Source: Streptococcaceae bacterium ESL0687 (lineage in GTDB: Bacteria; Bacillota; Bacilli; Lactobacillales; Streptococcaceae). From it: a DNA stretch of 64,000 nt. A model generated the notes under the pieces. That model saw nothing but the letters and a program-made list of their open reading frames with translations, was not told where the DNA came from and did not search any database. The translations under genes and the position numbers were made by a program. The DNA is taken from contig CP113940.1 of NCBI GenBank assembly GCA_029392475.1, forward strand, positions 620,001 through 684,000, in the 5' to 3' direction. This document shows positions 1 to 64,000 of the stretch, piece by piece; the first letter of the stretch is position 1; every line of letters begins with the position of its first letter.

Positions 1-24
1 AGAATTTTCCAAAAGGAGCTTAAT

Positions 25-1107
25 ATGTCAAAATCATACACAGTAGCTGTTGTAGGTGCTACAGGAGCAGTAGGGACTCAGATGATTCGAATGCTTGAAG
101 AATCAACCCTTCCAATCAAAGAAATTAAATTGTTAGCAACAATCAATTCAGCTGGTAAGGTTTTGAAATATAAGGGCCAAGATATCGTTGTCGAAGAAAC
201 CAAAGAAGATTCCTTTGAAGGGGTAGATATTGCCCTCTTTTCTGCAGGTGGTAGTGTTTCAGCTAAGTTTGCGCCTTATGCCGTTAAGGCAGGAGCTGTT
301 GTAGTCGACAATACTAGTCACTTTAGAATGAACAAGGATACTCCTTTGGTTGTGCCTGAGGTAAACCCACAAGCTCTTGATGACCACAAGGGGATTATTG
401 CCTGTCCTAACTGTTCAACCATCCAAATGATGGTAGCTCTTGAGCCAGTTCGCCGTAATTTTGGTCTTAAAAGAATTATTGTTTCAACTTATCAGGCAGT
501 ATCAGGGGCAGGAGCTAAGGCCATTGAAGAGACCATCAATGAACTAAAAGATGTAGTTAATGACGGAGTTGATCCAAAAGACTTGAAAGCTCAGATTCTT
601 CCGTCAGCAGGGGATAAAAAACACTATCCAATTGCCTTCAATGCCCTACCACAAATCGATGTCTTCACAGATAATGACTACACCTATGAAGAGATGAAGA
701 TGACCAATGAAACTAAGAAAATCATGGAAGATGATAACATTCAAGTTTCAGCTACCTGTGTTCGTATTCCAGTAATAACAGGACATTCTGAGTCTATTTA
801 CATTGAGACAGAAGAAGCAGCAGATATTGCTCAAATTAAAGAGGTTATTGCCCAGTTCCCTGGTGCCATCCTTGAAGATGATGTTAAAAATCAAATTTAT
901 CCACAGGCTATTACAGCTAGTGGTCAAAAAGAAACCTTTGTTGGACGTTTAAGAAAGGACTTAGATGTCGCAAATGGGGTTCATATGTGGGTTGTTTCAG
1001 ATAACCTCCTTAAGGGAGCGGCCTGGAACTCAGTTCAAATTGCTGAAACCCTCCACGAAAGAAACCTTGTAAGACCAACTGAAGAAGTAGTTTTTGATCT
1101 ATACTAA
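25..1107 (+). CDS. asd: Aspartate-semialdehyde dehydrogenase
   Basis: This 360-residue protein makes aspartate semialdehyde from aspartyl phosphate with NADPH, the branch point to lysine/diaminopimelate, threonine and methionine. The N-terminal Rossmann motif GATGAVG (about residues 11-17) binds NADP and the catalytic cysteine is Cys130 in the CPNCST motif. Length matches the Gram-positive family. A Shine-Dalgarno AAAGGAG lies 7-8 bases before the ATG. The next gene, dapA, starts about 13 bases after its stop, so the two form an operon for the diaminopimelate branch. The upstream promoter lies outside the window. Recognised from whole-length family resemblance. Confidence 0.97.
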
Positions 1108-1120
1108 AAGGAGATAAATG

Positions 1121-2002
1121 ATGGCTAACCCTTTGAAAGATTCACACATAATTACAGCACTTGTAACACCTTTTACCGAGAGTGGTGACATTAATTTTAA
1201 GGCCCTGCCAAAATTAATTGAACACCTCCTTGCCCACCATACTGAAGGTCTAATCCTTGCAGGTACAACTGGAGAAAGTCCAACCCTAACCCACGATGAG
1301 GAGCTTGAATTATTCCAGGCAGTCCAAGAGATTGTCGCAGGTCGTGTTCCTCTTATTGCAGGTGTGGGTACCAATGATACAAGGGACTCAGTCGACTTTG
1401 TTAAAGAAGTTGATACTTTTGGCGGTTTTGCTGCAGGCCTTGCTGTTGTACCTTACTACAACAAGCCTAGTCAGGAAGGACTATTCAGGCACTTTACGGC
1501 CATAGCTGATGCAAGTGATCTGCCAATCATTCTTTATAATGTACCAGGACGTACTGTGGCCTGCCTAGAGGTGGAAACAACCTTGCGACTGGCTAACCAT
1601 CCTAATATTATTGGGGTCAAGGAATGTACAGGTGTTGACCGCTTAAGTGAACTTATTGAAGGGGCGCCAGAAGGCTTCTTAGTTTATACAGGAGAAGATG
1701 ATTTAGCCTTTCATGCTAAAGCTTTAGGAGCTCAAGGAGTAATCAGTGTTACCTCGCATGTTGCAGGAGACGATTTCTTCCAAATTTTTGAAAATCTTGA
1801 TGAAGGTAAAGTTCAAGAAGCTGCAAAAATTCAAAGAAAACTACTTCCAAAGGTTAAAGCTATGTTCTCTCTACCAAGTCCAGCTCCAGTTAAGGCTGTA
1901 CTAAATAGCCAAGGATTTGAAGTTGGTCCCCTTCGTTTACCGCTTGTAGCCGCAAGTGAAGAGGAAGCAACTAGGATAATTTCAATTATTAATAACAAGT
2001 AA
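1121..2002 (+). CDS. dapA: 4-hydroxy-tetrahydrodipicolinate synthase
   Basis: DapA condenses aspartate semialdehyde with pyruvate, the first committed step to diaminopimelate and lysine. The TIM-barrel motif GTTGESPTL (residues 48-56), the proton-relay tyrosine (about Tyr139 in LYNVPGRT) and the Schiff-base lysine (about Lys167 in GVKECTG) are all present. Two ATGs follow each other at 1118 and 1121; the second has the better seven-base spacing from AAAAGGAG, so it is chosen here, but 1118 is possible. It lies directly behind asd and is followed by a strong hairpin terminator, so asd-dapA ends here. Confidence 0.96.
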
Positions 2003-2022
2003 AAGACGAACATTTATCTGTT

Positions 2023-2050
2023 AAGTCACTCTTTTGAGTGACTTTTTCTT
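2023..2050 (+). terminator. Intrinsic terminator after dapA
   Basis: A nine-base stem AAGTCACTC/GAGTGACTT with a four-base loop is followed by a T-rich run. It closes the asd-dapA operon just before the guaC promoter. Confidence 0.85.
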
Positions 2051-2077
2051 GTATATATGGTCCATATTTTATACAAT
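2049..2077 (+). promoter_or_regulatory. guaC promoter
   Basis: TTGTAT (2049-2054) and TACAAT (2072-2077) are separated by exactly 17 bases. A start site is expected near 2084, giving guaC an untranslated leader of about 104 nt. Confidence 0.75.
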
Positions 2078-2083
2078 ATATTA

Positions 2084-2187
2084 GGAAGCTCTACTAAAAA
2101 CAGGGATTTTACATGGTGGAGTAGCGAAACCGTTCGTGTTTTGGATGGTCGGGTCGGTCCCCTGAAAACAGATTATCAGGAGATAAA
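2084..2187 (+). promoter_or_regulatory. Structured guaC leader, candidate translational riboswitch
   Basis: The predicted leader can form a hairpin CCTGA (2161-2165) with TCAGG (2176-2180) that covers the guaC Shine-Dalgarno AGGAG (2178-2182). A competing helix pairs CAGGGA (2101-2106) with TCCCCTG (2158-2164, one bulged C) and would free the ribosome site. A third hairpin is cgaaac (2125-2130) with gttttg (2138-2143). A stem ctact (2091-2095)/agtag (2120-2124) encloses 2101-2106, so a pseudoknot is possible. It does not match the guanine/adenine aptamer core or other riboswitch cores I know. A tiny upstream reading frame (ATG 2145, stop 2163-2165) ends inside the sequestering arm. Pairing is seen; ligand control is inferred. 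Confidence 0.5.
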
Positions 2188-3174
2188 ATGAATAATTTAC
2201 CAGTTTTTGATTATGAAGATATCCAATTGATACCAAATAAATGTATCATTAAAAGCCGTTCTGAGGCGGATACAAGTGTAGTTTTAGGTAAGCATACCTT
2301 CAAATTACCGGTTGTTCCTGCTAACATGCAGACAATTATCGACGAACAAATTGCAGAAAAACTTGCCTCTGAAGGTTACTTCTATGTAATGCATCGTTTT
2401 GATGAAGCGGGACGTAAACCTTTTGTTAAAAAAATGGCAGAAAAAGGCCTTATCAGCTCTATTTCAGTAGGTGTTAAGGATTATGAATATGACTTTATTA
2501 ATGAATTAGCTGAAGAAGGAGTAGTACCAGACTATATCACAATTGATATTGCCCACGGTCACTCAGATTCAGTAATCAATATGATTAAACACATCAAAGA
2601 AAAATTACCTGAAACTTTTGTAATTGCAGGTAATGTTGGAACACCTGAGGCAGTTCGTGAGCTTGAAAATGCTGGAGCTGACGCAACTAAGGTCGGAATT
2701 GGCCCTGGTAAGGTATGTATTACCAAGGTTAAGACTGGTTTTGGTACAGGTGGATGGCAACTAGCAGCCCTTCGCTGGTGTGCAAAAGCTGCAAGTAAGC
2801 CAATCATCGCTGATGGTGGAATCCGTACCAACGGAGATATCGCAAAATCAATCCGCTTTGGTGCAACTATGGTTATGATTGGTTCTCTCTTTGCAGCCCA
2901 TGAAGAATCTCCAGGGGAAACTGTTGAAATCGACGGTAAACTTTACAAGGAATACTTCGGATCAGCAAGTGAATACCAAAAGGGTGAGCACAAAAACGTT
3001 GAAGGTAAGAAGATTATCTTGCCTCACAAGGGTCACCTAAAAGACACCTTAATTGAGATGCAGCAAGACCTTCAGTCATCAATCTCATATGCCGGTGGAC
3101 GTGATCTTAAATCCCTTACTAAGGTTGATTATGTAATTGTTAAAAATTCAATCTGGAACGGGGATTCAATCTAA
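2188..3174 (+). CDS. guaC: GMP reductase
   Basis: GuaC reductively deaminates GMP to IMP with NADPH, returning guanine nucleotides to the purine pool. The 328-residue protein has the IMPDH/GMPR barrel, with the phosphate-binding GIGPGKVC loop and catalytic Cys177. It lacks the CBS insert of IMP dehydrogenase and has the length of the GuaC2 type found in Firmicutes. The start ATG follows AGGAG at the proper distance. It is a single-gene transcript with its own promoter, a structured leader and a terminator, so it is likely regulated by purine status. guaA, the opposing IMP-to-GMP step, lies 36 kb downstream. Confidence 0.97.
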
Positions 3175-3212
3175 ATCTCTTAGAGATTTATTAAAAAGTG
3201 AACAGGAAAAAA

Positions 3213-3240
3213 GAGTAGCCTAAGAGCTACTCCTTTTTAT
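3213..3240 (+). terminator. Intrinsic terminator after guaC
   Basis: A perfect seven-base stem GAGTAGC/GCTACTC with a six-base loop is followed by a T run. It may also serve the convergent small gene on the other strand. Confidence 0.85.
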
Positions 3241-3247
3241 TTGTTTC

Positions 3248-3394
3248 TTATTTTCTATCGCCTTGAGCCTTATGCTCGCGTTCTTCCTTAGAATTTAATA
3301 CAAATTTTGATTGTTTTTCTAAGCGTTCTTCCTTACGTTTTGCAGTTTCAACTTCGCGTGCATCTGGTGCTTCAAATTCATGTTTCTTTTCCAT
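3248..3394 (-). CDS. Small charged protein of 48 residues
   Basis: An unbroken frame of 48 codons starts at ATG 3394 with GAGG about nine bases upstream. The product is extremely rich in Lys, Glu and Arg, begins MEKKHEF and ends in QGDRK, and is predicted to be a soluble, helical or disordered peptide. No membrane segment, signal peptide or known domain is visible. It faces guaC and shares its terminator region. Function unknown; the good ribosome site and biased composition support a real gene. Confidence 0.6.
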   Translation of the reverse strand: MEKKHEFEAPDAREVETAKRKEERLEKQSKFVLNSKEEREHKAQGDRK

Positions 3395-3497
3395 ATTGTC
3401 TTACCTCATTAGTATTAATATAAATTCTTTATAGGGAAATTATAAGATTATATCTTATAATAGTCAAAGATAAAGTAAAAATATTTTTCCCTTAAGA

Positions 3498-4082
3498 TTA
3501 TTGGATTGGGAACTCGACTGCCTTAACGATTTTGTAAGAATTATTAAGGAAATCTGCAATTATTGGTTCACTACTTTCAGTATAAAAGACATAGTGGACA
3601 GAAACTTTTTCACCAGGTGCGATGTCAACTGACAGAGGGTCTATATACTCATCAACCCCATCGCCTTCTACCATTCCATCACCTGGAAGACTAGTTGAAT
3701 CCAATGTATTTGGGCCAGCTCCGTTTTTTTGTTCGAAAACTAGTAATAAGCTACCTAGTTCATATATTGGAAGTGTCCTGTCTGTTTTATTTTCCAAAGT
3801 CACATCGATTTTTACTGCAGGGTCGTTGATAATATCTATTGCTTTTGAAACATTGAGAATTTGAATGCTTCCACTCTTGTTAGTAAAGGTCTTGGTTGCT
3901 TCGTCATAAGTGTAGCCGTCACTTGCCTTATCCTTAGTTGAACTTTCACTAGTTTTAGAAGTTTCAGAGCTTACTGAAGAGCTTGCACTTGTCGAAGATT
4001 CGGTGCTTTTACTTGTCGAAGAACATCCTCCAAGAACCAAAAGGGATAAAAGGGCTAGAGCCATATAATTTTTCTTTTTCAT
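3498..4082 (-). CDS. Lipoprotein, DUF5067-like, copy 2
   Basis: The 194-residue product has a lipoprotein signal with lipobox LGGC (Cys20), a Ser/Thr-rich linker (about 21-55) and a C-terminal beta-rich domain that begins with a GYTYDEATKTFTNKSG block and contains DPLSVDIAPGEKVS, consistent with the DUF5067 immunoglobulin-like family of streptococcal and lactobacillar lipoproteins. It is paralogous to the gene at 4107-4703, only 24 bases upstream, so the pair arose by tandem duplication and is cotranscribed. AGGAGG precedes the start. It is probably anchored on the outer face of the membrane; role unknown. Confidence 0.8.
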   Translation of the reverse strand: MKKKNYMALALLSLLVLGGCSSTSKSTESSTSASSSVSSETSKTSESSTKDKASDGYTYDEATKTFTNKSGSIQILNVSKAIDIINDPAVKIDVTLENKTDRTLPIYELGSLLLVFEQKNGAGPNTLDSTSLPGDGMVEGDGVDEYIDPLSVDIAPGEKVSVHYVFYTESSEPIIADFLNNSYKIVKAVEFPIQ

Positions 4083-4106
4083 AATTAATTTACCTCCTAA
4101 GGTAAT

Positions 4107-4703
4107 TTATTCAATTGGAAATTCAACTGACTTAGCAATTCCGTCTGAATTATCAACGAAATGAACAATGATAGGGTTACTGCTTTCAGTATAAAAGACA
4201 TAGTGAGTTGAAACCTTTTCACCAGGGGTAATTTGAATACTATCTAAAGGATCTTGATACCCTTGGGCAGAGTCTTCTTGCTCCTCACCAGGAAGAAGGG
4301 TTAAGAACATGCGGTTAGGTCCTCTATCATCTTTTTGTTCAAAGAATAATAGTTTTCTATCAAAATAAGATATGGGACTTGTTGTATCTGTCTTATTTTC
4401 CATATTCACATCAATTTCAACTGCAGGATCACCAAGGAAGTCGGTAACTCGTGCGACTTTAAGGATTTGGACAGATCCACTTTTATTAGTAAAGGTCTTG
4501 GTTGCTTCGTCATAAGTGTAGCCATCACTTGCCTTATCCTTAGTTGAACTTTCACTAGTTTTAGAAGCTTCAGAGCTTACTGAGGTGCTTGTACTTGTCG
4601 AGCTTTCAGATGTCGAAGATTCGGTATTTTTACTTGTCGAAGAGCATCCTCCAAGAACTAAAAGGGATAAAAGGGTTAGAGCCATATAACTTTTCTTTTT
4701 CAT
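4107..4703 (-). CDS. Lipoprotein, DUF5067-like, copy 1
   Basis: First gene of a two-gene lipoprotein operon. The signal peptide ends in lipobox LGGC with Cys20, followed by a Ser/Thr linker slightly longer than in its paralogue and the same DUF5067-like domain. The N-terminal 90 residues are nearly identical to copy 2, including at DNA level, while the rest has diverged (for example PISYFDRKL versus PIYELGSLL), suggesting duplication followed by divergence of the exposed surface or partial gene conversion of the 5' halves. The ribosome site is GGGAGG. Function unknown. Confidence 0.8.
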   Translation of the reverse strand: MKKKSYMALTLLSLLVLGGCSSTSKNTESSTSESSTSTSTSVSSEASKTSESSTKDKASDGYTYDEATKTFTNKSGSVQILKVARVTDFLGDPAVEIDVNMENKTDTTSPISYFDRKLLFFEQKDDRGPNRMFLTLLPGEEQEDSAQGYQDPLDSIQITPGEKVSTHYVFYTESSNPIIVHFVDNSDGIAKSVEFPIE

Positions 4704-4763
4704 AATTACCTCCCGTGGTAAACGTTCTAATTGACTTTCTTAAAAAAAGAAAACCTTTTCATA

Positions 4764-4792
4764 ATATTAGTAAATATTTCATTTAAAGTCAA
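4764..4792 (-). promoter_or_regulatory. Promoter of the lipoprotein pair
   Basis: On the minus strand TTGACT (4787-4792) and TAATAT (4764-4769) are spaced by 17 bases, about 60 bases before the first lipoprotein start. Confidence 0.65.
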
Positions 4793-4907
4793 TTTTGTGC
4801 TCTGTTTTTATTAAAAGAGAAATAAACGGGCTAAAAAATAATACAGAAGGCTATTCATTTAAGCGAGGATTATATATAATGAAATAAACAATCAGTGAGG
4901 AGAAAAT

Positions 4908-5528
4908 ATGTTTACCAAAGATTCATTTAAAGTTTTTGAACCCCTTGACCTAGACGGGCGCATGGCTGAGATTAGAAGGGTCATCCAACCAACCTTCCAG
5001 GAGATTTTAGACGAGCTTGCCCCGCTTGCAAGTGACAAGGTAGGAGACGAAACCTACGTCCACATCGCCCAACACAGAAGACGGACCAAAAACGCCCCAG
5101 ACAACACCTGGTCGGCCATCTCGACCAATAAACGTGGCTACAAGTCAGAGCCTCATCTTCAGCTGGGTATTTGGAAAAATTATATCTTTATGTACCTATC
5201 AATGATTGACAACCCAAGAGGTGAAGAAGCCATGGCCAACTTGCTTCTAGATAATCTAGAGGCCCTTGAGTCCTTACCGGATGACTTTGTTTACTCAAAA
5301 GATCACACCAAAGATGACTACTATCCTATGAATCAAGGCCTTGAAAAAGCCCTCATCCGTTTCAGGGATGTTAAAAAAGGTGAGTTTGAATTTGGTAGAA
5401 TCGTTGATATCAACTCAGACCTGTGGAACACTCCCGCAGAACTTGAAAGCTATATCAAAGAAACCTATAGCTACCTGCTTGATTTCTACAAGGATCTTCT
5501 AGCTGTAAACAAAGCCCAAGATGCCTAG
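4908..5528 (+). CDS. DUF1054 (UPF0637, YktB-like) protein
   Basis: The 206-residue protein matches the DUF1054 family over its length, including the central HIAQHRRRTKNAPDNTW block and the WKNYIFMYLSMIDNPRGE segment. It is predicted cytoplasmic and its biochemical role is not established. A TATAAT box lies at 4875-4880 and GAGGAG precedes the ATG. Its stop (5526-5528) overlaps the ribosome site of the following hsdS gene, so the two are likely cotranscribed and perhaps translationally coupled. Confidence 0.9.
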   Translation: MFTKDSFKVFEPLDLDGRMAEIRRVIQPTFQEILDELAPLASDKVGDETYVHIAQHRRRTKNAPDNTWSAISTNKRGYKSEPHLQLGIWKNYIFMYLSMIDNPRGEEAMANLLLDNLEALESLPDDFVYSKDHTKDDYYPMNQGLEKALIRFRDVKKGEFEFGRIVDINSDLWNTPAELESYIKETYSYLLDFYKDLLAVNKAQDA

Positions 5529-5538
5529 AGGAAAAACC

Positions 5539-6732
5539 ATGGCAGACAAAAAACAAGTACCAAGACTTAGATTTAGGGGATTTGAAGGAGAGTGGGAAGA
5601 AGATAAATTTGATAATTTATTTGATTTGTCAGTTCCGACTAATTCATTATCACGTGAAAATCTAGTATATGATGAAGAAAAAGTTAAAAATATCCATTAT
5701 GGTGATATTTTGACAAAATTTAATTCTGTTTTAGATGCTTCAGATAAGATGATTCCATATATAAGGGGAGCATCTGAGGATAAGTTTAAAAAATCTTTTT
5801 TAAACGATGGAGATATTGTCATAGCAGATGCTGCCGAAGATGAGAGTGTTGGAAAATCCATAGAAGTACGTAATGTTAAAAAACATCCTATTGTAGCAGG
5901 TTTACACACCATTGTAGCCCGTCCAAAAAATATTTTTGCTCCCTTATATTTAGGGCATTATCTTAATAGTAAAATTTATCATGAATCATTATATAGATTG
6001 ATGCAGGGTACAAAAGTTTTATCATTGAGTAAGACAAATATATCTAAAACTTCAGTCTGTTTTCCAGATTATAAAGAGCAAGAAAAAATCGGTACCTTCT
6101 TTGCTCAGCTTGATAAATTGATTGCCTTACATGAAAAGAAACTGGCAGACCTTAAAGAAATAAAAAAAGGCTACCTCCAACAGATGTTCCCAGCCCCAGG
6201 GCAAAAAATCCCACAACTCAGATTCCAAGGATTTGAAGGGGAGTGGAAGAACGTAATCTTTAATGATATTTTGAAGTTCTATTCAGCTAAGCAATATATC
6301 TCAGGTATTAGTTCTGATGGAAAATTTCCAGTTCTTAAACAAGGTGACAATCCTTTAGATGGATATGCAAATGGAGAACCTTTCAAAGACTACAGTAAAG
6401 TAGTTGTTTTTGGAGATCATACTTTATCCATATATAAACCAAATACACCATTTTTTATATCTACCGATGGGATTAAAATTTTATCTTCTAACTATATGGG
6501 TAGTGATTATTTATTTTATTCTTTAGAGCGATTTAAACCACATTCAGAAGGTTACAAAAGGCATTTAACTATCTTGAAAAATACATTATTATCTTTTACT
6601 CTCGATTTTGAGGAACAAGAAAAAATCGGCACCTTCTTCGCAAATCTTGATAAGAATATCAATCAGGCAGAGGGAAAACTTAACCAGCTTAAAGCCCTTA
6701 AAAAAGGATTTTTACAGCAGATGTTTATCTAA
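5539..6732 (+). CDS. hsdS: Orphan type I restriction specificity subunit
   Basis: HsdS determines the DNA target of type I restriction-modification complexes. The protein (397 aa from ATG 5539) has the classic two-repeat plan: target domain 1 (about 20-175), a conserved helical spacer starting EQEKIGTFF, target domain 2 (about 230-350) and a second conserved helix. A frame also opens at ATG 5521, but AGAGG at 5527-5531 sits seven bases before ATG 5539. No hsdM or hsdR is adjacent, so it must work with subunits encoded elsewhere or be inactive. The target domains are much richer in A/T than the conserved parts, as expected for exchanged domains. Confidence 0.92.
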   Translation: MADKKQVPRLRFRGFEGEWEEDKFDNLFDLSVPTNSLSRENLVYDEEKVKNIHYGDILTKFNSVLDASDKMIPYIRGASEDKFKKSFLNDGDIVIADAAEDESVGKSIEVRNVKKHPIVAGLHTIVARPKNIFAPLYLGHYLNSKIYHESLYRLMQGTKVLSLSKTNISKTSVCFPDYKEQEKIGTFFAQLDKLIALHEKKLADLKEIKKGYLQQMFPAPGQKIPQLRFQGFEGEWKNVIFNDILKFYSAKQYISGISSDGKFPVLKQGDNPLDGYANGEPFKDYSKVVVFGDHTLSIYKPNTPFFISTDGIKILSSNYMGSDYLFYSLERFKPHSEGYKRHLTILKNTLLSFTLDFEEQEKIGTFFANLDKNINQAEGKLNQLKALKKGFLQQMFI

Positions 6733-6733
6733 C

Positions 6734-6758
6734 AAAAAAGGACTTAAAGTCCTTTTTT
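6734..6758 (+). terminator. Terminator after hsdS
   Basis: The symmetric hairpin AAAAAAGGACT/AGTCCTTTTTT ends the DUF1054-hsdS unit and separates it from the AbiTii-like pair. Confidence 0.85.
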
Positions 6759-6947
6759 GCTTCATTAATTCACCGATACTATGAGATGAAAAATTTTATT
6801 TTTCAATATCTATTTACTAGATGTTACTCATAAATTAAAACTTAATGAATTGTTTTGGATATATTAATGATATGGGAGTATTATATAAATGCATTGAATT
6901 CTGTTATAATATAGAGCGTAAAGCTAAATGAAAGTTGGATAATATAG

Positions 6948-7568
6948 ATGGCCAAAAGTCAACTTATTAAGGATATTGTTACAGATAAAATTACATTAGA
7001 AGAAGGATTACAAAGACTTTTAATTATTTCATTTTCATTGGAAAACGAAAGTCTTCAGAACTGGATTAAAAATGAATTGAATGGCTACCCTGATAATAAA
7101 AAACTTCCTAATTACCGAAAGAAAATAGCTTACAAAATATCATATACTGGTATAAATGGGAGTTATCAGGTTACTAACATTCCTTTACCAGCAAGTTATA
7201 TTCCTAATGAATTACAAAAGTATATAGTAGAAGTTGGTATCCTTGATAATATTAAAACCATAGAAGAAATAATCCGAACTAATGCAAAGGTAGGACGGGA
7301 TTTAACTAATATAGCTGGATCTGTTTACAATAAAGTTGGAGTAGTTTGTTTAAGCATTACCCAGGAGTATAGTATTTCTTCTTTTTTGACGATTATCAGT
7401 AATGTGAAAAATAAACTTATTTTTGTTTTGAATGATTTAGAAAAGACTTTTGGAAATTTAGATAGTTTAGATATAGATTTAGAAAAAGTTGATACTCCAG
7501 AGATTGAAACCATCAATGAAGTTATAAAGAAAAGAATCCATTATGATGGAATGAGTGAGGAAAGATGA
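6948..7568 (+). CDS. AbiTii-domain protein, putative abortive infection
   Basis: The 206-residue protein begins with a helical segment followed by the WIKNELNGYPDN...LPNYR signature, which is typical of the AbiTii domain named after a lactococcal abortive-infection protein. The remaining part is a predicted mixed alpha/beta and coiled region without a nuclease or ATPase motif that I recognise. TGTTATAAT (6902-6910) forms an extended -10 upstream; the ribosome site is weak. It overlaps the next gene by four bases, so the two are one translationally coupled unit. Base composition is more A/T-rich than nearby housekeeping genes, which fits horizontal transfer. Phage defence is inferred from the family, not shown. 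Confidence 0.72.
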   Translation: MAKSQLIKDIVTDKITLEEGLQRLLIISFSLENESLQNWIKNELNGYPDNKKLPNYRKKIAYKISYTGINGSYQVTNIPLPASYIPNELQKYIVEVGILDNIKTIEEIIRTNAKVGRDLTNIAGSVYNKVGVVCLSITQEYSISSFLTIISNVKNKLIFVLNDLEKTFGNLDSLDIDLEKVDTPEIETINEVIKKRIHYDGMSEER

Positions 7569-8131
7569 AAACGGCTGATATTAATTCACTAATAATTGGT
7601 GCAGTTATTTCAATTGTTGCTACGAATATTGGATATATTGTCCAAACAGTAATACGAGCTGTTCTTGATAACAGAGGAAAGGTAAATGTACGTGTAAAAT
7701 CAGTTTATAGTAAAATGAGTGGGGATGCATGGGGTTTTAATTCAGACGGTGTTTTTGAGGTTCCTCTATGGTTAGAACTTTGTAATACTAAGAATAAAAA
7801 TGAAATTGTAAGAAATATGAACCTCCAGTTGTACTTAAAAGGTAAAAAGGTTGGTGAAACAGTGCAATGTAGTCATTTCGAATTAAATAATAACAAAGAA
7901 CCTTACGGAAATAATGGAACATATTCTTTTATGATTGAACCTATTACAGTATCAAAATATGATTTATATTTTTGTGCTAAACCAGATGTAGTAAATAGTG
8001 ATTTTGATGAAGTAAGAATTTCATATTTTGATTCTAAAGATCGATATAAAGAATGTAAATTATTTGATATAGAAAATTGTTGGAAAAAATCAAATAATAA
8101 AATTGATAATGATTGGCGTTTATTAAAGTAA
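7565..8131 (+). CDS. Membrane-anchored partner of the AbiTii-like protein
   Basis: A 188-residue protein with one N-terminal membrane segment (about residues 8-33) and a soluble domain rich in predicted beta strands (about 40-188). I do not recognise the soluble domain. The start overlaps the stop of the AbiTii-like gene by four bases (ATGA) and GTGAGG-type sequence precedes it, so the two products are probably made together. A membrane effector or anchor paired with a cytoplasmic sensor is a common layout in defence modules, but that role is inferred from context only. Confidence 0.65.
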   Translation: MKTADINSLIIGAVISIVATNIGYIVQTVIRAVLDNRGKVNVRVKSVYSKMSGDAWGFNSDGVFEVPLWLELCNTKNKNEIVRNMNLQLYLKGKKVGETVQCSHFELNNNKEPYGNNGTYSFMIEPITVSKYDLYFCAKPDVVNSDFDEVRISYFDSKDRYKECKLFDIENCWKKSNNKIDNDWRLLK

Positions 8132-8133
8132 GC

Positions 8134-8159
8134 AAAAAAAGGACCTACAGTCCTTTTTT
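8134..8159. terminator. Bidirectional terminator
   Basis: The A-tract/GGAC...GTCC/T-tract hairpin lies between two convergent genes and can end transcripts from both sides. Confidence 0.8.
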
Positions 8160-8384
8160 GTTTATGTCCCTTATAAAAATTCCAAGTCCTGCTAGGGCTA
8201 GAATGTAGAAGGGTAGATTTAGGGCACTAAAATCAAGAGGTAGCCTTAAAATAAGGGCTAAGATAGGGATAAGCAAACTAAGGGCAAGCCCCTTGTACTT
8301 TAAGTATTTGGCTGGAATCTTTGGTACAAGCCATTTCCTTAAAATTTGACTCAAAAGCAACATGCTTACCGCAAAAATCATCAT
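8145..8384 (-). CDS. Small membrane protein, three predicted helices
   Basis: The frame is open from a GTG-like region at 8417, but GAGGAG five bases before the double ATG at 8384 makes the 79-residue form starting MMIFAVSM the likely product. It has three hydrophobic segments (about 2-15, 30-47, 55-70) and a basic C-terminus. No family recognised. It converges on the AbiTii-like pair and its stop lies inside the shared terminator. Confidence 0.6.
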   Translation of the reverse strand: MMIFAVSMLLLSQILRKWLVPKIPAKYLKYKGLALSLLIPILALILRLPLDFSALNLPFYILALAGLGIFIRDINKKGL

Positions 8385-8473
8385 AAAAACTCCTCGACTT
8401 TCCTTGTTTGGTACCATTATAAACCTAGCGATTTAAAAGTCAATTCTTAATATCAAATAATCAAAGTAGATTT

Positions 8474-8503
8474 TTGCCTAAACTTCTTCCTTTGTGCTAT
8501 AAT
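8474..8503 (+). promoter_or_regulatory. Promoter of the choloylglycine-hydrolase-family gene
   Basis: TTGCCT (8474-8479), 18-base spacer and TATAAT (8498-8503) preceded by TGC, an extended -10. It lies about 45 bases before the start codon. Confidence 0.7.
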
Positions 8504-8547
8504 TAGTTAACTTACTAAAATTTATATAGTTTACTAATGGAGGGATT

Positions 8548-9543
8548 ATGTGTACTGGTATTCGGATTAAATCAGCTGAGGGGCAAGTTTTCTTTGGGCG
8601 AACCATGGATCTTCCCTTGGACATCTTTGAAGATAGTCCTCAAAACCCCATTCCTTCGGGTATTATAAAGATTCCTCGGGGAACAAGGATTAAAAGCCAA
8701 CTTAAGGACTGGACGGCCAAATACAGCATCATGGGGCTTGGTGCCCTAGACTCCTTTGACCTTTATGACGGGGTAAATGAATGTGGACTTGCTGGTAATA
8801 ATCAGGTCTTTGACGAAGCCCTAAGAGGAGAACTTGATACCATTAAAGAGCAGGGACTTACTCCTTTTATTGGTGAAGAATTTGTAACCTATATTCTCAG
8901 TAAATTTTCTTCGGTGAAAGAAATCAGGGCGGCCTATAAAAATTATGCTCTTGTAAACATGCCCTTTGAACTTTGTGGTCAGGAGGTTATGTATCCCCTT
9001 CATTACAGCTTCCTTGATCCAAGTGGTGACATGATTGTTCTTGAACCGACAAAAGGTGGAAGGCTTAGGCTTTTTACGGGGCTTGGGGTTATGACTAATA
9101 GTCCTAGCTACCGCCAGCATGCTAGGATAATTAAGGATCTTACAAGTTCATCTCCCTTTGATAATGGGGTTCAGAAGTTTAATCACAGGGGGCTTTTTGT
9201 GGAGAAAAAAGAAGGAGCAGAAGATGCTTGCCAGGATGATTCTAGAGCTTCTATCGAGCGCTTTAAACGGGCCTACCAGCTGGTAAATTCCTTGGATGAT
9301 TTTAAGGCCAAGGATGGCCCCTGGCATATTAGCAGACTCCTTCAGTTTTTGAAGCTTCCGGTGAATCTTGAAAAAGAGGAGGGGGTCTTTAAGGAGGCCA
9401 ACACTGTCTACTGGGTGTCTTATGATTTGACCAAGAAGGCTCTTTATCTTAAGACCAATAAAAAATCAGCCCTTAAAAAACGGCAGCTTGACCCCTACCA
9501 AAAAGAAATTTCCTATGAAAGTTGCCTGGAAGAACAGGACTAG
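8548..9543 (+). CDS. Choloylglycine hydrolase / penicillin V acylase family enzyme
   Basis: This 331-residue Ntn-hydrolase exposes Cys2 (MCTGIRI) as the catalytic nucleophile after removal of Met1; Arg18 and Asp21 in the GRTMD motif and the conserved NECGLAGNN and MTNSPSY segments complete the active-site pattern. Family members hydrolyse bile-salt amides, penicillin V or acyl-homoserine lactones, and the substrate cannot be assigned here. No signal peptide is seen, so it is cytoplasmic. GGAGGG precedes the ATG. A terminator-like hairpin follows, separating it from the PanE-like gene. Confidence 0.9.
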   Translation: MCTGIRIKSAEGQVFFGRTMDLPLDIFEDSPQNPIPSGIIKIPRGTRIKSQLKDWTAKYSIMGLGALDSFDLYDGVNECGLAGNNQVFDEALRGELDTIKEQGLTPFIGEEFVTYILSKFSSVKEIRAAYKNYALVNMPFELCGQEVMYPLHYSFLDPSGDMIVLEPTKGGRLRLFTGLGVMTNSPSYRQHARIIKDLTSSSPFDNGVQKFNHRGLFVEKKEGAEDACQDDSRASIERFKRAYQLVNSLDDFKAKDGPWHISRLLQFLKLPVNLEKEEGVFKEANTVYWVSYDLTKKALYLKTNKKSALKKRQLDPYQKEISYESCLEEQD

Positions 9544-9558
9544 CAGCGAGTAAAAAAG

Positions 9559-9583
9559 GTTCAAGCTCAGCTTGAGTCTTTTT
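9559..9583 (+). terminator. Terminator after the acylase gene
   Basis: TCAAGCT/AGCTTGA stem with a one-base loop core and a following CTTTTT run. Confidence 0.55.
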
Positions 9584-9668
9584 GCTTTCAACCGATAAAT
9601 TCTTGCAAGTTTTGAGGATTGCTAGTATCCTAGACAAAAGTATTTGTAAGATTAGTGGAGGACGGAAA

Positions 9669-10637
9669 ATGAAATATGCAGTTGTTGGTGCCGGAGCTAT
9701 GGGCTTACGCTACGGACTTTTATTACAGGATGCAGGTCTTGAGGTTGATTTTGTGGAACCTACCAAAGAGTCCTTAGATGTTATTAGGAAGCAGGGTAAT
9801 AAGGTTTATAGGTCTATTGACCATAAGGATAGGAGGCTTATCCCGGTAAGTATCTACTCGCCAGAGGATTATGAAGGCAATCCTGATATTTGGATTTTTT
9901 TCATGAAACAGATGCAGCTGGAGGATACTTTAAAGCGTCTGGCTCCTAAATTTAAGGAGGGGCAAGTGGCTCTTGGTGCCATGAACGGCATGGGTCACTT
10001 GGAGAAACTTCAGAAATATTTTTCAGATGACCGCATTATTGGTGGGACTGCGATGATTGCTACTATCTTAAATGATTTTGGTGATGTTGACTTTATAGGT
10101 TCTTGTGCCTCAGTTTATGCCAACCTTTGCGAGGAGCCAACAGAGACCTTGGACCAAGTTTTGAAGGATTTTGAAAAAGCAGGTCTAGAACCTCAGTATT
10201 CTGATAATCTTATGGGGACTGTTTTAACCAAGCTTACCTTTAATTCCGTTGAAAATTCGATAGCAACCATGTTTCAGGCAAGACTTGGTCAACTAATCCA
10301 GTATGATGACTTTTTAGAGGATATTGCAAGGCCCATGGTTGAAGAAGCTTATGCTGCAGCTCATGCAGCAGGGATTGAACTTATTGAATCCCCTGCCAGG
10401 ATGCTTAAATCAATGGATTTAGTTTCAAGAGTGAAATCACCAGATCATTTTCCTTCCATGTATCAGGATTTTGTTAAGGGACGTCCAACAGAAGTTGATT
10501 ATATTAATGGCTATCTCGTATCCTTGGCCGAAGAGCATGGTCTAAAGGCTCCCACTCAAAAATTTGTTACCCATTTGGTTCATCTATCAGAAAAACTTAG
10601 GGACTTTGATCCACCTGTAAATAAACTTGCTAGATAG
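9669..10637 (+). CDS. panE: 2-dehydropantoate 2-reductase family (PanE-like) protein
   Basis: The 322-residue product starts with a Rossmann fold (MKYAVVGAGAMG, glycines at 7, 9, 12) and has the ApbA/PanE C-terminal helical domain with the KLTFNSVEN segment expected to carry the catalytic lysine. Family members reduce ketopantoate, but lactococcal PanE proteins act as D-2-hydroxyacid dehydrogenases on branched-chain keto acids, so that is an alternative role. An upstream in-frame start at 9582 exists, but GGAGG before ATG 9669 and the family N-terminus fix the start. No other pantothenate genes are nearby. Confidence 0.88.
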   Translation: MKYAVVGAGAMGLRYGLLLQDAGLEVDFVEPTKESLDVIRKQGNKVYRSIDHKDRRLIPVSIYSPEDYEGNPDIWIFFMKQMQLEDTLKRLAPKFKEGQVALGAMNGMGHLEKLQKYFSDDRIIGGTAMIATILNDFGDVDFIGSCASVYANLCEEPTETLDQVLKDFEKAGLEPQYSDNLMGTVLTKLTFNSVENSIATMFQARLGQLIQYDDFLEDIARPMVEEAYAAAHAAGIELIESPARMLKSMDLVSRVKSPDHFPSMYQDFVKGRPTEVDYINGYLVSLAEEHGLKAPTQKFVTHLVHLSEKLRDFDPPVNKLAR

Positions 10638-10645
10638 ACAGCTAA

Positions 10646-10676
10646 AAAGGCTAAGAGGAAAATCCCCTTAGCCTTT
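10646..10676. terminator. Bidirectional terminator
   Basis: AAAGGCTAAG pairs with CTTAGCCTTT around a short loop, between the convergent panE-like gene and the SemiSWEET gene. Confidence 0.75.
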
Positions 10677-10687
10677 ATTGTCATTTC

Positions 10688-10954
10688 TTATAGGGCTGTA
10701 AAGAATGTTAGGAAGCCGAAGATAACGCCTGGTGCGTTTGCTACGAAGATTGGCCATTCTTTTTTCTCACCTGAAAGGGCATAGATTGACCATAAAGTAC
10801 AGTTAAGACCTGCAACGAAAGGTTGGATGGCTGAACCTTTGTGTCCTGTAAGGTTAAGATTGATTTGTGAGATATAGGTAACATACATTCCTACAGCGAT
10901 GATTGATGCTACGATACCTAGGTATTTGATGAAGTTTTCTCTGTTTTGGTTCAT
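10688..10954 (-). CDS. SemiSWEET family sugar transporter
   Basis: An 88-residue membrane protein with three helices forming one PQ-loop/MtN3 triple-helix bundle. The MYVTYISQINLNLTG loop, the QPFVAGLNCTLW segment and the final WPIFVANAPGVIFGF helix match bacterial SemiSWEETs, which dimerise to pass sugars by facilitated diffusion. AAGGAG precedes the start. It is monocistronic. The upstream region has a good promoter and three TGAAARCG half-sites, so carbon-catabolite control is plausible. Confidence 0.85.
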   Translation of the reverse strand: MNQNRENFIKYLGIVASIIAVGMYVTYISQINLNLTGHKGSAIQPFVAGLNCTLWSIYALSGEKKEWPIFVANAPGVIFGFLTFFTAL

Positions 10955-10989
10955 TGTTGTTTCTATCTCCTTGATAAGTTATAGACACC

Positions 10990-11018
10990 AGTATACGTTA
11001 ATTTTCTTATAAAATCAA
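10990..11018 (-). promoter_or_regulatory. SemiSWEET promoter
   Basis: On the minus strand TTGATT (11013-11018) and TATACT (10990-10995) are separated by 17 bases. Confidence 0.75.
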
Positions 11019-11019
11019 T

Positions 11020-11069
11020 CGCTTTCAAAATGAATATGTCGTTTTCATAAATTTTCTTATGCGCTTTCA
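11020..11069 (-). promoter_or_regulatory. Three cre-like half-sites upstream of SemiSWEET
   Basis: TGAAAGCG (11020-11027), TGAAAACG (11040-11047) and TGAAAGCG (11062-11069) all read on the minus strand, spaced 20 and 22 bases, about two helical turns, and begin right behind the -35 box. Only the nearest site matches the full cre consensus reasonably (8 of 10 fixed positions). Confidence 0.45.
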
Positions 11070-11128
11070 TAAACCTGATATTTTCCTGTAATATTTGAGT
11101 AAAATCCATGTAATTTAGAGGAGTTAGA

Positions 11129-11284
11129 GCTTTCCGGGACTTTGATAAAAAAGATAATTTTTCCTTATTTTTTGATAAATATTATACAAAGGAACAGATA
11201 GCCCAATCATTAATTTTCACAATAATTGTCGGATTGGTATACCTGTTTTTCACATATTTTATCTGTTTTGCAGCCGGTAAATAA
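11129..11284 (+). other. Open frame for a one-helix peptide without a canonical start
   Basis: In the 350-base gap between SemiSWEET and tetR, a frame of about 50 codons encodes a charged N-terminus and one strong membrane helix (KEQIAQSLIFTIIVGLVYLF) before the stop at 11282. A GAGGAG sits upstream, but no ATG, GTG or TTG lies at the right place; the only in-frame ATG (11108) is immediately followed by TAA. It may be a decayed small membrane gene. The rest of the gap holds the SemiSWEET promoter region. Confidence 0.25.
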
Positions 11285-11306
11285 AAAAATAGCCGGGGCT
11301 ATTTTT
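11284..11306. terminator. Terminator at the tetR 3' end
   Basis: AATAGCC/GGCTATT stem flanked by A and T runs overlaps the tetR stop and can work on both strands. Confidence 0.65.
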
Positions 11307-11916
11307 ATCTCCTATTAATATTGACTCCAAGAACGGTTAAATGACCATTACTTATAAGCTTAATCACCAGATGACTGAGCTCCTGGGGGGTGATTTTATC
11401 AAGATTGTCCATCCACCACTTAAGGCTTGAGGTGAAGATGCCTATAATATAACTTACAACAAAGTCTGTTGGCACTTGAAGGCCATCTTCTCTAATATCA
11501 AGCTGGGCAAGGAGCTCAAGGTATTTATCATCTAAAAAATCAAGGAGCTTTCTACGAATTAGCCGTTCATTTCCGCTATCAAGAAGGATCAGGCCAAATT
11601 CGGGATTTTTTTTGATAAAGTGGTAAATTTCCTCAAGGGCCCCTTCAATATTTTTAACATTGACGGTTCTTTCATCAGTCAAATCTTCCCTGTTGATGAT
11701 GTCTGAAATGTCCTCGAAAAAATAGTCGATTAGACTCTCATACAGGTCATCCTTATTTTTAAAGTGGGCATAGAATGTGGCCCTGTTGATCATGGCATGG
11801 TTTGAAATTTCACTGATGGTTATTTTATCAAAGCTTTTTTCCCTTAAAAGTTGTAAAAATGAATTGATAATCAGCCTATTTGTTCTAACTACCCTTAAAT
11901 CTTTTTTTATTTTCAC
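11305..11916 (-). CDS. TetR/AcrR family transcriptional regulator
   Basis: A 203-residue repressor with an N-terminal helix-turn-helix (about residues 10-55; ITISEISNHAMINRATFYAHFKNKDDLY) and an all-helical C-terminal ligand/dimerisation domain of the type seen in DhaS/YfiR-like Firmicute regulators. It is divergent from the giant 2-hydroxyacyl-CoA dehydratase activator-related gene, the usual arrangement for a local repressor. Two copies of AGTGTTGTTT flank the intergenic region and are candidate operators. The inducer is unknown. Confidence 0.9.
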   Translation of the reverse strand: MKIKKDLRVVRTNRLIINSFLQLLREKSFDKITISEISNHAMINRATFYAHFKNKDDLYESLIDYFFEDISDIINREDLTDERTVNVKNIEGALEEIYHFIKKNPEFGLILLDSGNERLIRRKLLDFLDDKYLELLAQLDIREDGLQVPTDFVVSYIIGIFTSSLKWWMDNLDKITPQELSHLVIKLISNGHLTVLGVNINRR

Positions 11917-11931
11917 GACATTCTCCTACAA

Positions 11932-12021
11932 AGTGTTGTTTAAGCAATATGATATCAAATTTGATGGTTGCATTCAAATATGAGCGGTGTAATATAATAG
12001 ATATGCGACACAGTGTTGTTT
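11932..12021. promoter_or_regulatory. Divergent control region with repeated AGTGTTGTTT boxes
   Basis: AGTGTTGTTT occurs at 11932-11941 and again at 12012-12021, both on the plus strand, 80 bases apart. The first lies just upstream of the tetR start, the second just downstream of the -10 TATAAT (11993-11998) of the large gene. An inverted GCATTCAAAT (11970-11979) mirrors the TTTGAATG following the second box. These are the best candidate TetR operators. Confidence 0.5.
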
Positions 12022-12046
12022 GAATGTATGCTTGAAAGGGAGAAAT

Positions 12047-15000
12047 ATGAAATATAGGGCAGGGATTGATGTAGGCTCGACCACGGTAAAAGTAGTGGTC
12101 TTTGATGAGGATTATGAGTTAATCTTTTCAAGATATGAGAGGCATTTTTCAGATGTTAAAAATGCGACCATCAAGGTATTGGAAGAACTAAAGAACGAGC
12201 TTGGGAATTTGGAACTTGAGCTTTCTATTACAGGGTCTGGTGGAATGGGTCTTGCTGACGTGATTGACGTCCCCTTTATCCAGGAGGTTATTGCTTCTAC
12301 CTTAACTATTGAAAAGTTCATTCCTCAAACTGACGTTATGATTGAACTTGGAGGAGAAGATGCCAAGATGACCTTCTTTGATGGGACGCTTGAGCAGAGG
12401 ATGAACGGGACCTGTGCTGGTGGTACTGGTGCCTTCATTGACCAAATGGCTGCCCTTTTGAAGACAGATGCAGCAGGTGTTAATGAGCTGGCCAAAAATT
12501 ACCAAAATATCTATCCGATTGCCAGTCGTTGCGGGGTTTTTGCTAAGACCGACGTTCAGCCCCTTCTGAATGAAGGAGTTAGAAAGGAAGACATTGCAGC
12601 TTCAATCTTTCAGGCCGTGGTTAATCAGACCATTGCAGGTCTTGCTGCTGGGCGAAAAATCAAAGGAAACATCGCCTTTTTAGGAGGCCCTCTCTTCTTT
12701 ATGAGTGAGCTCCGTAGGCGCTTCATTGAAACTTTAAATATAGCAGAGGAAAATGTTGTTTTCCCTGAAAATCCGCAATTATTTGTGGCCATGGGAGCGG
12801 CCCTTGATGATGATTCAAACCGCCAAACAAAAACAATCGATGACCTAATCGCCTCCCTTAGCCAGGACTCATCAGATGCCCTTGTTCCTCAGGATACTCT
12901 TGATTTACTTTTTGAAAATGAAGAAGAACTTAAGGAATTTAGAAGGCGTCACAAAAAGGCCAGTGCCTCTTATGCCAACTTATCAGATCATAAGGGCCCA
13001 GCCTTTCTAGGAATCGATGCCGGTTCAACAACCAGTAAACTTGTGCTTATCAATGAGGACGGGGATATTCTTTTTGACCACTATGGTAGTAATAACGGAG
13101 AGCCCCTTGAAAATGTTATTGAAGTCCTAAGTAGGCTTTATAAGGAGATGCCAGAGGATGCCTACATTGCCAAATCAGCTGTTACTGGTTACGGGGAACA
13201 TTTGATTAAAAATGCTCTCAAAATCGACTTTGGTGAGGTTGAAACCATGGCTCATTATAAGGCTGCAGATTTCTTCCAGCCTGGGGTTGACTTTATCCTA
13301 GATATTGGTGGCCAGGATATGAAGGCCATGAAGATTAAGGACGGAGCCCTATCAAGTATTCAGCTTAATGAAGCCTGTAGTTCTGGCTGTGGATCCTTCA
13401 TTGAAACCTTTGCCAAATCCCTCAAGCACGATGTGCGTGATTTTGCAGAGCTTGCCCTTTTAGCCAGTCACCCAGTTGATCTTGGTTCCCGTTGTACGGT
13501 CTTTATGAACTCTAAGGTTAAGCAGGTTCAAAAGGAAGGGGCAAGTGTTGGTGATATTTCAGCTGGCTTGTCTTACTCAGTTATTAAAAACGCCCTTTAC
13601 AAGGTTATCAAGGTTAAGAAGCCAGAAGACTTGGGTGAAAAAATAGTTGTTCAAGGGGGAACCTTCTACAATGAAGCTGTCCTTAGGTCCTTTGAAAAAA
13701 TTAGTGGTCGCCAGGCTGTTCGTCCCAATATCGCAGGACTTATGGGTGCCTATGGTTGTGCCCTAATCGCCCTTGAAAACATGGATTCTGTACCATCACA
13801 GATTTTACCCCTTGAGGAGCTTTCGGCCTTTGAGACAACCAAGGAATTTGTCAAATGTGGTCTTTGCGAGAACAACTGTAAGATGACCCTTTCAGTCTTT
13901 AATGATGGTCGTAAGTTCGTATCAGGAAATAGGTGCGAGCGTGGGGTGGAAAAGGCCATGCAGCAGAAAGCTCTCAATAAGGACAAAAAGGTCAACCTTC
14001 TTGACTATAAATACAAGAAATTATTCAAGTATAAATCCTTAAGGAGAAAAGACGCCAAAAACGGGGAAATTGGACTACCAAGGGTTCTTAATATGTATGA
14101 AAACTATCCCCTTTGGCACACTGTTTTAAGTGACCTAGGTTTTAGGGTTGTTCTTTCTCCAAGAAGCAACAAGGAACTTTATGAGTCAGGAATTGAGACC
14201 ATCCCTTCTGATACGGTCTGCTACCCTGCAAAACTATCTCACGGACATATTGCAAGCCTGATTAAAAAAGGCCTTCCAACAATCTTCTATCCTTCTGTTT
14301 TATTTGAAAGGCAGGAGGACAAGACGGCTCAAAATAACTTCAACTGTCCGATTGTTCAGAGCTATCCTGAGGTTATAAAAAATAATGTTGATGAAATTCG
14401 TGATGGTCAGGTTAAGTACATTCACCCTTTTATTAACCTAGCTGATGTGAAGAGTATGACCCAGTCCCTTTATGATTCTTTGGCTGATTTTGACCTTAGT
14501 AAACAAGAGGTTGAGGCAGCGATTATCCATGGTTTTGAAGAGCTAGATGCCTTTAAAAATGATCTTAGAAATCAGGCAGAGGATCTTCTTATGAAGATTA
14601 ATTTAAATAATGAAAAGGCCATTGTCCTTTCAGGCCGCCCTTATCATTTGGATCCTGAAATTAACCACGGGATTGCGGACATTATGATTCAAGAGGGCTT
14701 TCATGTTCTAACAGAGGACAGTGTCTCTCATTTAGGAGATGTGGGTGGTTTAAGGGTCGTAAACCAGTGGGTTTATCATTCAAGACTTTATGCTGCAGCC
14801 CGCCTTGTTGCCAAAAATAAAAATCTTGAACTAGTCCAACTTAATTCCTTTGGGTGCGGACTTGATGCCGTTACAACTGACCAGGTTGAAGAAATCATGG
14901 CCCAAAAGAACAAACTTTATACTGTTTTAAAAATTGATGAAGGTTCAAATATGGGAGCTGTAAGAATTCGTTTAAGAAGTCTTAAGGCTGCCGTTAAGGA

Positions 15001-16303
15001 GCGGGACAAACGAAAAGATGTACTTCCAACTAAGATTGAAGAACTTGTAAAAGAAGAGCCTGTCTTCACCAAGGATATGAGAAAGAAACACACCCTTCTT
15101 ATGCCCATGCTGTCACCGATTCACCAGGCAGGTCTAATTGATACAGCCTTTCAAGCTTCAGGCTACAATGTGGTTGTCCTTCCAGATACCAAAGACAGTA
15201 TCTCAGCAGGACTTAAATTTGTAAATAATGACTCATGCTATCCTGCCATCATCTCAATAGGCCAATTGATTGATGCCCTTCAGTCAGGAGATTACGATGT
15301 CAATAACACCAGTGTAATGATGACCCAGACAGGAGGCGGTTGTAGGGCGACCAACTACATTCCCCTTCTTAGGAAGGCCTTAAAAGATGCTGGTTTCCCT
15401 CAGGTACCTGTAGTCAGTCTGTCAATGGGTAACAAGGGGACAGAGTCATCTGAAGGCTTTAAGTTCACCCTGCCTTTGATGACAAGATTTATGATTGCAG
15501 CCCTCTACGGGGATTTATTTGAAAGGGTAGTCTACAGGACCAGACCTTACGAAATAAACCAGGGAGAAATTAATGCCCTCCATCAAAAATGGTTGAAGAA
15601 GGCCCAAAAGAATGTCAAATCAGCCTCACTCTTTGAATTTAATAGAAATATGAAGGCCATAATTCGTGAGTTTGATGAAATTCCTCTTTTAGATATTAAA
15701 AAACCAAGAGTCGGGGTTGTGGGAGAAATCCTTGTTAAGTATTCAAAAACTGCCAATAATGACATTGTATCAATCATTGAGGCAGAAGGAGCAGAAGCTG
15801 TTGTTCCTGATATTATAGGCTTTATGAACTATTCCCTTTACAATCAAATTTGGAAGGCTGAAAATATCGGTCATTCCAAGAAGGGTAAATTTTTAGCGCG
15901 TGGGCTACTAAATATCATCAATATGGTTGAAAAACCAATGAATAAGGCCCTTCGTGCATCGAATAGGTTTGAAGGTCTTCATTCAATTGACAGTCTAGCA
16001 GCTGATACGGAAAAAATTATTTCAATCGGTAATCATACGGGTGAAGGATGGTTCCTAACAGGTGAGATGATTGAGCTTTTACAAGACGGTGTTGATAACA
16101 TTGTCTGCCTGCAGCCTTTTGGCTGTCTGCCAAACCATATAGTCGGAAAGGGAATGATCAAGGAGCTGCGCCGCCAGTATCCTAAGGCAAATATTGCCCC
16201 TATTGACTATGATCCAGGAGTTAGCTTGGTCAACCAACTCAATAGGATTAGGCTAATGCTTGCTACGGCTAAAAAACAAATCAAGGAGGAAGTGGAGGTC
16301 TAG
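12047..16303 (+). CDS. Giant 2-hydroxyacyl-CoA dehydratase activator/reductase fusion
   Basis: This 1,418-residue protein fuses two BadF/BadG/HgdC-type ATPase modules to a C-terminal part related to DUF2229 and the dehydratase subunit fold. ATPase 1 has GIDVGSTT (6-13) and Cys123 in NGTCAGGTGAF; ATPase 2 has GIDAGSTTS (from 322) and Cys444/Cys448 in EACSSGCGSF. A cysteine cluster C604-x2-C607-x3-C611 with Cys630, plus Cys1099 and Cys1354/Cys1360, could bind Fe-S clusters. Homologous systems use ATP to push low-potential electrons. No acyl-CoA pathway genes are nearby, so the substrate is unknown. ATG 12047 is chosen over TTG 12020 because AAAGGGAG precedes it. Likely repressed by the divergent TetR. 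Confidence 0.85.
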   Translation: MKYRAGIDVGSTTVKVVVFDEDYELIFSRYERHFSDVKNATIKVLEELKNELGNLELELSITGSGGMGLADVIDVPFIQEVIASTLTIEKFIPQTDVMIELGGEDAKMTFFDGTLEQRMNGTCAGGTGAFIDQMAALLKTDAAGVNELAKNYQNIYPIASRCGVFAKTDVQPLLNEGVRKEDIAASIFQAVVNQTIAGLAAGRKIKGNIAFLGGPLFFMSELRRRFIETLNIAEENVVFPENPQLFVAMGAALDDDSNRQTKTIDDLIASLSQDSSDALVPQDTLDLLFENEEELKEFRRRHKKASASYANLSDHKGPAFLGIDAGSTTSKLVLINEDGDILFDHYGSNNGEPLENVIEVLSRLYKEMPEDAYIAKSAVTGYGEHLIKNALKIDFGEVETMAHYKAADFFQPGVDFILDIGGQDMKAMKIKDGALSSIQLNEACSSGCGSFIETFAKSLKHDVRDFAELALLASHPVDLGSRCTVFMNSKVKQVQKEGASVGDISAGLSYSVIKNALYKVIKVKKPEDLGEKIVVQGGTFYNEAVLRSFEKISGRQAVRPNIAGLMGAYGCALIALENMDSVPSQILPLEELSAFETTKEFVKCGLCENNCKMTLSVFNDGRKFVSGNRCERGVEKAMQQKALNKDKKVNLLDYKYKKLFKYKSLRRKDAKNGEIGLPRVLNMYENYPLWHTVLSDLGFRVVLSPRSNKELYESGIETIPSDTVCYPAKLSHGHIASLIKKGLPTIFYPSVLFERQEDKTAQNNFNCPIVQSYPEVIKNNVDEIRDGQVKYIHPFINLADVKSMTQSLYDSLADFDLSKQEVEAAIIHGFEELDAFKNDLRNQAEDLLMKINLNNEKAIVLSGRPYHLDPEINHGIADIMIQEGFHVLTEDSVSHLGDVGGLRVVNQWVYHSRLYAAARLVAKNKNLELVQLNSFGCGLDAVTTDQVEEIMAQKNKLYTVLKIDEGSNMGAVRIRLRSLKAAVKERDKRKDVLPTKIEELVKEEPVFTKDMRKKHTLLMPMLSPIHQAGLIDTAFQASGYNVVVLPDTKDSISAGLKFVNNDSCYPAIISIGQLIDALQSGDYDVNNTSVMMTQTGGGCRATNYIPLLRKALKDAGFPQVPVVSLSMGNKGTESSEGFKFTLPLMTRFMIAALYGDLFERVVYRTRPYEINQGEINALHQKWLKKAQKNVKSASLFEFNRNMKAIIREFDEIPLLDIKKPRVGVVGEILVKYSKTANNDIVSIIEAEGAEAVVPDIIGFMNYSLYNQIWKAENIGHSKKGKFLARGLLNIINMVEKPMNKALRASNRFEGLHSIDSLAADTEKIISIGNHTGEGWFLTGEMIELLQDGVDNIVCLQPFGCLPNHIVGKGMIKELRRQYPKANIAPIDYDPGVSLVNQLNRIRLMLATAKKQIKEEVEV

Positions 16304-16320
16304 ACCGCCACTTCTTTTAA
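16291..16320 (+). terminator. Terminator overlapping the 3' end of the large fusion gene
   Basis: GAAGTGG-a-GGTC/GACC-g-CCACTTC followed by TTTT; the stop codon lies in the loop. Confidence 0.65.
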
Positions 16321-16339
16321 TTCTCATCATACAAGAAGG

Positions 16340-16368
16340 TTAATAAACTGGGAATAAAATGGTATAAT
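16340..16368 (+). promoter_or_regulatory. lspA promoter giving a leaderless transcript
   Basis: TTAATA (16340-16345), 17-base spacer and TATAAT (16363-16368) with the TGG extension (16360-16362). The -10 ends only seven bases before the lspA ATG, so transcription should start at or one base before the start codon. Confidence 0.65.
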
Positions 16369-16375
16369 ACAGGGT

Positions 16376-16846
16376 ATGAAAAAAATATTAATCCCACTAA
16401 TGATAATAGGAGGAGTAATAGCTGATCAATTAGTTAAAATTGAGACGGTTAAAAATATTCCCCTAGGTGAAAGTAAATCTGTAGTTAAGGGCGTCTTTAG
16501 CCTGGCCCACCTGCAAAATACAGGTGCAGCTTGGTCCCTAATGGAAGGAAAGCAGTGGTTTTTTACCCTCATAACAATCCTTGCTCTAGCAGTTGGAATC
16601 TATTTTTTATTAAAAAATATAAATAAAAACAATGGCATTAGCTATACTGTGGCTTTAATCATTGCAGGAGCCTTAGGTAATTTCATCGACCGTATTCGTA
16701 TGGGTTATGTTGTTGACATGTTCCAAGTAGATTTTATTAATTTTCCAATTTTTAATCTGGCAGATATTTTCCTATGTGTTGGTGTAGTATTACTTTATAT
16801 AGCCATCTACCGTGATGATAAAAAAAAGGAGAACCATAAAAATTGA
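16376..16846 (+). CDS. lspA: Lipoprotein signal peptidase (signal peptidase II)
   Basis: LspA cleaves the signal peptide of diacylglyceryl-modified prolipoproteins. The 156-residue protein has four membrane helices, the DQLVK and NTGAAWS motifs, and the catalytic aspartates Asp114 (VVDMF) and Asp130 (FNLADIF). The start is fixed by the family N-terminus, yet no Shine-Dalgarno lies before it and the promoter -10 ends seven bases upstream, so it appears leaderless. It overlaps the next gene by four bases (TTGA). Many lipoproteins in this window are its expected substrates. Confidence 0.95.
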   Translation: MKKILIPLMIIGGVIADQLVKIETVKNIPLGESKSVVKGVFSLAHLQNTGAAWSLMEGKQWFFTLITILALAVGIYFLLKNINKNNGISYTVALIIAGALGNFIDRIRMGYVVDMFQVDFINFPIFNLADIFLCVGVVLLYIAIYRDDKKKENHKN

Positions 16847-17745
16847 AAATACTAATAGAAAATGCTGGACCTCGTTTGGACAAGGCCTTAGCTGATTTAA
16901 CCGAATACTCAAGAACTGTTACCAATGAATTAATCAAAACAGGTCAAGTAACAGTCAATGGGCGTGTGGCCAAGGCCAAATACAAGGTTCAAGCAGGAGA
17001 TGTTATCGAATTTGAACCGCCTGTAGAAGAAGTCTTAGAGTACCTACCTGAAGATCTTAATCTTGATATCATTTATGAAGATGATGATGTGGCAGTAGTT
17101 AATAAACCTCAAGGCATGGTAGTTCACCCATCAGCCGGTCATCCCTCTGGAACCATGGTTAATGGACTCATGCACCAGATTAAAAACCTCTCTTCAATTA
17201 ACGGAGTTGTTCGCCCAGGGATTGTTCATAGGATTGACAAGGATACCTCAGGCCTTCTCATGGTCGCAAAAAATGATGCGGCCCATGAAAAACTTGCAGC
17301 CCAACTCAAGGACAAGTCAAGTAAGCGCCGTTATCTGGCCTTGGTTCACGGAGTTCTACCACGAGACCGTGGGATGATTGAAGCGCCAATTGGCCGCAGT
17401 CCTAAAGACCGTAAGAAACAGGCTGTTGTAGCAGGTGGAAAAGACGCTGTAACCCGCTTTGAAGTCCTTGAACGTTTCAAAGACTACAGTCTGATTTCAC
17501 TAGAACTTGAAACAGGTAGAACCCACCAAATTCGTGTTCACATGGCTTATATTGGTCACCCTGTGGCAGGCGATCCCTTATACGGACCTAAAAAGACACT
17601 AACACCAAATGAAGGCCAGTTCCTTCATGCTCAAGTACTTGGTTTTGAACACCCAACAAGTGGTGAATGGCTTGAATTTGAAGCCCCACTACCTCAAGTA
17701 TTTGAAAAAGCAGTAGCAAAACTTAAAGCAAACCAAGACAAATAA
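16843..17745 (+). CDS. rluD: RluD-like 23S rRNA pseudouridine synthase
   Basis: A 300-residue RluA-family enzyme with an N-terminal S4 RNA-binding domain (about 10-60) and the catalytic HRIDKDTSG motif with Asp132. It isomerises specific uridines of 23S rRNA; the exact target is inferred from the family (YlyB/RluD). Translation starts at TTG 16843, whose last two bases are shared with the lspA TGA stop; GGAG lies 11 bases upstream inside lspA. lspA-rluD is a conserved pair in Firmicutes. Confidence 0.92.
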   Translation: MKILIENAGPRLDKALADLTEYSRTVTNELIKTGQVTVNGRVAKAKYKVQAGDVIEFEPPVEEVLEYLPEDLNLDIIYEDDDVAVVNKPQGMVVHPSAGHPSGTMVNGLMHQIKNLSSINGVVRPGIVHRIDKDTSGLLMVAKNDAAHEKLAAQLKDKSSKRRYLALVHGVLPRDRGMIEAPIGRSPKDRKKQAVVAGGKDAVTRFEVLERFKDYSLISLELETGRTHQIRVHMAYIGHPVAGDPLYGPKKTLTPNEGQFLHAQVLGFEHPTSGEWLEFEAPLPQVFEKAVAKLKANQDK

Positions 17746-17770
17746 AAAAACCAGCCTAGGCTGGTTTTTG
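17744..17770. terminator. Bidirectional terminator between rluD and birA
   Basis: AAAAACCAGCC/GGCTGGTTTTT hairpin between convergent genes. Confidence 0.85.
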
Positions 17771-17772
17771 TT

Positions 17773-18699
17773 TTACCATTTACTAAGAGAAATTTCCCCG
17801 CTACCAATGGTCTTAAGTCCTTCTTGAGTGTCAACGATTAATTCCCCCCGGTCATTAATGTCAACAGCACGTCCTTCGTATTCAGTTTTACCCTGCTTGT
17901 AGGAAACATCACGGCCTAAAACAAGTGAATGTTTCTTGTAGATTGCCAGATAGTCTTCGTCCATCAATTCAAAAAATTGATTCCAAATCTCTGCAATTAG
18001 TTGATTTCTTGTGATAGGAGCATCTGTTTTAAAAAGGCTTGTGACCTTGTCTTTGATTTCATCTGGAAAGTCCTGGATGGAAAAGTTAAGTCCAATCCCA
18101 ATAATTAAGTCAGTGACTGTTTTTGATTCAACGTCAGTCTGGGCTTCGGTTAAAATCCCTGCAAGTTTTTTACCGTTTAGGTAGATGTCATTAACCCACT
18201 TAATTTCAGTTTCAATCCCTGTCAGTTTTTTAATGGCGCAAACCACAGCTGCAGCTGTAAGTACAGTATATTGAGGCATTTCATCAAAGAGGAGATGAGG
18301 CTTTATGACAAGACTCATATAAATACCCCGGCCTTTTTCCGAATAAAATTCCCTACCAAATCGCCCCCTGGCGTGCCCTTGCTCATTTGCCAGATAGAGG
18401 GTGTCTTCTGAAAGGTCCATCTTAGCATCAGCCTGGGTGGACTGGCTAGATTTAATAATTTCAACAGCCCTTAGTTTAGGACTTGCCTCAAGGATTTTTT
18501 TAGCGTCAAGAAGATCGCCTGCAATCAGGCGGTAACCCCTATTTTTAACGGAATCAATCAAGATTCCATCCCTTTCAAGTGCCTTGACCGCCTTCCAGAC
18601 ACTTGTCCTACTGATATCCAAATCAACGGCAATTTCCTCGCCATTAACATAGTCGGAAGCTTCGAATAAAATTTTAAATACTTTTTCTTTAGTCGTCAT
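17773..18699 (-). CDS. birA: Biotin-protein ligase and biotin repressor
   Basis: The 308-residue protein combines an N-terminal winged helix (about 1-60; ISRTSVWKAVKALERDG) with a biotinyl-AMP synthetase/ligase domain (GRGRFGR-type loop read as ARGRFGREF, KWVNDIYLNGKKLAGIL) and a small C-terminal SH3-like domain. It attaches biotin to carboxylases and, because the DNA-binding domain is retained, should repress biotin uptake genes. A near-consensus BirA operator lies before bioY at 49.9 kb. No ribosome site precedes the ATG, and the promoter is placed to give a leaderless mRNA. Confidence 0.95.
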   Translation of the reverse strand: MTTKEKVFKILFEASDYVNGEEIAVDLDISRTSVWKAVKALERDGILIDSVKNRGYRLIAGDLLDAKKILEASPKLRAVEIIKSSQSTQADAKMDLSEDTLYLANEQGHARGRFGREFYSEKGRGIYMSLVIKPHLLFDEMPQYTVLTAAAVVCAIKKLTGIETEIKWVNDIYLNGKKLAGILTEAQTDVESKTVTDLIIGIGLNFSIQDFPDEIKDKVTSLFKTDAPITRNQLIAEIWNQFFELMDEDYLAIYKKHSLVLGRDVSYKQGKTEYEGRAVDINDRGELIVDTQEGLKTIGSGEISLSKW

Positions 18700-18705
18700 A
18701 GCTTG

Positions 18706-18734
18706 ATTATAACATTTATTTCGCTTTTGATAAA
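18706..18734 (-). promoter_or_regulatory. birA extended -10 promoter, leaderless start
   Basis: TGTTATAAT reads on the minus strand at 18714-18706, six bases before the birA ATG; a weak TTTATC (18729-18734) is 17 bases further upstream. The predicted +1 falls on the A of the ATG. Confidence 0.6.
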
Positions 18735-18882
18735 AAGTTATCCTAGCCCAGATAATTTACTGGGAGAATTATAAGTGTTTTCTAAATCTTAAGGCCATGC
18801 TTGTCCTAGAAATAATGACTTTTGACCAAAAAAATGGTAGAATTAAAGGAATTATCAAATTAATATGATGAGGGAAAAATAA

Positions 18883-20715
18883 ATGTCAAATATAAATATT
18901 AATGAATTAAAGGAACGTCAGAAGAAGATTCGTAACTTCTCGATTATTGCCCACATTGACCACGGGAAATCGACTCTGGCTGACCGAATCTTGGAGCAGA
19001 CGCAGACTGTCTCTAAACGTGAGATGCAGGACCAGCTCCTTGACTCAATGGATCTTGAGCGTGAGCGCGGGATTACCATCAAACTTAATGCCATCGAGCT
19101 TAACTATAGGGCAAAAGACGGGGAAACTTACATTTTCCACCTGATTGACACACCGGGACACGTCGACTTCACCTATGAGGTATCAAGAAGTCTTGCGGCC
19201 TGTGAGGGTGCCATCCTTGTGGTTGATGCAGCCCAAGGGATTGAGGCCCAAACCATGGCCAATGTTTACCTGGCCCTTGATAATGATCTTGAAATTATTC
19301 CAGTTATTAACAAAATTGACCTACCAGCAGCTGATCCAGAGCGTGTTCGTACTGAGATTGAAGATGTTATCGGTCTTGATGCTAGTGATGCAGTTTTAGC
19401 CAGTGCCAAGGCAGGGATCGGGATTGAAGAAATCCTTGAGCAAGTCGTTGAAAAGGTACCAGCTCCAGCTGGTGATGTTGAAGCGCCCCTTAAGGCTCTG
19501 GTCTTTGACTCAGTCTATGACGCCTACCGTGGGGTTATCTTAAACATTCGTGTAATGGACGGGGTGGTTAAGCCAGGTGATAAGATCAAGATGATGAGTA
19601 ATGGTAAGACCTTTGACGTAACAGAGGTTGGAATTTTTACTCCTAAGGCCGTTGACCGTGACTACCTGATGGCAGGTGACGTTGGTTACATTGCAGCCAG
19701 CATCAAAACAGTTGCCGACACCCGTGTTGGGGACACAGTGACTTTAGCTGACAATCCAGCAGCAGAACCTCTTGAAGGGTACAAGGAACTTAATCCGATG
19801 GTTTTCTGTGGTCTTTATCCTATTGACTCAAACAGATATAATGACCTGCGTGAGGCCCTTGAAAAACTTCAATTGAATGATGCCAGCCTTCGTTTTGAGC
19901 CTGAAACATCTCAAGCCCTTGGTTTTGGTTTCCGCTGTGGATTCCTAGGACTTCTTCACATGGACGTTATCCAAGAGCGTCTGGAGCGTGAATTCAATCT
20001 GGATCTTATCATGACTGCACCAAGTGTTATCTACCAGGTAAACACAACAGCTGGTGAGTCAATTACTGTCTCAAACCCAAGTGAATTCCCTGATCCAACT
20101 ATGATTGAAAACATTGAAGAGCCTTTTGTTAAAGCTCAAATTATGGTTCCAAGTGAATTCGTAGGGGCTGTTATGGATCTGGCCCAAAGAAAACGTGGTG
20201 AGTTTGTGACCATGGACTATATTGATGATAACAGGGTAAATATCATCTACCAAATTCCGCTGTCTGAAATCGTTTATGACTTCTTTGACAAGCTTAAGTC
20301 AAGCACCAAGGGTTACGCAAGCTTTGACTATGAAATCAGTGAGTACCGTCCAAGTAACCTGGTTAAGATGGATATCCTTCTTAACGGCGAAAAGGTCGAT
20401 GCCCTATCATTCATCGTCCACAAGGACTTTGCATATGAGCGCGGGAAACTTATTGTTGAAAAACTTAAGAAAATCATCCCCCGCCAGCAATTTGAGGTGC
20501 CAATCCAGGCAGCTATCGGTCACAAGATTGTGGCTAGATCTGACATCAAGGCCCTTCGTAAAAACGTACTTGCCAAGTGTTACGGTGGTGACGTATCCCG
20601 TAAACGTAAGCTTCTTGAGAAGCAAAAGGCCGGTAAAAAACGGATGAAATCAATCGGTTCAGTTGAGGTACCACAGGAAGCCTTCCTAAGTGTCCTTAGC
20701 ATGGATGAAGAATAG
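18883..20715 (+). CDS. lepA: Elongation factor 4 (LepA GTPase)
   Basis: LepA binds stalled or ratcheted ribosomes and promotes back-translocation or subunit biogenesis. The 610-residue protein has the G domain ([10 protein letters not shown]-loop, DTPGH, NKIDLP), the beta-barrel domain, the EF-G-like domains and the LepA-specific C-terminal domain with the [15 protein letters not shown] basic stretch. GAGGGA precedes the ATG. It is a single gene with a strong terminator behind it. Confidence 0.98.
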
Positions 20716-20721
20716 AAATGG

Positions 20722-20752
20722 AAAAAACCACCTTATGAAGGGTGGTTTTTTT
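20722..20752 (+). terminator. Terminator after lepA
   Basis: AAAAAACCACC/GGTGGTTTTTT hairpin with an eight-base loop and long T run. Confidence 0.9.
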
Positions 20753-20811
20753 AGTCACCCTCCAAATTTTTTGCTATACTGGAAGGAATTTTAAGATCTT
20801 AGGAGGAGTCT

Positions 20812-21474
20812 ATGAAAAAAGTACTTGTGGTTGCGGGAACGCCTGTTGATACCAGGGCAGGAGCGGAGCTTGTAGCCAAGTCCGAGTTTGCTGATAAAAT
20901 TTTGATGCTTGAAAAATATATATCTGAAAATCCTAATGAACAGACCTACTTTCAGACCATGGAGTCAGAAGAGAGGATGCTTAAAATGGAAGAGATATTT
21001 GAAGATTATTTGGCCCAAGGTGTAGATGCCTTCTTTATCTACTGTAATTCCCTCTCAGCCTCTGTCGATTTTGATTTTTTGGCCAGTAAGTACCAAAAAC
21101 CAGTCATTACACCCTTTACTATCTACAAGGAGCTGGCTCAAAATCACAGTAAATTGGGCCTTTTAGCAGCCAATGCCCAGGGAGCAGCAGGGGTGGAGCG
21201 GGTTATGACCCAGGCCAATTCGCAAATTAGAATTTCTGCCATTTCAAACCTTGCCTGGGTTTATGCAGTGGAGGAGGAGGTACCAGCAGCTCAACTTGTG
21301 AAATCTTACGGCCTTCCTGCTAGCATTGAATTTTTTAAGGAAAATGCCGTCCAAGAGATAATTTTTGCCTGTACCCACTTTCCCTACTTTTTTGAAGAAT
21401 ACCAAAAGAGGACTGAGCTAAAGTGCCTTAATGTGGCCTCCCTCATGCTTGAAAAACTTGAACAAGACCTATAA
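20812..21474 (+). CDS. Aspartate/glutamate racemase superfamily protein
   Basis: The 220-residue protein has the two-cysteine pattern of the Asp/Glu racemase superfamily: CNSLSA (about residue 82) and CTHFPYF (about residue 187), one cysteine at the end of each half-domain. It is shorter and more diverged than MurI, so it is likely a paralogue with another amino-acid or dicarboxylate substrate (aspartate racemase-like). AGGAGGAG precedes the ATG and TGCTATACT gives an extended -10 about 35 bases upstream. It is a single gene ending in a hairpin terminator. Confidence 0.8.
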   Translation: MKKVLVVAGTPVDTRAGAELVAKSEFADKILMLEKYISENPNEQTYFQTMESEERMLKMEEIFEDYLAQGVDAFFIYCNSLSASVDFDFLASKYQKPVITPFTIYKELAQNHSKLGLLAANAQGAAGVERVMTQANSQIRISAISNLAWVYAVEEEVPAAQLVKSYGLPASIEFFKENAVQEIIFACTHFPYFFEEYQKRTELKCLNVASLMLEKLEQDL

Positions 21475-21501
21475 AAGAGCTATAAAATTAGCTCTTTTTT
21501 T
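21474..21501 (+). terminator. Terminator after the racemase-like gene
   Basis: AAAGAGCT/AGCTCTTT stem followed by a T run. Confidence 0.75.
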
Positions 21502-21517
21502 CATATTTTTTAAAAAA

Positions 21518-21533
21518 GTAAAATATATTTTAC
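21518..21533. promoter_or_regulatory. 16-bp perfect palindrome, candidate metalloregulator operator
   Basis: GTAAAATATATTTTAC is a perfect palindrome placed eight bases before the -35 box of the iron-siderophore transporter operon. Position and symmetry fit a Fur- or DtxR-type operator, but it does not match the Fur 19-mer consensus well. Confidence 0.45.
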
Positions 21534-21540
21534 ATTATTC

Positions 21541-21569
21541 TTGTAAAAAGTATTTGACAATGATATACT
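21541..21569 (+). promoter_or_regulatory. Promoter of the siderophore transporter operon
   Basis: TTGTAA (21541-21546), 17-base spacer and TATACT (21564-21569) with a TGA extension. The leader is about 95 nt. Confidence 0.65.
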
Positions 21570-21671
21570 AGACAGGTCTTTGTTATATTAAATTTTTCAC
21601 AAAAATTTATTAAAATTAAGTGAATACTAGAGATTTTTACCAAAGACAAATAAGATTTTAGGGGAGTTGGG

Positions 21672-22622
21672 GTGAAAAAGTATATACCTTTAGGGCTATT
21701 GGTAATTTTTGGACTCTTATCACTTTTTGTTGGAGTTCATAGTATCAACATGGAAGGGGTATTGTCTGGTGACAAAAATCAATTAATGGTTTTTTCTAAG
21801 GTTCGTGTACCACGAACCATTAGTTTAATCTTGGCTGGTGGTATGATTAGTCTTTCGGGGAAAATAATGCAGCATATGATGCAAAATAAATTCGTATCAG
21901 CTGGAACCATTGGAATGATGGATAGTGCCCGTTTGGGTATTTTAATTGCCATGCTTATTTTTCCGGGCAGCACCATGCTTTTAAAGTCAAGTTTTGCCTT
22001 TGTTTTTGCCTTTCTTGGCTCCCTGGCCTTTTTGGCCCTGAGCCGGATGCTGCCCAAGGGGGACGAGATGATTCTTCCCTTGGCAGGTATTATGTTTGGA
22101 AATATTATTGGATCTGTTGCAACCTTTTTTGCCTACCAGTTCCAAATTGTCCAGAACCTATCATCCTGGCTACAGGGAAATTTTTCCATGGTCATGAAGG
22201 GTCAGTATGAGTTAATTTATGTGACCGTACCAGTTTTTATCGCCATTTATATCCTTGCCTATCAAATAACTGTTTTAGGACTGGGTGAGGATATGGCAGC
22301 AAGTCTTGGTATCAATCATAAGTTTTTAATTCCCCTGGTCTTGGTCCTTGTTTCCCTTGGATCAACGTCTGTTCTTATCATGGTTGGAAGTATTCCCTTT
22401 CTTGGTATTATTATTCCAAATCTTGTTTCCCTCATGTACGGAGACCATTTAAAAAATACCCTTAATCAAACCTGGATGTCTGGAAGTATCTTTTTGGTGG
22501 TCTGTGACATCCTTTCAAGAACGATCATTGCGCCTTACGAGATTCCAGTAAGTGTGATTGTAGGAACCTTGGGTGGTGGTATATTTTTATTCTTTTTATA
22601 CAGGAGGATTAGGCATGCTTAA
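21672..22622 (+). CDS. yclN: Iron-siderophore ABC transporter permease 1 (YclN-like)
   Basis: A FecCD-family permease of 316 residues with about nine to ten membrane helices; RVPRTISLILAGGMISLSG near the N-terminus and the GSIPFLGIIIPNLV segment are typical of the family. It starts at GTG 21672 behind GGGGAG. Gene order permease-permease-ATPase-binding protein matches the Bacillus yclNOPQ petrobactin system, and overlaps of eight bases between successive genes show a tight operon. Specificity for a catecholate siderophore is inferred from this order and the binding protein. Confidence 0.88.
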   Translation: MKKYIPLGLLVIFGLLSLFVGVHSINMEGVLSGDKNQLMVFSKVRVPRTISLILAGGMISLSGKIMQHMMQNKFVSAGTIGMMDSARLGILIAMLIFPGSTMLLKSSFAFVFAFLGSLAFLALSRMLPKGDEMILPLAGIMFGNIIGSVATFFAYQFQIVQNLSSWLQGNFSMVMKGQYELIYVTVPVFIAIYILAYQITVLGLGEDMAASLGINHKFLIPLVLVLVSLGSTSVLIMVGSIPFLGIIIPNLVSLMYGDHLKNTLNQTWMSGSIFLVVCDILSRTIIAPYEIPVSVIVGTLGGGIFLFFLYRRIRHA

Positions 22623-23577
22623 GGAAAAAAATTACTGGTTAAAAATCAGCTGCTTGGCTGTGCTTGCTTTGGCTCTTGTAGTCCTTTATTTAACCTATAA
22701 TACCTACGGGAATTGGGAGTTTGCTTTGGCCCTTAGAGGTAAGCGCTTAATGGCTTTTGTTCTAGTAGCTCTAGCAAGTTCAGTGTCAACGGTAAGTTTT
22801 CAAACCCTTACGACCAACCGACTTTTAAGTCCAGGAATTTTAGGTTTAGACAACCTTTACGTCCTTATTCAAACCCTGTTATTCTTTATATTTGGCGGGG
22901 TTACCATGCTCTCTCAAGAATCAACGGCCCTTTTTCTAGGAACCATCTTCTTGATGACCCTCTTAAGTACAGTTGCCATTATGGTTTTTACCAAGAGAGA
23001 GGGAGGGGATCTTTTTGAGGTCCTAATGATTGGGATTGTATCTGGTACTTTCTTTTCAAGCATTAGTACCTTCTTGCAGGTTGTTATGAATCCAAATGAG
23101 TATGACATGCTTCAGGGTAAGCTCTTTGCCTCCTTTAGTAATGTCAACACCTACCACATGCTTCTAGCTAGTCTTTTAATATTCATAGGGATTGCTTATT
23201 TTTTTGGCATTGGAGGAAAGCTTGATGTCATGCAGCTGGGGCGGGATACGAGTATCAACCTGGGTCTTGATGTTTCAAGGATTCAAATGGTTAGTTTAAT
23301 TTTAATTTCCGTACTTACAGCAACGTCAACTGCCTTAGTTGGACCGACAGTTTTTCTAGGTTTTATTTTATCAACAATTAGTCGGGCCATCTTTACGAGT
23401 TTTAACCACCGCTATATTTTTCTAGCATCTAGTTTGATAGGTATTGTCTTACTCGTCGGAGGTCAATTTCTGGTTGAGCAGGTCTTTGGTTTTTCAACGA
23501 CCATTAGCGTTATCATCCAATTTCTTGGTGGGATTATCTTTATTGGAAAAATTATAGGAGAAAGAAAGTATGATTGA
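22615..23577 (+). CDS. yclO: Iron-siderophore ABC transporter permease 2 (YclO-like)
   Basis: Second FecCD-type permease (320 residues), forming the heterodimeric channel with the preceding gene product. The family segment KRLMAFVLVALASS near the start and GPTVFLGFILSTISRAIF late in the protein are visible. ATG 22615 is chosen because AGGAGG lies eight bases upstream, overlapping the end of permease 1 by eight bases; an upstream in-frame start at 22573 has no ribosome site. Confidence 0.88.
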   Translation: MLKEKNYWLKISCLAVLALALVVLYLTYNTYGNWEFALALRGKRLMAFVLVALASSVSTVSFQTLTTNRLLSPGILGLDNLYVLIQTLLFFIFGGVTMLSQESTALFLGTIFLMTLLSTVAIMVFTKREGGDLFEVLMIGIVSGTFFSSISTFLQVVMNPNEYDMLQGKLFASFSNVNTYHMLLASLLIFIGIAYFFGIGGKLDVMQLGRDTSINLGLDVSRIQMVSLILISVLTATSTALVGPTVFLGFILSTISRAIFTSFNHRYIFLASSLIGIVLLVGGQFLVEQVFGFSTTISVIIQFLGGIIFIGKIIGERKYD

Positions 23578-24328
23578 ACTTTGTGCAGTTGAAAAAAGGC
23601 TTGGCAGTAAGGACATATTAAGGGACATTAACCTTGAAATTCCTCAGGGCAAGCTAGTTGCTTTTATTGGTCCTAATGGGGCCGGAAAGTCAACCATGCT
23701 ATCTTTAGTTAGTCGCCTGCAGGACATAAATCAAGGAAAAATTTACATTGATGAAAGGGAAATTAAGACCTGGTCATCAAGGGACTTGTCAAAGAGGCTT
23801 GCGATTTTAAAGCAGTCAAATAGCTATAACCTAAAGATTTCAGTCAGAGATTTAGTATCATTTGGCCGCTACCCTCACAGCAAGGGAAGGCTGACTGCAG
23901 AAGATAAGCAGGTTATTGACCATGTTTTAAAAAAAATGAACCTTTGGGATTTGGCCCAGGACAAGATTGATGAGCTGTCAGGTGGTCAACTGCAGCGGGT
24001 TTATATTGCCATGATTTTGGCTCAAGATAGTAGCTACATGCTTTTTGACGAACCTCTTAATAATCTTGATATGAATCATGCCCAGCAGATCATGAAGGAA
24101 TTAAGAGAACTTGTTGATAAGGATGATAAGACAGTATTTATTGTTTTACACGACATTAATTTTGCGGCTGTTTATGCCGACTACATTGTTGCCATGAAAG
24201 ACGGGCAAATCTTTAAAAGGGGACAAACAGAGGATATTATCAAAGAAGATGTTTTAAGTGACCTCTATGATATGGACGTCCATGTCCATCAAATAAAGGG
24301 CAAACCATTTTGCCTGTACTTTAATTAA
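23570..24328 (+). CDS. yclP: Iron-siderophore ABC transporter ATPase (YclP-like)
   Basis: The 252-residue ATPase has Walker A GPNGAGKST (about residues 35-43), signature LSGGQLQR, Walker B YMLFDEP and the switch histidine in VLHDINFA. The SFGRYPHSKGR block is typical of iron-siderophore importer ATPases. It overlaps permease 2 by eight bases. Confidence 0.93.
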   Translation: MIELCAVEKRLGSKDILRDINLEIPQGKLVAFIGPNGAGKSTMLSLVSRLQDINQGKIYIDEREIKTWSSRDLSKRLAILKQSNSYNLKISVRDLVSFGRYPHSKGRLTAEDKQVIDHVLKKMNLWDLAQDKIDELSGGQLQRVYIAMILAQDSSYMLFDEPLNNLDMNHAQQIMKELRELVDKDDKTVFIVLHDINFAAVYADYIVAMKDGQIFKRGQTEDIIKEDVLSDLYDMDVHVHQIKGKPFCLYFN

Positions 24329-24349
24329 TAAATTTACGGAGAATAAATT

Positions 24350-25309
24350 ATGAAAAAAATGCTATCAGCGCTTGTTGTTTTGGTGACTCTTATAGGTCTT
24401 GCAGCCTGTGGAAGTAAGGGGTCAAGTGATACAGCTACAAGTTCAAGTACCCAATCAGAGGCAAGTAGCCAGAAGACCATTAAAATTAAAGATTCTAATG
24501 GAGAAAAGGAAGTTCCTTATAATCCGGAAAAGGTTGTTGTTTTTGATTACAGCTCACTTGACACCATGGATTCACTTGGTCTTAAAGACCGTGTAACAGG
24601 TCTTCCAACAAGCTCTCTACCAAGCTACCTGGATCAATACAAGGACATTGCATCAGTTGGTGGAGTTAAGGAGCCTGATCTTGAAAAAATTAATCAGCTA
24701 AAACCTGATTTGATTGTTATTGCAGGTCGTCAAAAGGACTACGAGGAACAACTATCTAAGATAGCACCGACTGTCTTCTTCTCAACAGATGCAAACTCTC
24801 CTTGGGCTTCAACTCAAGAAAATATTAAAGAACTTGCCAAAGTCTTTGGTAAAGAAAAAGAAGCTGATGAAAAGATTGCAAAAATCCAAAAATCAATGGA
24901 TAAAATGAAAGAAGCCAATGAAAAATCAGATAAGAAGGCTATGATTATTATGGCAAGTGAGGGTAACCTATCAACTTATGGTAAGGGTTCACGCTTTGGA
25001 ATTGTCTTTGATTCATACGGCTTCAAACCAGCTGATGAAGATGTTAAGGCAAGTACCCACGGACAAAATGTTTCTTATGAGTACATTGCTGAAAAGAATC
25101 CAGATATTATCTTTGTAATTGACCGTACTAAGGCCATTGGTGGAGATGATTCAAAAAATGATCTAGCTTCAAATGATTTAGTTAAGGAAACTAAGGCTGG
25201 TAAAAATAACCAGGTTATAAGTCTAGATCCACAAGTTTGGTACCTTGCAGGTTCAGGTCTTGAATCTCTTGATGTAATGACAAGCGATCTTGATAAGGCT
25301 GAAAAATAA
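24350..25309 (+). CDS. yclQ: Iron-siderophore binding lipoprotein (YclQ/CeuE-like)
   Basis: A 319-residue substrate-binding lipoprotein: signal peptide with lipobox LAAC (Cys20), a Ser/Thr linker, and two lobes joined by a long helix, the cluster A-2 layout of FepB/CeuE proteins. The VSYEYIAEKNPDIIFVIDRT stretch and the basic/tyrosine-containing pocket segments resemble the YclQ/CeuE/FatB group that binds catecholate siderophores. It is the last gene of the operon and is followed by a terminator. Confidence 0.9.
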   Translation: MKKMLSALVVLVTLIGLAACGSKGSSDTATSSSTQSEASSQKTIKIKDSNGEKEVPYNPEKVVVFDYSSLDTMDSLGLKDRVTGLPTSSLPSYLDQYKDIASVGGVKEPDLEKINQLKPDLIVIAGRQKDYEEQLSKIAPTVFFSTDANSPWASTQENIKELAKVFGKEKEADEKIAKIQKSMDKMKEANEKSDKKAMIIMASEGNLSTYGKGSRFGIVFDSYGFKPADEDVKASTHGQNVSYEYIAEKNPDIIFVIDRTKAIGGDDSKNDLASNDLVKETKAGKNNQVISLDPQVWYLAGSGLESLDVMTSDLDKAEK

Positions 25310-25315
25310 AAAAAC

Positions 25316-25346
25316 AAAAAAATCTCCAATTTATGGAGATTTTTTG
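25316..25346. terminator. Bidirectional terminator
   Basis: AAAAAATCTCC/GGAGATTTTTT hairpin between the convergent siderophore operon and dacA. Confidence 0.85.
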
Positions 25347-25349
25347 TTT

Positions 25350-26720
25350 TTAAGCCTTTCTTCTCTTTCTAGTAACTCTAAGAAGGATAAGGGCTAGGAA
25401 AACAACTAAAATAGTGATTCCCAGAACAAGTAGAAGGCTGATTTTTGAAAGTTTAAACAAGGAGCTATCTTTTAATGAAGATCCTGAACCAGTATTTTTT
25501 GTTGTATTTTTAGATGCCGTGGTGGTAGGACTTGATTTAGTCTCCGTATAGTTGACAGCAAGGGGTGAAAAAGTCTTACTGACTAGCGGAAGGGCACTTG
25601 TGAGAACAAGTTGATTATTTTCCAAGCTAAAACTTGCTTCTGTCCCCTTTTTAGTGACCGCCTTTAATTCCTGGTCAACTGTGATTTTTTGATTATTGAC
25701 AGTCTGCTCTCCACTAGCTAAAAGGGTATTCATACTGTAGTCAGCATAAATTTTATCAAGAAGGGCATTTCCAAAGAGATGTCTGATAAATTCGCTGGGC
25801 TCGTCGTCCCAATCACCAACTCCCATAATGACCTCAATAACCCTCATTCCGTTTTTATTGCAGGTAACAGTATAGTTGTAAGCTCCTTCAGGACTTGATC
25901 CAGTTTTTAAGCCGTCAACTCCTTCGTATCCGTAAGCCGCTCCAGTCACAGTACCTGGTAGAGAATAGTTATAGTTCTCAAAACTTTCCTCGTAAGGGGT
26001 GCCTTTCATGGTAGTTGCTGTGGCCTGGCTGGTAAATTCAAGAATTTGTGGGTATTCATTTAAAATATGGTAGGCTAAAATGGCAAAATCCCTAGCAGTA
26101 GTTGAATTTCCCTTGTTAGGATCATAGCCTGCTGGATTGTAAAGTCCACTAAAGGCTACAGCCTCAGCTCCCCCAGCATTGTTGAAATGGGTGTTGGTCA
26201 TCCCGATTTCCTGGGCCTTGGCATTCATCATATCAACAAATTTACCAGTATCTCCGTCTGCAACAAGATTTCCAAGCATGATTGTTGAAACATTTGATGA
26301 AGGTACTAGGGTCATAGTTATAAGCTCTTTAACCGGATAATCAACACCAGCATGGATGCTACTGTTACTTACGGCATAAAGGCAGCTTATTTCCTGGTCA
26401 AGCTCGCTGGCTGTGACCTGGCTATCCATGGCAAATGTCCCTTCCTTCATGGCTTCAAAGACCAGATACATGGTCATAAGTTTTGACATGCTGGCGGGAT
26501 TTCTAATCTCATCTGGATTGTCCTGCCAGAGGATTTGACCGTCTTTGGCATCAATTACAATTGATGATTTAGGTTTGTAGTCCTCTGTGACCTTGTAGCC
26601 CAAATCTTGGGCAATTTTTACAAGATCTCCACTAGGTCCTAGAGAATCATCAGCTAGGATTTTAGCTGGATAAATAAAAAATAGGCAAGTTAACAAGAAT
26701 AAAAAAATAGATTTTTTCAA
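25350..26720 (-). CDS. dacA: D-alanyl-D-alanine carboxypeptidase (PBP3 / DacA)
   Basis: This low-molecular-mass penicillin-binding protein trims the terminal D-alanine of peptidoglycan pentapeptides. It has a signal peptide (about 1-23), the SMSK active-site motif (Ser77, Lys80), an SxN motif in the SSNVST segment, KTG in the GLKTGSSPEG segment, a C-terminal PBP5-like beta domain, and a final membrane helix with a basic tail (about 425-456) that anchors it outside the membrane. AAAGGAG precedes the ATG. Monocistronic. Confidence 0.95.
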   Translation of the reverse strand: MKKSIFLFLLTCLFFIYPAKILADDSLGPSGDLVKIAQDLGYKVTEDYKPKSSIVIDAKDGQILWQDNPDEIRNPASMSKLMTMYLVFEAMKEGTFAMDSQVTASELDQEISCLYAVSNSSIHAGVDYPVKELITMTLVPSSNVSTIMLGNLVADGDTGKFVDMMNAKAQEIGMTNTHFNNAGGAEAVAFSGLYNPAGYDPNKGNSTTARDFAILAYHILNEYPQILEFTSQATATTMKGTPYEESFENYNYSLPGTVTGAAYGYEGVDGLKTGSSPEGAYNYTVTCNKNGMRVIEVIMGVGDWDDEPSEFIRHLFGNALLDKIYADYSMNTLLASGEQTVNNQKITVDQELKAVTKKGTEASFSLENNQLVLTSALPLVSKTFSPLAVNYTETKSSPTTTASKNTTKNTGSGSSLKDSSLFKLSKISLLLVLGITILVVFLALILLRVTRKRRKA

Positions 26721-26892
26721 AACATCTCCTTTAATATATTTTGGGGCATATGAAATAATTCTAGCATAGATTGGCTTTCATTTAATAATAAATTTACCCA
26801 AACAAGCTGAAAATCGCCTAAATAAAGAAAAAGCACTGATAAAATGTTAAAATATGACCAGAATAACAAAGGAAATGGAAGTAGAAATATAA

Positions 26893-27615
26893 ATGCGTTT
26901 AGACAAGTTTTTAGCTAATATGAATCTGGGTTCCCGGACAGAGGTCAAAAAGGACATAAAAAAAGGCCAAGTAACAGTAAATGGCCAGGTGATAAAGTCA
27001 GACAAGCATCAAATTAATGAAGAAGCCGATCAAATTACTTTCAGAGGACAGCTAGTAAACTATCAAAAATATTTTTACTATCTTCTTAATAAGCCAGCGG
27101 GCTACCTTTCAGCCAAGACCGATACTCGTGACAAGACAATCATGGATTTATTTAAGGCTTCTGATAGAAGGGATGACCTTTTTCCTGTTGGTAGACTTGA
27201 CAAGGATACAGAAGGGCTTTTACTAGTGACCAACGACGGCGACTTGGCGCACAGACTCCTTTCTCCCAAAAAACACGTTCCAAAACTATACCAGGCAGAA
27301 ATCTCTGGCATCATGACTGGGGACGATATCAAGCTCTTTGCAGAAGGACTTACGATTGACGGAGGAGAATTGTGCCTACCTGCAGAACTGGAACTTGTAT
27401 CAGTAAATCCGCAAGAAGACACCTCCCTTATAAGGCTAACCCTTCATGAAGGAAAATTCCACCAAGTTAAGCGAATGGTCAAGGCTGTTGGAAAAAAAGT
27501 GACCTATTTGGAAAGGCTTGGCATGGGAAATCTAATGCTTGATGATAACCTAAAGCGCGGAGCCTATAGGCCGTTATCAGATAAGGATTTAGAAAAGCTA
27601 GACCTAAACAACTAG
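26893..27615 (+). CDS. rsuA: RsuA family 16S rRNA pseudouridine synthase
   Basis: The 240-residue protein carries an N-terminal S4 domain (MRLDKFLANMNLGSRTEVKKDI) and the RsuA/RluB/E/F catalytic motif GRLDKDTEGLLL with the essential aspartate, plus the FHQVKRM substrate loop. It probably modifies one uridine in 16S rRNA. TGTTAAAAT (26843-26851) is an extended -10; the ribosome site GGAAG is weak. Together with rluD this is the second pseudouridine synthase in the window. Confidence 0.9.
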   Translation: MRLDKFLANMNLGSRTEVKKDIKKGQVTVNGQVIKSDKHQINEEADQITFRGQLVNYQKYFYYLLNKPAGYLSAKTDTRDKTIMDLFKASDRRDDLFPVGRLDKDTEGLLLVTNDGDLAHRLLSPKKHVPKLYQAEISGIMTGDDIKLFAEGLTIDGGELCLPAELELVSVNPQEDTSLIRLTLHEGKFHQVKRMVKAVGKKVTYLERLGMGNLMLDDNLKRGAYRPLSDKDLEKLDLNN

Positions 27616-27634
27616 CAAGCCTTGCTTGCTAGTT
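27610..27634 (+). terminator. Strong hairpin at the rsuA stop codon
   Basis: A perfect ten-base stem AACTAGCAAG/CTTGCTAGTT contains the stop codon in its 5' arm. There is no clear T run after it, so it may stabilise the 3' end or end transcription only weakly. Confidence 0.5.
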
Positions 27635-27646
27635 TAGTCCCAGTGA

Positions 27647-28033
27647 TTAGATGCTTCCAAGATATAAATTACTCAAGCATAGTTGCCACAGGTAATAGGC
27701 AAGAAGGATAAATAAGACCTCTAAAATGAAGGTGTAAATTTCCTTGATGGGGAATTTTTTTGATCTAAACCAAGCATTAATTCCAAGAATATAAGGCAGA
27801 AAACTCAGGGGAATCATAATTTTAACTAAGTTAACAACCTGAAAGATATTATCATTACTTAATTTTTTATAAAATTTTAGATTATAGTAGCTGATAAAGG
27901 CAAAAAACACTAAAGAGGCTACAATAACTAAAGGTTTTCTGTAGCTGAGGGGCTTTGTAATAAAGTAAAGGCCAAGAATATAAAAGACCAGGCAAATGAG
28001 ACTTACTAAAAGACTCGATTGGGCGAGTGGCAT
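27647..28033 (-). CDS. Membrane protein with four predicted helices
   Basis: A 128-residue hydrophobic protein with helices at roughly 6-26, 32-50, 67-87 and 98-122 and short basic loops. No family recognised and no charged or cysteine motif stands out. AAGGAG precedes the ATG with good spacing. It is convergent with rsuA and stands alone. Confidence 0.6.
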   Translation of the reverse strand: MPLAQSSLLVSLICLVFYILGLYFITKPLSYRKPLVIVASLVFFAFISYYNLKFYKKLSNDNIFQVVNLVKIMIPLSFLPYILGINAWFRSKKFPIKEIYTFILEVLFILLAYYLWQLCLSNLYLGSI

Positions 28034-28183
28034 AAATTTCTCCTTTTTGATTTTTATTTTTATTATAGCAAAATTTTCTTTATCTAATGGAATGAGACAG
28101 GGTAAAAAGGGGTTGATTTCAGCCTTTTAAAATGGTAACTTTAAAGGTAGTTTGTGAATAAAATATATTAAAAGGAAATAAAC

Positions 28184-28687
28184 ATGGTAGAAGTAGTAGT
28201 AGAATTTTTTAAGCAGTATTTAGGACCAAAGATGATGGTTTTTATAATTTCAATCCTTCCAGTTCTAGAGCTTAGGGGAGGTCTTGTAGCAGCAAGACTT
28301 TTAGACTTACCCTGGTATCAAGCAGGACCAATTGCAGTTTTAGGAACCATGTTACCAGTACCTTTTATCATCTTCTTTATTGAAAAAATCCTAGATTTCT
28401 TAAGCCTACATGGTCCAATTAAAGGACTGGCTAAAAAAATCGTTAAAGAAGGACGTGAAGGCGGAGAAAAACTTAAGAAAAAGTATCCTAATAGCTTAAA
28501 TATTGGTCTACTTTTATTTGCGGCCATTCCTTTCCCAGGTTTTGGTGCTTGGACAGGAGCTTTAATTGCAGCCCTACTTGGAATGTCACCTAAAAAGTCT
28601 CTTCCGGCTATCTTTGCTGGTACAGTCATCGCAGCAGCTCTTATGCTTATTCTGGCCTATCTTATGCCTGGACTCCTTATAAAATAA
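28184..28687 (+). CDS. Small multidrug export family membrane protein
   Basis: The 167-residue protein has the Sm_multidrug_ex (COG2426) layout: a first helix followed by the LPVLELRGGLVAA signature, a second GTMLPVPFIIFF segment, a basic amphipathic loop (about 75-105) and the AIPFPGFGAWTGALIAALLG segment. Family members are SNARE-associated/DedA-like in organisation; actual drug export is not established. AAAGGA precedes the ATG, and a terminator follows. Confidence 0.82.
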   Translation: MVEVVVEFFKQYLGPKMMVFIISILPVLELRGGLVAARLLDLPWYQAGPIAVLGTMLPVPFIIFFIEKILDFLSLHGPIKGLAKKIVKEGREGGEKLKKKYPNSLNIGLLLFAAIPFPGFGAWTGALIAALLGMSPKKSLPAIFAGTVIAAALMLILAYLMPGLLIK

Positions 28688-28703
28688 TCTTTTAAATAAG
28701 AAG

Positions 28704-28736
28704 ATAAACACACTATTAAAAGTGTGTTTATTTATT
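28704..28736 (+). terminator. Terminator
   Basis: ATAAACACACT/AGTGTGTTTAT stem with a six-base loop, then a T-rich tail. Confidence 0.8.
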
Positions 28737-28760
28737 TTTTAAAATCGAAGGTATAAATTT

Positions 28761-28789
28761 TTGCAAAAAAAGTTGAAAAGGAATACAAT
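28761..28789 (+). promoter_or_regulatory. Promoter of the 91-residue helical protein
   Basis: TTGCAA (28761-28766), 17-base spacer, TACAAT (28784-28789). The predicted transcript begins about six bases before a seven-base hairpin AATAAGC/GCTTATT (28803-28820), a typical 5' mRNA stabiliser position. Confidence 0.65.
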
Positions 28790-28850
28790 GACCTTGTTAG
28801 GAAATAAGCAATCGCTTATTCGACATTATTAAAATTTGGAGGGTCTCAAA

Positions 28851-29126
28851 ATGGCAGATTATACTGAAAAACAAGAAAAAGTTTTGGATAAAATTTCACG
28901 TGTTCTTACTAAATTAGATGAAACTGTTGATAAATACAGCGAATTAGAAGAAGACGGAAAATCACATCGCATCAGAGAATGGATTGAAGAGAAAAAAGCC
29001 ATCCATGAAATCAAAAAAATCTTAAAAGAAGTTGATAAATATTCTGACAATGCAGACCATGAATATGATAAAGAACTTGCTCAAGTTCAAGAGTATGTTG
29101 AATCAATTGAAGATCAAATTGGTTAA
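28851..29126 (+). CDS. Small acidic helical protein
   Basis: A 91-residue, highly charged protein predicted to be all alpha-helical with coiled-coil character (heptads in the KISRVLTKLDETVDKYSELEE and IHEIKKILKEVDKYS parts). No known domain. GGAGGG at 28839-28844 sets ATG 28851 as the start; a TTG at 28836 lies within the ribosome site. Abundant short helical proteins of this sort in lactic acid bacteria are often stress related, which is only a guess here. It stands just upstream of clpB but has its own promoter and a terminator-like stem. Confidence 0.75.
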   Translation: MADYTEKQEKVLDKISRVLTKLDETVDKYSELEEDGKSHRIREWIEEKKAIHEIKKILKEVDKYSDNADHEYDKELAQVQEYVESIEDQIG

Positions 29127-29151
29127 ATTTATTTAGAAATAATCTTAAATA

Positions 29152-29186
29152 GACAAGGGCAGGGATAGCTTCATCCTTGTCCTTTG
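29152..29186 (+). terminator. Weak terminator-like hairpin
   Basis: GACAAGG (29152-29158) pairs with CCTTGTC (29175-29181) around a 16-base loop and is followed by CTTTGTTGTT. Confidence 0.5.
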
Positions 29187-29318
29187 TTGTTAATATATTG
29201 CTTTACTAAAAGAAAATTAATTACTATAATCTATTTGTAGACCAACAAGCGTTTTCATTTGAGGTCCAGTAATTGATTTAAATAATGTTTTACTTCTACA
29301 CCAAGAAGGAGAGTGTAC

Positions 29319-31928
29319 ATGAACATTGAGAAAATGACCACTACTATGCAAGATGCCCTGGGTGAAGCCCAAGGAATAGCTGTAACTAGACACAATCAAG
29401 ATATTGATACAGCTCATCTTTGGAAAATTTTTGTTCAACCCAATCATTTTGCAAGGAATTTTTATACTGATTTAGGAATTGACCTTGAAGGCTTTGAGGG
29501 GGTAATTGACAAGCAAATTGACAGCCTGCCAAGTATCTCAGGATCAAATGTCCAATATGGTCAAAGTATCAGCCAGGATTTATTTAATATTTTTAATGAA
29601 GCTGATAAGCTAAGAGAAGAATTTAAGGATGAATATCTATCAACTGAAATTGTTCTCCTAGCCCTAATGAAGGTTAAAAATAATAAGTTAACCAACTACC
29701 TTTTGAGCCAAGGGCTTACAGAAGGTGAAATGAAAAAAGCAATTGAGGAGTTAAGAGGGGGAGAAAGAGTGACTTCACAAAATCAAGAAGAGCAATATGA
29801 GGCCCTTGAAAAATATGCCACTGACCTGATTGAAGATGTTAAAAGTGGTAAGATGGATCCAGTTATTGGGCGTGATGAGGAGATTCGAGATGTTATTCGT
29901 ATCCTGTCACGTAAGACTAAAAACAATCCCGTTTTAATCGGGGAACCTGGGGTTGGTAAAACAGCCATTGTTGAAGGTTTAGCCCAACGTATCGTTAGAA
30001 AAGACGTACCAGAGAATCTTAAAAATAAGAAAATTTACTCATTAGATATGGGGGCTCTTATTGCCGGAGCTAAATTCCGTGGTGAGTTTGAAGAAAGACT
30101 AAAGGCTGTCCTTAAAGAGGTTGAGAAGTCTGAAGGACAAATCATCCTTTTCATTGATGAAATCCACAATATTGTCGGAGCTGGTAAAACAGAAGGTAGT
30201 ATGGATGCCGGAAATCTGTTGAAACCTATGCTTGCCCGCGGTGAACTTAATGTGGTCGGGGCAACAACTCTTGATGAATACCGCCAGTACATGGAAAAAG
30301 ACAAGGCCCTTGAACGCCGCTTCCAAAAGGTTCTGGTAAAAGAACCAACTGTTGATGATGCCATTTCAATCCTTCGTGGTCTTAAAGAGCGTTTTGAAAT
30401 CCACCACGGAGTTAACATCCATGACAATGCTCTTGTTGCGGCAGCTCAATTATCTGATCGCTACATTACAGACCGTTACCTTCCTGACAAGGCTATTGAC
30501 CTAGTCGATGAAGCCTGTGCAAGTATTAGGGTTGAGATGAACTCAATGCCAACTGAACTTGACCAGGTAACCCGCCGTCTCCTTCAACTTGAAATTGAAG
30601 AGTCAGCCCTTAAAAAAGAAAGTGACGATGCTTCTAAAAAACGTCTAGATGCCCTTCGCGGTGAACTTGCTGACCTACGTGAGGAAGCAAACACCCTTAA
30701 GATGAAGTGGGAGACTGAAAAAGAAGAAGTTAATGCCGTTTCAAACAAAAGATCTGAAATTGATAAGGCCAAACATGAACTTGAAGATGCTGAAAACAAT
30801 TATGACCTTGAACGAGCAGCTGTCCTCCGTCATGGTACAATCCCAGAACTTGAAAAAGAACTGGCAAAATTAGAGCAAAAAGCAACTAACGATAACAGTG
30901 ATAAACTGGTTCAAGAGTCTGTAACTGAAGATTCGATTGCAGAAGTTGTCGGTCGTTTGACAGGTATTCCGGTTAAAAAACTTGTTGAAAGTGACCGTGA
31001 AAAACTAATGACCCTCAACCAAACCCTTCACAAACGTGTAATCGGACAAGATGAAGCGGTTGATGCCGTGTCTGATGCAGTAATTAGATCTCGGGCAGGA
31101 CTACAAGATCCAAACCGTCCAATTGGATCCTTCCTCTTCCTAGGACCTACTGGGGTCGGGAAGACAGAACTTGCCAAGGCCTTAGCTGAAAGTCTCTTTG
31201 ATTCAGAAGATAACATGGTCAGAATTGACATGAGTGAGTACATGGAAAAACACGCTGTATCTCGTTTGGTCGGAGCGCCTCCAGGATATATTGGATATGA
31301 AGAAGGTGGGCAACTTACTGAGGCAGTCCGTCGTAATCCATATACCATTGTTCTCCTTGATGAGATTGAAAAAGCTCATCCGGATGTCTTCAATATCCTC
31401 CTTCAAGTTCTTGATGATGGCCGTTTAACTGACTCTAAAGGTCGTGTTGTTGATTTCAAAAATACAGTTATGATTATGACAAGTAATATCGGTTCACAAC
31501 TTCTTCTTGAAGGGGTAAATTCTGATGGTGAGATTTCTGAGGAGACTGAAGAGCAGGTTCTTGAAATCCTCCGTGGAAACTTTAAACCAGAATTTCTTAA
31601 TAGGATTGACGATACCATCCTCTTCACACCACTTAGCCTAAATGATGTTAAGGGAATTGTTGATAAGATGGTGGCATCTGTTGCCAAACGTTTGGAACAC
31701 CAAGACATTAGCCTTAAAATAAGTGATGATGCAAAAACCTTTATTGCTGAAAATGCCTATGAACCAGCTTATGGTGCCCGTCCGCTTCGTCGTTACATTA
31801 CCCGTGAAGTTGAAACTCCTCTTGCCAAAGAGATTGTTTCAGGCAAAGTCACTGGAAAATCTGATGTTGTAATCGATATTTTAGCTGACAAACTTAACTT
31901 TAAGTCTGAGAAAAAAGCAGAAGTTTAA
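29319..31928 (+). CDS. clpB: ATP-dependent disaggregase ClpB
   Basis: ClpB is the Hsp100 disaggregase that, with DnaK, threads aggregated proteins through a hexameric ring. The 869-residue protein has the Clp N domain (about 1-145), AAA1 with GEPGVGKT, the long ClpB-specific M-domain coiled coil (about 395-525), AAA2 with GPTGVGKT and a C-terminal D2 small domain. There is no ClpP-binding IGL/IGF loop, as expected for ClpB. AAGGAG seven bases before ATG 29319 sets the start. A -10 TATAAT is at 29225-29230. I saw no CtsR or CIRCE operator in the ~80-nt leader. Confidence 0.97.
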
Positions 31929-31943
31929 TAACTATAATAAATT

Positions 31944-31974
31944 AAAGAGAATTCCTTGTGGGATTCTCTTTTTT
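31944..31974 (+). terminator. Terminator after clpB
   Basis: AAAGAGAAT/ATTCTCTTT stem with a T run. Confidence 0.8.
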
Positions 31975-32002
31975 ATATGTCCCCAGTTAACCTAGTTAAT
32001 TT

Positions 32003-32031
32003 TTGACAAAATGAATGCGTTTTCATAAGAT
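32003..32031 (+). promoter_or_regulatory. Promoter with embedded cre site
   Basis: TTGACA (32003-32008), 17-base spacer and TAAGAT (32026-32031). The spacer contains ATGAATGCGTTTTCA (32011-32025), which matches the CcpA cre consensus WTGNAANCGNWNNCA at all but one fixed position. CcpA bound here would block RNA polymerase, so glucose repression of the following gene is predicted. Confidence 0.7.
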
Positions 32032-32068
32032 AAATATAAGGGTTATCTTTAATCAAAGGAGGATTTAA

Positions 32069-32872
32069 ATGAAGAAGAAAATTTCACTGGGGATGCTTTT
32101 GGTCTTTTTACTGGTTCTTGTCGGATGTGGTAAAAATAGTAGCAGCAAGGTTGATTCAAGTACCAGTAAAGATGCTAACGAAGTTGTCTTATATGTTACC
32201 CGTCACGGGAAGACCATGTTTAATAGCGTTCACAGGGCCCAGGGGTGGTCAGATACTCCCCTAACAGCTCCAGGAGTTGAAGTGGCTGAGCAGTTGGGAC
32301 GTGGTTTTAAAAAGGACAATATTGAATTTGTTTCTGCCTATTCGAGTGACCTAGGACGTGCCCGTCAGACTGCTCATTATGCCTTGGTAAACAATAACCA
32401 GGAAGATCTTAATGTTCAAGAAAGTGAAAAATTAAGAGAGGTTTGCTTTGGTTCCTATGAGGGCGAAACTGATGAGGTGATGTGGGGTGAGACTGGTAAG
32501 GATTTGGGCTATGACTCCTATGACGATTTCATGTCAGCTGTAATAGGTGGTGAGTCTTCTATTGCTGACATGCTAACCTCCCTTAAAAAACTTGACACAT
32601 CAAACATGTCTGAGGATTGGGACGGTGTTGGAAACCGAATGAGAGAAGAACTTACTGAAATTGCTAAAAAAACTGAAGAAGCAGGTGGTGGTAATGTTCT
32701 TGTCGTAGCACACGGTATGTCAATACTTGCTATGATTTCTGAGATGACAGATCAAAAACCTGCAGGTGGCCAACTACCCAACGCCAGTGTGACAAAGATT
32801 GTCTATAAGGACGGAAAATTTGATGTTCAAGAGGTCGGAAACCTTGAGTACGTTGAAAAAGGAGCAGCATAA
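32069..32872 (+). CDS. Histidine phosphatase (phosphoglycerate mutase-like) lipoprotein
   Basis: A 267-residue surface lipoprotein: signal peptide with Cys20 (LVGC), a Ser/Thr linker and a histidine-phosphatase domain. The RHG motif (Arg45-His46-Gly47) holds the phospho-accepting histidine and VVAHG carries the second histidine. Being exported, it more likely acts as an extracellular phosphatase than a glycolytic mutase. AAAGGAGG precedes the ATG, and the promoter contains a cre site. A cytoplasmic relative at 38.0 kb is frameshifted. Confidence 0.88.
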   Translation: MKKKISLGMLLVFLLVLVGCGKNSSSKVDSSTSKDANEVVLYVTRHGKTMFNSVHRAQGWSDTPLTAPGVEVAEQLGRGFKKDNIEFVSAYSSDLGRARQTAHYALVNNNQEDLNVQESEKLREVCFGSYEGETDEVMWGETGKDLGYDSYDDFMSAVIGGESSIADMLTSLKKLDTSNMSEDWDGVGNRMREELTEIAKKTEEAGGGNVLVVAHGMSILAMISEMTDQKPAGGQLPNASVTKIVYKDGKFDVQEVGNLEYVEKGAA

Positions 32873-32884
32873 GAATACCCTAAA

Positions 32885-32919
32885 TAAAAAAGACTAGCCT
32901 TAAAGGCTAATCTTTTTTT
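32885..32919. terminator. Bidirectional terminator
   Basis: A-tract GACTAGCCTT/AAGGCTAATC T-tract hairpin, overlapping the last codons of the convergent MFS gene. Confidence 0.8.
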
Positions 32920-34321
32920 GTTTTTTATTAAAGTGATTCATACTATTAAAGAAAATAGCTACCAAACAAAAGACACTAGCTATTAAAAATGAAGAATGCA
33001 TGGCACTTACAAAGTAAGTCGGATTTATAGCGATATCACTAACATGGTGGCCTGCTTGATGTTCAACCAAAAGGTTCATGCTAAGGGTTGAAACGGCAAC
33101 TCCAACAACCATCCCAAGATTTCGAGCCAGGGCATTTAGGGCACCTGCAATCCCTAAATCATTTGCCTTAACTGAGCTCATAACAATGGTATTGTTAGGT
33201 GCTTGGAAGAGGGCATTTCCAAGGGCTGTAATAGCAATGGAAAGAACAATAATCTTAATATCTGTATCAATCTTCCAAAAGCTGTAGGTAAAGATTCCGC
33301 CAGCTAGAAGAATTAGACCTATCAAGGTAAGTTTTTGGCGGTCGTATTTGTCAGCAAGGATTCCAGCTATAGGAGAAAATACTATCTGTACAAGGGGCAT
33401 AACCATCATAATCATTCCAGCTTGACTTGGATTTAGTCCCTTAACTTCTTGAAGATAGAAGGGCATAATCATAGTATAGAAGAAAGCTGCAATAAAGATA
33501 AAAAGAGCACTTAATAGACTTCCTGAAAAAAGCTTATTTTTAAATATCTTTAAATCAACCAAAGGATTTTCAATATTTTTTTCAAGTTTAATAAAGAGGT
33601 AGAAGGTTGCAAGGGTTACAAGAAGGAAGACAAGCGTTAGTGGATTGACTAGTCCTTCGTCCTGAACAGAAGTGATGAAGGCATAGAAGCTTAGGATTAG
33701 GACTGAAAGGATGATACCTCCTTTGTAGTCAATTTTAGAAGCAGATTTTTTCTTCTTATTTTTAAGAATAAGTTGGCTACTTAGTATTCCAACAAGACCA
33801 ATTGGAATATTGATTAGGAAGATGTAGTGCCAGGATAAATGATTTAAGATAAAACCACCAAGTCCAGGTCCTGCGATAGCTCCGATTGATACAAAGGCTG
33901 CTACACTTCCAAGGGCACGCCCCCTTGTTTCTTGGGAGAAGGTTTCTGTGATGATACCACTGTTAGTACTCATAGTCATACCAGATCCAATAGCCTGAAT
34001 AACACGGGCTACAATCAGCATGAAAAGGCTGCTACTGATACCACAGAGGAGAGAGCCGATAACAAAGACGATTCCTCCTATTTTAAAGACCCTAGATTTT
34101 CCGTATATATCACCTAATTTACCAAAGGGAAGAAGGCTACAGCAAATGACTAGTAGATAGCTTGATACGATTAGGCTTCCCTTATCTTGACCGATATTTA
34201 ATTCCCTACAAATAGTTGGTAGGGCGATATTTACGATACTTGAGTCCAGGGTTGACATGAGGGTAAAGACGCAGACAGTTACGAGAATTACAATCTCTTT
34301 TAAATTGGATTTTTTCTGCAA
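32900..34321 (-). CDS. MFS multidrug exporter, DHA2 (14-helix) type
   Basis: A 473-residue transporter with 14 predicted helices. Motifs of the DHA2 drug:proton antiporters are present: LDSSIVNIALPTICREL in helix 1, LGDIYGKSRVF (motif A) after helix 2 and the RVIQAIGSGM segment in helix 4. The frame extends upstream to TTG 34429, but AAGGAG seven bases before TTG 34321 marks the likely start and removes an odd 36-residue leader. No adjacent regulator, so specificity is unknown. Confidence 0.88.
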   Translation of the reverse strand: MQKKSNLKEIVILVTVCVFTLMSTLDSSIVNIALPTICRELNIGQDKGSLIVSSYLLVICCSLLPFGKLGDIYGKSRVFKIGGIVFVIGSLLCGISSSLFMLIVARVIQAIGSGMTMSTNSGIITETFSQETRGRALGSVAAFVSIGAIAGPGLGGFILNHLSWHYIFLINIPIGLVGILSSQLILKNKKKKSASKIDYKGGIILSVLILSFYAFITSVQDEGLVNPLTLVFLLVTLATFYLFIKLEKNIENPLVDLKIFKNKLFSGSLLSALFIFIAAFFYTMIMPFYLQEVKGLNPSQAGMIMMVMPLVQIVFSPIAGILADKYDRQKLTLIGLILLAGGIFTYSFWKIDTDIKIIVLSIAITALGNALFQAPNNTIVMSSVKANDLGIAGALNALARNLGMVVGVAVSTLSMNLLVEHQAGHHVSDIAINPTYFVSAMHSSFLIASVFCLVAIFFNSMNHFNKKQKKISL

Positions 34322-34519
34322 TTTAAATCTCCTTAATTTATTTATTTTTATTTTTTCTTCTGTTTTAGAATCGACTTGACCAAAAATTCCAGCAAGAACA
34401 ATCTTAACAGACCTAGAGAGCAGATTCAAGGTAATTTTAAAAAATTAAACATTTGTGAAAAACATAATTTATTTTTGTTATTTTAAATATTATGAATATA
34501 TAATATGTGAACAAAAAGA

Positions 34520-34548
34520 TTGTAAAAGCCTTTTCTTTCTTGTATAAT
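34520..34548 (+). promoter_or_regulatory. Promoter of the cell-wall hydrolase gene
   Basis: TTGTAA (34520-34525), 17-base spacer, TATAAT (34543-34548). The 265-base gap between the MFS and hydrolase genes is otherwise AT-rich with no gene seen. Confidence 0.75.
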
Positions 34549-34586
34549 AAAGTAGAGTATAGTACACATTAGGAGGACGTTAAACA

Positions 34587-36770
34587 TTGACTAATAACAA
34601 GAGAATAAAAAAATATATATCATCCACAAGTTTAGCCCTGCTTCTTTTTTCACAGGCGGCTCCCGTTCTTGCGGCAGCTAATTCTGTGAGTGAAAGTAAA
34701 CAGGAAAATACAAAGGATAAGGATACGTCTACAGAAAATCAGACTTCAAGTTCTTCAGTTTCTATAAATGTTGAAGTGCCCGTTACTTCAAGTGAAGTTG
34801 CACCAGCAGTCTCAGAGGTTGCACCTACTGAATCAACAACTACTGAAGTACCTGTGACACCAAGTGAGAACACTAGTGAACTTCCAGGCACAGGTTCAAG
34901 TGATTCGACAAGTGAATCTTCAACCTCATCAAGTTCAGAAGCAACCACATCAGAGTCATCAACAGGTGAATCAACTTCGGAATCTTCAACAAGTACTTCA
35001 TCTTCAGCAGGAGAAACCGGCACTTCATCTTCCACAAGTGAAGTACCAGCTTCAAGTGAAAAACCTAGTGACAGTGGTCAAACAAGTGGAAATCAAGGGA
35101 CTTCAACTACAAAACCATCAACTGGAGCGGATCAGGTTCTTCCAAGTCCTTCAGCTGATACTAGTACCATTGTAACAGAGGTCACTCCTCACATTATTGG
35201 ACCTGTTAAAGATAGTAATATTTCACAGGATCTTTTAGTTGATAGCATTACTAAATCGACCCTAAATGGATATGAACTACCTTTACTATCTAGCTTAGAT
35301 AATAAAGATCAGGCAGCCATTATTGTTGAGGCCCTCAAACAATTAAACAAACCTTATGCAGATGATGCCAAGGATGATGAAAGTTTCAACAATCTTCATT
35401 TGGTAAATTATGTCTATGAAAAGGTTTTTGCAAGTAAATTAGGTGATAATTTTGACCAAGTTTCTAAATCAGGTGAACAAGTTGAGGTTTCTAAAGCTCA
35501 GGTTGGAGATATCTTGGTTTGGAAGGACAGCCAAAAGGTTGCCATCTATCTTGGGAACAACAAATTTATCATGGCTGATAATTTCCCAGCTGATGCTACT
35601 AAAACTACTGAAGACGAGGCTAAGAGCGAAGAGCAAAAGGCTGAAGAAAGTAAGCTATCTGCAGTTAAGGTTTTCACTCTAAATTCTAAAAAGACTGAGT
35701 CAAAAGACAAGGATACTGACCTTAAATATGACAATTTACCAACTGCTGACTATGCAATTAAGGCCTCAGTTGGTAAGACCTTAACTTCTTATGGTCAAGA
35801 TCTAGTTAAAAATTATGCTGCATCAATGGATGTGAAACCAGTCCAAGCTACTAAAGATTTCATTGAAAGTATTGGTGATAGTGCTCGTGATTTAGGTCAA
35901 AAATATGATGTTTTTGCCTCAGTTATGATTGCTCAAGCCATCCTGGAAAGTGGATCAGGTTCTAGCGGACTCTCTCGTGTCCCTTACAATAACCTTTTCG
36001 GAATTAAGGGTGGATCTGGTGTTGCTTCAGTTGTCTTTGCTACCCAGGAAGATGCTGGAAATGGGCAACTATATTCAATCCAAGCACCATTTAGGGTTTA
36101 TAGCAGTTCAGCTCAATCACTTGAAGATTATGTGACCCTAATTCGTAATGGAATCAGTGGAAATAGCAGTATCTACAAGGGAGTTTGGCGCTCTGAAGCT
36201 AAAAATTATCTGCAAGCAACTGACTACCTAACTGGTCGTTATGCTACTGATACTCAATACAGCAATAAGCTTAATTCAATTATCGCAGCCTATAATTTAA
36301 CACGTTTTGATGAACCAAAAGCTGATCCAGGTGTTATTATTCAAGATGTTAAAAATATTCCTAGTGAATACAAGGATGCTATGGAGTTTGCTTCATACAA
36401 CGGATTTAACTATAATCTGAGTGGTTCTTATCAGGTGGGTCAATGTACCTGGTATGCCTATAACCGTATCAAGCAGCTAGGTGGAAACATCGGTGATTAC
36501 ATGGGTAACGGTGGTGATTGGGGTATCAATGCTATGCGCCTTGGTTACAAAACATCAACAACACCACAAGCAGGTTATGCTATAAGCTTTAAGCCAGGAG
36601 TTGCTGGGGCTGACGGTACTTATGGTCACGTGGCCTTTGTTGAAGCTGTGACAGCAGACGGAATTCTGGTTTCAGAAAGTAATGTTGTTAACCAACAGAC
36701 AGTATCATACAGGATTATTCCAAATGATGTAGCTCTATCTAGTGGAGTTATGTACATCGCACCAAAATAA
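34587..36770 (+). CDS. Multidomain peptidoglycan hydrolase (pseudo-NlpC/P60, GH73, CHAP)
   Basis: A secreted 727-residue protein starting at TTG 34587 behind AGGAGG. In order: signal peptide (1-31, cleavage after VLAA), a long Ser/Thr/Pro-rich region (about 35-200), an NlpC/P60-like fold (about 240-335), a GH73 glucosaminidase domain (about 420-575; Glu454 in AILESGSG is the likely acid), and a C-terminal CHAP amidase/endopeptidase (about 605-727; Cys620, His681). In the NlpC/P60 module the catalytic Cys is replaced by Asn269 (FNNLHLV for FDCSGLV) and the His by Lys317, so it is probably a binding or regulatory module. Role: cell separation or wall turnover. Confidence 0.88.
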   Translation: MTNNKRIKKYISSTSLALLLFSQAAPVLAAANSVSESKQENTKDKDTSTENQTSSSSVSINVEVPVTSSEVAPAVSEVAPTESTTTEVPVTPSENTSELPGTGSSDSTSESSTSSSSEATTSESSTGESTSESSTSTSSSAGETGTSSSTSEVPASSEKPSDSGQTSGNQGTSTTKPSTGADQVLPSPSADTSTIVTEVTPHIIGPVKDSNISQDLLVDSITKSTLNGYELPLLSSLDNKDQAAIIVEALKQLNKPYADDAKDDESFNNLHLVNYVYEKVFASKLGDNFDQVSKSGEQVEVSKAQVGDILVWKDSQKVAIYLGNNKFIMADNFPADATKTTEDEAKSEEQKAEESKLSAVKVFTLNSKKTESKDKDTDLKYDNLPTADYAIKASVGKTLTSYGQDLVKNYAASMDVKPVQATKDFIESIGDSARDLGQKYDVFASVMIAQAILESGSGSSGLSRVPYNNLFGIKGGSGVASVVFATQEDAGNGQLYSIQAPFRVYSSSAQSLEDYVTLIRNGISGNSSIYKGVWRSEAKNYLQATDYLTGRYATDTQYSNKLNSIIAAYNLTRFDEPKADPGVIIQDVKNIPSEYKDAMEFASYNGFNYNLSGSYQVGQCTWYAYNRIKQLGGNIGDYMGNGGDWGINAMRLGYKTSTTPQAGYAISFKPGVAGADGTYGHVAFVEAVTADGILVSESNVVNQQTVSYRIIPNDVALSSGVMYIAPK

Positions 36771-36780
36771 AAGAAATATA

Positions 36781-36811
36781 AAAAAGCCGCATCCTAGGGA
36801 GCGGCTTTTTT
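36781..36811. terminator. Bidirectional terminator
   Basis: AAAAAGCCGC/GCGGCTTTTT hairpin between two convergent genes. Confidence 0.85.
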
Positions 36812-36818
36812 GTTGGCT

Positions 36819-37847
36819 TTAGTTCATAATGTAGGCCATAACTAAATCATAGGTATTTTTAAGAGCATCAATATGGGTTCTTTCCATACCGTGGCTACTT
36901 GCAACACCAGGACCAATTAAGGCTGCTCTGATATTTGCTCCACCACTTAAGGCAGCTGAAGCATCACTTCCATACATTGGGTAGATATCAACAGCATAGC
37001 TAAGTTTATTTTCTTGTGCTAGGTTGATTAGTCTGCTGGTTAACTCATAGTCATATGGACCTGATGAATCTTTGGCACAGATTGAAACATCATATTCGGT
37101 ACAAGCTAAATCAAGACCGATACATCCCATATCAACGGCTAGAAGTTCTGTGATATCTTCTGGAATCCATGAAGCCCCATGGCCAACCTCTTCGTAGGTT
37201 GAAAAGATAAAGGTTAAGTTTGTTTTTGGTTTAAGATTATTTTCCTTAAGTTCTTTTAAGAGGCTAAAAAGAATGGCAACTGAAGCCTTGTCGTCAAGGA
37301 AACGTGACTTAACAAAACCAGATTCTGTAACCTGAACCTTAGTATCATAGGCTACAATATCACCATTTTGGATGCCAAGCTTCTTAACATCATTCTTTGA
37401 TTTTACTCGCTCGTCAATTTTTACAACCAGGCTATCAATATCACGTTCTTTAGTCGAAGCATCAGGGAAAACATGAATTGATGGAGTTTTTGAAAGAACT
37501 GTCCCTGTATAAACCTTACCTGAACGGGTAATGATATTACAATATTCTCCGTCAAGAGTTGGAGTTAGTGGCCCCCCAAGTTTTGTAAGTGAAAGAGTTC
37601 CGTCGTCATTGATTGATCTAACCATAAGACCTAAGGTATCAACGTGGGCACTTAGACCACGTGTTTGGCTAGTGTCTTCCCCCTCAAGGTGAACTAAAAG
37701 ATTTCCTTTAGGAGTTATCATAGGTTCATAACCTAAATCATTAAGACTTTGGCCCAGAAAATCAATGGCATTTCTGGTATAACCGCTTGGGCTATCGATT
37801 GAAAGTAGGTCGACTAGGAAGGGAATGGTTTCGTCTTTTTTAAACAT
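36819..37847 (-). CDS. M42 family metallo-aminopeptidase (PepA/FrvX-like)
   Basis: A 342-residue dinuclear zinc aminopeptidase of the M42 family that forms tetrahedral dodecamers. Metal and catalytic motifs are in the expected order: SAHVDTLGL, RFLDDKAS, TYEEVGHGAS and the DMG segment with the later MYGSDAS and SSHGMERTH parts. Lactococcal homologues (PepA) cleave N-terminal Glu/Asp; the exact specificity is inferred. The start ATG follows AAGGAT-like sequence. Confidence 0.9.
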   Translation of the reverse strand: MFKKDETIPFLVDLLSIDSPSGYTRNAIDFLGQSLNDLGYEPMITPKGNLLVHLEGEDTSQTRGLSAHVDTLGLMVRSINDDGTLSLTKLGGPLTPTLDGEYCNIITRSGKVYTGTVLSKTPSIHVFPDASTKERDIDSLVVKIDERVKSKNDVKKLGIQNGDIVAYDTKVQVTESGFVKSRFLDDKASVAILFSLLKELKENNLKPKTNLTFIFSTYEEVGHGASWIPEDITELLAVDMGCIGLDLACTEYDVSICAKDSSGPYDYELTSRLINLAQENKLSYAVDIYPMYGSDASAALSGGANIRAALIGPGVASSHGMERTHIDALKNTYDLVMAYIMN

Positions 37848-38035
37848 ATAAATTTTGTAAGTAAATTTCTTACATCCTTTCTAAATTATTCTTCTGTAAA
37901 TTATAACATGAAAACTATCAATAAAAAATAGAAGAAAATTTTTTAATGCAGCCTAATTTTTAATTCCAATATTTGTGAAATATTTTACAATAAATTAACT
38001 TTCTTATATAATTTGATTAGAGAAAAGGAGATTAT

Positions 38036-38648
38036 ATGGAAGTAAAGGAATTATTTTTGATGCGCCACGGGCAAACTCTTTTTAATGAACTGAAGAGGAT
38101 TCAAGGTTCGAGTGATTCGCCCTTAACTGACAAGGGGATTGCTGATGCGGTTGAGGTGGGGGATTATTTTAGGAATCAAGGAATTTTTTGATTTTGCCTA
38201 TTCGTCAACCCATGAGAGGGCGAGTGACACCTTGGAGTGCATTACTCTCATGCCTTACGAGCGAATGGAGGGACTTAAAGAATGGAATTTTGGGCGTTTT
38301 GAGGGGCAAAGTGAGGAGCTTAACCCGCCTCATAAACCAGGTGAAACTTCTTATGGCGATTTTTTTGTGCAGTATGGGGGTGAGTCTAGTAAAGAGGTGC
38401 AGGAGAGGATGAATGATTGCTTGAGCCAGATTATGGAAAGAGAAGGCTACGGGCGGGTTCTTGTAGTAAGTCACGGGGGTGCCTGCTATATGTTTCTGCA
38501 AAAATGGCTCTCTTTTCCTGAAATTAAAAAACGAGTTACAGATTTTCATAACTGTTGCATCCTAAAATTCACTTATATAGACGGTAAATTCGAATTTATT
38601 GAAGTGGTAAATGTAAAAGAGTTAGTATCTACTAGTGGAAATGGTTGA
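38036..38648 (+). pseudogene. Histidine phosphatase family gene with a +1 frameshift
   Basis: ATG 38036, behind AAAAGGAG, opens a phosphatase frame (MEVKELFLMRHGQT, RHG at 10-12) that stops at TGA 38189 after 51 codons. The rest of the domain, including the THERASDTLE and VVSHGG motifs, continues in the next frame to 38648. The break lies at a run of six T (38184-38189); five T would restore one frame of about 203 residues with a normal junction (GIFDFAYSS). It is therefore a phosphoglycerate-mutase-like gene inactivated by a single-base insertion, a homopolymer sequencing error, or a slippery site. Any downstream restart (TTG 38139) would lack the catalytic RHG. Confidence 0.8.
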
Positions 38649-38775
38649 TACTTATATTAGTATGTTGATATAGTATGTTTATGGTTTTTAATTGGTACAA
38701 TGCATAAGGAAGTTAGGTTTACTGTGATTGTAGTAGATGATAGAAAATTGATTTTCAATATTTTAGTCAAAGCCC

Positions 38776-38812
38776 TGTAAATTCATTCTATTCTGTGATA
38801 AGATTAGAATAG
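38776..38812 (+). promoter_or_regulatory. guaA promoter region with inverted repeat
   Basis: TGTAAA (38776-38781), 17-base spacer and TAAGAT (38799-38804) with a TGA extension. CTATTCT (38788-38794) and AGAATAG (38806-38812) form a perfect inverted repeat that straddles the -10 box, a candidate operator. A second palindrome GAAAAT-TG-ATTTTC lies at 38743-38756. Confidence 0.5.
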
Positions 38813-38837
38813 TTATTAAATATTAGGAGGACTAGAC

Positions 38838-40394
38838 TTGACTACAAACTTGAGCATTGCTGATGCTATGCAAAAGATTATCGTATTAGATTACGGTAGC
38901 CAATATAACCAATTAATTACCCGCCGTATCCGTGAATTTGGTGTGTTTTCTGAGCTTTTAAGCCACAAGGTTACTGCTCGTGAAATCCGTGAAATTGATC
39001 CAATTGGTATCATTTTATCAGGTGGACCTAACTCTGTTTATGACGAGGGAGCATTTGGAATTGACCAAGAAATTTTTGAACTTGGTATTCCAATTCTTGG
39101 TATTTGTTACGGAATGCAGTTAATTACTGACCGCCTTGGTGGTAAGGTTGAATCTGCAGATAACAGTGAGTACGGGAAAGCCATCCTTAAACATGCTGAT
39201 GAGGCTGTTCTTTTTGCAAGCACTCCAAGTGAGCAACAAGTTTGGATGAGTCATGGGGATTTAGTTACTAAACTTCCAGAAGACTTTGAAACTGTAGCGA
39301 CAAGTTCAGACTGTCCGATTGCTGCCATCCAAAACACAGTAACAAATGTTTACGGAGTACAGTTCCACCCAGAGGTTACTAACTCAATCTACGGGAATGA
39401 CCTTCTAAAACACTTTGCCTTTGACGTATGTAAGGCGCGCGGTGACTGGTCAATGGATAACTTCATCGAGATGGAAGTACAAAAAATCCGTGAAAAAGTT
39501 GGCGACAAGAAAGTTCTTCTAGGTCTTTCAGGTGGTGTTGACTCATCAGTTGTAGGTGTTCTTTTACAACGCGCCATTGGAGATCAATTAACTTCAATCT
39601 TCGTTGACCACGGGCTTCTTCGTAAGGGTGAAGCTGAGCAAGTTATGGATACCCTTGGTGGAAAATTCGGACTTAATATCATCAAAGTTGATGCAAAAGA
39701 CCGTTTCATGGACAAACTTGCTGGTGTTGATGATCCTGAGAAAAAACGTAAAATCATTGGTAATGAATTTGTTTATGTTTTTGATGATGAAGCAACAAAA
39801 CTTAAGGGAGTTGACTTCCTAGCTCAAGGAACTCTGTATACTGACGTAATCGAATCAGGTACAGAAACTGCTCAAACAATCAAGAGCCACCACAATGTGG
39901 GAGGACTTCCTGAAGACATGCAGTTTGAACTAATCGAGCCTTTAAATACTCTATTCAAGGATGAAGTACGTGCTCTAGGTATCCAACTTGGTATGCCTGA
40001 AGAAATCGTTTGGCGTCAACCTTTCCCAGGACCAGGTCTTGCTATCCGTGTCATGGGTGCTATCACTGAAGACAAGCTTGAAATCGTTCGTGAGTCAGAC
40101 GCTATCCTTCGTGAAGAGATTGTAAAAGCAGGTCTTGACCGTGAAATCTGGCAGTATTTCACAGTAAATACTGGAGTTAAATCAGTAGGTGTTATGGGTG
40201 ACGGTCGTACTTATGACTACACAGTAGCCATTCGTGCCATTACCTCAATTGACGGAATGACAGCAGACTTTGCTCAAATTCCTTGGGATATCCTACAAAA
40301 AATCTCAGTTCGTATCGTAAATGAAGTTGACCACGTCAACCGCATAGTCTACGACATTACGAGCAAACCACCAGCAACTGTTGAGTGGGAATAA
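38838..40394 (+). CDS. guaA: GMP synthase (glutamine-hydrolysing)
   Basis: GuaA converts XMP to GMP using ATP and glutamine. The 518-residue protein has an N-terminal class I amidotransferase (GICYGMQ with the nucleophilic Cys; His and Glu in VQFHPEV), an ATP pyrophosphatase domain with the [10 protein letters not shown]-loop, and the C-terminal dimerisation domain ending PATVEWE. It starts at TTG 38838, seven bases after AGGAGG; the family usually has ATG there. It is monocistronic. It opposes guaC, also in this window. Confidence 0.98.
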
Positions 40395-40397
40395 AAT

Positions 40398-40422
40398 AAA
40401 AAACCTCCTAGGAGGTTTTTTT
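40398..40422 (+). terminator. Terminator after guaA
   Basis: AAAAAACCTCC/GGAGGTTTTTTT hairpin. Confidence 0.9.
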
Positions 40423-40580
40423 GTTTGCTGGTACATACGAACATTAGCAGCAAATCATTACCTATTTACACAGATATGATTTACAACTCTTTTCTAGACT
40501 GGTATGCTAGAATAGATGTTTATGATTTAATAATCTTTTTAAATCACCCATATTTTAATTATTATAGATTGGGTAAAGAT

Positions 40581-41447
40581 ATGTTTCAAACTAGCACAGT
40601 TATTATTCTCCTAGCCACGCTTTCAGCTTTTTCTAGGGGTATTATTAGTGTCATAGATCGTTATCAAATTGGCATTAAAAAGAATTCAGTTATTGAAGTA
40701 AATTTTTTCAATAATTTATTCACCTTATTTTTTGTAATTCTTTTGGCGAAAAAATTTTACTTTCTTCCATATCTTCTTGATTGGCGAGTATTAATGTATA
40801 GCCTTTTAGTGCAATTAGTAGCTGTAGGTTATTCTGTCCTCTTTAGGAAAATGACAATTCTTGAATCCATTATGTCAGCTAAGATGGCTGATTTGTTTAT
40901 TCCTCTAGCGGTCTATCTTTCAACAGGCACCTTTAACCTTAAAACTTATATTCTAGCTATTATTACAACCTTGCTAGTTTTATTTTGGTTTAGGGATGGC
41001 AAAAGTAATAAGGGTGACTTTGTTCGAGGGATTTTCATTATTGTTCCTCTTTTAGTTATTCAAGCCTACCTTTCGCCTATTCTCGTGGGAAATTATAAAA
41101 ATAGCTTGGAACAGATTATATCGTTTACTCTTGCAACTTTAGTTCTTAGGTTTATTATCTGCATGTTTCCCTTGTTTACTAGAAGAAGAATTAAGGGGAA
41201 TTTTAATTTGAATGGGAATAGCTTGGTCCTATATTCCGTTAGGTCAATCCTTACAGTTTTAGCACAATTTACTTTTACAATAGTAACCTCAAGCCCTCTA
41301 GCTGCGGTGGGTTGGATTTTCCTAAATATGAGCTCCCTTTATGGCCTTATTGCATCAAGTTTAATTATTAAGGAGAAAAATACAGGTAGAGAAGTACTGT
41401 TAATTTTTATCATAACTTTTATTATGATTTTGGAAAAATTTATTTAG
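40581..41447 (+). CDS. EamA/DMT-like integral membrane protein
   Basis: A strongly hydrophobic protein with about ten helices in two halves, resembling EamA/DMT drug-metabolite transporters, though no signature motif is decisive. The frame is open from TTG 40425, but that start lies inside the guaA terminator and the extra 52 residues are not membrane-like in the family way; ATG 40581 gives 288 residues, a usual EamA length. ATG 40476 is another option and none has a good ribosome site. It is followed 21 bases later by a HAD phosphatase gene, likely cotranscribed. Confidence 0.6.
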   Translation: MFQTSTVIILLATLSAFSRGIISVIDRYQIGIKKNSVIEVNFFNNLFTLFFVILLAKKFYFLPYLLDWRVLMYSLLVQLVAVGYSVLFRKMTILESIMSAKMADLFIPLAVYLSTGTFNLKTYILAIITTLLVLFWFRDGKSNKGDFVRGIFIIVPLLVIQAYLSPILVGNYKNSLEQIISFTLATLVLRFIICMFPLFTRRRIKGNFNLNGNSLVLYSVRSILTVLAQFTFTIVTSSPLAAVGWIFLNMSSLYGLIASSLIIKEKNTGREVLLIFIITFIMILEKFI

Positions 41448-41468
41448 ATTATTGGAGATAATAAGCAT

Positions 41469-42239
41469 ATGATTCACGTTTTTGACCTTGATGGAACTTT
41501 AGTTTTTAATGGGGTAAGTTTTAGAGATGACATAAAAGATGCCCTAAATCGGCTGATTGATAAGGGACAGGAGGTAATTTTTGCCTCAGCTCGTCCAATC
41601 AGGGACATGCTACCGCTTTTGGAAGACTTTTCAAGTGCCCATTTTATTGGTGGCAATGGCTCAATAATTAAGGATAAAAAAGGGAACATTGAGGTTCTTG
41701 CGGCTATTAATGAGGAAGCAGCTCAAAGGATAGAAGAGATTATTAGTAAATATCAAGTAAGTTATCTAATTGATGGAAGTTTTGACTATGCAGCAAGTAT
41801 TCCTGATAGTCATCCCATAAAAAAGCAAGTTGATCCTGGGAATTTGGCCCAAAAGGTGGAGAGAAAAAAGATATCACCTGCAATTAAGATACTTTTACTT
41901 GATTTAAAAGATGATATTTATGAGGCAGTGTACCGGGAGCTTACGGATAATTTTGAAGGGGAGCTTGAAATTTATAGACACAGGGCTGAAGGAGGCATAG
42001 ATATAAGTGCGGTAGGTGTTAATAAGTATTCAAGCCTTAAAAGATACCTGCCAGAGGGTGCCGCATACACCGCTTGGGGAAATGATGCCAATGATATTAA
42101 GCTTATTAACAATGCCAGTAAGGCCTACTTGGTCAACCCCGCAGAGGAAGTGATAAAAGAATGCCAGCACCATGAAAACTTAACCATTATTTCTGGCCAA
42201 GATTATGTGGCTGAGAGTATTTTGGAATATTGTAAATAA
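41469..42239 (+). CDS. HAD-IIB (Cof-type) phosphatase
   Basis: A 256-residue cytoplasmic hydrolase with HAD motif I FDLDGT (Asp6 nucleophile, Asp8), motif II in IFASARP, the C2 cap typical of Cof/sugar-phosphatase proteins and motif IV AWGNDANDIKL. Substrate unknown; family members act on sugar phosphates or nucleotides. It follows the membrane protein gene closely and ends in a terminator. Confidence 0.88.
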   Translation: MIHVFDLDGTLVFNGVSFRDDIKDALNRLIDKGQEVIFASARPIRDMLPLLEDFSSAHFIGGNGSIIKDKKGNIEVLAAINEEAAQRIEEIISKYQVSYLIDGSFDYAASIPDSHPIKKQVDPGNLAQKVERKKISPAIKILLLDLKDDIYEAVYRELTDNFEGELEIYRHRAEGGIDISAVGVNKYSSLKRYLPEGAAYTAWGNDANDIKLINNASKAYLVNPAEEVIKECQHHENLTIISGQDYVAESILEYCK

Positions 42240-42261
42240 AAACCTCCATTGGAGGTTTTTT
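42238..42261 (+). terminator. Terminator after the HAD gene
   Basis: AAAAACCTCC/GGAGGTTTTTT hairpin with a three-base loop. Confidence 0.85.
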
Positions 42262-42294
42262 AATTGATGAAATTTTGATTTAATCCTTTATAAT

Positions 42295-42323
42295 TTGAAA
42301 AGCATTCAGAAAACGATTACAAT
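42295..42323 (+). promoter_or_regulatory. adhP promoter with cre-like element
   Basis: TTGAAA (42295-42300), 17-base spacer, TACAAT (42318-42323). CAGAAAACGATTACA overlaps the spacer and -10 and matches 8 of 10 fixed cre positions, suggesting CcpA control. Confidence 0.6.
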
Positions 42324-42365
42324 AAGTTTGTAAATTAATTAACTTAAAATTATGGGGGTTTGATT

Positions 42366-43430
42366 ATGAAAGCAGTCGTTGTGAGAAATTCTAGTGATGG
42401 TTATACTGATGTTGTTGAAAAAGAACTTCGTCCTATTAGGTCAAATGAGGCTCTGGTTGATGTTGAGTATTGCGGAGTATGTCATACTGACCTTCATGTA
42501 GCAGCTGGTGATTACGGGGAAAAACCTGGTCGAGTTCTTGGACATGAAGGGATTGGGATTGTCCGTGAAATTGGAAGTGAGGTTACTTCTCTTGAAATTG
42601 GTGATAGGGTCTCAATTGCTTGGTTCTTTGAAGGTTGCGGACGTTGTGAGTACTGTGTAAGTGGTAATGAAACATTCTGTCGTAAGGTTAAGAATGCAGG
42701 TTATACAGTTGATGGAGGTATGGCTGAACAAGCTATTGTCACCGCTGACTATGCAGTAAAGGTGCCAGCTAATCTTGATCCAGTTGAGGCAAGTTCTATT
42801 ACCTGTGCAGGTGTAACTACTTATAAGGCCATTAAGGTATCAGACATTAAACCTGGTCAATTTTTAGCCGTTTACGGGGCAGGAGGTCTAGGGAATCTGG
42901 CCATTCAATATGCAGTAAATGTCTTTGGAGCACGTGTTATTGCAGTTGACATTAACGAGGACAAATTAAGGCTTGCCCGTGAGTTGGGAGCTGAATTTAC
43001 CTTTAATTCTCTTGAGGTTGATGCAGCCCTTGAGATTCAAAAATTAGGAGGAGCTCAAGCAGCTATTGTCACCGCTGTTCAAAAGGCTGCCTTTAATTCA
43101 GCAATTGCTGCTATGAAACCAATGGGAGTAGTTGTTGCTGTGGGACTTCCTGTTGAAACTATGGATCTTTCAATTCCAAGGACTGTGCTTGATGGTATTA
43201 AAGTTGTGGGTTCACTTGTAGGTACTCGTGAGGATCTTAAAGAAGCCTTTGATTTTGGAGCTCGTGGTCTTGTTAAACCAATAGTCAACACGCGCCCCAT
43301 GGAAGACATCAACCAAATCATTGATGAAATGAAAGCAGGTAAAATTGAAGGTCGCATGGTTATTGACATGCAGGCGGGACATTCTTGTAGTTGTGAACGC
43401 AAGGAACAAATCGAGCAGATTAAGCTTTAA
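42366..43430 (+). CDS. adhP: Zinc-dependent alcohol dehydrogenase (AdhP/AdhA-like)
   Basis: A 354-residue medium-chain dehydrogenase that interconverts primary alcohols and aldehydes with NAD. Catalytic zinc residues are Cys39 and His59 (CGVCHTD, GHEGIG) with the later cysteine in ITCAGVT; the structural zinc uses Cys90, 93, 96 and 104. The Rossmann motif GAGGLGN is present. The protein carries an unusual C-terminal extension of about 20 residues after the family end RMVID, starting [16 protein letters not shown] 42366 follows a GGGGG-rich site; a TTG six bases upstream is less likely. Confidence 0.93.
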
Positions 43431-43441
43431 AAGTAGAAAAC

Positions 43442-43472
43442 AAAAAAACCAGCTCATTGAGTTGGTTTTTTT
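43442..43472. terminator. Bidirectional terminator
   Basis: AAAAAACCAGCTC/GAGTTGGTTTTTT hairpin between adhP and the convergent membrane protein gene. Confidence 0.85.
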
Positions 43473-43473
43473 A

Positions 43474-44052
43474 TTACAAATGTACATACCTGTAAATTTG
43501 AAAAAGAATAAGTAGGATTAGAAGGATTAGAAAGACCAGATCAAGGGCATAGTTCTTGAAAATCAAAAAGATTATGTCTGGTTTGTTCTTAAGATGTCCT
43601 TTGAGAATCCTGTAGCGGTAATTTCTTAGGGGGATTCCTATTTGCCTACAGTTTCTATCATATCTGGTTGAAAACTGCTGGGAAAAATTGAGCCATTCCT
43701 TCTGGTAGTTGTCAGCTGTTGCATCAATCAAGTTATGGGCATAGACCTTGATGAAAGGATGGTAGTAGTTATCGGCCTTTTCGCAAATAGCTAGAATTTT
43801 TTTCCCGAGCTCCTGGGTTTCCTCAAGGGTTAAATCCTCATAAAACAAAAGGTCTTCCACCAGGGTATAGATCTTTGAATAGCAGGACTCAAAAATCCTT
43901 CTTTCTGTCACCTGCTTTTGCGGCTTGCCCGTATAGTAGACCGCAGCAGTCGCTGATATAATGGCTACAAGGATTGTTATGATTGAGTCAATATAGGCCA
44001 AAATATCATCCAAAGACAGACTTGAACTTGTGAGGAAGTAAAAAATATTCAT
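43474..44052 (-). CDS. Membrane protein of unknown function
   Basis: A 192-residue protein with an N-terminal membrane segment (about 20-42) and a C-terminal one (about 168-189), separated by a helical cytoplasmic or extracellular region of about 120 residues rich in Tyr, Glu and Lys. No known domain recognised. AAAGGGTG precedes the ATG. It is divergent from the HicB-like gene. Confidence 0.6.
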   Translation of the reverse strand: MNIFYFLTSSSLSLDDILAYIDSIITILVAIISATAAVYYTGKPQKQVTERRIFESCYSKIYTLVEDLLFYEDLTLEETQELGKKILAICEKADNYYHPFIKVYAHNLIDATADNYQKEWLNFSQQFSTRYDRNCRQIGIPLRNYRYRILKGHLKNKPDIIFLIFKNYALDLVFLILLILLILFQIYRYVHL

Positions 44053-44189
44053 AAAATCACCCTTTCTTTTTCTTTATAAATCATTATAGCAAGAATACCC
44101 GTAGATTCCTAAGAAGTCAAATCTTATAAGCATAGGGATGAAGCCAAACATGGTAAAATAAAAGAAGACTACAAAGACAAGGAGAAAAA

Positions 44190-44600
44190 ATGAATAATTT
44201 TTTTGTTTGCCCGGTAATTATTAGCGAGGAAAAAGGTGAGCTGAAGCCCTACCTAACCTATATACCAGCCATTGATACCTATATTCAGGCCAAGTCAGTG
44301 GCCGAATCAATGGAGCTTGCTAGGGATACTTTGGGCGAGTACAGTTTAAAAAATGATCTACCAGCGTCAAGCTATGAGCTACCAGAAGAAGCAAGCAGTC
44401 ATATTAGTGTCAGTAGTGATAATAATGACCTAATAACTTTAATTGATGTTGATGTAAGCTCTTATAAGGCAAAATATGATACCAGGCCAGTTAAAAAGAC
44501 AGTAAATATCCCCAAATATTTGAATGATCTAGGAGTGGAGAAGAAGATTAACTTTTCAGATCTTCTAAAAAGAGCATTGATTGATGAACTGAAAATCTAG
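44190..44600 (+). CDS. Orphan HicB-like antitoxin family protein
   Basis: A 136-residue protein with an N-terminal HicB-type partial RNase-H-like domain (LTYIPAIDTYIQAKSVAESMELARDTLGEYS) and a C-terminal ribbon-helix-helix-like segment (VKKTVNIPKYLNDLGVEKKINFSDLLKRAL). HicB proteins normally neutralise the HicA mRNA interferase and bind their own operator. No HicA frame is found within 150 bases on either side, so this is a solitary regulator or a remnant. AAGGAG precedes the ATG. A lipase-like gene follows 24 bases later. Confidence 0.78.
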   Translation: MNNFFVCPVIISEEKGELKPYLTYIPAIDTYIQAKSVAESMELARDTLGEYSLKNDLPASSYELPEEASSHISVSSDNNDLITLIDVDVSSYKAKYDTRPVKKTVNIPKYLNDLGVEKKINFSDLLKRALIDELKI

Positions 44601-44624
44601 AAAGGTATAAAGGTATGTAATGGT

Positions 44625-45470
44625 ATGAAAAAGTTTTTGCTTCCTCTTCTAGTAAGTTGTCTGCTTATTTTGCTGGCTTATGTAGGATACTTTCATTATA
44701 AGAAATCGTCCTATGTCTATGATCCAGTGCCCACCTTTTATTTTCATGGCTACAGTGGGACTGCAAACTCAACTTCAAGCATGATTAGTTATGCCAAAAA
44801 AAACTACGGGGCCCACAAGGTGCTTACAGCTACTGTCTCTAGTAGCGGAAGTGTCAAGCTTAGTGGTTCCTGGGACGAGGGTACAGACAAGCCTCTTATC
44901 CAGGTGATTGTGGAAGATAATATAAGTACGGATATGGATATGCTTGCCATCTGGTATTCAAATGTCATTGAGAAGGTAAAGTCAGAGCATGATTTTGAAA
45001 GCTACAATACGGTCGCGCACTCCATGGGAAATTCAGGCATCCAGTACCTTCTGATTAGGGAGGCTACAAATGCGGACTTTCCTAAGCTTAATAGGGAGGT
45101 TGTCCTAGCTGCTCCGATTAATGGGGATATTAGTTTGGATGACCATGAAAATGCAAATTCCCTGGGTGAGGACGGCTATCCCAAGATTGTCAATAAAAAC
45201 TATGAGTACTATATAGCCAACATAGATAGCTTCCCTAAAAATCAAATTGATATTTTAAATATTTACGGAAATCTTGAGGACGGGAGTGATTCTGATGGTA
45301 GTGTTACAACAGTAGCAGCAAAATCCCTCAAATATTTGGCTAATAAATATGCCAAATCCTATGAAGAGGTCGAAATCAAAGGAGAAGATGCCCAGCACAG
45401 TAAACTTCATGAAAATAGCCAGGTTGATAAGTTGATTGGTGACTTCCTCTGGCAGAAAAAGAGTGAATAA
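44625..45470 (+). CDS. DUF915 alpha/beta hydrolase, membrane anchored
   Basis: A 281-residue protein with an N-terminal signal anchor (about 4-22) and an exported alpha/beta-hydrolase domain of the DUF915 family. The oxyanion segment FYFHGYSGTANS, the nucleophile elbow AHSMGNSG (Ser133) and a late histidine in AQHSKLHEN (with an acidic residue in YGNLEDGSDSD) make up the expected triad. Lipase/esterase activity is likely, substrate unknown. It sits just behind the HicB-like gene and ends before the ncRNA region. Confidence 0.85.
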   Translation: MKKFLLPLLVSCLLILLAYVGYFHYKKSSYVYDPVPTFYFHGYSGTANSTSSMISYAKKNYGAHKVLTATVSSSGSVKLSGSWDEGTDKPLIQVIVEDNISTDMDMLAIWYSNVIEKVKSEHDFESYNTVAHSMGNSGIQYLLIREATNADFPKLNREVVLAAPINGDISLDDHENANSLGEDGYPKIVNKNYEYYIANIDSFPKNQIDILNIYGNLEDGSDSDGSVTTVAAKSLKYLANKYAKSYEEVEIKGEDAQHSKLHENSQVDKLIGDFLWQKKSE

Positions 45471-45481
45471 AAATTTTTATA

Positions 45482-45510
45482 TTTATATGAGTATAAAAAT
45501 ATGATAAAAT
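45482..45510 (+). promoter_or_regulatory. Promoter of the candidate ncRNA
   Basis: TTTATA (45482-45487), 17-base spacer and TAAAAT (45505-45510) with a TGA extension; predicted start near 45517. Confidence 0.5.
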
Positions 45511-45516
45511 AATAGT

Positions 45517-45660
45517 AAGTATCGGGGCGAATGCCCCATCCCTTACTTACTGAACAATTTTAGAAGAATGTCGACGACTTTATCGAGTATTTCCAGTACA
45601 AGCGATATTATAGTTAACTAAAGAGTTAGCTCTTTTCTCTTCTTTGATTGTTCTTTTTTT
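45517..45660 (+). ncRNA. Candidate structured small RNA of about 145 nt
   Basis: The 336-base gap before fic holds a dense fold. Hairpin 1 (45515-45550) pairs GTAAGTA with TACTTAC and GGGGC with GCCCC. A closing helix pairs GAACAAT (45552-45558) with ATTGTTC (45647-45653), then, across a 3x3 internal loop, AGAAGA (45562-45567) with TCTTCT (45638-45643). Inside is GTTAACT-aaag-AGTTAGC (45613-45630). The closing helix is followed at once by seven T, a terminator. Together with the extended -10 upstream this looks like a free-standing RNA. No tRNA, 6S, SRP, tmRNA, RNase P, T-box or known riboswitch core is visible. The remaining 45661-45806 is AT-rich and holds only the fic promoter region. Confidence 0.6.
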
Positions 45661-45806
45661 ATGAAAAAATTAGAGTTTTGGATAATCTAAAAATTTACTT
45701 CATAAGCATATATATTGCTTAATATTATATCTAAAATTAAAACAATTGAATTTAAAGTATAAAAAATGTACAATAGTGTAACTAAATATAATAATAGAGG
45801 TGTAAT

Positions 45807-46928
45807 ATGGCTATAAAAGGTATAAAAATGTTGCCACCATCAGTATCAGATCGTCAGGCAAAGGACATTTATGCTTCTCTAGCAAATGTCAAACAAAAAA
45901 TTGGTAAATTAACTGCTGAAATTAAATACTCACTCGTAAGTGAAAATCTTGTAAATTTACTATCCCTTCAAGAGTCTGTAGAATCGACAAGGATTGAAGG
46001 AACTCAGGTAACTTTTTCTAATGCTATTGAAAATATTGATTCTGCAAAAAAAAGTACAGAGCAAAGAGAAGTTGAAAACTATCAAAGGGCTCTTCTAAGA
46101 GGATCAGAATTAGTTCGTAATGGATATCCTATTGCTACTAGGTTACTGCAAGAACTCCATGAAATTTTGATGAATGGTTCTAGGGGGACATCCAGTGGTG
46201 CTGGTAAGTTTAGAAAGATTCAAAATTTCATAGGTCCTACTAATAAAATAGAAGATGCAGTATACATTCCAATAGGTGCTAATGAGATTAGTAGCTATAT
46301 GGAAAATTTGGAACACTATATAAATTCTCAAAGCCATCGTTCTTTTGTTAAACACTCTGGAGAAGGTGAAATTTTTGATGAAACTGTTGACCCTTTAATA
46401 AAAACAGCAATTATGCACGCCCAATTTGAATCAATCCATCCTTTCTTAGATGGTAATGGTCGCTTAGGAAGAATAATGATTGTTTTAAATATGTTAAATG
46501 ATAAATTAATTGAATATCCTGTATTTTTTGTCAGCGAAGAGCTGGAAAAAGAAAAGGCCAGATATTATGATTTACTAAATGGTGTTAGAGGGGATAATCC
46601 TGATTGGTATTCTTGGATTAAATTTTTTATTGATTCTTGTGATCGAATGGCTGATAATCTACTGAAAAAGCTGAATTTAGCTCAAGATTTGGCATTAAAT
46701 GGTAATAAAAATTTAAAAACTCCTTCTCTTAAACAAGTATGGCTAGCAACATTTAGAATCCCTGTTGCTACTGTGGCACAAATTAAGGAGATTACTGGAC
46801 TAAGTGCGGCTACTGTTCGAAAAAATTTAGAGATACTAGTAGATGAAGGCCTTCTTTATGTAAGTAAGCAGGAAAAACGCAATAAAAAGTATAGAAATTA
46901 TAGTCTTATGAGAATATTAGAGGGCTAA
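45807..46928 (+). CDS. fic: Fic family protein (AMP-transferase type)
   Basis: A 373-residue protein with a Fic N-terminal helical domain, the Fic core HPFLDGNGRLGR (His211-Arg222) and a C-terminal winged helix (about 305-373). The catalytic motif fits the nucleotidyl-transfer consensus HxFx(D/E)GNGRxxR. An N-terminal inhibitory helix motif S-x-x-x-E-G is present at Ser60-Glu64-Gly65, so it belongs to the self-inhibited class II. GAGGTG precedes the ATG. The target protein is unknown; the wHTH suggests DNA binding as well. It stands alone, 150 bases after the candidate ncRNA. Confidence 0.92.
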   Translation: MAIKGIKMLPPSVSDRQAKDIYASLANVKQKIGKLTAEIKYSLVSENLVNLLSLQESVESTRIEGTQVTFSNAIENIDSAKKSTEQREVENYQRALLRGSELVRNGYPIATRLLQELHEILMNGSRGTSSGAGKFRKIQNFIGPTNKIEDAVYIPIGANEISSYMENLEHYINSQSHRSFVKHSGEGEIFDETVDPLIKTAIMHAQFESIHPFLDGNGRLGRIMIVLNMLNDKLIEYPVFFVSEELEKEKARYYDLLNGVRGDNPDWYSWIKFFIDSCDRMADNLLKKLNLAQDLALNGNKNLKTPSLKQVWLATFRIPVATVAQIKEITGLSAATVRKNLEILVDEGLLYVSKQEKRNKKYRNYSLMRILEG

Positions 46929-46944
46929 TGTGGTATGAAATTAA

Positions 46945-46973
46945 CAAAAAAACCTGAATAAATCAGGTTTTTT
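46945..46973. terminator. Bidirectional terminator
   Basis: AAAAAACCTGA/TCAGGTTTTTT hairpin between fic and the convergent P-type ATPase gene. Confidence 0.85.
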
Positions 46974-48855
46974 ATTTTTGATAATCTTTTTTAAGGATGC
47001 GAACGGTGTTTAGGACTGCAATGACTGTGACACCTACGTCTGCAAATACTGCCTCCCACATGCTTGCAACCCCAAAGGTTCCTAGGATGATGAAAAGTAG
47101 TTTTACAATCAAGGCAAAGGCAATGTTCTGGATGACAATCTTGCGCGTGAAGGCTGCAATTTTAATGGTTGTAGCAATCTTAGAAGGTTGATCTTTCATG
47201 ATAACAATATCAGATGCTTCAACAGCCGCATCACTTCCGACCCCGCCCATTGATATTCCGATATCAGCAAGAGTCAAGGCTGGGGCATCGTTGACACCAT
47301 CACCTGTGAAGATTGTTTTTTTATTGCGGGCGTGAGATTTTTCCTTTAAGTCTTCTAAAATATTAACCTTGTCCTCAGGTAGGAGTCCTGCATAGACTTG
47401 GCTTAATCCCAGTTGGCCAGCAATATCTTTTGCTACCTTCTCATTGTCCCCTGTAAGCATGACAAGATTTGTAATTCCAAGTTTTTTAAGGTTTCCGATG
47501 GCAACTTTTGCATCAGCCTTAATCTTATCAGATACTGTTATAACACCTAAGTAGTTGCCGTCAAGGGCCACATAGATAAGGGTACCACTTCTTTTACTTG
47601 CTGTAATTTTTAAGCCAAGATTTTCCATGGCCTTCATATTACCTACAACAAGCTCTTGCCCGTTAATAAATCCTTTAAGTCCGTGACCTGGGATTTCTTC
47701 AATTCCTTTGGTCTCATAGGCAGCTAAATCTATCTTATTATAGGCTAAAACTGACTTTGCGATGGGGTGATTTGATTCTTTTTCAAGGGCTGCCACAAGG
47801 GCTATCAGGTCTTGGTCAGATAGCTTGCTGTGGTTTTCAATATTTGTTACTTCAAAAACCCCTTCAGTAAGTGTCCCTGTTTTGTCAAAAACAACTGTAT
47901 CAACGTCATTTAGGGCTTCAAGGAAGTTACTTCCCTTTACTAGAACCCCGTGCTTAGAGGCGGCACCGATACCTGCAAAGAAGCTTAGTGGAACAGAGAT
48001 AACAAGGGCACAAGGGCACGAAATAACAAGGAAGACAAGAGATCTTCTAAACCAGACTGTCCAGTCGCCACCTGCTAAAAGGGGCGGAAGGACGGCAATT
48101 AAGATAGCAGCTAGGACAACTAGGGGAGTGTAGTAGCGAGCGAACTTGCTGATGAATTTTTCAGTCGGTGCCTTGGAGTCACTTGCATTTTCAACAAGAT
48201 CAAGGATTTTAGCAACGGCTGAGTCCTGATAGACTTTACTTGCCCTAAGAGTGATTAGCCCTTCTTGATTGATAGAACCGCTTAAAACTGTGTCTCCTTT
48301 GTCTACTGATACGGGAAGAGATTCTCCGGTGAGGGCTGCGGTATTAACGCTTGATTTACCGTCAATTACTAGCCCATCAACTGGTACCTTTTCTCCTGGT
48401 TTTACAAGGAAAATGTCTCCGACCTTTAAAAGGGTAGGATCTACGGTTTCAACTCCCTTATCAGTTTTTAGGTGGGCAAATTCTGGTTTTGCTTCTAAAA
48501 GACCTGAGATAGAACGTTTTGACCGGTCAACAGCCATGTCTTCGATGATATCTCCAATTTCATAAAGGACCATTACAGCAACTGCTTCAGGATATTCACC
48601 GATTAAAAGGGCCCCGATAGTTGCAATGGACATGAGCATATTTTCGCTGAAAAAATCTCCTGCCATGATATTTTTAACCGTTTTTCTTAACACCCCTTGG
48701 GCCGCAATTAGATAGGCAAGAAGGAAAATTCCTGTGCTTAGGGCTTGGTTGCTTGACTTAAAGTAGATTCCAAGGATACAAAAGGCAATACTTGTAAGGA
48801 TTAAAGATCCCTTTTCCTTTGCTTCCTTATCCAGTCTTAGGTTGAAAGTTTTCAT
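46972..48855 (-). CDS. Zn/Cd/Co-transporting P1B-type ATPase
   Basis: A 627-residue heavy-metal exporter of the ZntA/CadA group: the CPC metal-binding motif (SCPCALVIS), DKTGT phosphorylation site, TGES actuator motif, HP motif (NHPIAKS) and GDGVNDAP. There is no N-terminal HMA or CxxC metal-binding domain, only a short tail. The frame opens at 48921, but GGAG eight bases before ATG 48855 marks the start of the normal N-terminus. No ArsR/CadC regulator is adjacent; the gene upstream encodes a CHY zinc-finger protein but a terminator lies between. Confidence 0.93.
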   Translation of the reverse strand: MKTFNLRLDKEAKEKGSLILTSIAFCILGIYFKSSNQALSTGIFLLAYLIAAQGVLRKTVKNIMAGDFFSENMLMSIATIGALLIGEYPEAVAVMVLYEIGDIIEDMAVDRSKRSISGLLEAKPEFAHLKTDKGVETVDPTLLKVGDIFLVKPGEKVPVDGLVIDGKSSVNTAALTGESLPVSVDKGDTVLSGSINQEGLITLRASKVYQDSAVAKILDLVENASDSKAPTEKFISKFARYYTPLVVLAAILIAVLPPLLAGGDWTVWFRRSLVFLVISCPCALVISVPLSFFAGIGAASKHGVLVKGSNFLEALNDVDTVVFDKTGTLTEGVFEVTNIENHSKLSDQDLIALVAALEKESNHPIAKSVLAYNKIDLAAYETKGIEEIPGHGLKGFINGQELVVGNMKAMENLGLKITASKRSGTLIYVALDGNYLGVITVSDKIKADAKVAIGNLKKLGITNLVMLTGDNEKVAKDIAGQLGLSQVYAGLLPEDKVNILEDLKEKSHARNKKTIFTGDGVNDAPALTLADIGISMGGVGSDAAVEASDIVIMKDQPSKIATTIKIAAFTRKIVIQNIAFALIVKLLFIILGTFGVASMWEAVFADVGVTVIAVLNTVRILKKDYQK

Positions 48856-48932
48856 AATAATTTCTCCATACATGATATTTATTTCATATGTAAATTTTAT
48901 CATACGAATGATAAAAGTCAAATAATAAGTAA

Positions 48933-48964
48933 GAAAAAAGACAGGATTTGTGCCCTGTCTTTTT
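48933..48964. terminator. Terminator between CHY-finger and P-type ATPase genes
   Basis: AAAAAGACAGG/CCTGTCTTTTT hairpin; ends the bioY-CHY transcript on the minus strand. Confidence 0.8.
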
Positions 48965-48995
48965 ATTACTATTTGGTTATTGGATTACTTGATTA

Positions 48996-49307
48996 TTACT
49001 TGTGGGTGTAAATATCTTTATGTAGGCTACATTTTGGATTAAAGGCTGACTGACATGACTGACATTTTACAAGTTTACTGTATTCCTTGTAGCTATATGT
49101 TTGGCCACAAAGGCAGCACATGACAGAAAGTGTTTGATCCTCATAGGGAAAGCCTTTGAATTTATGATTTTCTAAGGAATCATGGCAAAGGTAGCAGGCA
49201 TAGAGTTTCTTACATTCATTACACCTGTTAGCAATGATATCTAGATCACTATTATAATGAATGCAGCCGCCATTTGCTTGAAGCTTAAGTCCGTAAACAG
49301 TTTCCAC
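48996..49307 (-). CDS. CHY zinc-finger protein
   Basis: A 103-residue protein rich in Cys/His pairs (CIHY, CNECKKLYACYLCHDSLENH, CCLCG, CQSCQSAFNPKC), matching the CHY zinc-finger fold that binds three zinc ions. It starts at GTG 49307, two bases after the bioY stop, so it is translated from the bioY mRNA. In eukaryotes CHY fingers occur in ubiquitin ligases; the bacterial role is unknown. Its place in a BirA-controlled operon suggests a role linked to biotin supply. Confidence 0.85.
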   Translation of the reverse strand: METVYGLKLQANGGCIHYNSDLDIIANRCNECKKLYACYLCHDSLENHKFKGFPYEDQTLSVMCCLCGQTYSYKEYSKLVKCQSCQSAFNPKCSLHKDIYTHK

Positions 49308-49309
49308 TT

Positions 49310-49855
49310 TTAGTTTCTACCAGTGATGTTTTTTGGTAGAAGAACATAGATTAGGCTTGCAACAAGGGCCTTAATTGTATCTCCTGGGATAAAGGTAACT
49401 TGAAGGTAAAGGGCCTTTAAGAAAGGCATCTTGCTGGCCGGTGAAAGGTGAAGACCTAGGGCGCCTAAGAAATCAAGAAGGAGAACTCCGATTAAGAAGG
49501 AAATGACAAAGGCTTTGATAAAGTTAATAGGCTTTGGACATTTTTCGATTAGGTAAGAAATAAGGAAGGCACATACAGGATATGCAAAGAGGTAACCTGC
49601 AGTAGGTCCTACAAATGATGCCGCATTTCCCTTACCACCTGCAAGAAGAGGAAGACCGATTGCGACCATTAAAAGAAAGACTGATACAACGGTGAAAGAT
49701 TCAGCCTTACGAAGTAAAAGACCAGTAAGGATAATACCCATGTTTTGGATAACTATAGGAACAGGAATGAAGCCCAGAGGGATACCTGGGAAAAATCCTA
49801 AGACAATGATAATTGCAAGCATCATGGCAGAAAGTGTAAGTCTTTGTGTTTTCAA
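49310..49855 (-). CDS. bioY: Biotin transporter substrate-binding subunit BioY
   Basis: A 181-residue ECF S-component with six helices; the FFPGIPLGFIPVPIVIQNMG N-terminus and the VAIGLPLLAGGKGN...GPTAGYLFAYP signature are diagnostic. It captures biotin and delivers it through the shared EcfAA'T module encoded elsewhere. AGGAG precedes the ATG. A BirA operator lies just upstream, so the birA product of this window should repress it when biotin is plentiful. It leads an operon with the CHY zinc-finger gene. Confidence 0.95.
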   Translation of the reverse strand: MKTQRLTLSAMMLAIIIVLGFFPGIPLGFIPVPIVIQNMGIILTGLLLRKAESFTVVSVFLLMVAIGLPLLAGGKGNAASFVGPTAGYLFAYPVCAFLISYLIEKCPKPINFIKAFVISFLIGVLLLDFLGALGLHLSPASKMPFLKALYLQVTFIPGDTIKALVASLIYVLLPKNITGRN

Positions 49856-49875
49856 AATAAAATCTCCTAAAATAT

Positions 49876-49908
49876 TTGTTAACTATTACAATAAATATAG
49901 GGTAACAA
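49876..49908 (-). promoter_or_regulatory. BirA operator upstream of bioY
   Basis: On the minus strand TTGTTACCC-N15-AGTTAACAA matches the Gram-positive BirA box TTGTTAACC-N14/16-GGTTAACAA at 16 of 18 positions with a canonical 15-base spacing. It lies 20 bases before the bioY start. Confidence 0.8.
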
Positions 49909-49915
49909 AAAGAAA

Positions 49916-50383
49916 ATGATTTGGCAAGACAATTTTTTTCTGAAATGTTGTGAAAGTAAAATTAGTAGTTTTTGTATCTATCCTTCACGCCTTGAAACTA
50001 ATACAATATATGGGAGGCTTTCTGTAGATGCCCAGCGTTCTTCTTGGTTCCCTTTTCAAAAATCTAACGAGATGCGGGAGGCTTATGCCTTACAAATTTG
50101 TAAATTTTCAACCGCTATGGATATTGAAAGAATTAGATATGTTGGTTATCAGTTTTTAACTTATGAACCTGTAAGTGATTCCGTGTTGTCCGATAAAGTT
50201 GAATCTATTGATATAATTGAAAAGAAATGGAAATATACATCCTTAGCTAAAAAATTTAAGATATTAGATTATGTTTATGCTAAATTAAAAGAAGCAGAAC
50301 AAGCAGAAAAACAAGGAAAAATAGCAAAAGGTACTAAATGGCAATGGATTAGATATGAATTAGGAAAGGACGGCTTTTATTAA
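49916..50383 (+). CDS. Hypothetical protein, possibly degenerate
   Basis: A 155-residue frame with no family I recognise; the C-terminal half is Lys/Glu-rich and probably helical. ATG 49916 has no ribosome site and almost abuts the BirA operator, so the true start may be internal (for example ATG 50072). The composition is A/T-rich. It ends in tandem stops TAA TAG and the same frame continues for another 65 codons to 50590, so this could be a gene split by a nonsense mutation, or two small genes. Acquired DNA is likely. Confidence 0.4.
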   Translation: MIWQDNFFLKCCESKISSFCIYPSRLETNTIYGRLSVDAQRSSWFPFQKSNEMREAYALQICKFSTAMDIERIRYVGYQFLTYEPVSDSVLSDKVESIDIIEKKWKYTSLAKKFKILDYVYAKLKEAEQAEKQGKIAKGTKWQWIRYELGKDGFY

Positions 50384-50392
50384 TAGCATTAC

Positions 50393-50590
50393 TTGAATTC
50401 AAGAGTAATAATTAGTGGAGAATTTCTTAGAAATATTATTAGTTGGTTTGAACTTTTGCATTTTTATGATAATTATGAGCTCGCAAAAGAAGGACTTGCT
50501 AATATGAGAAGGGATATTAATAAAGCAATTGATACTAATACGCCTTTAGAGACAATCCCAGAAGACATCTATAATAAGATTATTTTTTAA
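50393..50590 (+). CDS. Small hypothetical protein in frame with the preceding gene
   Basis: Sixty-five codons starting at TTG 50393, in the same frame as 49916-50383 and separated from it only by TAA TAG and two codons. Predicted helical, beginning VIISGEFLRNIISW. No ribosome site, so it may be the severed C-terminus of a longer ancestral protein. A good terminator follows. Confidence 0.35.
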   Translation: MNSRVIISGEFLRNIISWFELLHFYDNYELAKEGLANMRRDINKAIDTNTPLETIPEDIYNKIIF

Positions 50591-50599
50591 GTATCTAGT

Positions 50600-50619
50600 A
50601 GCCCACACGGGCTTTTTTT
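50600..50619 (+). terminator. Terminator
   Basis: AGCCC-acac-GGGCT followed by seven T. The 210 bases from here to 50830 hold no gene I can support. Confidence 0.8.
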
Positions 50620-50832
50620 ATTCAATGAATAACAAAAGAAAAACACAAGGAAACAGGAAGAATTTGGATGACGTGGGTTAGGTGATTAAGCAGTATTTAG
50701 TTCTTGTATTACTGAAGAATATTGAATATGCAAGATAAGATTTATAAACAAATACCAAAAACACTCACCAACCGCGCGTGATTTTGTTTAACTTTTTGGT
50801 CTATAAGCATTTATCCTTTAAAAGAGGGTTAC

Positions 50833-50973
50833 ATGTTGAAAAATATGGTAGAATTAGATGAAAGCAGTTTATTAGAAGATTTGTTAGCGTATTTGCTAGC
50901 TGGTAGTAATTATATTTGCAGTTATTACCTGTCTTTTAGTAATTGGCTAAGATATAGAAAGAGGTTGAAGTAA
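50833..50973 (+). CDS. Candidate 46-residue small protein or leader peptide
   Basis: ATG 50833 follows AGAGGG with correct spacing and opens 46 codons ending in TAA exactly one base before the TTG start of rsmC. The peptide has an acidic N-terminal half, a Leu/Tyr-rich middle and a basic end (RYRKRLK). The abutting stop/start suggests translational coupling to rsmC. No family recognised. Confidence 0.45.
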   Translation: MLKNMVELDESSLLEDLLAYLLAGSNYICSYYLSFSNWLRYRKRLK

Positions 50974-51567
50974 TTGGCTAAAATGTACTTTGATGAAAAT
51001 CCAGATGCCAAGCATGACATTCATGAGTTAAAGGTTAAATTGCTGGATATCCCTATGTCATTTTTGACTGATAGCGGGGTTTTTAGTAAAACTCAAATTG
51101 ACTTTGGAAGTCGTGTTCTTCTCGATAATACCCACATGGAAGAGGGAGAAAGCCTACTTGACGTTGGATGTGGTTACGGTCCTATGGGACTAACCCTTGC
51201 CAAAAAATACGGTGTTCATCCAACTTTAATTGACGTTAATGAACGTGCGTTGGGCCTTGCGGAACAAAATGCCCAAGCAAACCATGTTGATGCTCGTATC
51301 TTCAAGTCTGACGTTTACTCAGCTCTTGGGGACGAAAAATTTGATCATATCGTGAGTAATCCGCCCATTCGTGCTGGGAAGACTGTCGTTCATTCTGTTC
51401 TTACGGGAGCTTATGATCACTTGAATCCGGGTGGGGATTTAGTGATTGTTATCCAGAAGAAACAAGGGGCACCGTCGGCTCAGAAAAAAATGGAGGAAAC
51501 CTTCGGTAATGTAAGTGTTGTAGCCAAGGAGAAGGGGTATTTTATTCTAAGGAGTGTGAAAGAATGA
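50974..51567 (+). CDS. rsmC: RsmC-like class I SAM methyltransferase
   Basis: A 197-residue methyltransferase with SAM motif I LDVGCGYGPMG and catalytic motif IV SNPPIRAG, the NPPF-type signature of N2-guanine rRNA methyltransferases; it probably methylates 16S rRNA. It starts at TTG 50974, with AGAGG nine bases upstream; ATG 50983 is an alternative. It heads the pdp-deoC-cdd block and overlaps pdp by four bases, an arrangement conserved in streptococci. Confidence 0.88.
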   Translation: MAKMYFDENPDAKHDIHELKVKLLDIPMSFLTDSGVFSKTQIDFGSRVLLDNTHMEEGESLLDVGCGYGPMGLTLAKKYGVHPTLIDVNERALGLAEQNAQANHVDARIFKSDVYSALGDEKFDHIVSNPPIRAGKTVVHSVLTGAYDHLNPGGDLVIVIQKKQGAPSAQKKMEETFGNVSVVAKEKGYFILRSVKE

Positions 51568-52847
51568 CTTACAGGATGATTGATCTTATTCAGAAAAAAA
51601 GAGACGGTCTTGAGCTTAAGGAAGAAGAAATTTACTGGCTGGTAAATAACTATGCAGAAGGTACAGTTCCTGACTATCAAATGTCAGCTCTTGCCATGGC
51701 CATTTACTTTCAGGGGATGACAACAGAGGAAACTCGTCATTTAACCATGGCCATGGTTGGAACTGGTAAACAGATTGATCTTTCTTCGATTGAAGGAATT
51801 AAGGTTGATAAACATTCAACTGGTGGCGTGGGAGACAAGGTAAGTATTATCTTGGGCCCACTTGTGGCAAGTTTTGATGTTCCTGTTGCCAAAATGAGTG
51901 GACGAGGTCTTGGTCACACAGGTGGTACTATTGATAAGCTTGAATCAATTACAGGTTTTGAAACAGAGCTTACTGAAGACCGTTTTATGAATCAAGTTCA
52001 AGATATCGATCTTGCAATTATTTCCCAATCTGATGATTTGGTTAAGGCAGATAAGCTTCTTTATGCCTTGCGTGATGTTACAGCGACAGTGGATATTATC
52101 CCCTTAATCGCATCATCTATCATGTCTAAGAAGATTGCGGCAGGAGCTGATGCTATTCTTTTAGATGTAACAGTCGGAGATGGTGCCTTCATGAAAAATC
52201 TGAGTGACGCAGAAACGCTTGCTACTACCATGGTTGATCTTGGAAAAGCAGTGGGACGTGATACTGTGGCGGTACTTACCGACATGCAGCAGCCACTTGG
52301 TCTTACAATTGGTAACAAGCTTGAAATCATTGAAGCCATTGAGGTCATGGAAGGACGTGGCAGCAAGGAATTAACTGATTTTATCTGTCAGTTGGCTAAA
52401 ATCATGCTGTCTCTTGCTGGTCTTGAAAAGACTGATGAAGAAATCAGATACAATCTAACAGAAGGGCCAGCCCTTGATAAATTTGATCAATTTGTTCTAG
52501 CCCAAGGTGGTGATTTGGAAAATGCTCGTCATATAACTCCCTGCAAGTACTCTTATGAATTTAAGGCAGATAAGGCAGGTTTCATTGAAGAATTGCCAGC
52601 AGATGTTTTAGGTCGTTTGGCCATGAAAGCGGGGGCAGGACGCGCAACCAAGGCTGATTCAATTGATATGGATGCAGGAATTGTCCTTGACAAAAAAATA
52701 GGTGATTCAGTAGAAGTGGGTGACAAAATCTTTACTATCTACTATAATAATCATCTGTCTGATTCAGAAATCGAAGAAGTTCGTCCTAAGATTGTAATTG
52801 GACCTAACAAAAAAGAAATAAAAGAAATTTTGGAGATTATTAAATAA
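51564..52847 (+). CDS. pdp: Pyrimidine-nucleoside phosphorylase
   Basis: The 427-residue enzyme splits thymidine, deoxyuridine or uridine with phosphate to base plus (deoxy)ribose 1-phosphate. The phosphate-binding [10 protein letters not shown] motif, the family signature [16 protein letters not shown] and the C-terminal biotinyl-like domain are present. It overlaps rsmC by four bases and deoC by one, forming a tight nucleoside catabolism operon. Confidence 0.96.
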
Positions 52848-53512
52848 TGACTAAATTAAACAAGTATATCGACCATACGGTTTTAAAGGCCGATACAGCT
52901 AGGGAAAAAGTTCAACAAATTATTGATGAAGCTAAAAAATACGACTTTAAGAGTGTTTGTATCAATCCTACTTGGGTGAGCTATGCAACTGACCAACTTA
53001 AGGATTCTGATGTTTTAGTATGTACAGTAATTGGCTTTCCTTTGGGAGCAAATACACCAGAAACTAAAGCCTTCGAAACAGCAAATGCTGTTGAAAATGG
53101 TGCTGACGAGGTTGACATGGTAATCAATATCGGTGCTTTAAAATCAGGAGATTTAGATCTTCTTTCTCGCGATATTAAGGCAGTAGTTGATGCATCAGGT
53201 CAGGCTACAACGAAGGTTATCATCGAAACTTCCCTTCTTACTGACGAAGAAAAAGTTACAGCTTGCAAAATCGCCAAAGAAGCAGGAGCTGACTTTGTTA
53301 AGACTTCAACTGGTTTTTCTACAGGTGGAGCAACAGTGGAAGACATCCGCTTGATGCGTCAAACAGTAGGTCCTGACATGGGAGTTAAAGCTAGTGGTGG
53401 AATCTACAGTGATGCTGATGCTCAGGCTATGATTGAAGCTGGAGCAACAAGAATTGGTACCAGCGCTGGAGTAGCAATTATGGAGGGTGAGAAAGCAAAC
53501 GATGGATATTAA
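52847..53512 (+). CDS. deoC: Deoxyribose-phosphate aldolase
   Basis: DeoC cleaves deoxyribose 5-phosphate to glyceraldehyde 3-phosphate and acetaldehyde, feeding nucleoside sugars into glycolysis. The 221-residue TIM barrel has the Schiff-base lysine in [10 protein letters not shown] and the second lysine in GVKASGGI. It shares one base with the pdp stop and overlaps cdd by 11 bases. Confidence 0.97.
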
Positions 53513-53900
53513 GAAGTTACAAGATGCTGCCATTAATGCCAGTAAAAATGCCTATGTTCCTTATTCAGAATTTCCAGTAGGTGCAGCTCTACTTACGATT
53601 GATGGAAAGATTTTTGAAGGATGTAATATTGAAAATGCTTCTTTTGGCCTAACAAATTGTGCTGAAAGAACAGCAATTTTTAAGGCAATCAGTGAGGGTG
53701 AAGAAAGGGGCGAATTTGTAGCTATGGCTGTTTATGGCGACAAGGCTGCAAAACCAATCTCACCATGCGGAGCCTGTAGGCAGGTAATGGTTGAATTCTT
53801 TGACCGTGATTTTCCAGTATATTTAATTTCTAATACCCAAGAAGTCAAAAAAATTATGATAACTGAGCTTTTACCTTATCAATTTGACGAATTAAGCTAA
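53502..53900 (+). CDS. cdd: Cytidine deaminase
   Basis: A 132-residue zinc enzyme that deaminates cytidine and deoxycytidine to uridines, which pdp then cleaves. The zinc motifs CAERTAI (with catalytic Glu) and PCGACRQV are present. ATG 53502 gives the normal family N-terminus; an in-frame GTG at 53487 is directly against GGAGG and less likely. Overlaps the end of deoC. Last gene of the operon; no strong terminator follows. Confidence 0.95.
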
Positions 53901-53919
53901 TATTTCCTCATATTTACTA

Positions 53920-53948
53920 TTGCAAATGTAAAATAAATGTAATATAAT
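53920..53948 (+). promoter_or_regulatory. Promoter of the first BMP lipoprotein gene
   Basis: TTGCAA (53920-53925), 17-base spacer, TATAAT (53943-53948). The leader can form two small hairpins, GGCAT/ATGCC (53960-53974) and CCGT/ACGG (53973-53986). Confidence 0.75.
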
Positions 53949-54005
53949 TAATACCTGTAGGCATTTTTTATGCCGTATAGAAACGGAAAAAGGTGGAGTT
54001 ATTTC

Positions 54006-55055
54006 ATGAACAAAAAATTTTTAGCAGCTAGCCTTGCAACTGGTGCAGTTTTAAGCTTAACAGCGTGTGGTTCACGTGATGGTGGTACTTCTAAATCAGG
54101 AGATACTGATCTTAAGGTAGCTATGGTAGCTGATACAGGTGGTATTGATGACCGTTCTTTCAACCAATCAGCCTGGGAAGGTTTACAGGCTTGGGGTAAA
54201 GAGCACAGCCTTTCTAAAGATAAAGGTTACACTTACTACAACTCAGGTTCTGAAGCAGACTTTGCAAATAACTTCAGCCAAGCAGTTGCAAGTGGCTATA
54301 ATCTGATCTACGGTATTGGTTTTAAACTAACTAAAGATTTAGAAGATGCTGCTAAAAATAATACTGATACTAAATTTGTTATTATCGACAATGAAATTGA
54401 CGGCCTAAACAACGTAGCAAGCGCAACATTTGCTGACCAAGAGGGAGCATACCTTGCTGGTGTTGCTGCTGCTAAAACTACTAAGACCAACAAAGTAGGA
54501 TTTATCGGTGGAGTTGAAAACGTCGTAATCAAACGTTTTGAAGCAGGTTTCATTGCAGGTGTTAAATCAGTTAATGAAAACATTGATGTAAAAGTTGATT
54601 ATGCAGCAAGTTTCTCAGATGCTGCTAAAGGAAAATCAATTGCATCAGCTCAATATGCAACTGGTGCAGACGTAATCTATCAAGCTGCCGGTGGTGTAGG
54701 AAATGGTGTATTCTCTGCTGCTAAAGATGAGAATGAAAGAAAAGACGAAGCTGATAAAGTTTGGGTAATCGGAGTTGACCGTGACCAAAAAGATGAAGGT
54801 TCATACAAGTCTAAAGATGGTAAAGAGTCTAACTTTGTTTTAGGTTCAACAATCAAAGAAGTTGGAAAAGTTATTGAAATCATCAGTGATGAAACAGTCA
54901 AAGGAAGTTTCCCAGGTGGAAAACACATTGCCTACGGAATCAAAGATGGATCAGTTGACTTTGCTCAAACTAACCTTTCAGATTCAGCTAAAGAAGCTGT
55001 AGAAGCTGCTCGTACTGAAATCAAAGGTGGAAAAATTACAGTTCCAGAAAAATAA
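54006..55055 (+). CDS. bmpA: BMP-family nucleoside-binding lipoprotein, copy 1
   Basis: A 349-residue basic membrane protein (PnrA/BmpA family) that captures nucleosides for the NupABC importer. Signal peptide with lipobox LTAC (Cys21), then the two-lobe domain beginning KVAMVADTGGIDDRSFNQSAWEG. GGTGGAG before ATG 54006 fixes the start; the frame upstream to 53970 is inside the leader hairpin. It is closely related to the next gene. Own promoter and terminator. Confidence 0.93.
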   Translation: MNKKFLAASLATGAVLSLTACGSRDGGTSKSGDTDLKVAMVADTGGIDDRSFNQSAWEGLQAWGKEHSLSKDKGYTYYNSGSEADFANNFSQAVASGYNLIYGIGFKLTKDLEDAAKNNTDTKFVIIDNEIDGLNNVASATFADQEGAYLAGVAAAKTTKTNKVGFIGGVENVVIKRFEAGFIAGVKSVNENIDVKVDYAASFSDAAKGKSIASAQYATGADVIYQAAGGVGNGVFSAAKDENERKDEADKVWVIGVDRDQKDEGSYKSKDGKESNFVLGSTIKEVGKVIEIISDETVKGSFPGGKHIAYGIKDGSVDFAQTNLSDSAKEAVEAARTEIKGGKITVPEK

Positions 55056-55056
55056 T

Positions 55057-55090
55057 AAAAAAGATTAGGAAATTTTCCTAATCTTTTTTT
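55057..55090 (+). terminator. Terminator after BMP copy 1
   Basis: AAAAAGATTAGGAA/TTCCTAATCTTTTT, a long perfect hairpin. Confidence 0.9.
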
Positions 55091-55164
55091 ATTTTTTGTT
55101 AAATAGTAAACATTTAGAAGGTAAGAAAGAATTTTTTGGTTAATGTTCGTTTTTAAGCCTTTTA

Positions 55165-55176
55165 GAAAACGTTTTC
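55165..55176. promoter_or_regulatory. Palindromic cre-like site
   Basis: GAAAACGTTTTC is a perfect palindrome with the cre core, 24 bases upstream of the -35 of BMP copy 2. Matches 8 of 10 fixed cre positions. Confidence 0.55.
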
Positions 55177-55199
55177 CTAATATTAATCTTAAGATTATG

Positions 55200-55228
55200 T
55201 TGAAAAATAAAAAATAATATACTATAAT
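55200..55228 (+). promoter_or_regulatory. Promoter of the second BMP gene
   Basis: TTGAAA (55200-55205), 17-base spacer, TATAAT (55223-55228). Hairpin TGATTAT/ATAATCA (55240-55256) lies near the predicted 5' end of the mRNA. Confidence 0.8.
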
Positions 55229-55298
55229 TTACTTGAAAGTGATTATTAGATAATCATTGGTTACGAAAGAATAAATTTTTTGGAGGATTAACTTTATT

Positions 55299-56357
55299 AT
55301 GAACAAACGTGTTTTAGGTGCTGGTCTTGCGGCTACAGCTCTTTTATCACTAACTGCTTGTGGATCACGTGATGGGAAAGATTCATCATCTACATCTGAG
55401 GGTAAAACTGATCTTAAAATCGCAATGATCACTGATACAGGTGGTGTTGACGATAAATCATTTAACCAATCAGCTTGGGAAGGTATGCAAGCTTGGGGTA
55501 AAGACCACGGCCTTTCAAAAGACAAAGGATACACATATTTTGTTTCTACAAATGAATCAGACTTCGCTAACAACTTTGACACAGCTGTAGCTGACGGATA
55601 CGGATTAATCTTTGGAGTAGGTTTCAAACTTCAAAAAGCTGTTGAAGAAGCTGCTGCTAAAAATGAAAATACTAAATTCGTAATCATTGACGATGAAATC
55701 ACTGGGAAAGACAATGTAGCAAGTGCAACATTTGCTGACCAAGAAGCTGCTTACCTTGCAGGTGTTGCTGCTGCTAAAACTACTAAGACTAACAAAGTAG
55801 GATTTATCGGTGGGGTTGAAGGAACTGTAATCACTCGTTTCGAAAAAGGTTTCGTTGCAGGTGTTAAATCAGTTGATAAAAACATTGACGTAAAAGTTGA
55901 CTACGCTGCTGACTTTGCTGATGCTTCTAAAGGTAGAACAATCGCTGCAGCTCAATACGCAAGTGGAGTTGACGTAATCTACCAAGCTGCTGGTGGAACT
56001 GGTGCTGGAGTATTCTCTGCTGCTAAATCAGAAAACGAAAGAAAAAATGAAGCTGATAAAGTTTGGGTAATCGGAGTTGACCGTGACCAAGCTGACGAAG
56101 GTTCATACAAATCTAAAGATGGTAAAGAATCTAACTTTGTTCTAGGTTCATCTATTAAAGGTGTTGGTGCCGTTGTTAAAACAATCGCTAACGAAACAGT
56201 TGACGGAAAATTCCCAGGTGGAAAACATGAAGTATTTGGTATCAAAGACGGATCAGTTGACTTTGTTGAAACAAACCTTTCTGACGATGCTAAAAAAGCT
56301 GTAGAAGCTGCTCGTACTGAAATTAAAGATGGAAAAGTAGAAGTTCCAGAAAATTAA
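55299..56357 (+). CDS. bmpA: BMP-family nucleoside-binding lipoprotein, copy 2
   Basis: A 352-residue paralogue of the preceding gene product, about three quarters identical by eye, with lipobox LTAC and the same nucleoside-binding lobes. Codon choice is strongly biased to frequent codons, suggesting higher expression than copy 1. GGAGG precedes the ATG. Its own promoter, cre-like site and terminator mean the two binding proteins can be expressed under different conditions while sharing NupABC. Confidence 0.93.
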   Translation: MNKRVLGAGLAATALLSLTACGSRDGKDSSSTSEGKTDLKIAMITDTGGVDDKSFNQSAWEGMQAWGKDHGLSKDKGYTYFVSTNESDFANNFDTAVADGYGLIFGVGFKLQKAVEEAAAKNENTKFVIIDDEITGKDNVASATFADQEAAYLAGVAAAKTTKTNKVGFIGGVEGTVITRFEKGFVAGVKSVDKNIDVKVDYAADFADASKGRTIAAAQYASGVDVIYQAAGGTGAGVFSAAKSENERKNEADKVWVIGVDRDQADEGSYKSKDGKESNFVLGSSIKGVGAVVKTIANETVDGKFPGGKHEVFGIKDGSVDFVETNLSDDAKKAVEAARTEIKDGKVEVPEN

Positions 56358-56370
56358 TGAAAATACCATG

Positions 56371-56394
56371 AAAACGAGAATTATTCTCGTTTTT
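56371..56394 (+). terminator. Terminator after BMP copy 2
   Basis: AAAACGAGAA/TTCTCGTTTT hairpin with a T run. Confidence 0.8.
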
Positions 56395-56409
56395 GTGTGC
56401 CCAAACTAC

Positions 56410-56438
56410 TTACAAATAATCAAGGTTTTTGGTATAAT
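56410..56438 (+). promoter_or_regulatory. nupABC promoter
   Basis: TTACAA (56410-56415), 17-base spacer, TATAAT (56433-56438) with TGG extension. The leader contains ACCATG/CATGGT (56463-56482). Confidence 0.7.
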
Positions 56439-56508
56439 TATTATCATCTATGCAAATGGAAAACCATGATTATTTCCATGGTAGGAATAAAAAGACGAGG
56501 AAAAACTA

Positions 56509-58032
56509 ATGGCTGAAAATGTTATTGAAATGCGTAACGTCAGAAAAGTCTTTGGTAATTTTGTTGCCAATGACAATATCAATCTGACCCTACGTAAGGG
56601 AGAAATCCACGCCTTACTTGGTGAAAATGGAGCCGGAAAATCAACTCTCATGAACATGCTTGCTGGACTCTTAGAGCCAACAAGTGGGGAGATTTTGATA
56701 AATGGTAAGGTTGAGAAGATTGACTCACCGTCCAAGGCTACAAAACTGGGTATCGGAATGGTCCACCAGCACTTTATGTTGATTGATGCCTTCACAGTAA
56801 CCGAGAATATCATCTTAGGTGACGAGAAAACATCTGGTATAAAGCTTGATACTAAGGATGCGGCTAAAGAAATTGAAGCCCTGTCTAAAAGATATGGTCT
56901 TGAGGTAACGCCTGATGCCTATGTTCGTGATATTGGTGTTGGGCAACAGCAAAGGGTTGAAATCATTAAAACCCTTTACCGTAAGGCTGATATCATTATC
57001 TTTGATGAACCGACAGCAGTTTTAACACCTGCTGAAATTGGTGAATTAATGCAAATCATGAAGGAGCTTGCTAAGGAAGGGAAATCAATCATTTTGATTA
57101 CCCACAAATTAGATGAAATCCGTGAGGTTGCAGACCGTGTAACTGTCATTAGACGTGGTCAAATGATTGATACTGTTGATGTTGAAGGTCGTTCTAACCA
57201 AGAACTTGCTGAAATGATGGTTGGTCACAGCGTATCATTTAAGACAGATAAAATTGAGTCAACTCCAGGGGATGTTGTCCTTGAAATTGATTCTCTTGTG
57301 GTTAATGAAGGCCGTGGAGTGCCTGCTGTAAATAACTTAAGTCTTTCAGTTCGTGCTGGTGAGATTGTTGGGATTGCAGGTATTGACGGAAACGGTCAAA
57401 GTGAGTTAATTCAAGCTATTACAGGTCTTCGTAAGATTGAAAGTGGTCTTGTTAAAATTAAAGGTCAAGATGCAACTAATCTTACACCACGTAAGATTAC
57501 AGAAATGGCTGTGGGACATGTCCCTGAAGACCGTCACCGTGATGGTTTAGTTCTTGATATGACACTGGCTGAAAACATTGCCCTTCAAACTTACTATAAA
57601 TCACCTCTAAGCAAGCACGGTTTCCTAAATTACAAGGAAATCAATGCCCACGCAAGAGAATTGATTGAAGAATTTGACGTAAGGACAGCTAATGAACTTG
57701 TAGCAGCAAGGTCATTGTCTGGAGGTAACCAACAAAAGGCAATCATCGCAAGAGAGATTGATTTAAATCCTGATTTATTGATTGTCAGCCAGCCAACTCG
57801 TGGTCTTGACGTCGGTGCCATTGAATACATCCACAAGCGTTTAATTCAAGCACGTGACGAAGGAAAAGCTGTACTTGTTGTAAGTTTTGAGTTAGATGAA
57901 ATCCTGAATGTTTCAGATAGAATAGCTGTTATCCATAGTGGTAAGATACAAGGAATCGTTACTCCAAAAGATACTAATAAGCAAGAACTTGGTATCTTAA
58001 TGGTCGGCGGGAAAGGGGGAGAGACTAAGTAA
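56509..58032 (+). CDS. nupA: Nucleoside ABC transporter ATPase (double ABC)
   Basis: A 507-residue ATPase with two ABC cassettes, as in sugar and nucleoside CUT2-type importers. Cassette 1 has a full Walker A GENGAGKST, signature-like GVGQQQR and Walker B IIFDEPT; cassette 2 has a degenerate Walker A (GIDGNGQSE) but LSGGNQQK. It powers the NupBC channel with the BMP lipoproteins. GAGGAAA precedes the ATG. A stem-loop and an internal strong SD near its 3' end bear on nupB translation. Confidence 0.95.
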   Translation: MAENVIEMRNVRKVFGNFVANDNINLTLRKGEIHALLGENGAGKSTLMNMLAGLLEPTSGEILINGKVEKIDSPSKATKLGIGMVHQHFMLIDAFTVTENIILGDEKTSGIKLDTKDAAKEIEALSKRYGLEVTPDAYVRDIGVGQQQRVEIIKTLYRKADIIIFDEPTAVLTPAEIGELMQIMKELAKEGKSIILITHKLDEIREVADRVTVIRRGQMIDTVDVEGRSNQELAEMMVGHSVSFKTDKIESTPGDVVLEIDSLVVNEGRGVPAVNNLSLSVRAGEIVGIAGIDGNGQSELIQAITGLRKIESGLVKIKGQDATNLTPRKITEMAVGHVPEDRHRDGLVLDMTLAENIALQTYYKSPLSKHGFLNYKEINAHARELIEEFDVRTANELVAARSLSGGNQQKAIIAREIDLNPDLLIVSQPTRGLDVGAIEYIHKRLIQARDEGKAVLVVSFELDEILNVSDRIAVIHSGKIQGIVTPKDTNKQELGILMVGGKGGETK

Positions 58033-58062
58033 GATCTCTTCTTCCACTTAGTCTTAATTATT
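58012..58062 (+). promoter_or_regulatory. SD plus bridging hairpin before nupB
   Basis: AAAGGGGGAG (58012-58021) lies within the last nupA codons, 41 bases before the nupB ATG, and no nearer Shine-Dalgarno exists. The eight-base hairpin GACTAAGT (58023-58030)/ACTTAGTC (58046-58053) between them would, when folded, leave only about ten unpaired bases between SD and ATG, a workable spacing. Confidence 0.55.
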
Positions 58063-59127
58063 ATGAAAACATTTGACTTGAAGAAATTTTTAGTCCCAGT
58101 GGTAGCCGTATTATTCGGTTTCCTATTTGGAGCTATCATCATGCTAATCTTTGGCTATAATCCTTTATGGGGATACGAAGATCTTTTAACCTCAGCCTTC
58201 GGGACAACAAGAAGTATTGGTGAAATCTTTAGAAGTATGGGACCACTAATCCTTACAGCCTTAAGTTTTGCGGTCGCAAGCCAGGCTGGACTCTTCAATA
58301 TCGGAATGAGTGGACAGGCCCTGTGTGGATGGATGGCAAGCGTTTGGTTTGCCCTAAGCTTCCCTGACATTCCAAGGCTTGTAATGATTCCTCTTTTAAT
58401 TATAATCGGTATGCTTGCAGGAGCTCTTGCTGCAGCAATTCCAGGGATTTTAAGAGCCTATCTGGGAACGAGTGAAGTTATTGTAACAATCATGTTAAAC
58501 TATGTCTTCCTCTTTGTTTCTACATACTTGATTCATTATAAATTTAGCAAAAGCATTCTTGCTGAAAAAGATTCAACCCTTCAGGTTGGAGCTAATGCTA
58601 CTTTCAGGCAGGAATGGCTGTCATCAATAACTAATAACTCACGTTTAAACATTGGGATCTTTATCGCCCTGATTGTTCTAATCCTTGTTTATATTATGAT
58701 GACTAAAACAACTCTTGGATTTGAAATCCGCTCAGTTGGACTAAATCCATATGCCAGTGAATATGCTGGTATGTCAAGCAAACGTATCGTTGTAAGTTCA
58801 ATGCTTATCGCAGGAGCTCTTGCAGGTCTTGGAGGTACAATTGAAGGACTTGGAACCTTCCAAAACTTCTTTGTTCAACCATCTAGTCCATCGATTGGTT
58901 TTGATGGAATGGCTGTAGCCCTTCTGGGACAAAATAGTCCACTTGGAATCCTCTTCTCATCATTCCTCTTCTCAATCTTAAAGGTTGGAGCTCCAGGAAT
59001 GAACAAGACAGGAATTCCACCAGAAATCGTAAGTATTGTTATTGCAAGTATTATCTTCTTTGTGGGGATTAAATATGTAATTGAAAAACTAATCCCAAAT
59101 TTCAAGGAAAAAGGAGGTAAGGCATAA
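58063..59127 (+). CDS. nupB: Nucleoside ABC transporter permease NupB
   Basis: A 354-residue BPD_transp_2 family permease with about ten helices; the AGLFNIGMSGQ and GLNPYASEYAGM segments are characteristic. It pairs with NupC. There is no ordinary ribosome site in the 30 bases upstream; see the hairpin entry. It overlaps nupC by one base. Confidence 0.94.
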   Translation: MKTFDLKKFLVPVVAVLFGFLFGAIIMLIFGYNPLWGYEDLLTSAFGTTRSIGEIFRSMGPLILTALSFAVASQAGLFNIGMSGQALCGWMASVWFALSFPDIPRLVMIPLLIIIGMLAGALAAAIPGILRAYLGTSEVIVTIMLNYVFLFVSTYLIHYKFSKSILAEKDSTLQVGANATFRQEWLSSITNNSRLNIGIFIALIVLILVYIMMTKTTLGFEIRSVGLNPYASEYAGMSSKRIVVSSMLIAGALAGLGGTIEGLGTFQNFFVQPSSPSIGFDGMAVALLGQNSPLGILFSSFLFSILKVGAPGMNKTGIPPEIVSIVIASIIFFVGIKYVIEKLIPNFKEKGGKA

Positions 59128-60083
59128 TGGATTTAATAACTATCTTTCAATTATTGATTTCATCAATGCTCATCTACGCAACTCCCTTGATTCTAACAAG
59201 TCTTGGAGGAACCTTCTCTGAACGTTCAGGAGTTGTTAATGTGGGTCTTGAAGGTATCATGGTTATGGGAGCTTTCTCAGCCATCGTCTTCAACCTAACT
59301 TTTACAAACCAGTTTGGTGCAGCTACTCCTTGGATTGCCTGCCTAGCTGGAGGAGTGGTGGGTCTTATTTTCTCACTAATCCATGCTCTGGCATCAGTAT
59401 CACTTCGTGCCAACCAAATTATTAGTGGTACAGTAATTAACCTGATGGCGCCAGCCCTAGCTGTTTTCCTAACAAAAATCCTTTACGGAAAAGGTCAAAC
59501 AGACAATATCAGACAAAGTTTTGGTTACTATGACTTCCCAGTTCTATCAAAAATTCCTGTTATTGGTCCAATCTTCTTTGAAAAAACTTCACTTGTTGGT
59601 TATGTGGCAATTCTGATTTCCTTTGTTGCCTGGTATGTTCTCTTTAAAACACGCTTTGGTCTTCGCCTAAGAAGTGTGGGAGAAAACCCTCAAGCGGCTG
59701 ATACTCTTGGAATTAACGTTTATAAAATGCGTTACCTAGGAGTTATGATTTCAGGTTTTCTTGGAGGAATTGGAGGAGCAATCTTCGCTCAATCAATCTC
59801 AGTTAACTTTAGTGGGACAACAATCGCAGGTCAAGGTTTCATCGCCATGGCAGCTATGATCTTTGGTAAGTGGAATCCAATCGGAGCTATGCTTGCAAGT
59901 CTCTTCTTTGGATTATCTCAAAGTTTATCAGTAATCGGTGGTCAACTTCCACTCTTTGCTAACGTTCCAATCGTTTACCTACAAATTGCGCCTTACGTTC
60001 TTACAATCGTAGTTCTTGCAATCTTCCTAGGTAAGTCAACAGGACCAAAAGCTAACGGTGTTAACTACATCAAATCAAAATAA
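59127..60083 (+). CDS. nupC: Nucleoside ABC transporter permease NupC
   Basis: The second permease (318 residues), with the family segments LGGTFSERSGVVNVGLEGIM and GENPQAADTLGI. AAAGGAGG in the 3' end of nupB precedes the ATG, which shares one base with the nupB stop. A long terminator follows and ends the nucleoside uptake operon. Confidence 0.95.
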   Translation: MDLITIFQLLISSMLIYATPLILTSLGGTFSERSGVVNVGLEGIMVMGAFSAIVFNLTFTNQFGAATPWIACLAGGVVGLIFSLIHALASVSLRANQIISGTVINLMAPALAVFLTKILYGKGQTDNIRQSFGYYDFPVLSKIPVIGPIFFEKTSLVGYVAILISFVAWYVLFKTRFGLRLRSVGENPQAADTLGINVYKMRYLGVMISGFLGGIGGAIFAQSISVNFSGTTIAGQGFIAMAAMIFGKWNPIGAMLASLFFGLSQSLSVIGGQLPLFANVPIVYLQIAPYVLTIVVLAIFLGKSTGPKANGVNYIKSK

Positions 60084-60090
60084 AAAAAAG

Positions 60091-60123
60091 AACCAACAAA
60101 TCCTCAAAAATTTGTTGGTTTTT
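60091..60123 (+). terminator. Terminator after nupC
   Basis: AACCAACAAA/TTTGTTGGTT stem with T run. Confidence 0.85.
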
Positions 60124-60222
60124 ATTTATATTTACCCACTTAATGGTTATAATAGACTTAAAAATCATTACTGAGGAAAATTTACTAGAAAATTTATTAA
60201 TAATAGCTAAGGAGGTAGTCAG

Positions 60223-61170
60223 ATGGAAGTTATAAAATTAGAAGATTATAATGATAAAAGGGATTTACTTGTTAAAGATGAGATTAATTCCACGGTCCTT
60301 GAAAGTTTCATAAGCTACCTAGATACAAGTCCTAAAACCATTGAGACTTATACTAGAGCTCTCAGACAAATGTTTAAGTATTTTGCCTTAAACAATATTA
60401 AAAATCCCCAAAGGGTTGATATTTTAGCTTACAGGGAGGGACTTAAGGATAGTGGGCTTAAGCCGACAACGGTTCAAAATTACATCATGGCAGCCAGGCT
60501 TTTCTTCCAGTGGACAGCTCAAGAGGGAATTTATCCTAATATCGCTGATAGGGTTAAAGGAGCAAAGCTTGATAAAAATCATAAAAAGGATTATCTAACA
60601 GCTGATCAGGTCAAACACATTATTGAAAGTATTAATCAAGATACTGAAGAAGGACTTAGAAATTATGCCATCTTTTCTTTAATGATTACAGGTGGTTTGA
60701 GGACTATTGAAGTTTCAAGGGCTGATATCAAAGATTTAAGAATCCTTGGCCGTAATACTGTGCTTTATGTTCAGGGTAAGGGCCGGGAGGAGAAGACAGA
60801 GTATATCAAGATAAGTGCTCCTGTAGAAAAAGCTATAAGAGAGTACTTAGCCAGCCGGGAAGATTTGGAAGAAGACAGTCCACTTTTTGTCTCAACAAGC
60901 AATAATAGTAGGGGGAAAAGACTTACTACGAGGTCCGTTTCAGCCATTGCTAAAAAAGTTATGAAGGAAGCAGGCTTTAATAGTGAGCGACTAACAGCCC
61001 ACAGCCTCAGGCATACGGCTGTAACCCTTGCCCTTCTTGCGGGACATGACATAACAGAGGTTCAGCAGTTTGCAAGGCACTCAAGTCTAAACACAACTAT
61101 GATCTACAATCACGCCCTCGATCGTGATAAAAATGGCTGCAGCGACGGAATATCGAATTCTATTTTTTGA
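60223..61170 (+). CDS. Tyrosine recombinase / integrase
   Basis: A 315-residue tyrosine recombinase with a SAM-like N-terminal core-binding domain (about 22-105) and a catalytic domain with Arg160 (GGLRTIEV), the beta-hairpin lysine in VQGKGREEK, His260-x-x-Arg263 (HSLRHT), His286 and nucleophile Tyr295. It is shorter than XerS (356 residues) and does not look like it. No excisionase, att repeats or cargo transfer genes were seen, so it could be a stand-alone recombinase or the relic of a small integrated element whose body is the following 2.3 kb. AAGGAGG precedes the ATG. Confidence 0.88.
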   Translation: MEVIKLEDYNDKRDLLVKDEINSTVLESFISYLDTSPKTIETYTRALRQMFKYFALNNIKNPQRVDILAYREGLKDSGLKPTTVQNYIMAARLFFQWTAQEGIYPNIADRVKGAKLDKNHKKDYLTADQVKHIIESINQDTEEGLRNYAIFSLMITGGLRTIEVSRADIKDLRILGRNTVLYVQGKGREEKTEYIKISAPVEKAIREYLASREDLEEDSPLFVSTSNNSRGKRLTTRSVSAIAKKVMKEAGFNSERLTAHSLRHTAVTLALLAGHDITEVQQFARHSSLNTTMIYNHALDRDKNGCSDGISNSIF

Positions 61171-61221
61171 AGGTTGATAATTTAAATCATAAATCCTATC
61201 GATTTTTTATATTTGAAAAGT

Positions 61222-61248
61222 AAAAAACCCTTATTTATAAGGGTTTTT
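61222..61248. terminator. Bidirectional terminator
   Basis: AAAAACCCTTA/TAAGGGTTTTT hairpin between the recombinase and the convergent DUF4352-like gene. Confidence 0.85.
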
Positions 61249-61297
61249 ATTACTGCTCAAACATTGATTGAAGTAAGTTATTTTTTTGATGATCTAA

Positions 61298-61888
61298 TTA
61301 GTTAAGCTCAAAAGTGATTTTACTTTTGTTTGAAAACATATTCCCGTTATAGAGAAGTTTGTATTTATCGCCAACCTTTGCTTGACCGATTAGACTACCA
61401 GTAACACTTCCATCTTTAGCTAAAGAACCAGAATTAAGAGAATCGTTGACAAATTGCTCCCCAGAATCAGCCATTACAAATTCAGTCAAGTTAGTCTGAT
61501 TTCCATTGCTGTCTAATTTGAAATCGTATGGATTATAGTCTATTGTGTCATCGCCTTTGTTAGTAATTGTTATATTCACGATAACATATTGATTTCCTTC
61601 CTTAGGTTTTGAGTATTTTGTACCTGATGAATATTCAACACTATTAACTTTGAATTGAACGTTGTTATGTTCGACAACATCACCAATCTTGAAAGTAGTC
61701 TGCTCAGATTTTTTTTCAGATGATGCAGTTGAAGAACCATCTTCAACTTTTTTCGCTTTAGAAGTTCCTAGAGAACCTCCTATAATGAATATCAGAATAA
61801 CAACGATCGCCCAAAACCAAACCTTTTTATAAAAAGGTTTTTTCTGAACGTATGTATTTCCATTTTCGTCTGTAATTTTTTTAGCCAT
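61298..61888 (-). CDS. Membrane-anchored DUF4352-like protein
   Basis: A 196-residue protein: short cytoplasmic N-terminus, one membrane helix (about 22-43; VWFWAIVVILIFIIGG), a Ser/Lys-rich linker and an extracellular DUF4352 immunoglobulin-like domain (about 70-196; KEGNQYVIVNITITNKGDD and the later YDFKLDSNGN). AGGAGG before ATG 61888 sets the start. Proteins of this kind are frequent in mobile and phage-derived DNA of lactic acid bacteria, function unknown. Its 5' region is one of two near-identical cassettes that also encode a tiny opposite-strand RNA. Confidence 0.8.
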   Translation of the reverse strand: MAKKITDENGNTYVQKKPFYKKVWFWAIVVILIFIIGGSLGTSKAKKVEDGSSTASSEKKSEQTTFKIGDVVEHNNVQFKVNSVEYSSGTKYSKPKEGNQYVIVNITITNKGDDTIDYNPYDFKLDSNGNQTNLTEFVMADSGEQFVNDSLNSGSLAKDGSVTGSLIGQAKVGDKYKLLYNGNMFSNKSKITFELN

Positions 61889-61917
61889 AAACAAGCCTCC
61901 TATGATATAATATTTTT

Positions 61918-61961
61918 GTATGCATTACATCCTAGTCTCTGATTGCCATCAGGGGCTTTTT
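61918..61961 (+). ncRNA. Candidate mini-RNA A (cassette copy 1)
   Basis: TGATATAAT (61903-61911) forms an extended -10 on the plus strand, directed away from the DUF4352-like gene. About 16 bases after the expected start lies a ten-base hairpin AGTCTCTGAT/ATCAGGGGCT (61934-61957) with a four-base loop followed by five T. The predicted RNA of about 44 nt is complementary to the region upstream of the DUF4352-like gene. The same cassette recurs at 62341-62410. Confidence 0.5.
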
Positions 61962-61967
61962 ATATTG

Positions 61968-62333
61968 TTAATTAATCGATACCTTAAGATTTTCGGATTC
62001 CTTCAGAGCTTTGATAATACAAATGATTCCTAAAAAAATTAAAATAGCAATGAAAAAGATACGCATACCACTTAATCCTTCGGCAAATGACGAATAGACA
62101 TTCCCTGCTTGTTGATAATAGCTTTCAGCTATACTGTCCCCGCTCACAGATCTGATTTTACTCATAGTGTCACTTGCATCATGCATGCTATTAGTACTAC
62201 CAACAATTACAGCGTGGACCCTCCATGCGGTATAGAAAAGCCATAAGCTAGTAGCTGAGTAAAGTATAATAATAATCTTCTTTGCTATAAATTCCTCTTG
62301 TTTATTACTACCATTAGTAACATTTTTCTCCAT
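61968..62333 (-). CDS. Small two-helix membrane protein
   Basis: A 121-residue protein with membrane helices at about 18-43 and 88-110 and a central extracytoplasmic loop rich in Ser, Asp and Gln. No family recognised. AGGAGG precedes the ATG as part of the duplicated 5' cassette shared with the DUF4352-like gene downstream on the same strand. Confidence 0.6.
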   Translation of the reverse strand: MEKNVTNGSNKQEEFIAKKIIIILYSATSLWLFYTAWRVHAVIVGSTNSMHDASDTMSKIRSVSGDSIAESYYQQAGNVYSSFAEGLSGMRIFFIAILIFLGIICIIKALKESENLKVSIN

Positions 62334-62363
62334 AAAACAAGCCTCCTATGATATAATAATTTT

Positions 62364-62410
62364 GTAAATACAGTACATCCTAGTCCTTGATTGCCGTCAG
62401 GGACTTTTTT
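62364..62410 (+). ncRNA. Candidate mini-RNA B (cassette copy 2)
   Basis: Same layout as mini-RNA A: TGATATAAT (62349-62357), then hairpin AGTCCTTGAT/GTCAGGGACT (62382-62405) and a run of six T. Compared with copy A, four of ten base pairs differ, and all keep pairing as G-T/A-T/C-G alternatives when read as plus-strand RNA but would become A-C mismatches in the minus-strand reading. This supports a plus-strand transcript. Confidence 0.5.
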
Positions 62411-62539
62411 GCATTTAGTTTAATTATATCAATAAGAAATTAGGATATGTCATTTTGATCTAAATTAGTACACAAATAGTACCTTCTAGCCATTTTTTTT
62501 TAAATTTTTTGATTTTGTTAAAAAATGCAGAGGGAAATA

Positions 62540-62638
62540 ATGGAAGTTTTATTTTTGGGCCCAAATGATCGATTTTTGTTATTTGGCTCATTTTTTAAGA
62601 AAATATTTTTTTGCCTTCGACATTTACAAAAATTATAA
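62540..62638 (+). CDS. Possible 32-residue hydrophobic peptide
   Basis: GAGGG (62530-62534) five bases before ATG 62540 opens 32 codons for a Phe/Leu-rich, weakly basic peptide (FLLFGSFFKKIFFCLRH in its middle). Chance is a fair alternative in such AT-rich DNA. No family recognised. Confidence 0.2.
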   Translation: MEVLFLGPNDRFLLFGSFFKKIFFCLRHLQKL

Positions 62639-62960
62639 AATATTTTAATAAATAATTAATATAATTATTATATTTAATTAAATAAAATATATTTATAAAA
62701 ATAATAAAAAATTAACTAATTTAAATATATTAAAAAATATATTTAATAATTAACATCTACTTCCGCAAATAAGCATTAGCGGAAGTAGGAAATAAATGCA
62801 AAATTAAGATATTTACTATATATTTATTTGAATAAACAACTATTTAAAGATACAAAAATAAAATATAAATAAAAGATTTAAATTAAGTAAATAAAATAAT
62901 AAACACTTACATTAAAATATAAACTTCCATCTTTTTTCTACTTTTCTTAAATAAAGTTAA
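62620..62960. other. Extremely AT-rich gene-free block
   Basis: About 340 bases are almost entirely A and T and carry no gene. The only GC-containing element is a perfect ten-base inverted repeat CTACTTCCGC/GCGGAAGTAG (62757-62788, 12-base loop). A related sequence AAAATGCAGAnnGGAAA lies on either side at about 62522 and 62985. The whole gap 62411-63263 (850 bases) has no other feature I can support. Confidence 0.6.
62757..62788. repeat. Ten-base perfect inverted repeat in AT-rich block
   Basis: CTACTTCCGC and GCGGAAGTAG flank AAATAAGCATTA. There is no T run, so it is not an obvious terminator; it could be a protein-binding or recombination site. Confidence 0.65.
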
Positions 62961-63263
62961 TAAAACAAAAAAATCAATCTGTAAAATGCAGAAAGGAAAG
63001 TATTTAGGCAAATCATGACGAAGAAACTCTTAGATTAGGCCCCATGTTTCAAATCGAATGGACTAGCCGGTGTAATTTATGTGGTATCCTTTTCTTATAA
63101 GTTTAAGTATCATTTAAGTAGATCATAGAAATGAATAGTAGGCTAAAAGAAGTGCAGCATAAGTGCAATATCTAGCTTTACTTGGTTAAGTATTTCTGAT
63201 ATTATATGCCTGTTCTAAGGGAAATTTAGATGAACGAGCTATATGAAAGCAGGAGTTTTAACT

Positions 63264-63482
63264 ATGAATGAAAGCAAATTAGATTCTAAAATAACTAAGA
63301 AAACACTAAACTTCACACATGCAATTTTATTTTTACTTGTAATTATTTCTTGGATTCTTTTCTATAAGATAAATCATGCATGGGGAGTAGTCTTTCTGAC
63401 ATCACTTCTTGTTCTAGCTATGTCGATGTTGTTTCAAATAATTTTTGGGATAGTGGCAACAATAACTTGCAAAAGTGAATAA
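63264..63482 (+). CDS. Small two-helix membrane protein
   Basis: A 72-residue protein with a polar N-terminus and two membrane helices (about 20-38 and 45-66). AGGAG before ATG 63264 sets the start; the frame also opens at 63243 without a ribosome site. No family recognised. A terminator follows immediately. Confidence 0.6.
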   Translation: MNESKLDSKITKKTLNFTHAILFLLVIISWILFYKINHAWGVVFLTSLLVLAMSMLFQIIFGIVATITCKSE

Positions 63483-63509
63483 AAAGCAATCAACTTGATT
63501 GCTTTTTTT
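63481..63509 (+). terminator. Terminator
   Basis: AAAAAGCAATC/GATTGCTTTTT hairpin directly after the stop codon. Confidence 0.85.
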
Positions 63510-63594
63510 GTGTCTTCTTAAGGTGCTTAGAGGCTCTATTCAGCTTCTTTGTAAACTGTTTTGTAAATCCTCGGTAGAGGGACAACAAATGTAA

Positions 63595-63625
63595 TAAAAA
63601 ACCTCCCCGCACAAGGAGGGGAGGT
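63595..63625 (-). terminator. ldh terminator
   Basis: On the minus strand ACCTCCCC/GGGGAGGT, an eight-base GC-rich stem, is followed by six T; the strength fits a highly expressed gene. Confidence 0.9.
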
Positions 63626-63642
63626 TAGTCATCAAATGACGA

Positions 63643-64000
63643 TTAGTTTTTAGCTGCAGAAGCGAATTCTTCTTTGCTGAAAGCTTCGTTGATGATGTCT
63701 TTAAGTTGTTTAGCTGAAGCTTGCATTTTTTGAGTTTCAGCGTCGTTAAGTGGGATGTTAACTGGACGAACGATACCGTGAGCACCAACAACAGCTGGTT
63801 GACCGATAAATACGTCTTCAACTCCGTATTGACCTTCTTGGAATACAGAAAGTGGAAGTACTGAGTTTTCATCGTTAAGGATTGCTTGAGTGATACGAGC
63901 AAGAGCTACAGCGATACCGTAGAAAGTAGCACCTTTTTTCTCGATGATTGAGTAAGCAGCATCACGTACTGATACGAATAAGTCAACAAGACCTTGCTCA
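63643..64000 (-). CDS. ldh: L-lactate dehydrogenase, C-terminal part
   Basis: The window ends inside this gene; 119 C-terminal codons are present. The sequence covers the end of the catalytic domain ([37 protein letters not shown]) and the streptococcal/lactococcal tail [10 protein letters not shown]. It reduces pyruvate to L-lactate and regenerates NAD in homolactic fermentation. Codon use is highly biased, as expected for an abundant protein. A strong terminator follows its stop. Confidence 0.96.

Follow-up and report, generated by a model that had tools for sequence, protein, structure and literature searches.

The two cassettes described here lie upstream of two minus-strand genes in a 64-kb stretch of DNA (referred to below as the window). 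They are best read as complete miniature transcription units, each set opposite its gene and each belonging to a phage-carried family, that would act as cis-acting antisense brakes on the adjacent gene; taken as a whole, we give this reading about an even chance of being right. Conservation and covariation of the sequence delineate the predicted promoter, start, and terminator of each copy. The cassettes are presumably transcribed, and cis-antisense control of the adjacent gene is the most likely role that we infer for them.

Copy 1 (positions 61889 to 61961, plus strand) and copy 2 (62335 to 62410, plus strand) each combine the Shine-Dalgarno (SD) sequence of the minus-strand gene with an antisense promoter, a tail, and a terminator, and they showed 88% identity across ∼77 bp in a whole-cassette alignment. 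The window contains the 23-mer AAACAAGCCTCCTATGATATAAT at exactly two places (61889 to 61911 and 62335 to 62357; shuffle expectation, 0.00), and only these two cassettes were found in the whole genome (1,465,505 bases, one contig). A covariance model, R1, matched copy 1 at 61903 to 61964 (60.5 bits, E = 1.3e-7) and copy 2 at 62349 to 62412 (62.3 bits, E = 6.7e-8), both copies having gone into building the model. The AGGAGG motifs of the genes at 61298 to 61888 and 61968 to 62333 lie on the minus strand at 61896 to 61901 and 62342 to 62347, respectively. On the plus strand, the extended −10 element TGATATAAT, assigned by family-wide conservation, is found at 61903 to 61911 in copy 1 and at 62349 to 62357 in copy 2; in copy 1 it is preceded by TA, i.e., a TRTG −16 element, and by a −35-like TAGCCA (61882 to 61887) with a spacer of 18. 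If transcription starts at the purine 7 nt past the −10 element, as the family suggests, the predicted antisense RNAs would be 44 nt (61918 to 61961, plus strand) and 47 nt (62364 to 62410, plus strand) long. Each would end in a terminator hairpin of 10 pairs with a 4-nt loop, AGTCTCTGA-TTGCCA-TCAGGGGCT at 61934 to 61957 and AGTCCTTGA-TTGCCG-TCAGGGACT at 62382 to 62405 (both plus strand), followed by a U tract that reaches 61961 and 62410, respectively. Terminator-like sites in the region numbered 4, against 0.4 expected. This layout of two near-identical cassettes, each with an AGGAGG for its gene, a plus-strand extended −10 element, a ten-base hairpin, and a U tract, had been proposed in a first-pass annotation made from the sequence alone, and all of it was borne out. 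A sense promoter inside the cassette was rejected, no consistent −35/−10 spacing being seen by eye. A near-palindrome in the 5' tail of the RNA (61914 to 61931 and 62361 to 62379), present as TGTATGCATTACA, TGTAAATACAGTACA, and TGTAAATACATTACA in the window and sister-species copies and absent from the streptococcal members of the family, might be a candidate operator.

The stems of the two copies differ at 4 of the 10 pairs (U-G/U-A, U-G/C-G, C-G/U-G, and U-A/U-G, the last at the loop). As the first-pass annotation had stated, all four differences keep pairing in the plus-strand RNA only, and in both copies this RNA folds better than its complement (−13.1 and −13.8 kcal/mol versus −5.8 and −9.1 kcal/mol for the minus-strand RNA). 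The same differences had been offered as covariation; within the window, however, they are one-sided, that is, consistent changes with no double compensation, and two-sided, strand-specific covariation was found only in the wider family. Among 22 diverse members, 95.5% of the stem cells were paired, changes on both sides of the stem numbered 25 versus 5.5 in shuffles, and the covariation score was 0.422 versus 0.149 after shuffling, a level reached by 0 of 500 shuffles. A G-U pair on one strand reads as A-C on the opposite strand. Across 37 distinct hairpins, the 5 pairs outside the fixed core comprised 136 Watson-Crick pairs, 38 G-U pairs, 11 others, and 0 A-C pairs; selection therefore acts on the plus-strand (antisense) RNA. 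A chance origin of the cassette pair was rejected on the basis of the 23-mer, the covariation, the G-U bias, and the terminator statistics.

The promoter was assessed in a way that avoids circularity, by scanning for the hairpin plus a T run with the promoter left unspecified. Exact TGNTATAAT was found at 24 to 27 nt in 48 of 69 unique sites, and with one mismatch in 12 more, part of this 69-site set overlapping contigs first picked by TATAAT. The contigs new to the scan contained degenerate −10 forms (TATACT, TAAAAT, TACACT, TACAAT, and TAGAAT); the variants mostly keep TGNTA..T, the invariant −10 letters, and nearly all retain the key T, A, and T. The 52 non-redundant members showed a purine 7 nt past the −10 element (51 members), a T immediately before +1 (47 members), YRTG-type (TRTG-like) bases ahead of the −10 element, and a similarity to TTGACA that peaks at a spacer of 17 to 18. 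These independent marks show, at the level of sequence, that a predicted vegetative promoter and its start site are conserved in the family. As a predictor of antisense units, the sigma promoter alone had only a small effect and was set aside: among the matches listed, GGAGATTATANCATG was accompanied by an antisense terminator at 5 of 120 sites (0 of 120 for an anagram), the difference being slight because most of the contigs came from unrelated phages.

A search of the Streptococcaceae revealed one copy in a sister species of the genus (91% identity to copy 2) along with weaker matches in a second genus of the family; these relatives share the loop ATTGCCGT, TGNTATAAT, and the spacing with the window copies. 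Because the sister-species copy is so close to copy 2, the two window copies may have arrived separately. The term "duplicated cassette" used in the first-pass annotation says too little, the copies being a pair of members of a family carried by phages, and local duplication is no more than a possible origin. In viral contigs, the pattern TATAATN{12,40}CTGATTGCCGTCAG gave at least 120 matches, and the −10-to-hairpin distance was 24 to 27 nt in 80 of the 81 distinct cores among the matches listed, though 12 to 40 nt was permitted. When one member was compared with phage records by BLAST, 122 records were returned, 92 of them from Streptococcus phages, under a permissive E limit at which the weakest include chance matches. 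When species genomes were scanned with the exact pattern, many Streptococcus species proved to have clear members, and Periweissella, Sporolactobacillus, and Salinicoccus had one each; most of the remaining matches are without TGN and a U tract and are due to chance. For its part, R1 matched 29 of 295 Lactobacillales genomes at an E value of ≤0.01. In a class-wide sample of Bacilli, at an E value of ≤0.002, its matches were confined to the Streptococcaceae, which bounds the false-positive rate; Bacilli outside the Lactobacillales gave no R1 match in that sample, the Salinicoccus and Sporolactobacillus sites being exact-pattern candidates.

The cassettes are part of a large, mobile family found in temperate phages of the Lactobacillales, mostly those of Streptococcus. 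Both window copies carry its defining features (extended −10 element, spacer of 24 to 27 nt, UUGCC-loop hairpin, and U tract), and the same features were recovered by the hairpin-only scan without the window copies. The search of the genome and of other lactic acid bacteria that the first-pass annotation had suggested turned up a hairpin with a conserved stem that recurs across Streptococcus phages and other Lactobacillales, rather than an isolated and unconserved one.

In the window, the cassettes adjoin two phage-type accessory genes. The gene beside copy 1 (61298 to 61888, minus strand) encodes a DUF4352 protein with an N-terminal membrane segment (Pfam E = 2.9e-23), related to phage PHROG 806 (phrog_806, E = 9.2e-35) and more weakly to the superinfection-exclusion PHROGs 4980 and 8545. 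That beside copy 2 (61968 to 62333, minus strand) encodes a 121-aa putative membrane protein without an assigned family, and copy 1 occupies the whole gap between the two genes, since the stop codon of the latter lies 7 nt beyond the copy 1 U tract. A tyrosine recombinase with a phage integrase domain (60223 to 61170, plus strand) adjoins the two genes. A match to a Vagococcus plasmid was discarded; it covered the N-terminal region of the protein only, and the cassette is absent there. Upstream of both genes, ∼750 bases (62450 to 63200) are very A+T rich and almost without a long open reading frame (ORF), and the antisense strand of the DUF4352 gene contains a terminator-like hairpin (61727 to 61748, plus strand) with a TATAAT-like site ∼40 bases later.

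In annotated phages, the cassette sits in gaps between opposite-strand genes, as in Javan11 and IPP69, where it follows an antirepressor gene (in IPP69 it also precedes a ParB-like gene), and in PH15, Javan553, K13, and Oenococcus phage phiOE33PA. Streptococcus phage IPP69 also contains, at 3653 to 3738 on the minus strand, the Rfam "skipping-rope" RNA (RF02924, 50 bits). The genes starting beside the cassette on the other strand belong to ∼20 unrelated families, including an HTH protein, an anti-repressor, a helicase, a RecE-like exonuclease, and an HNH endonuclease, a variety that fits a cis-acting device. With gene starts called by simple ORF and SD rules, an SD-supported start was present on the opposite strand at 59 of 64 family sites, compared with 128 of 220 TGNTATAAT sites without a terminator (P = 7.5e-8). 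Judging from their predicted neighbors, most members oppose lytic genes and some oppose lysogeny-module genes. In the sister species, the cassette follows repressor-like and metallopeptidase-like genes (assigned by reading the sequences) in a lysogeny-module operon, and because of this relative the silencing of lytic genes in the lysogen cannot be a general description.

Identical cassettes were joined to differing flanks on both sides among the members, which in sequence terms is the pattern of modular exchange. This switching, and the way in which the cassette fills the gap between neighboring genes, would also suit a role in the directional insulation of phage modules and as the joint at which they recombine, with promoter activity mattering little. 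Such a role is quite improbable as the main one: an insulator needs no promoter, yet conservation extends to the −10 element, the TRTG element, and the +1 purine, and the excess of G-U over A-C shows that one RNA strand is under selection.

According to the antisense-brake reading, vegetative RNA polymerase would start at the extended −10 element beside the ribosome-binding site of the gene, head away from the gene, make ∼44 to 47 nt, and stop at the cassette's own terminator, which would prevent read-through into the neighboring gene. The RNA would then pair with the leader just upstream of the SD sequence to give a duplex open to cutting, and/or polymerase on the antisense promoter, over the first codons of the gene, would impede sense transcription. 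The start codon was at or on the gene side of the −10 element in 138 of 138 scored cases and, since the RNA would begin 7 nt past that element, only the leader upstream of the SD sequence would be covered. The RNA of about 45 nt antisense to the leader that had been put forward in the first-pass annotation agrees with the predicted 44 and 47 nt, with the restriction that it cannot cover the SD sequence or the start codon. This geometry excludes a block of ribosome binding by the antisense RNA, neither element being reached in any member.

The lack of the SD sequence and start codon in the predicted RNA also speaks for transcription interference alone, with polymerase at the antisense promoter acting as a roadblock where the gene starts and the terminator quickly ending an RNA that is a by-product. 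The promoter and terminator are constant across the wider class of antisense units while the hairpin sequence varies by lineage, as interference would have it, and antisense promoters reportedly tune expression. Interference does not, however, require the UUGCC loop, which is conserved on different stems, and we consider it possible rather than probable as the sole mode of action.

The recurrence of the UUGCC(G/A) loop on different stems, not needed in cis, also argues against a purely cis-acting device. Most searches prescribed the loop, which hence could not be scored from them; among the R1 matches, UUGCC-type loops were present on unrelated stems at five loci. The RNAs might instead act in trans through the shared loop, e.g., by sponging up an RNA or a protein of the host or the phage. 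In the same contigs, the loop was present in just 5 of 192 terminators lacking an exact extended −10 element, 4 of these 5 having a degenerate one, a count in favor of trans action that is weakened by the choice of contigs, made partly by the UUGCC loop; in addition, the copy 1 RNA is predicted to pair with the copy 2 leader and vice versa. On the other hand, lineages of the same plan bear unrelated loops, and the single-stranded tails of 52 members are U rich but otherwise not conserved in sequence, so trans action seems unlikely. The YUNR loop motif mediates kissing in some plasmid antisense RNAs; by inspection, UUGCC(G/A) does not fit it, and this candidate was rejected.

In the same phage contigs, 20 more sites combine TGNTATAAT with a terminator of a different hairpin, 18 of them antisense to an SD-supported gene start, compared with 128 of the 220 terminator-less sites (P = 0.004). 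Several form one lineage located before DUF1492 genes (48 Watson-Crick, 15 G-U, and 0 A-C pairs), and Streptococcus pyogenes prophages 315.1 and 315.6 carry such antisense units too, with antisense sites at record position 5578 of 315.1 and at 3820 and 5294 of 315.6. At the five loci of the DUF1492 lineage, the hairpin repeats the gene's own SD-start region, and in some members 13 bp can form between the mRNA leader and GGAGACAGAGAGUG. Modeled pairing of the ribosome-binding site in this lineage (0.68 versus 0.55 in shuffles, n = 5) may reflect a lock on translation, which the antisense RNA might release. The 13-bp pairing, which takes in the SD sequence and the start codon, and the pairing values of this lineage are what favor a more general mechanism in which folding of the mRNA leader covers the ribosome-binding site, with the antisense RNA opening or closing that fold. 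The UUGCC family, for its part, gave no signal of such sequestration (0.493 versus 0.506 in shuffles, 41 members, P = 0.49), and we hold this mechanism to be very improbable. Tentatively, and with somewhat less than even confidence, we suggest that temperate phages of the Lactobacillales may use a general device, namely, antisense promoter-terminator units of ∼40 to 50 nt, in several independent hairpin lineages, placed at many unrelated gene starts as interchangeable cis brakes and swapped as modules in phage recombination.

No Rfam 15 covariance model matched in the window at its gathering score (the best sub-threshold match reached 20.3 bits versus 44 needed), and no Rfam 15 family was found at the cassettes of 11 related loci. 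A full-text search for the 14-mer CTGATTGCCGTCAG returned no paper, and a keyword search of open-licence full text returned no description of the UUGCC cassette family. The earlier remark that no such family is described therefore stands with respect to Rfam, although antisense phage RNAs of a similar general plan are known (PMC6431027). The antisense RNAs known from phages include OOP, sar, and aQ (PMC12197685), and the cassette has, by prediction, the promoter and terminator of its own opposite a target gene that characterize the OOP/sar kind. Lambda OOP (pO to tO, ∼77 nt) is, like the cassette RNA, a short phage RNA with its own promoter and terminator that lies opposite the early operon, between two early genes (PMC12197685). 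It overlaps the cII coding sequence, whereas the cassette RNA, a shorter one that recurs next to many unrelated genes, would cover only the leader upstream of the SD sequence. P22 sar (68/69 nt) is likewise an antisense RNA with its own promoter in a phage operon, where it controls the neighboring gene (PMC12197685). Several cassettes lie directly after an antirepressor gene, which recalls sar. The latter pairs with the ant ribosome-binding site; the cassette RNA, unlike sar, would reach no ribosome-binding site.

A family of antisense small RNAs (sRNAs) upstream of integrases was seen by dRNA-seq in four prophages of S. pyogenes S119 (SR034, SR071, SR086, and SR106), and its authors suggest that it may help to silence the integrase (PMC6431027). 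These RNAs resemble the cassette in being intergenic, in streptococcal prophages, and antisense to the following gene, and differ from it in their length (∼100 nt), their extra hairpin, and their single type of target. The integrase-upstream regions of 315.1 and 315.6 (1374 and 1258, respectively, both plus strand) are near-identical, each with TGTGATATAAT, then ∼100 nt and a terminator, and fit the RNAs of that report (PMC6431027). R1 gave no match to these integrase-upstream RNAs of 315.1 and 315.6 and matched other antisense sites there. The SAS/ESAS of cluster K mycobacteriophages are, like the cassette, short conserved intergenic elements with inverted repeats at many phage gene starts (PMC11373665); the ESAS promoter, however, faces the gene, and SAS/ESAS are without an antisense terminator unit. 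Thus, OOP, sar, and the S. pyogenes integrase-antisense RNAs are precedents, and none of them is the UUGCC family.

To our knowledge, the known antisense phage RNAs are single cases, each tied to one target. The cassette is a reusable part found beside ∼20 gene families, so a result obtained with one would inform many phages, and, although phages of pneumococci and other streptococci commonly carry it, Rfam does not include it. Should the RNA be made, few complete transcription units known from phages would be smaller than these cassettes. The finding bears on annotation, that is, on what fills these intergenic gaps, and on whether the antisense promoters at phage gene starts are selected or noise.
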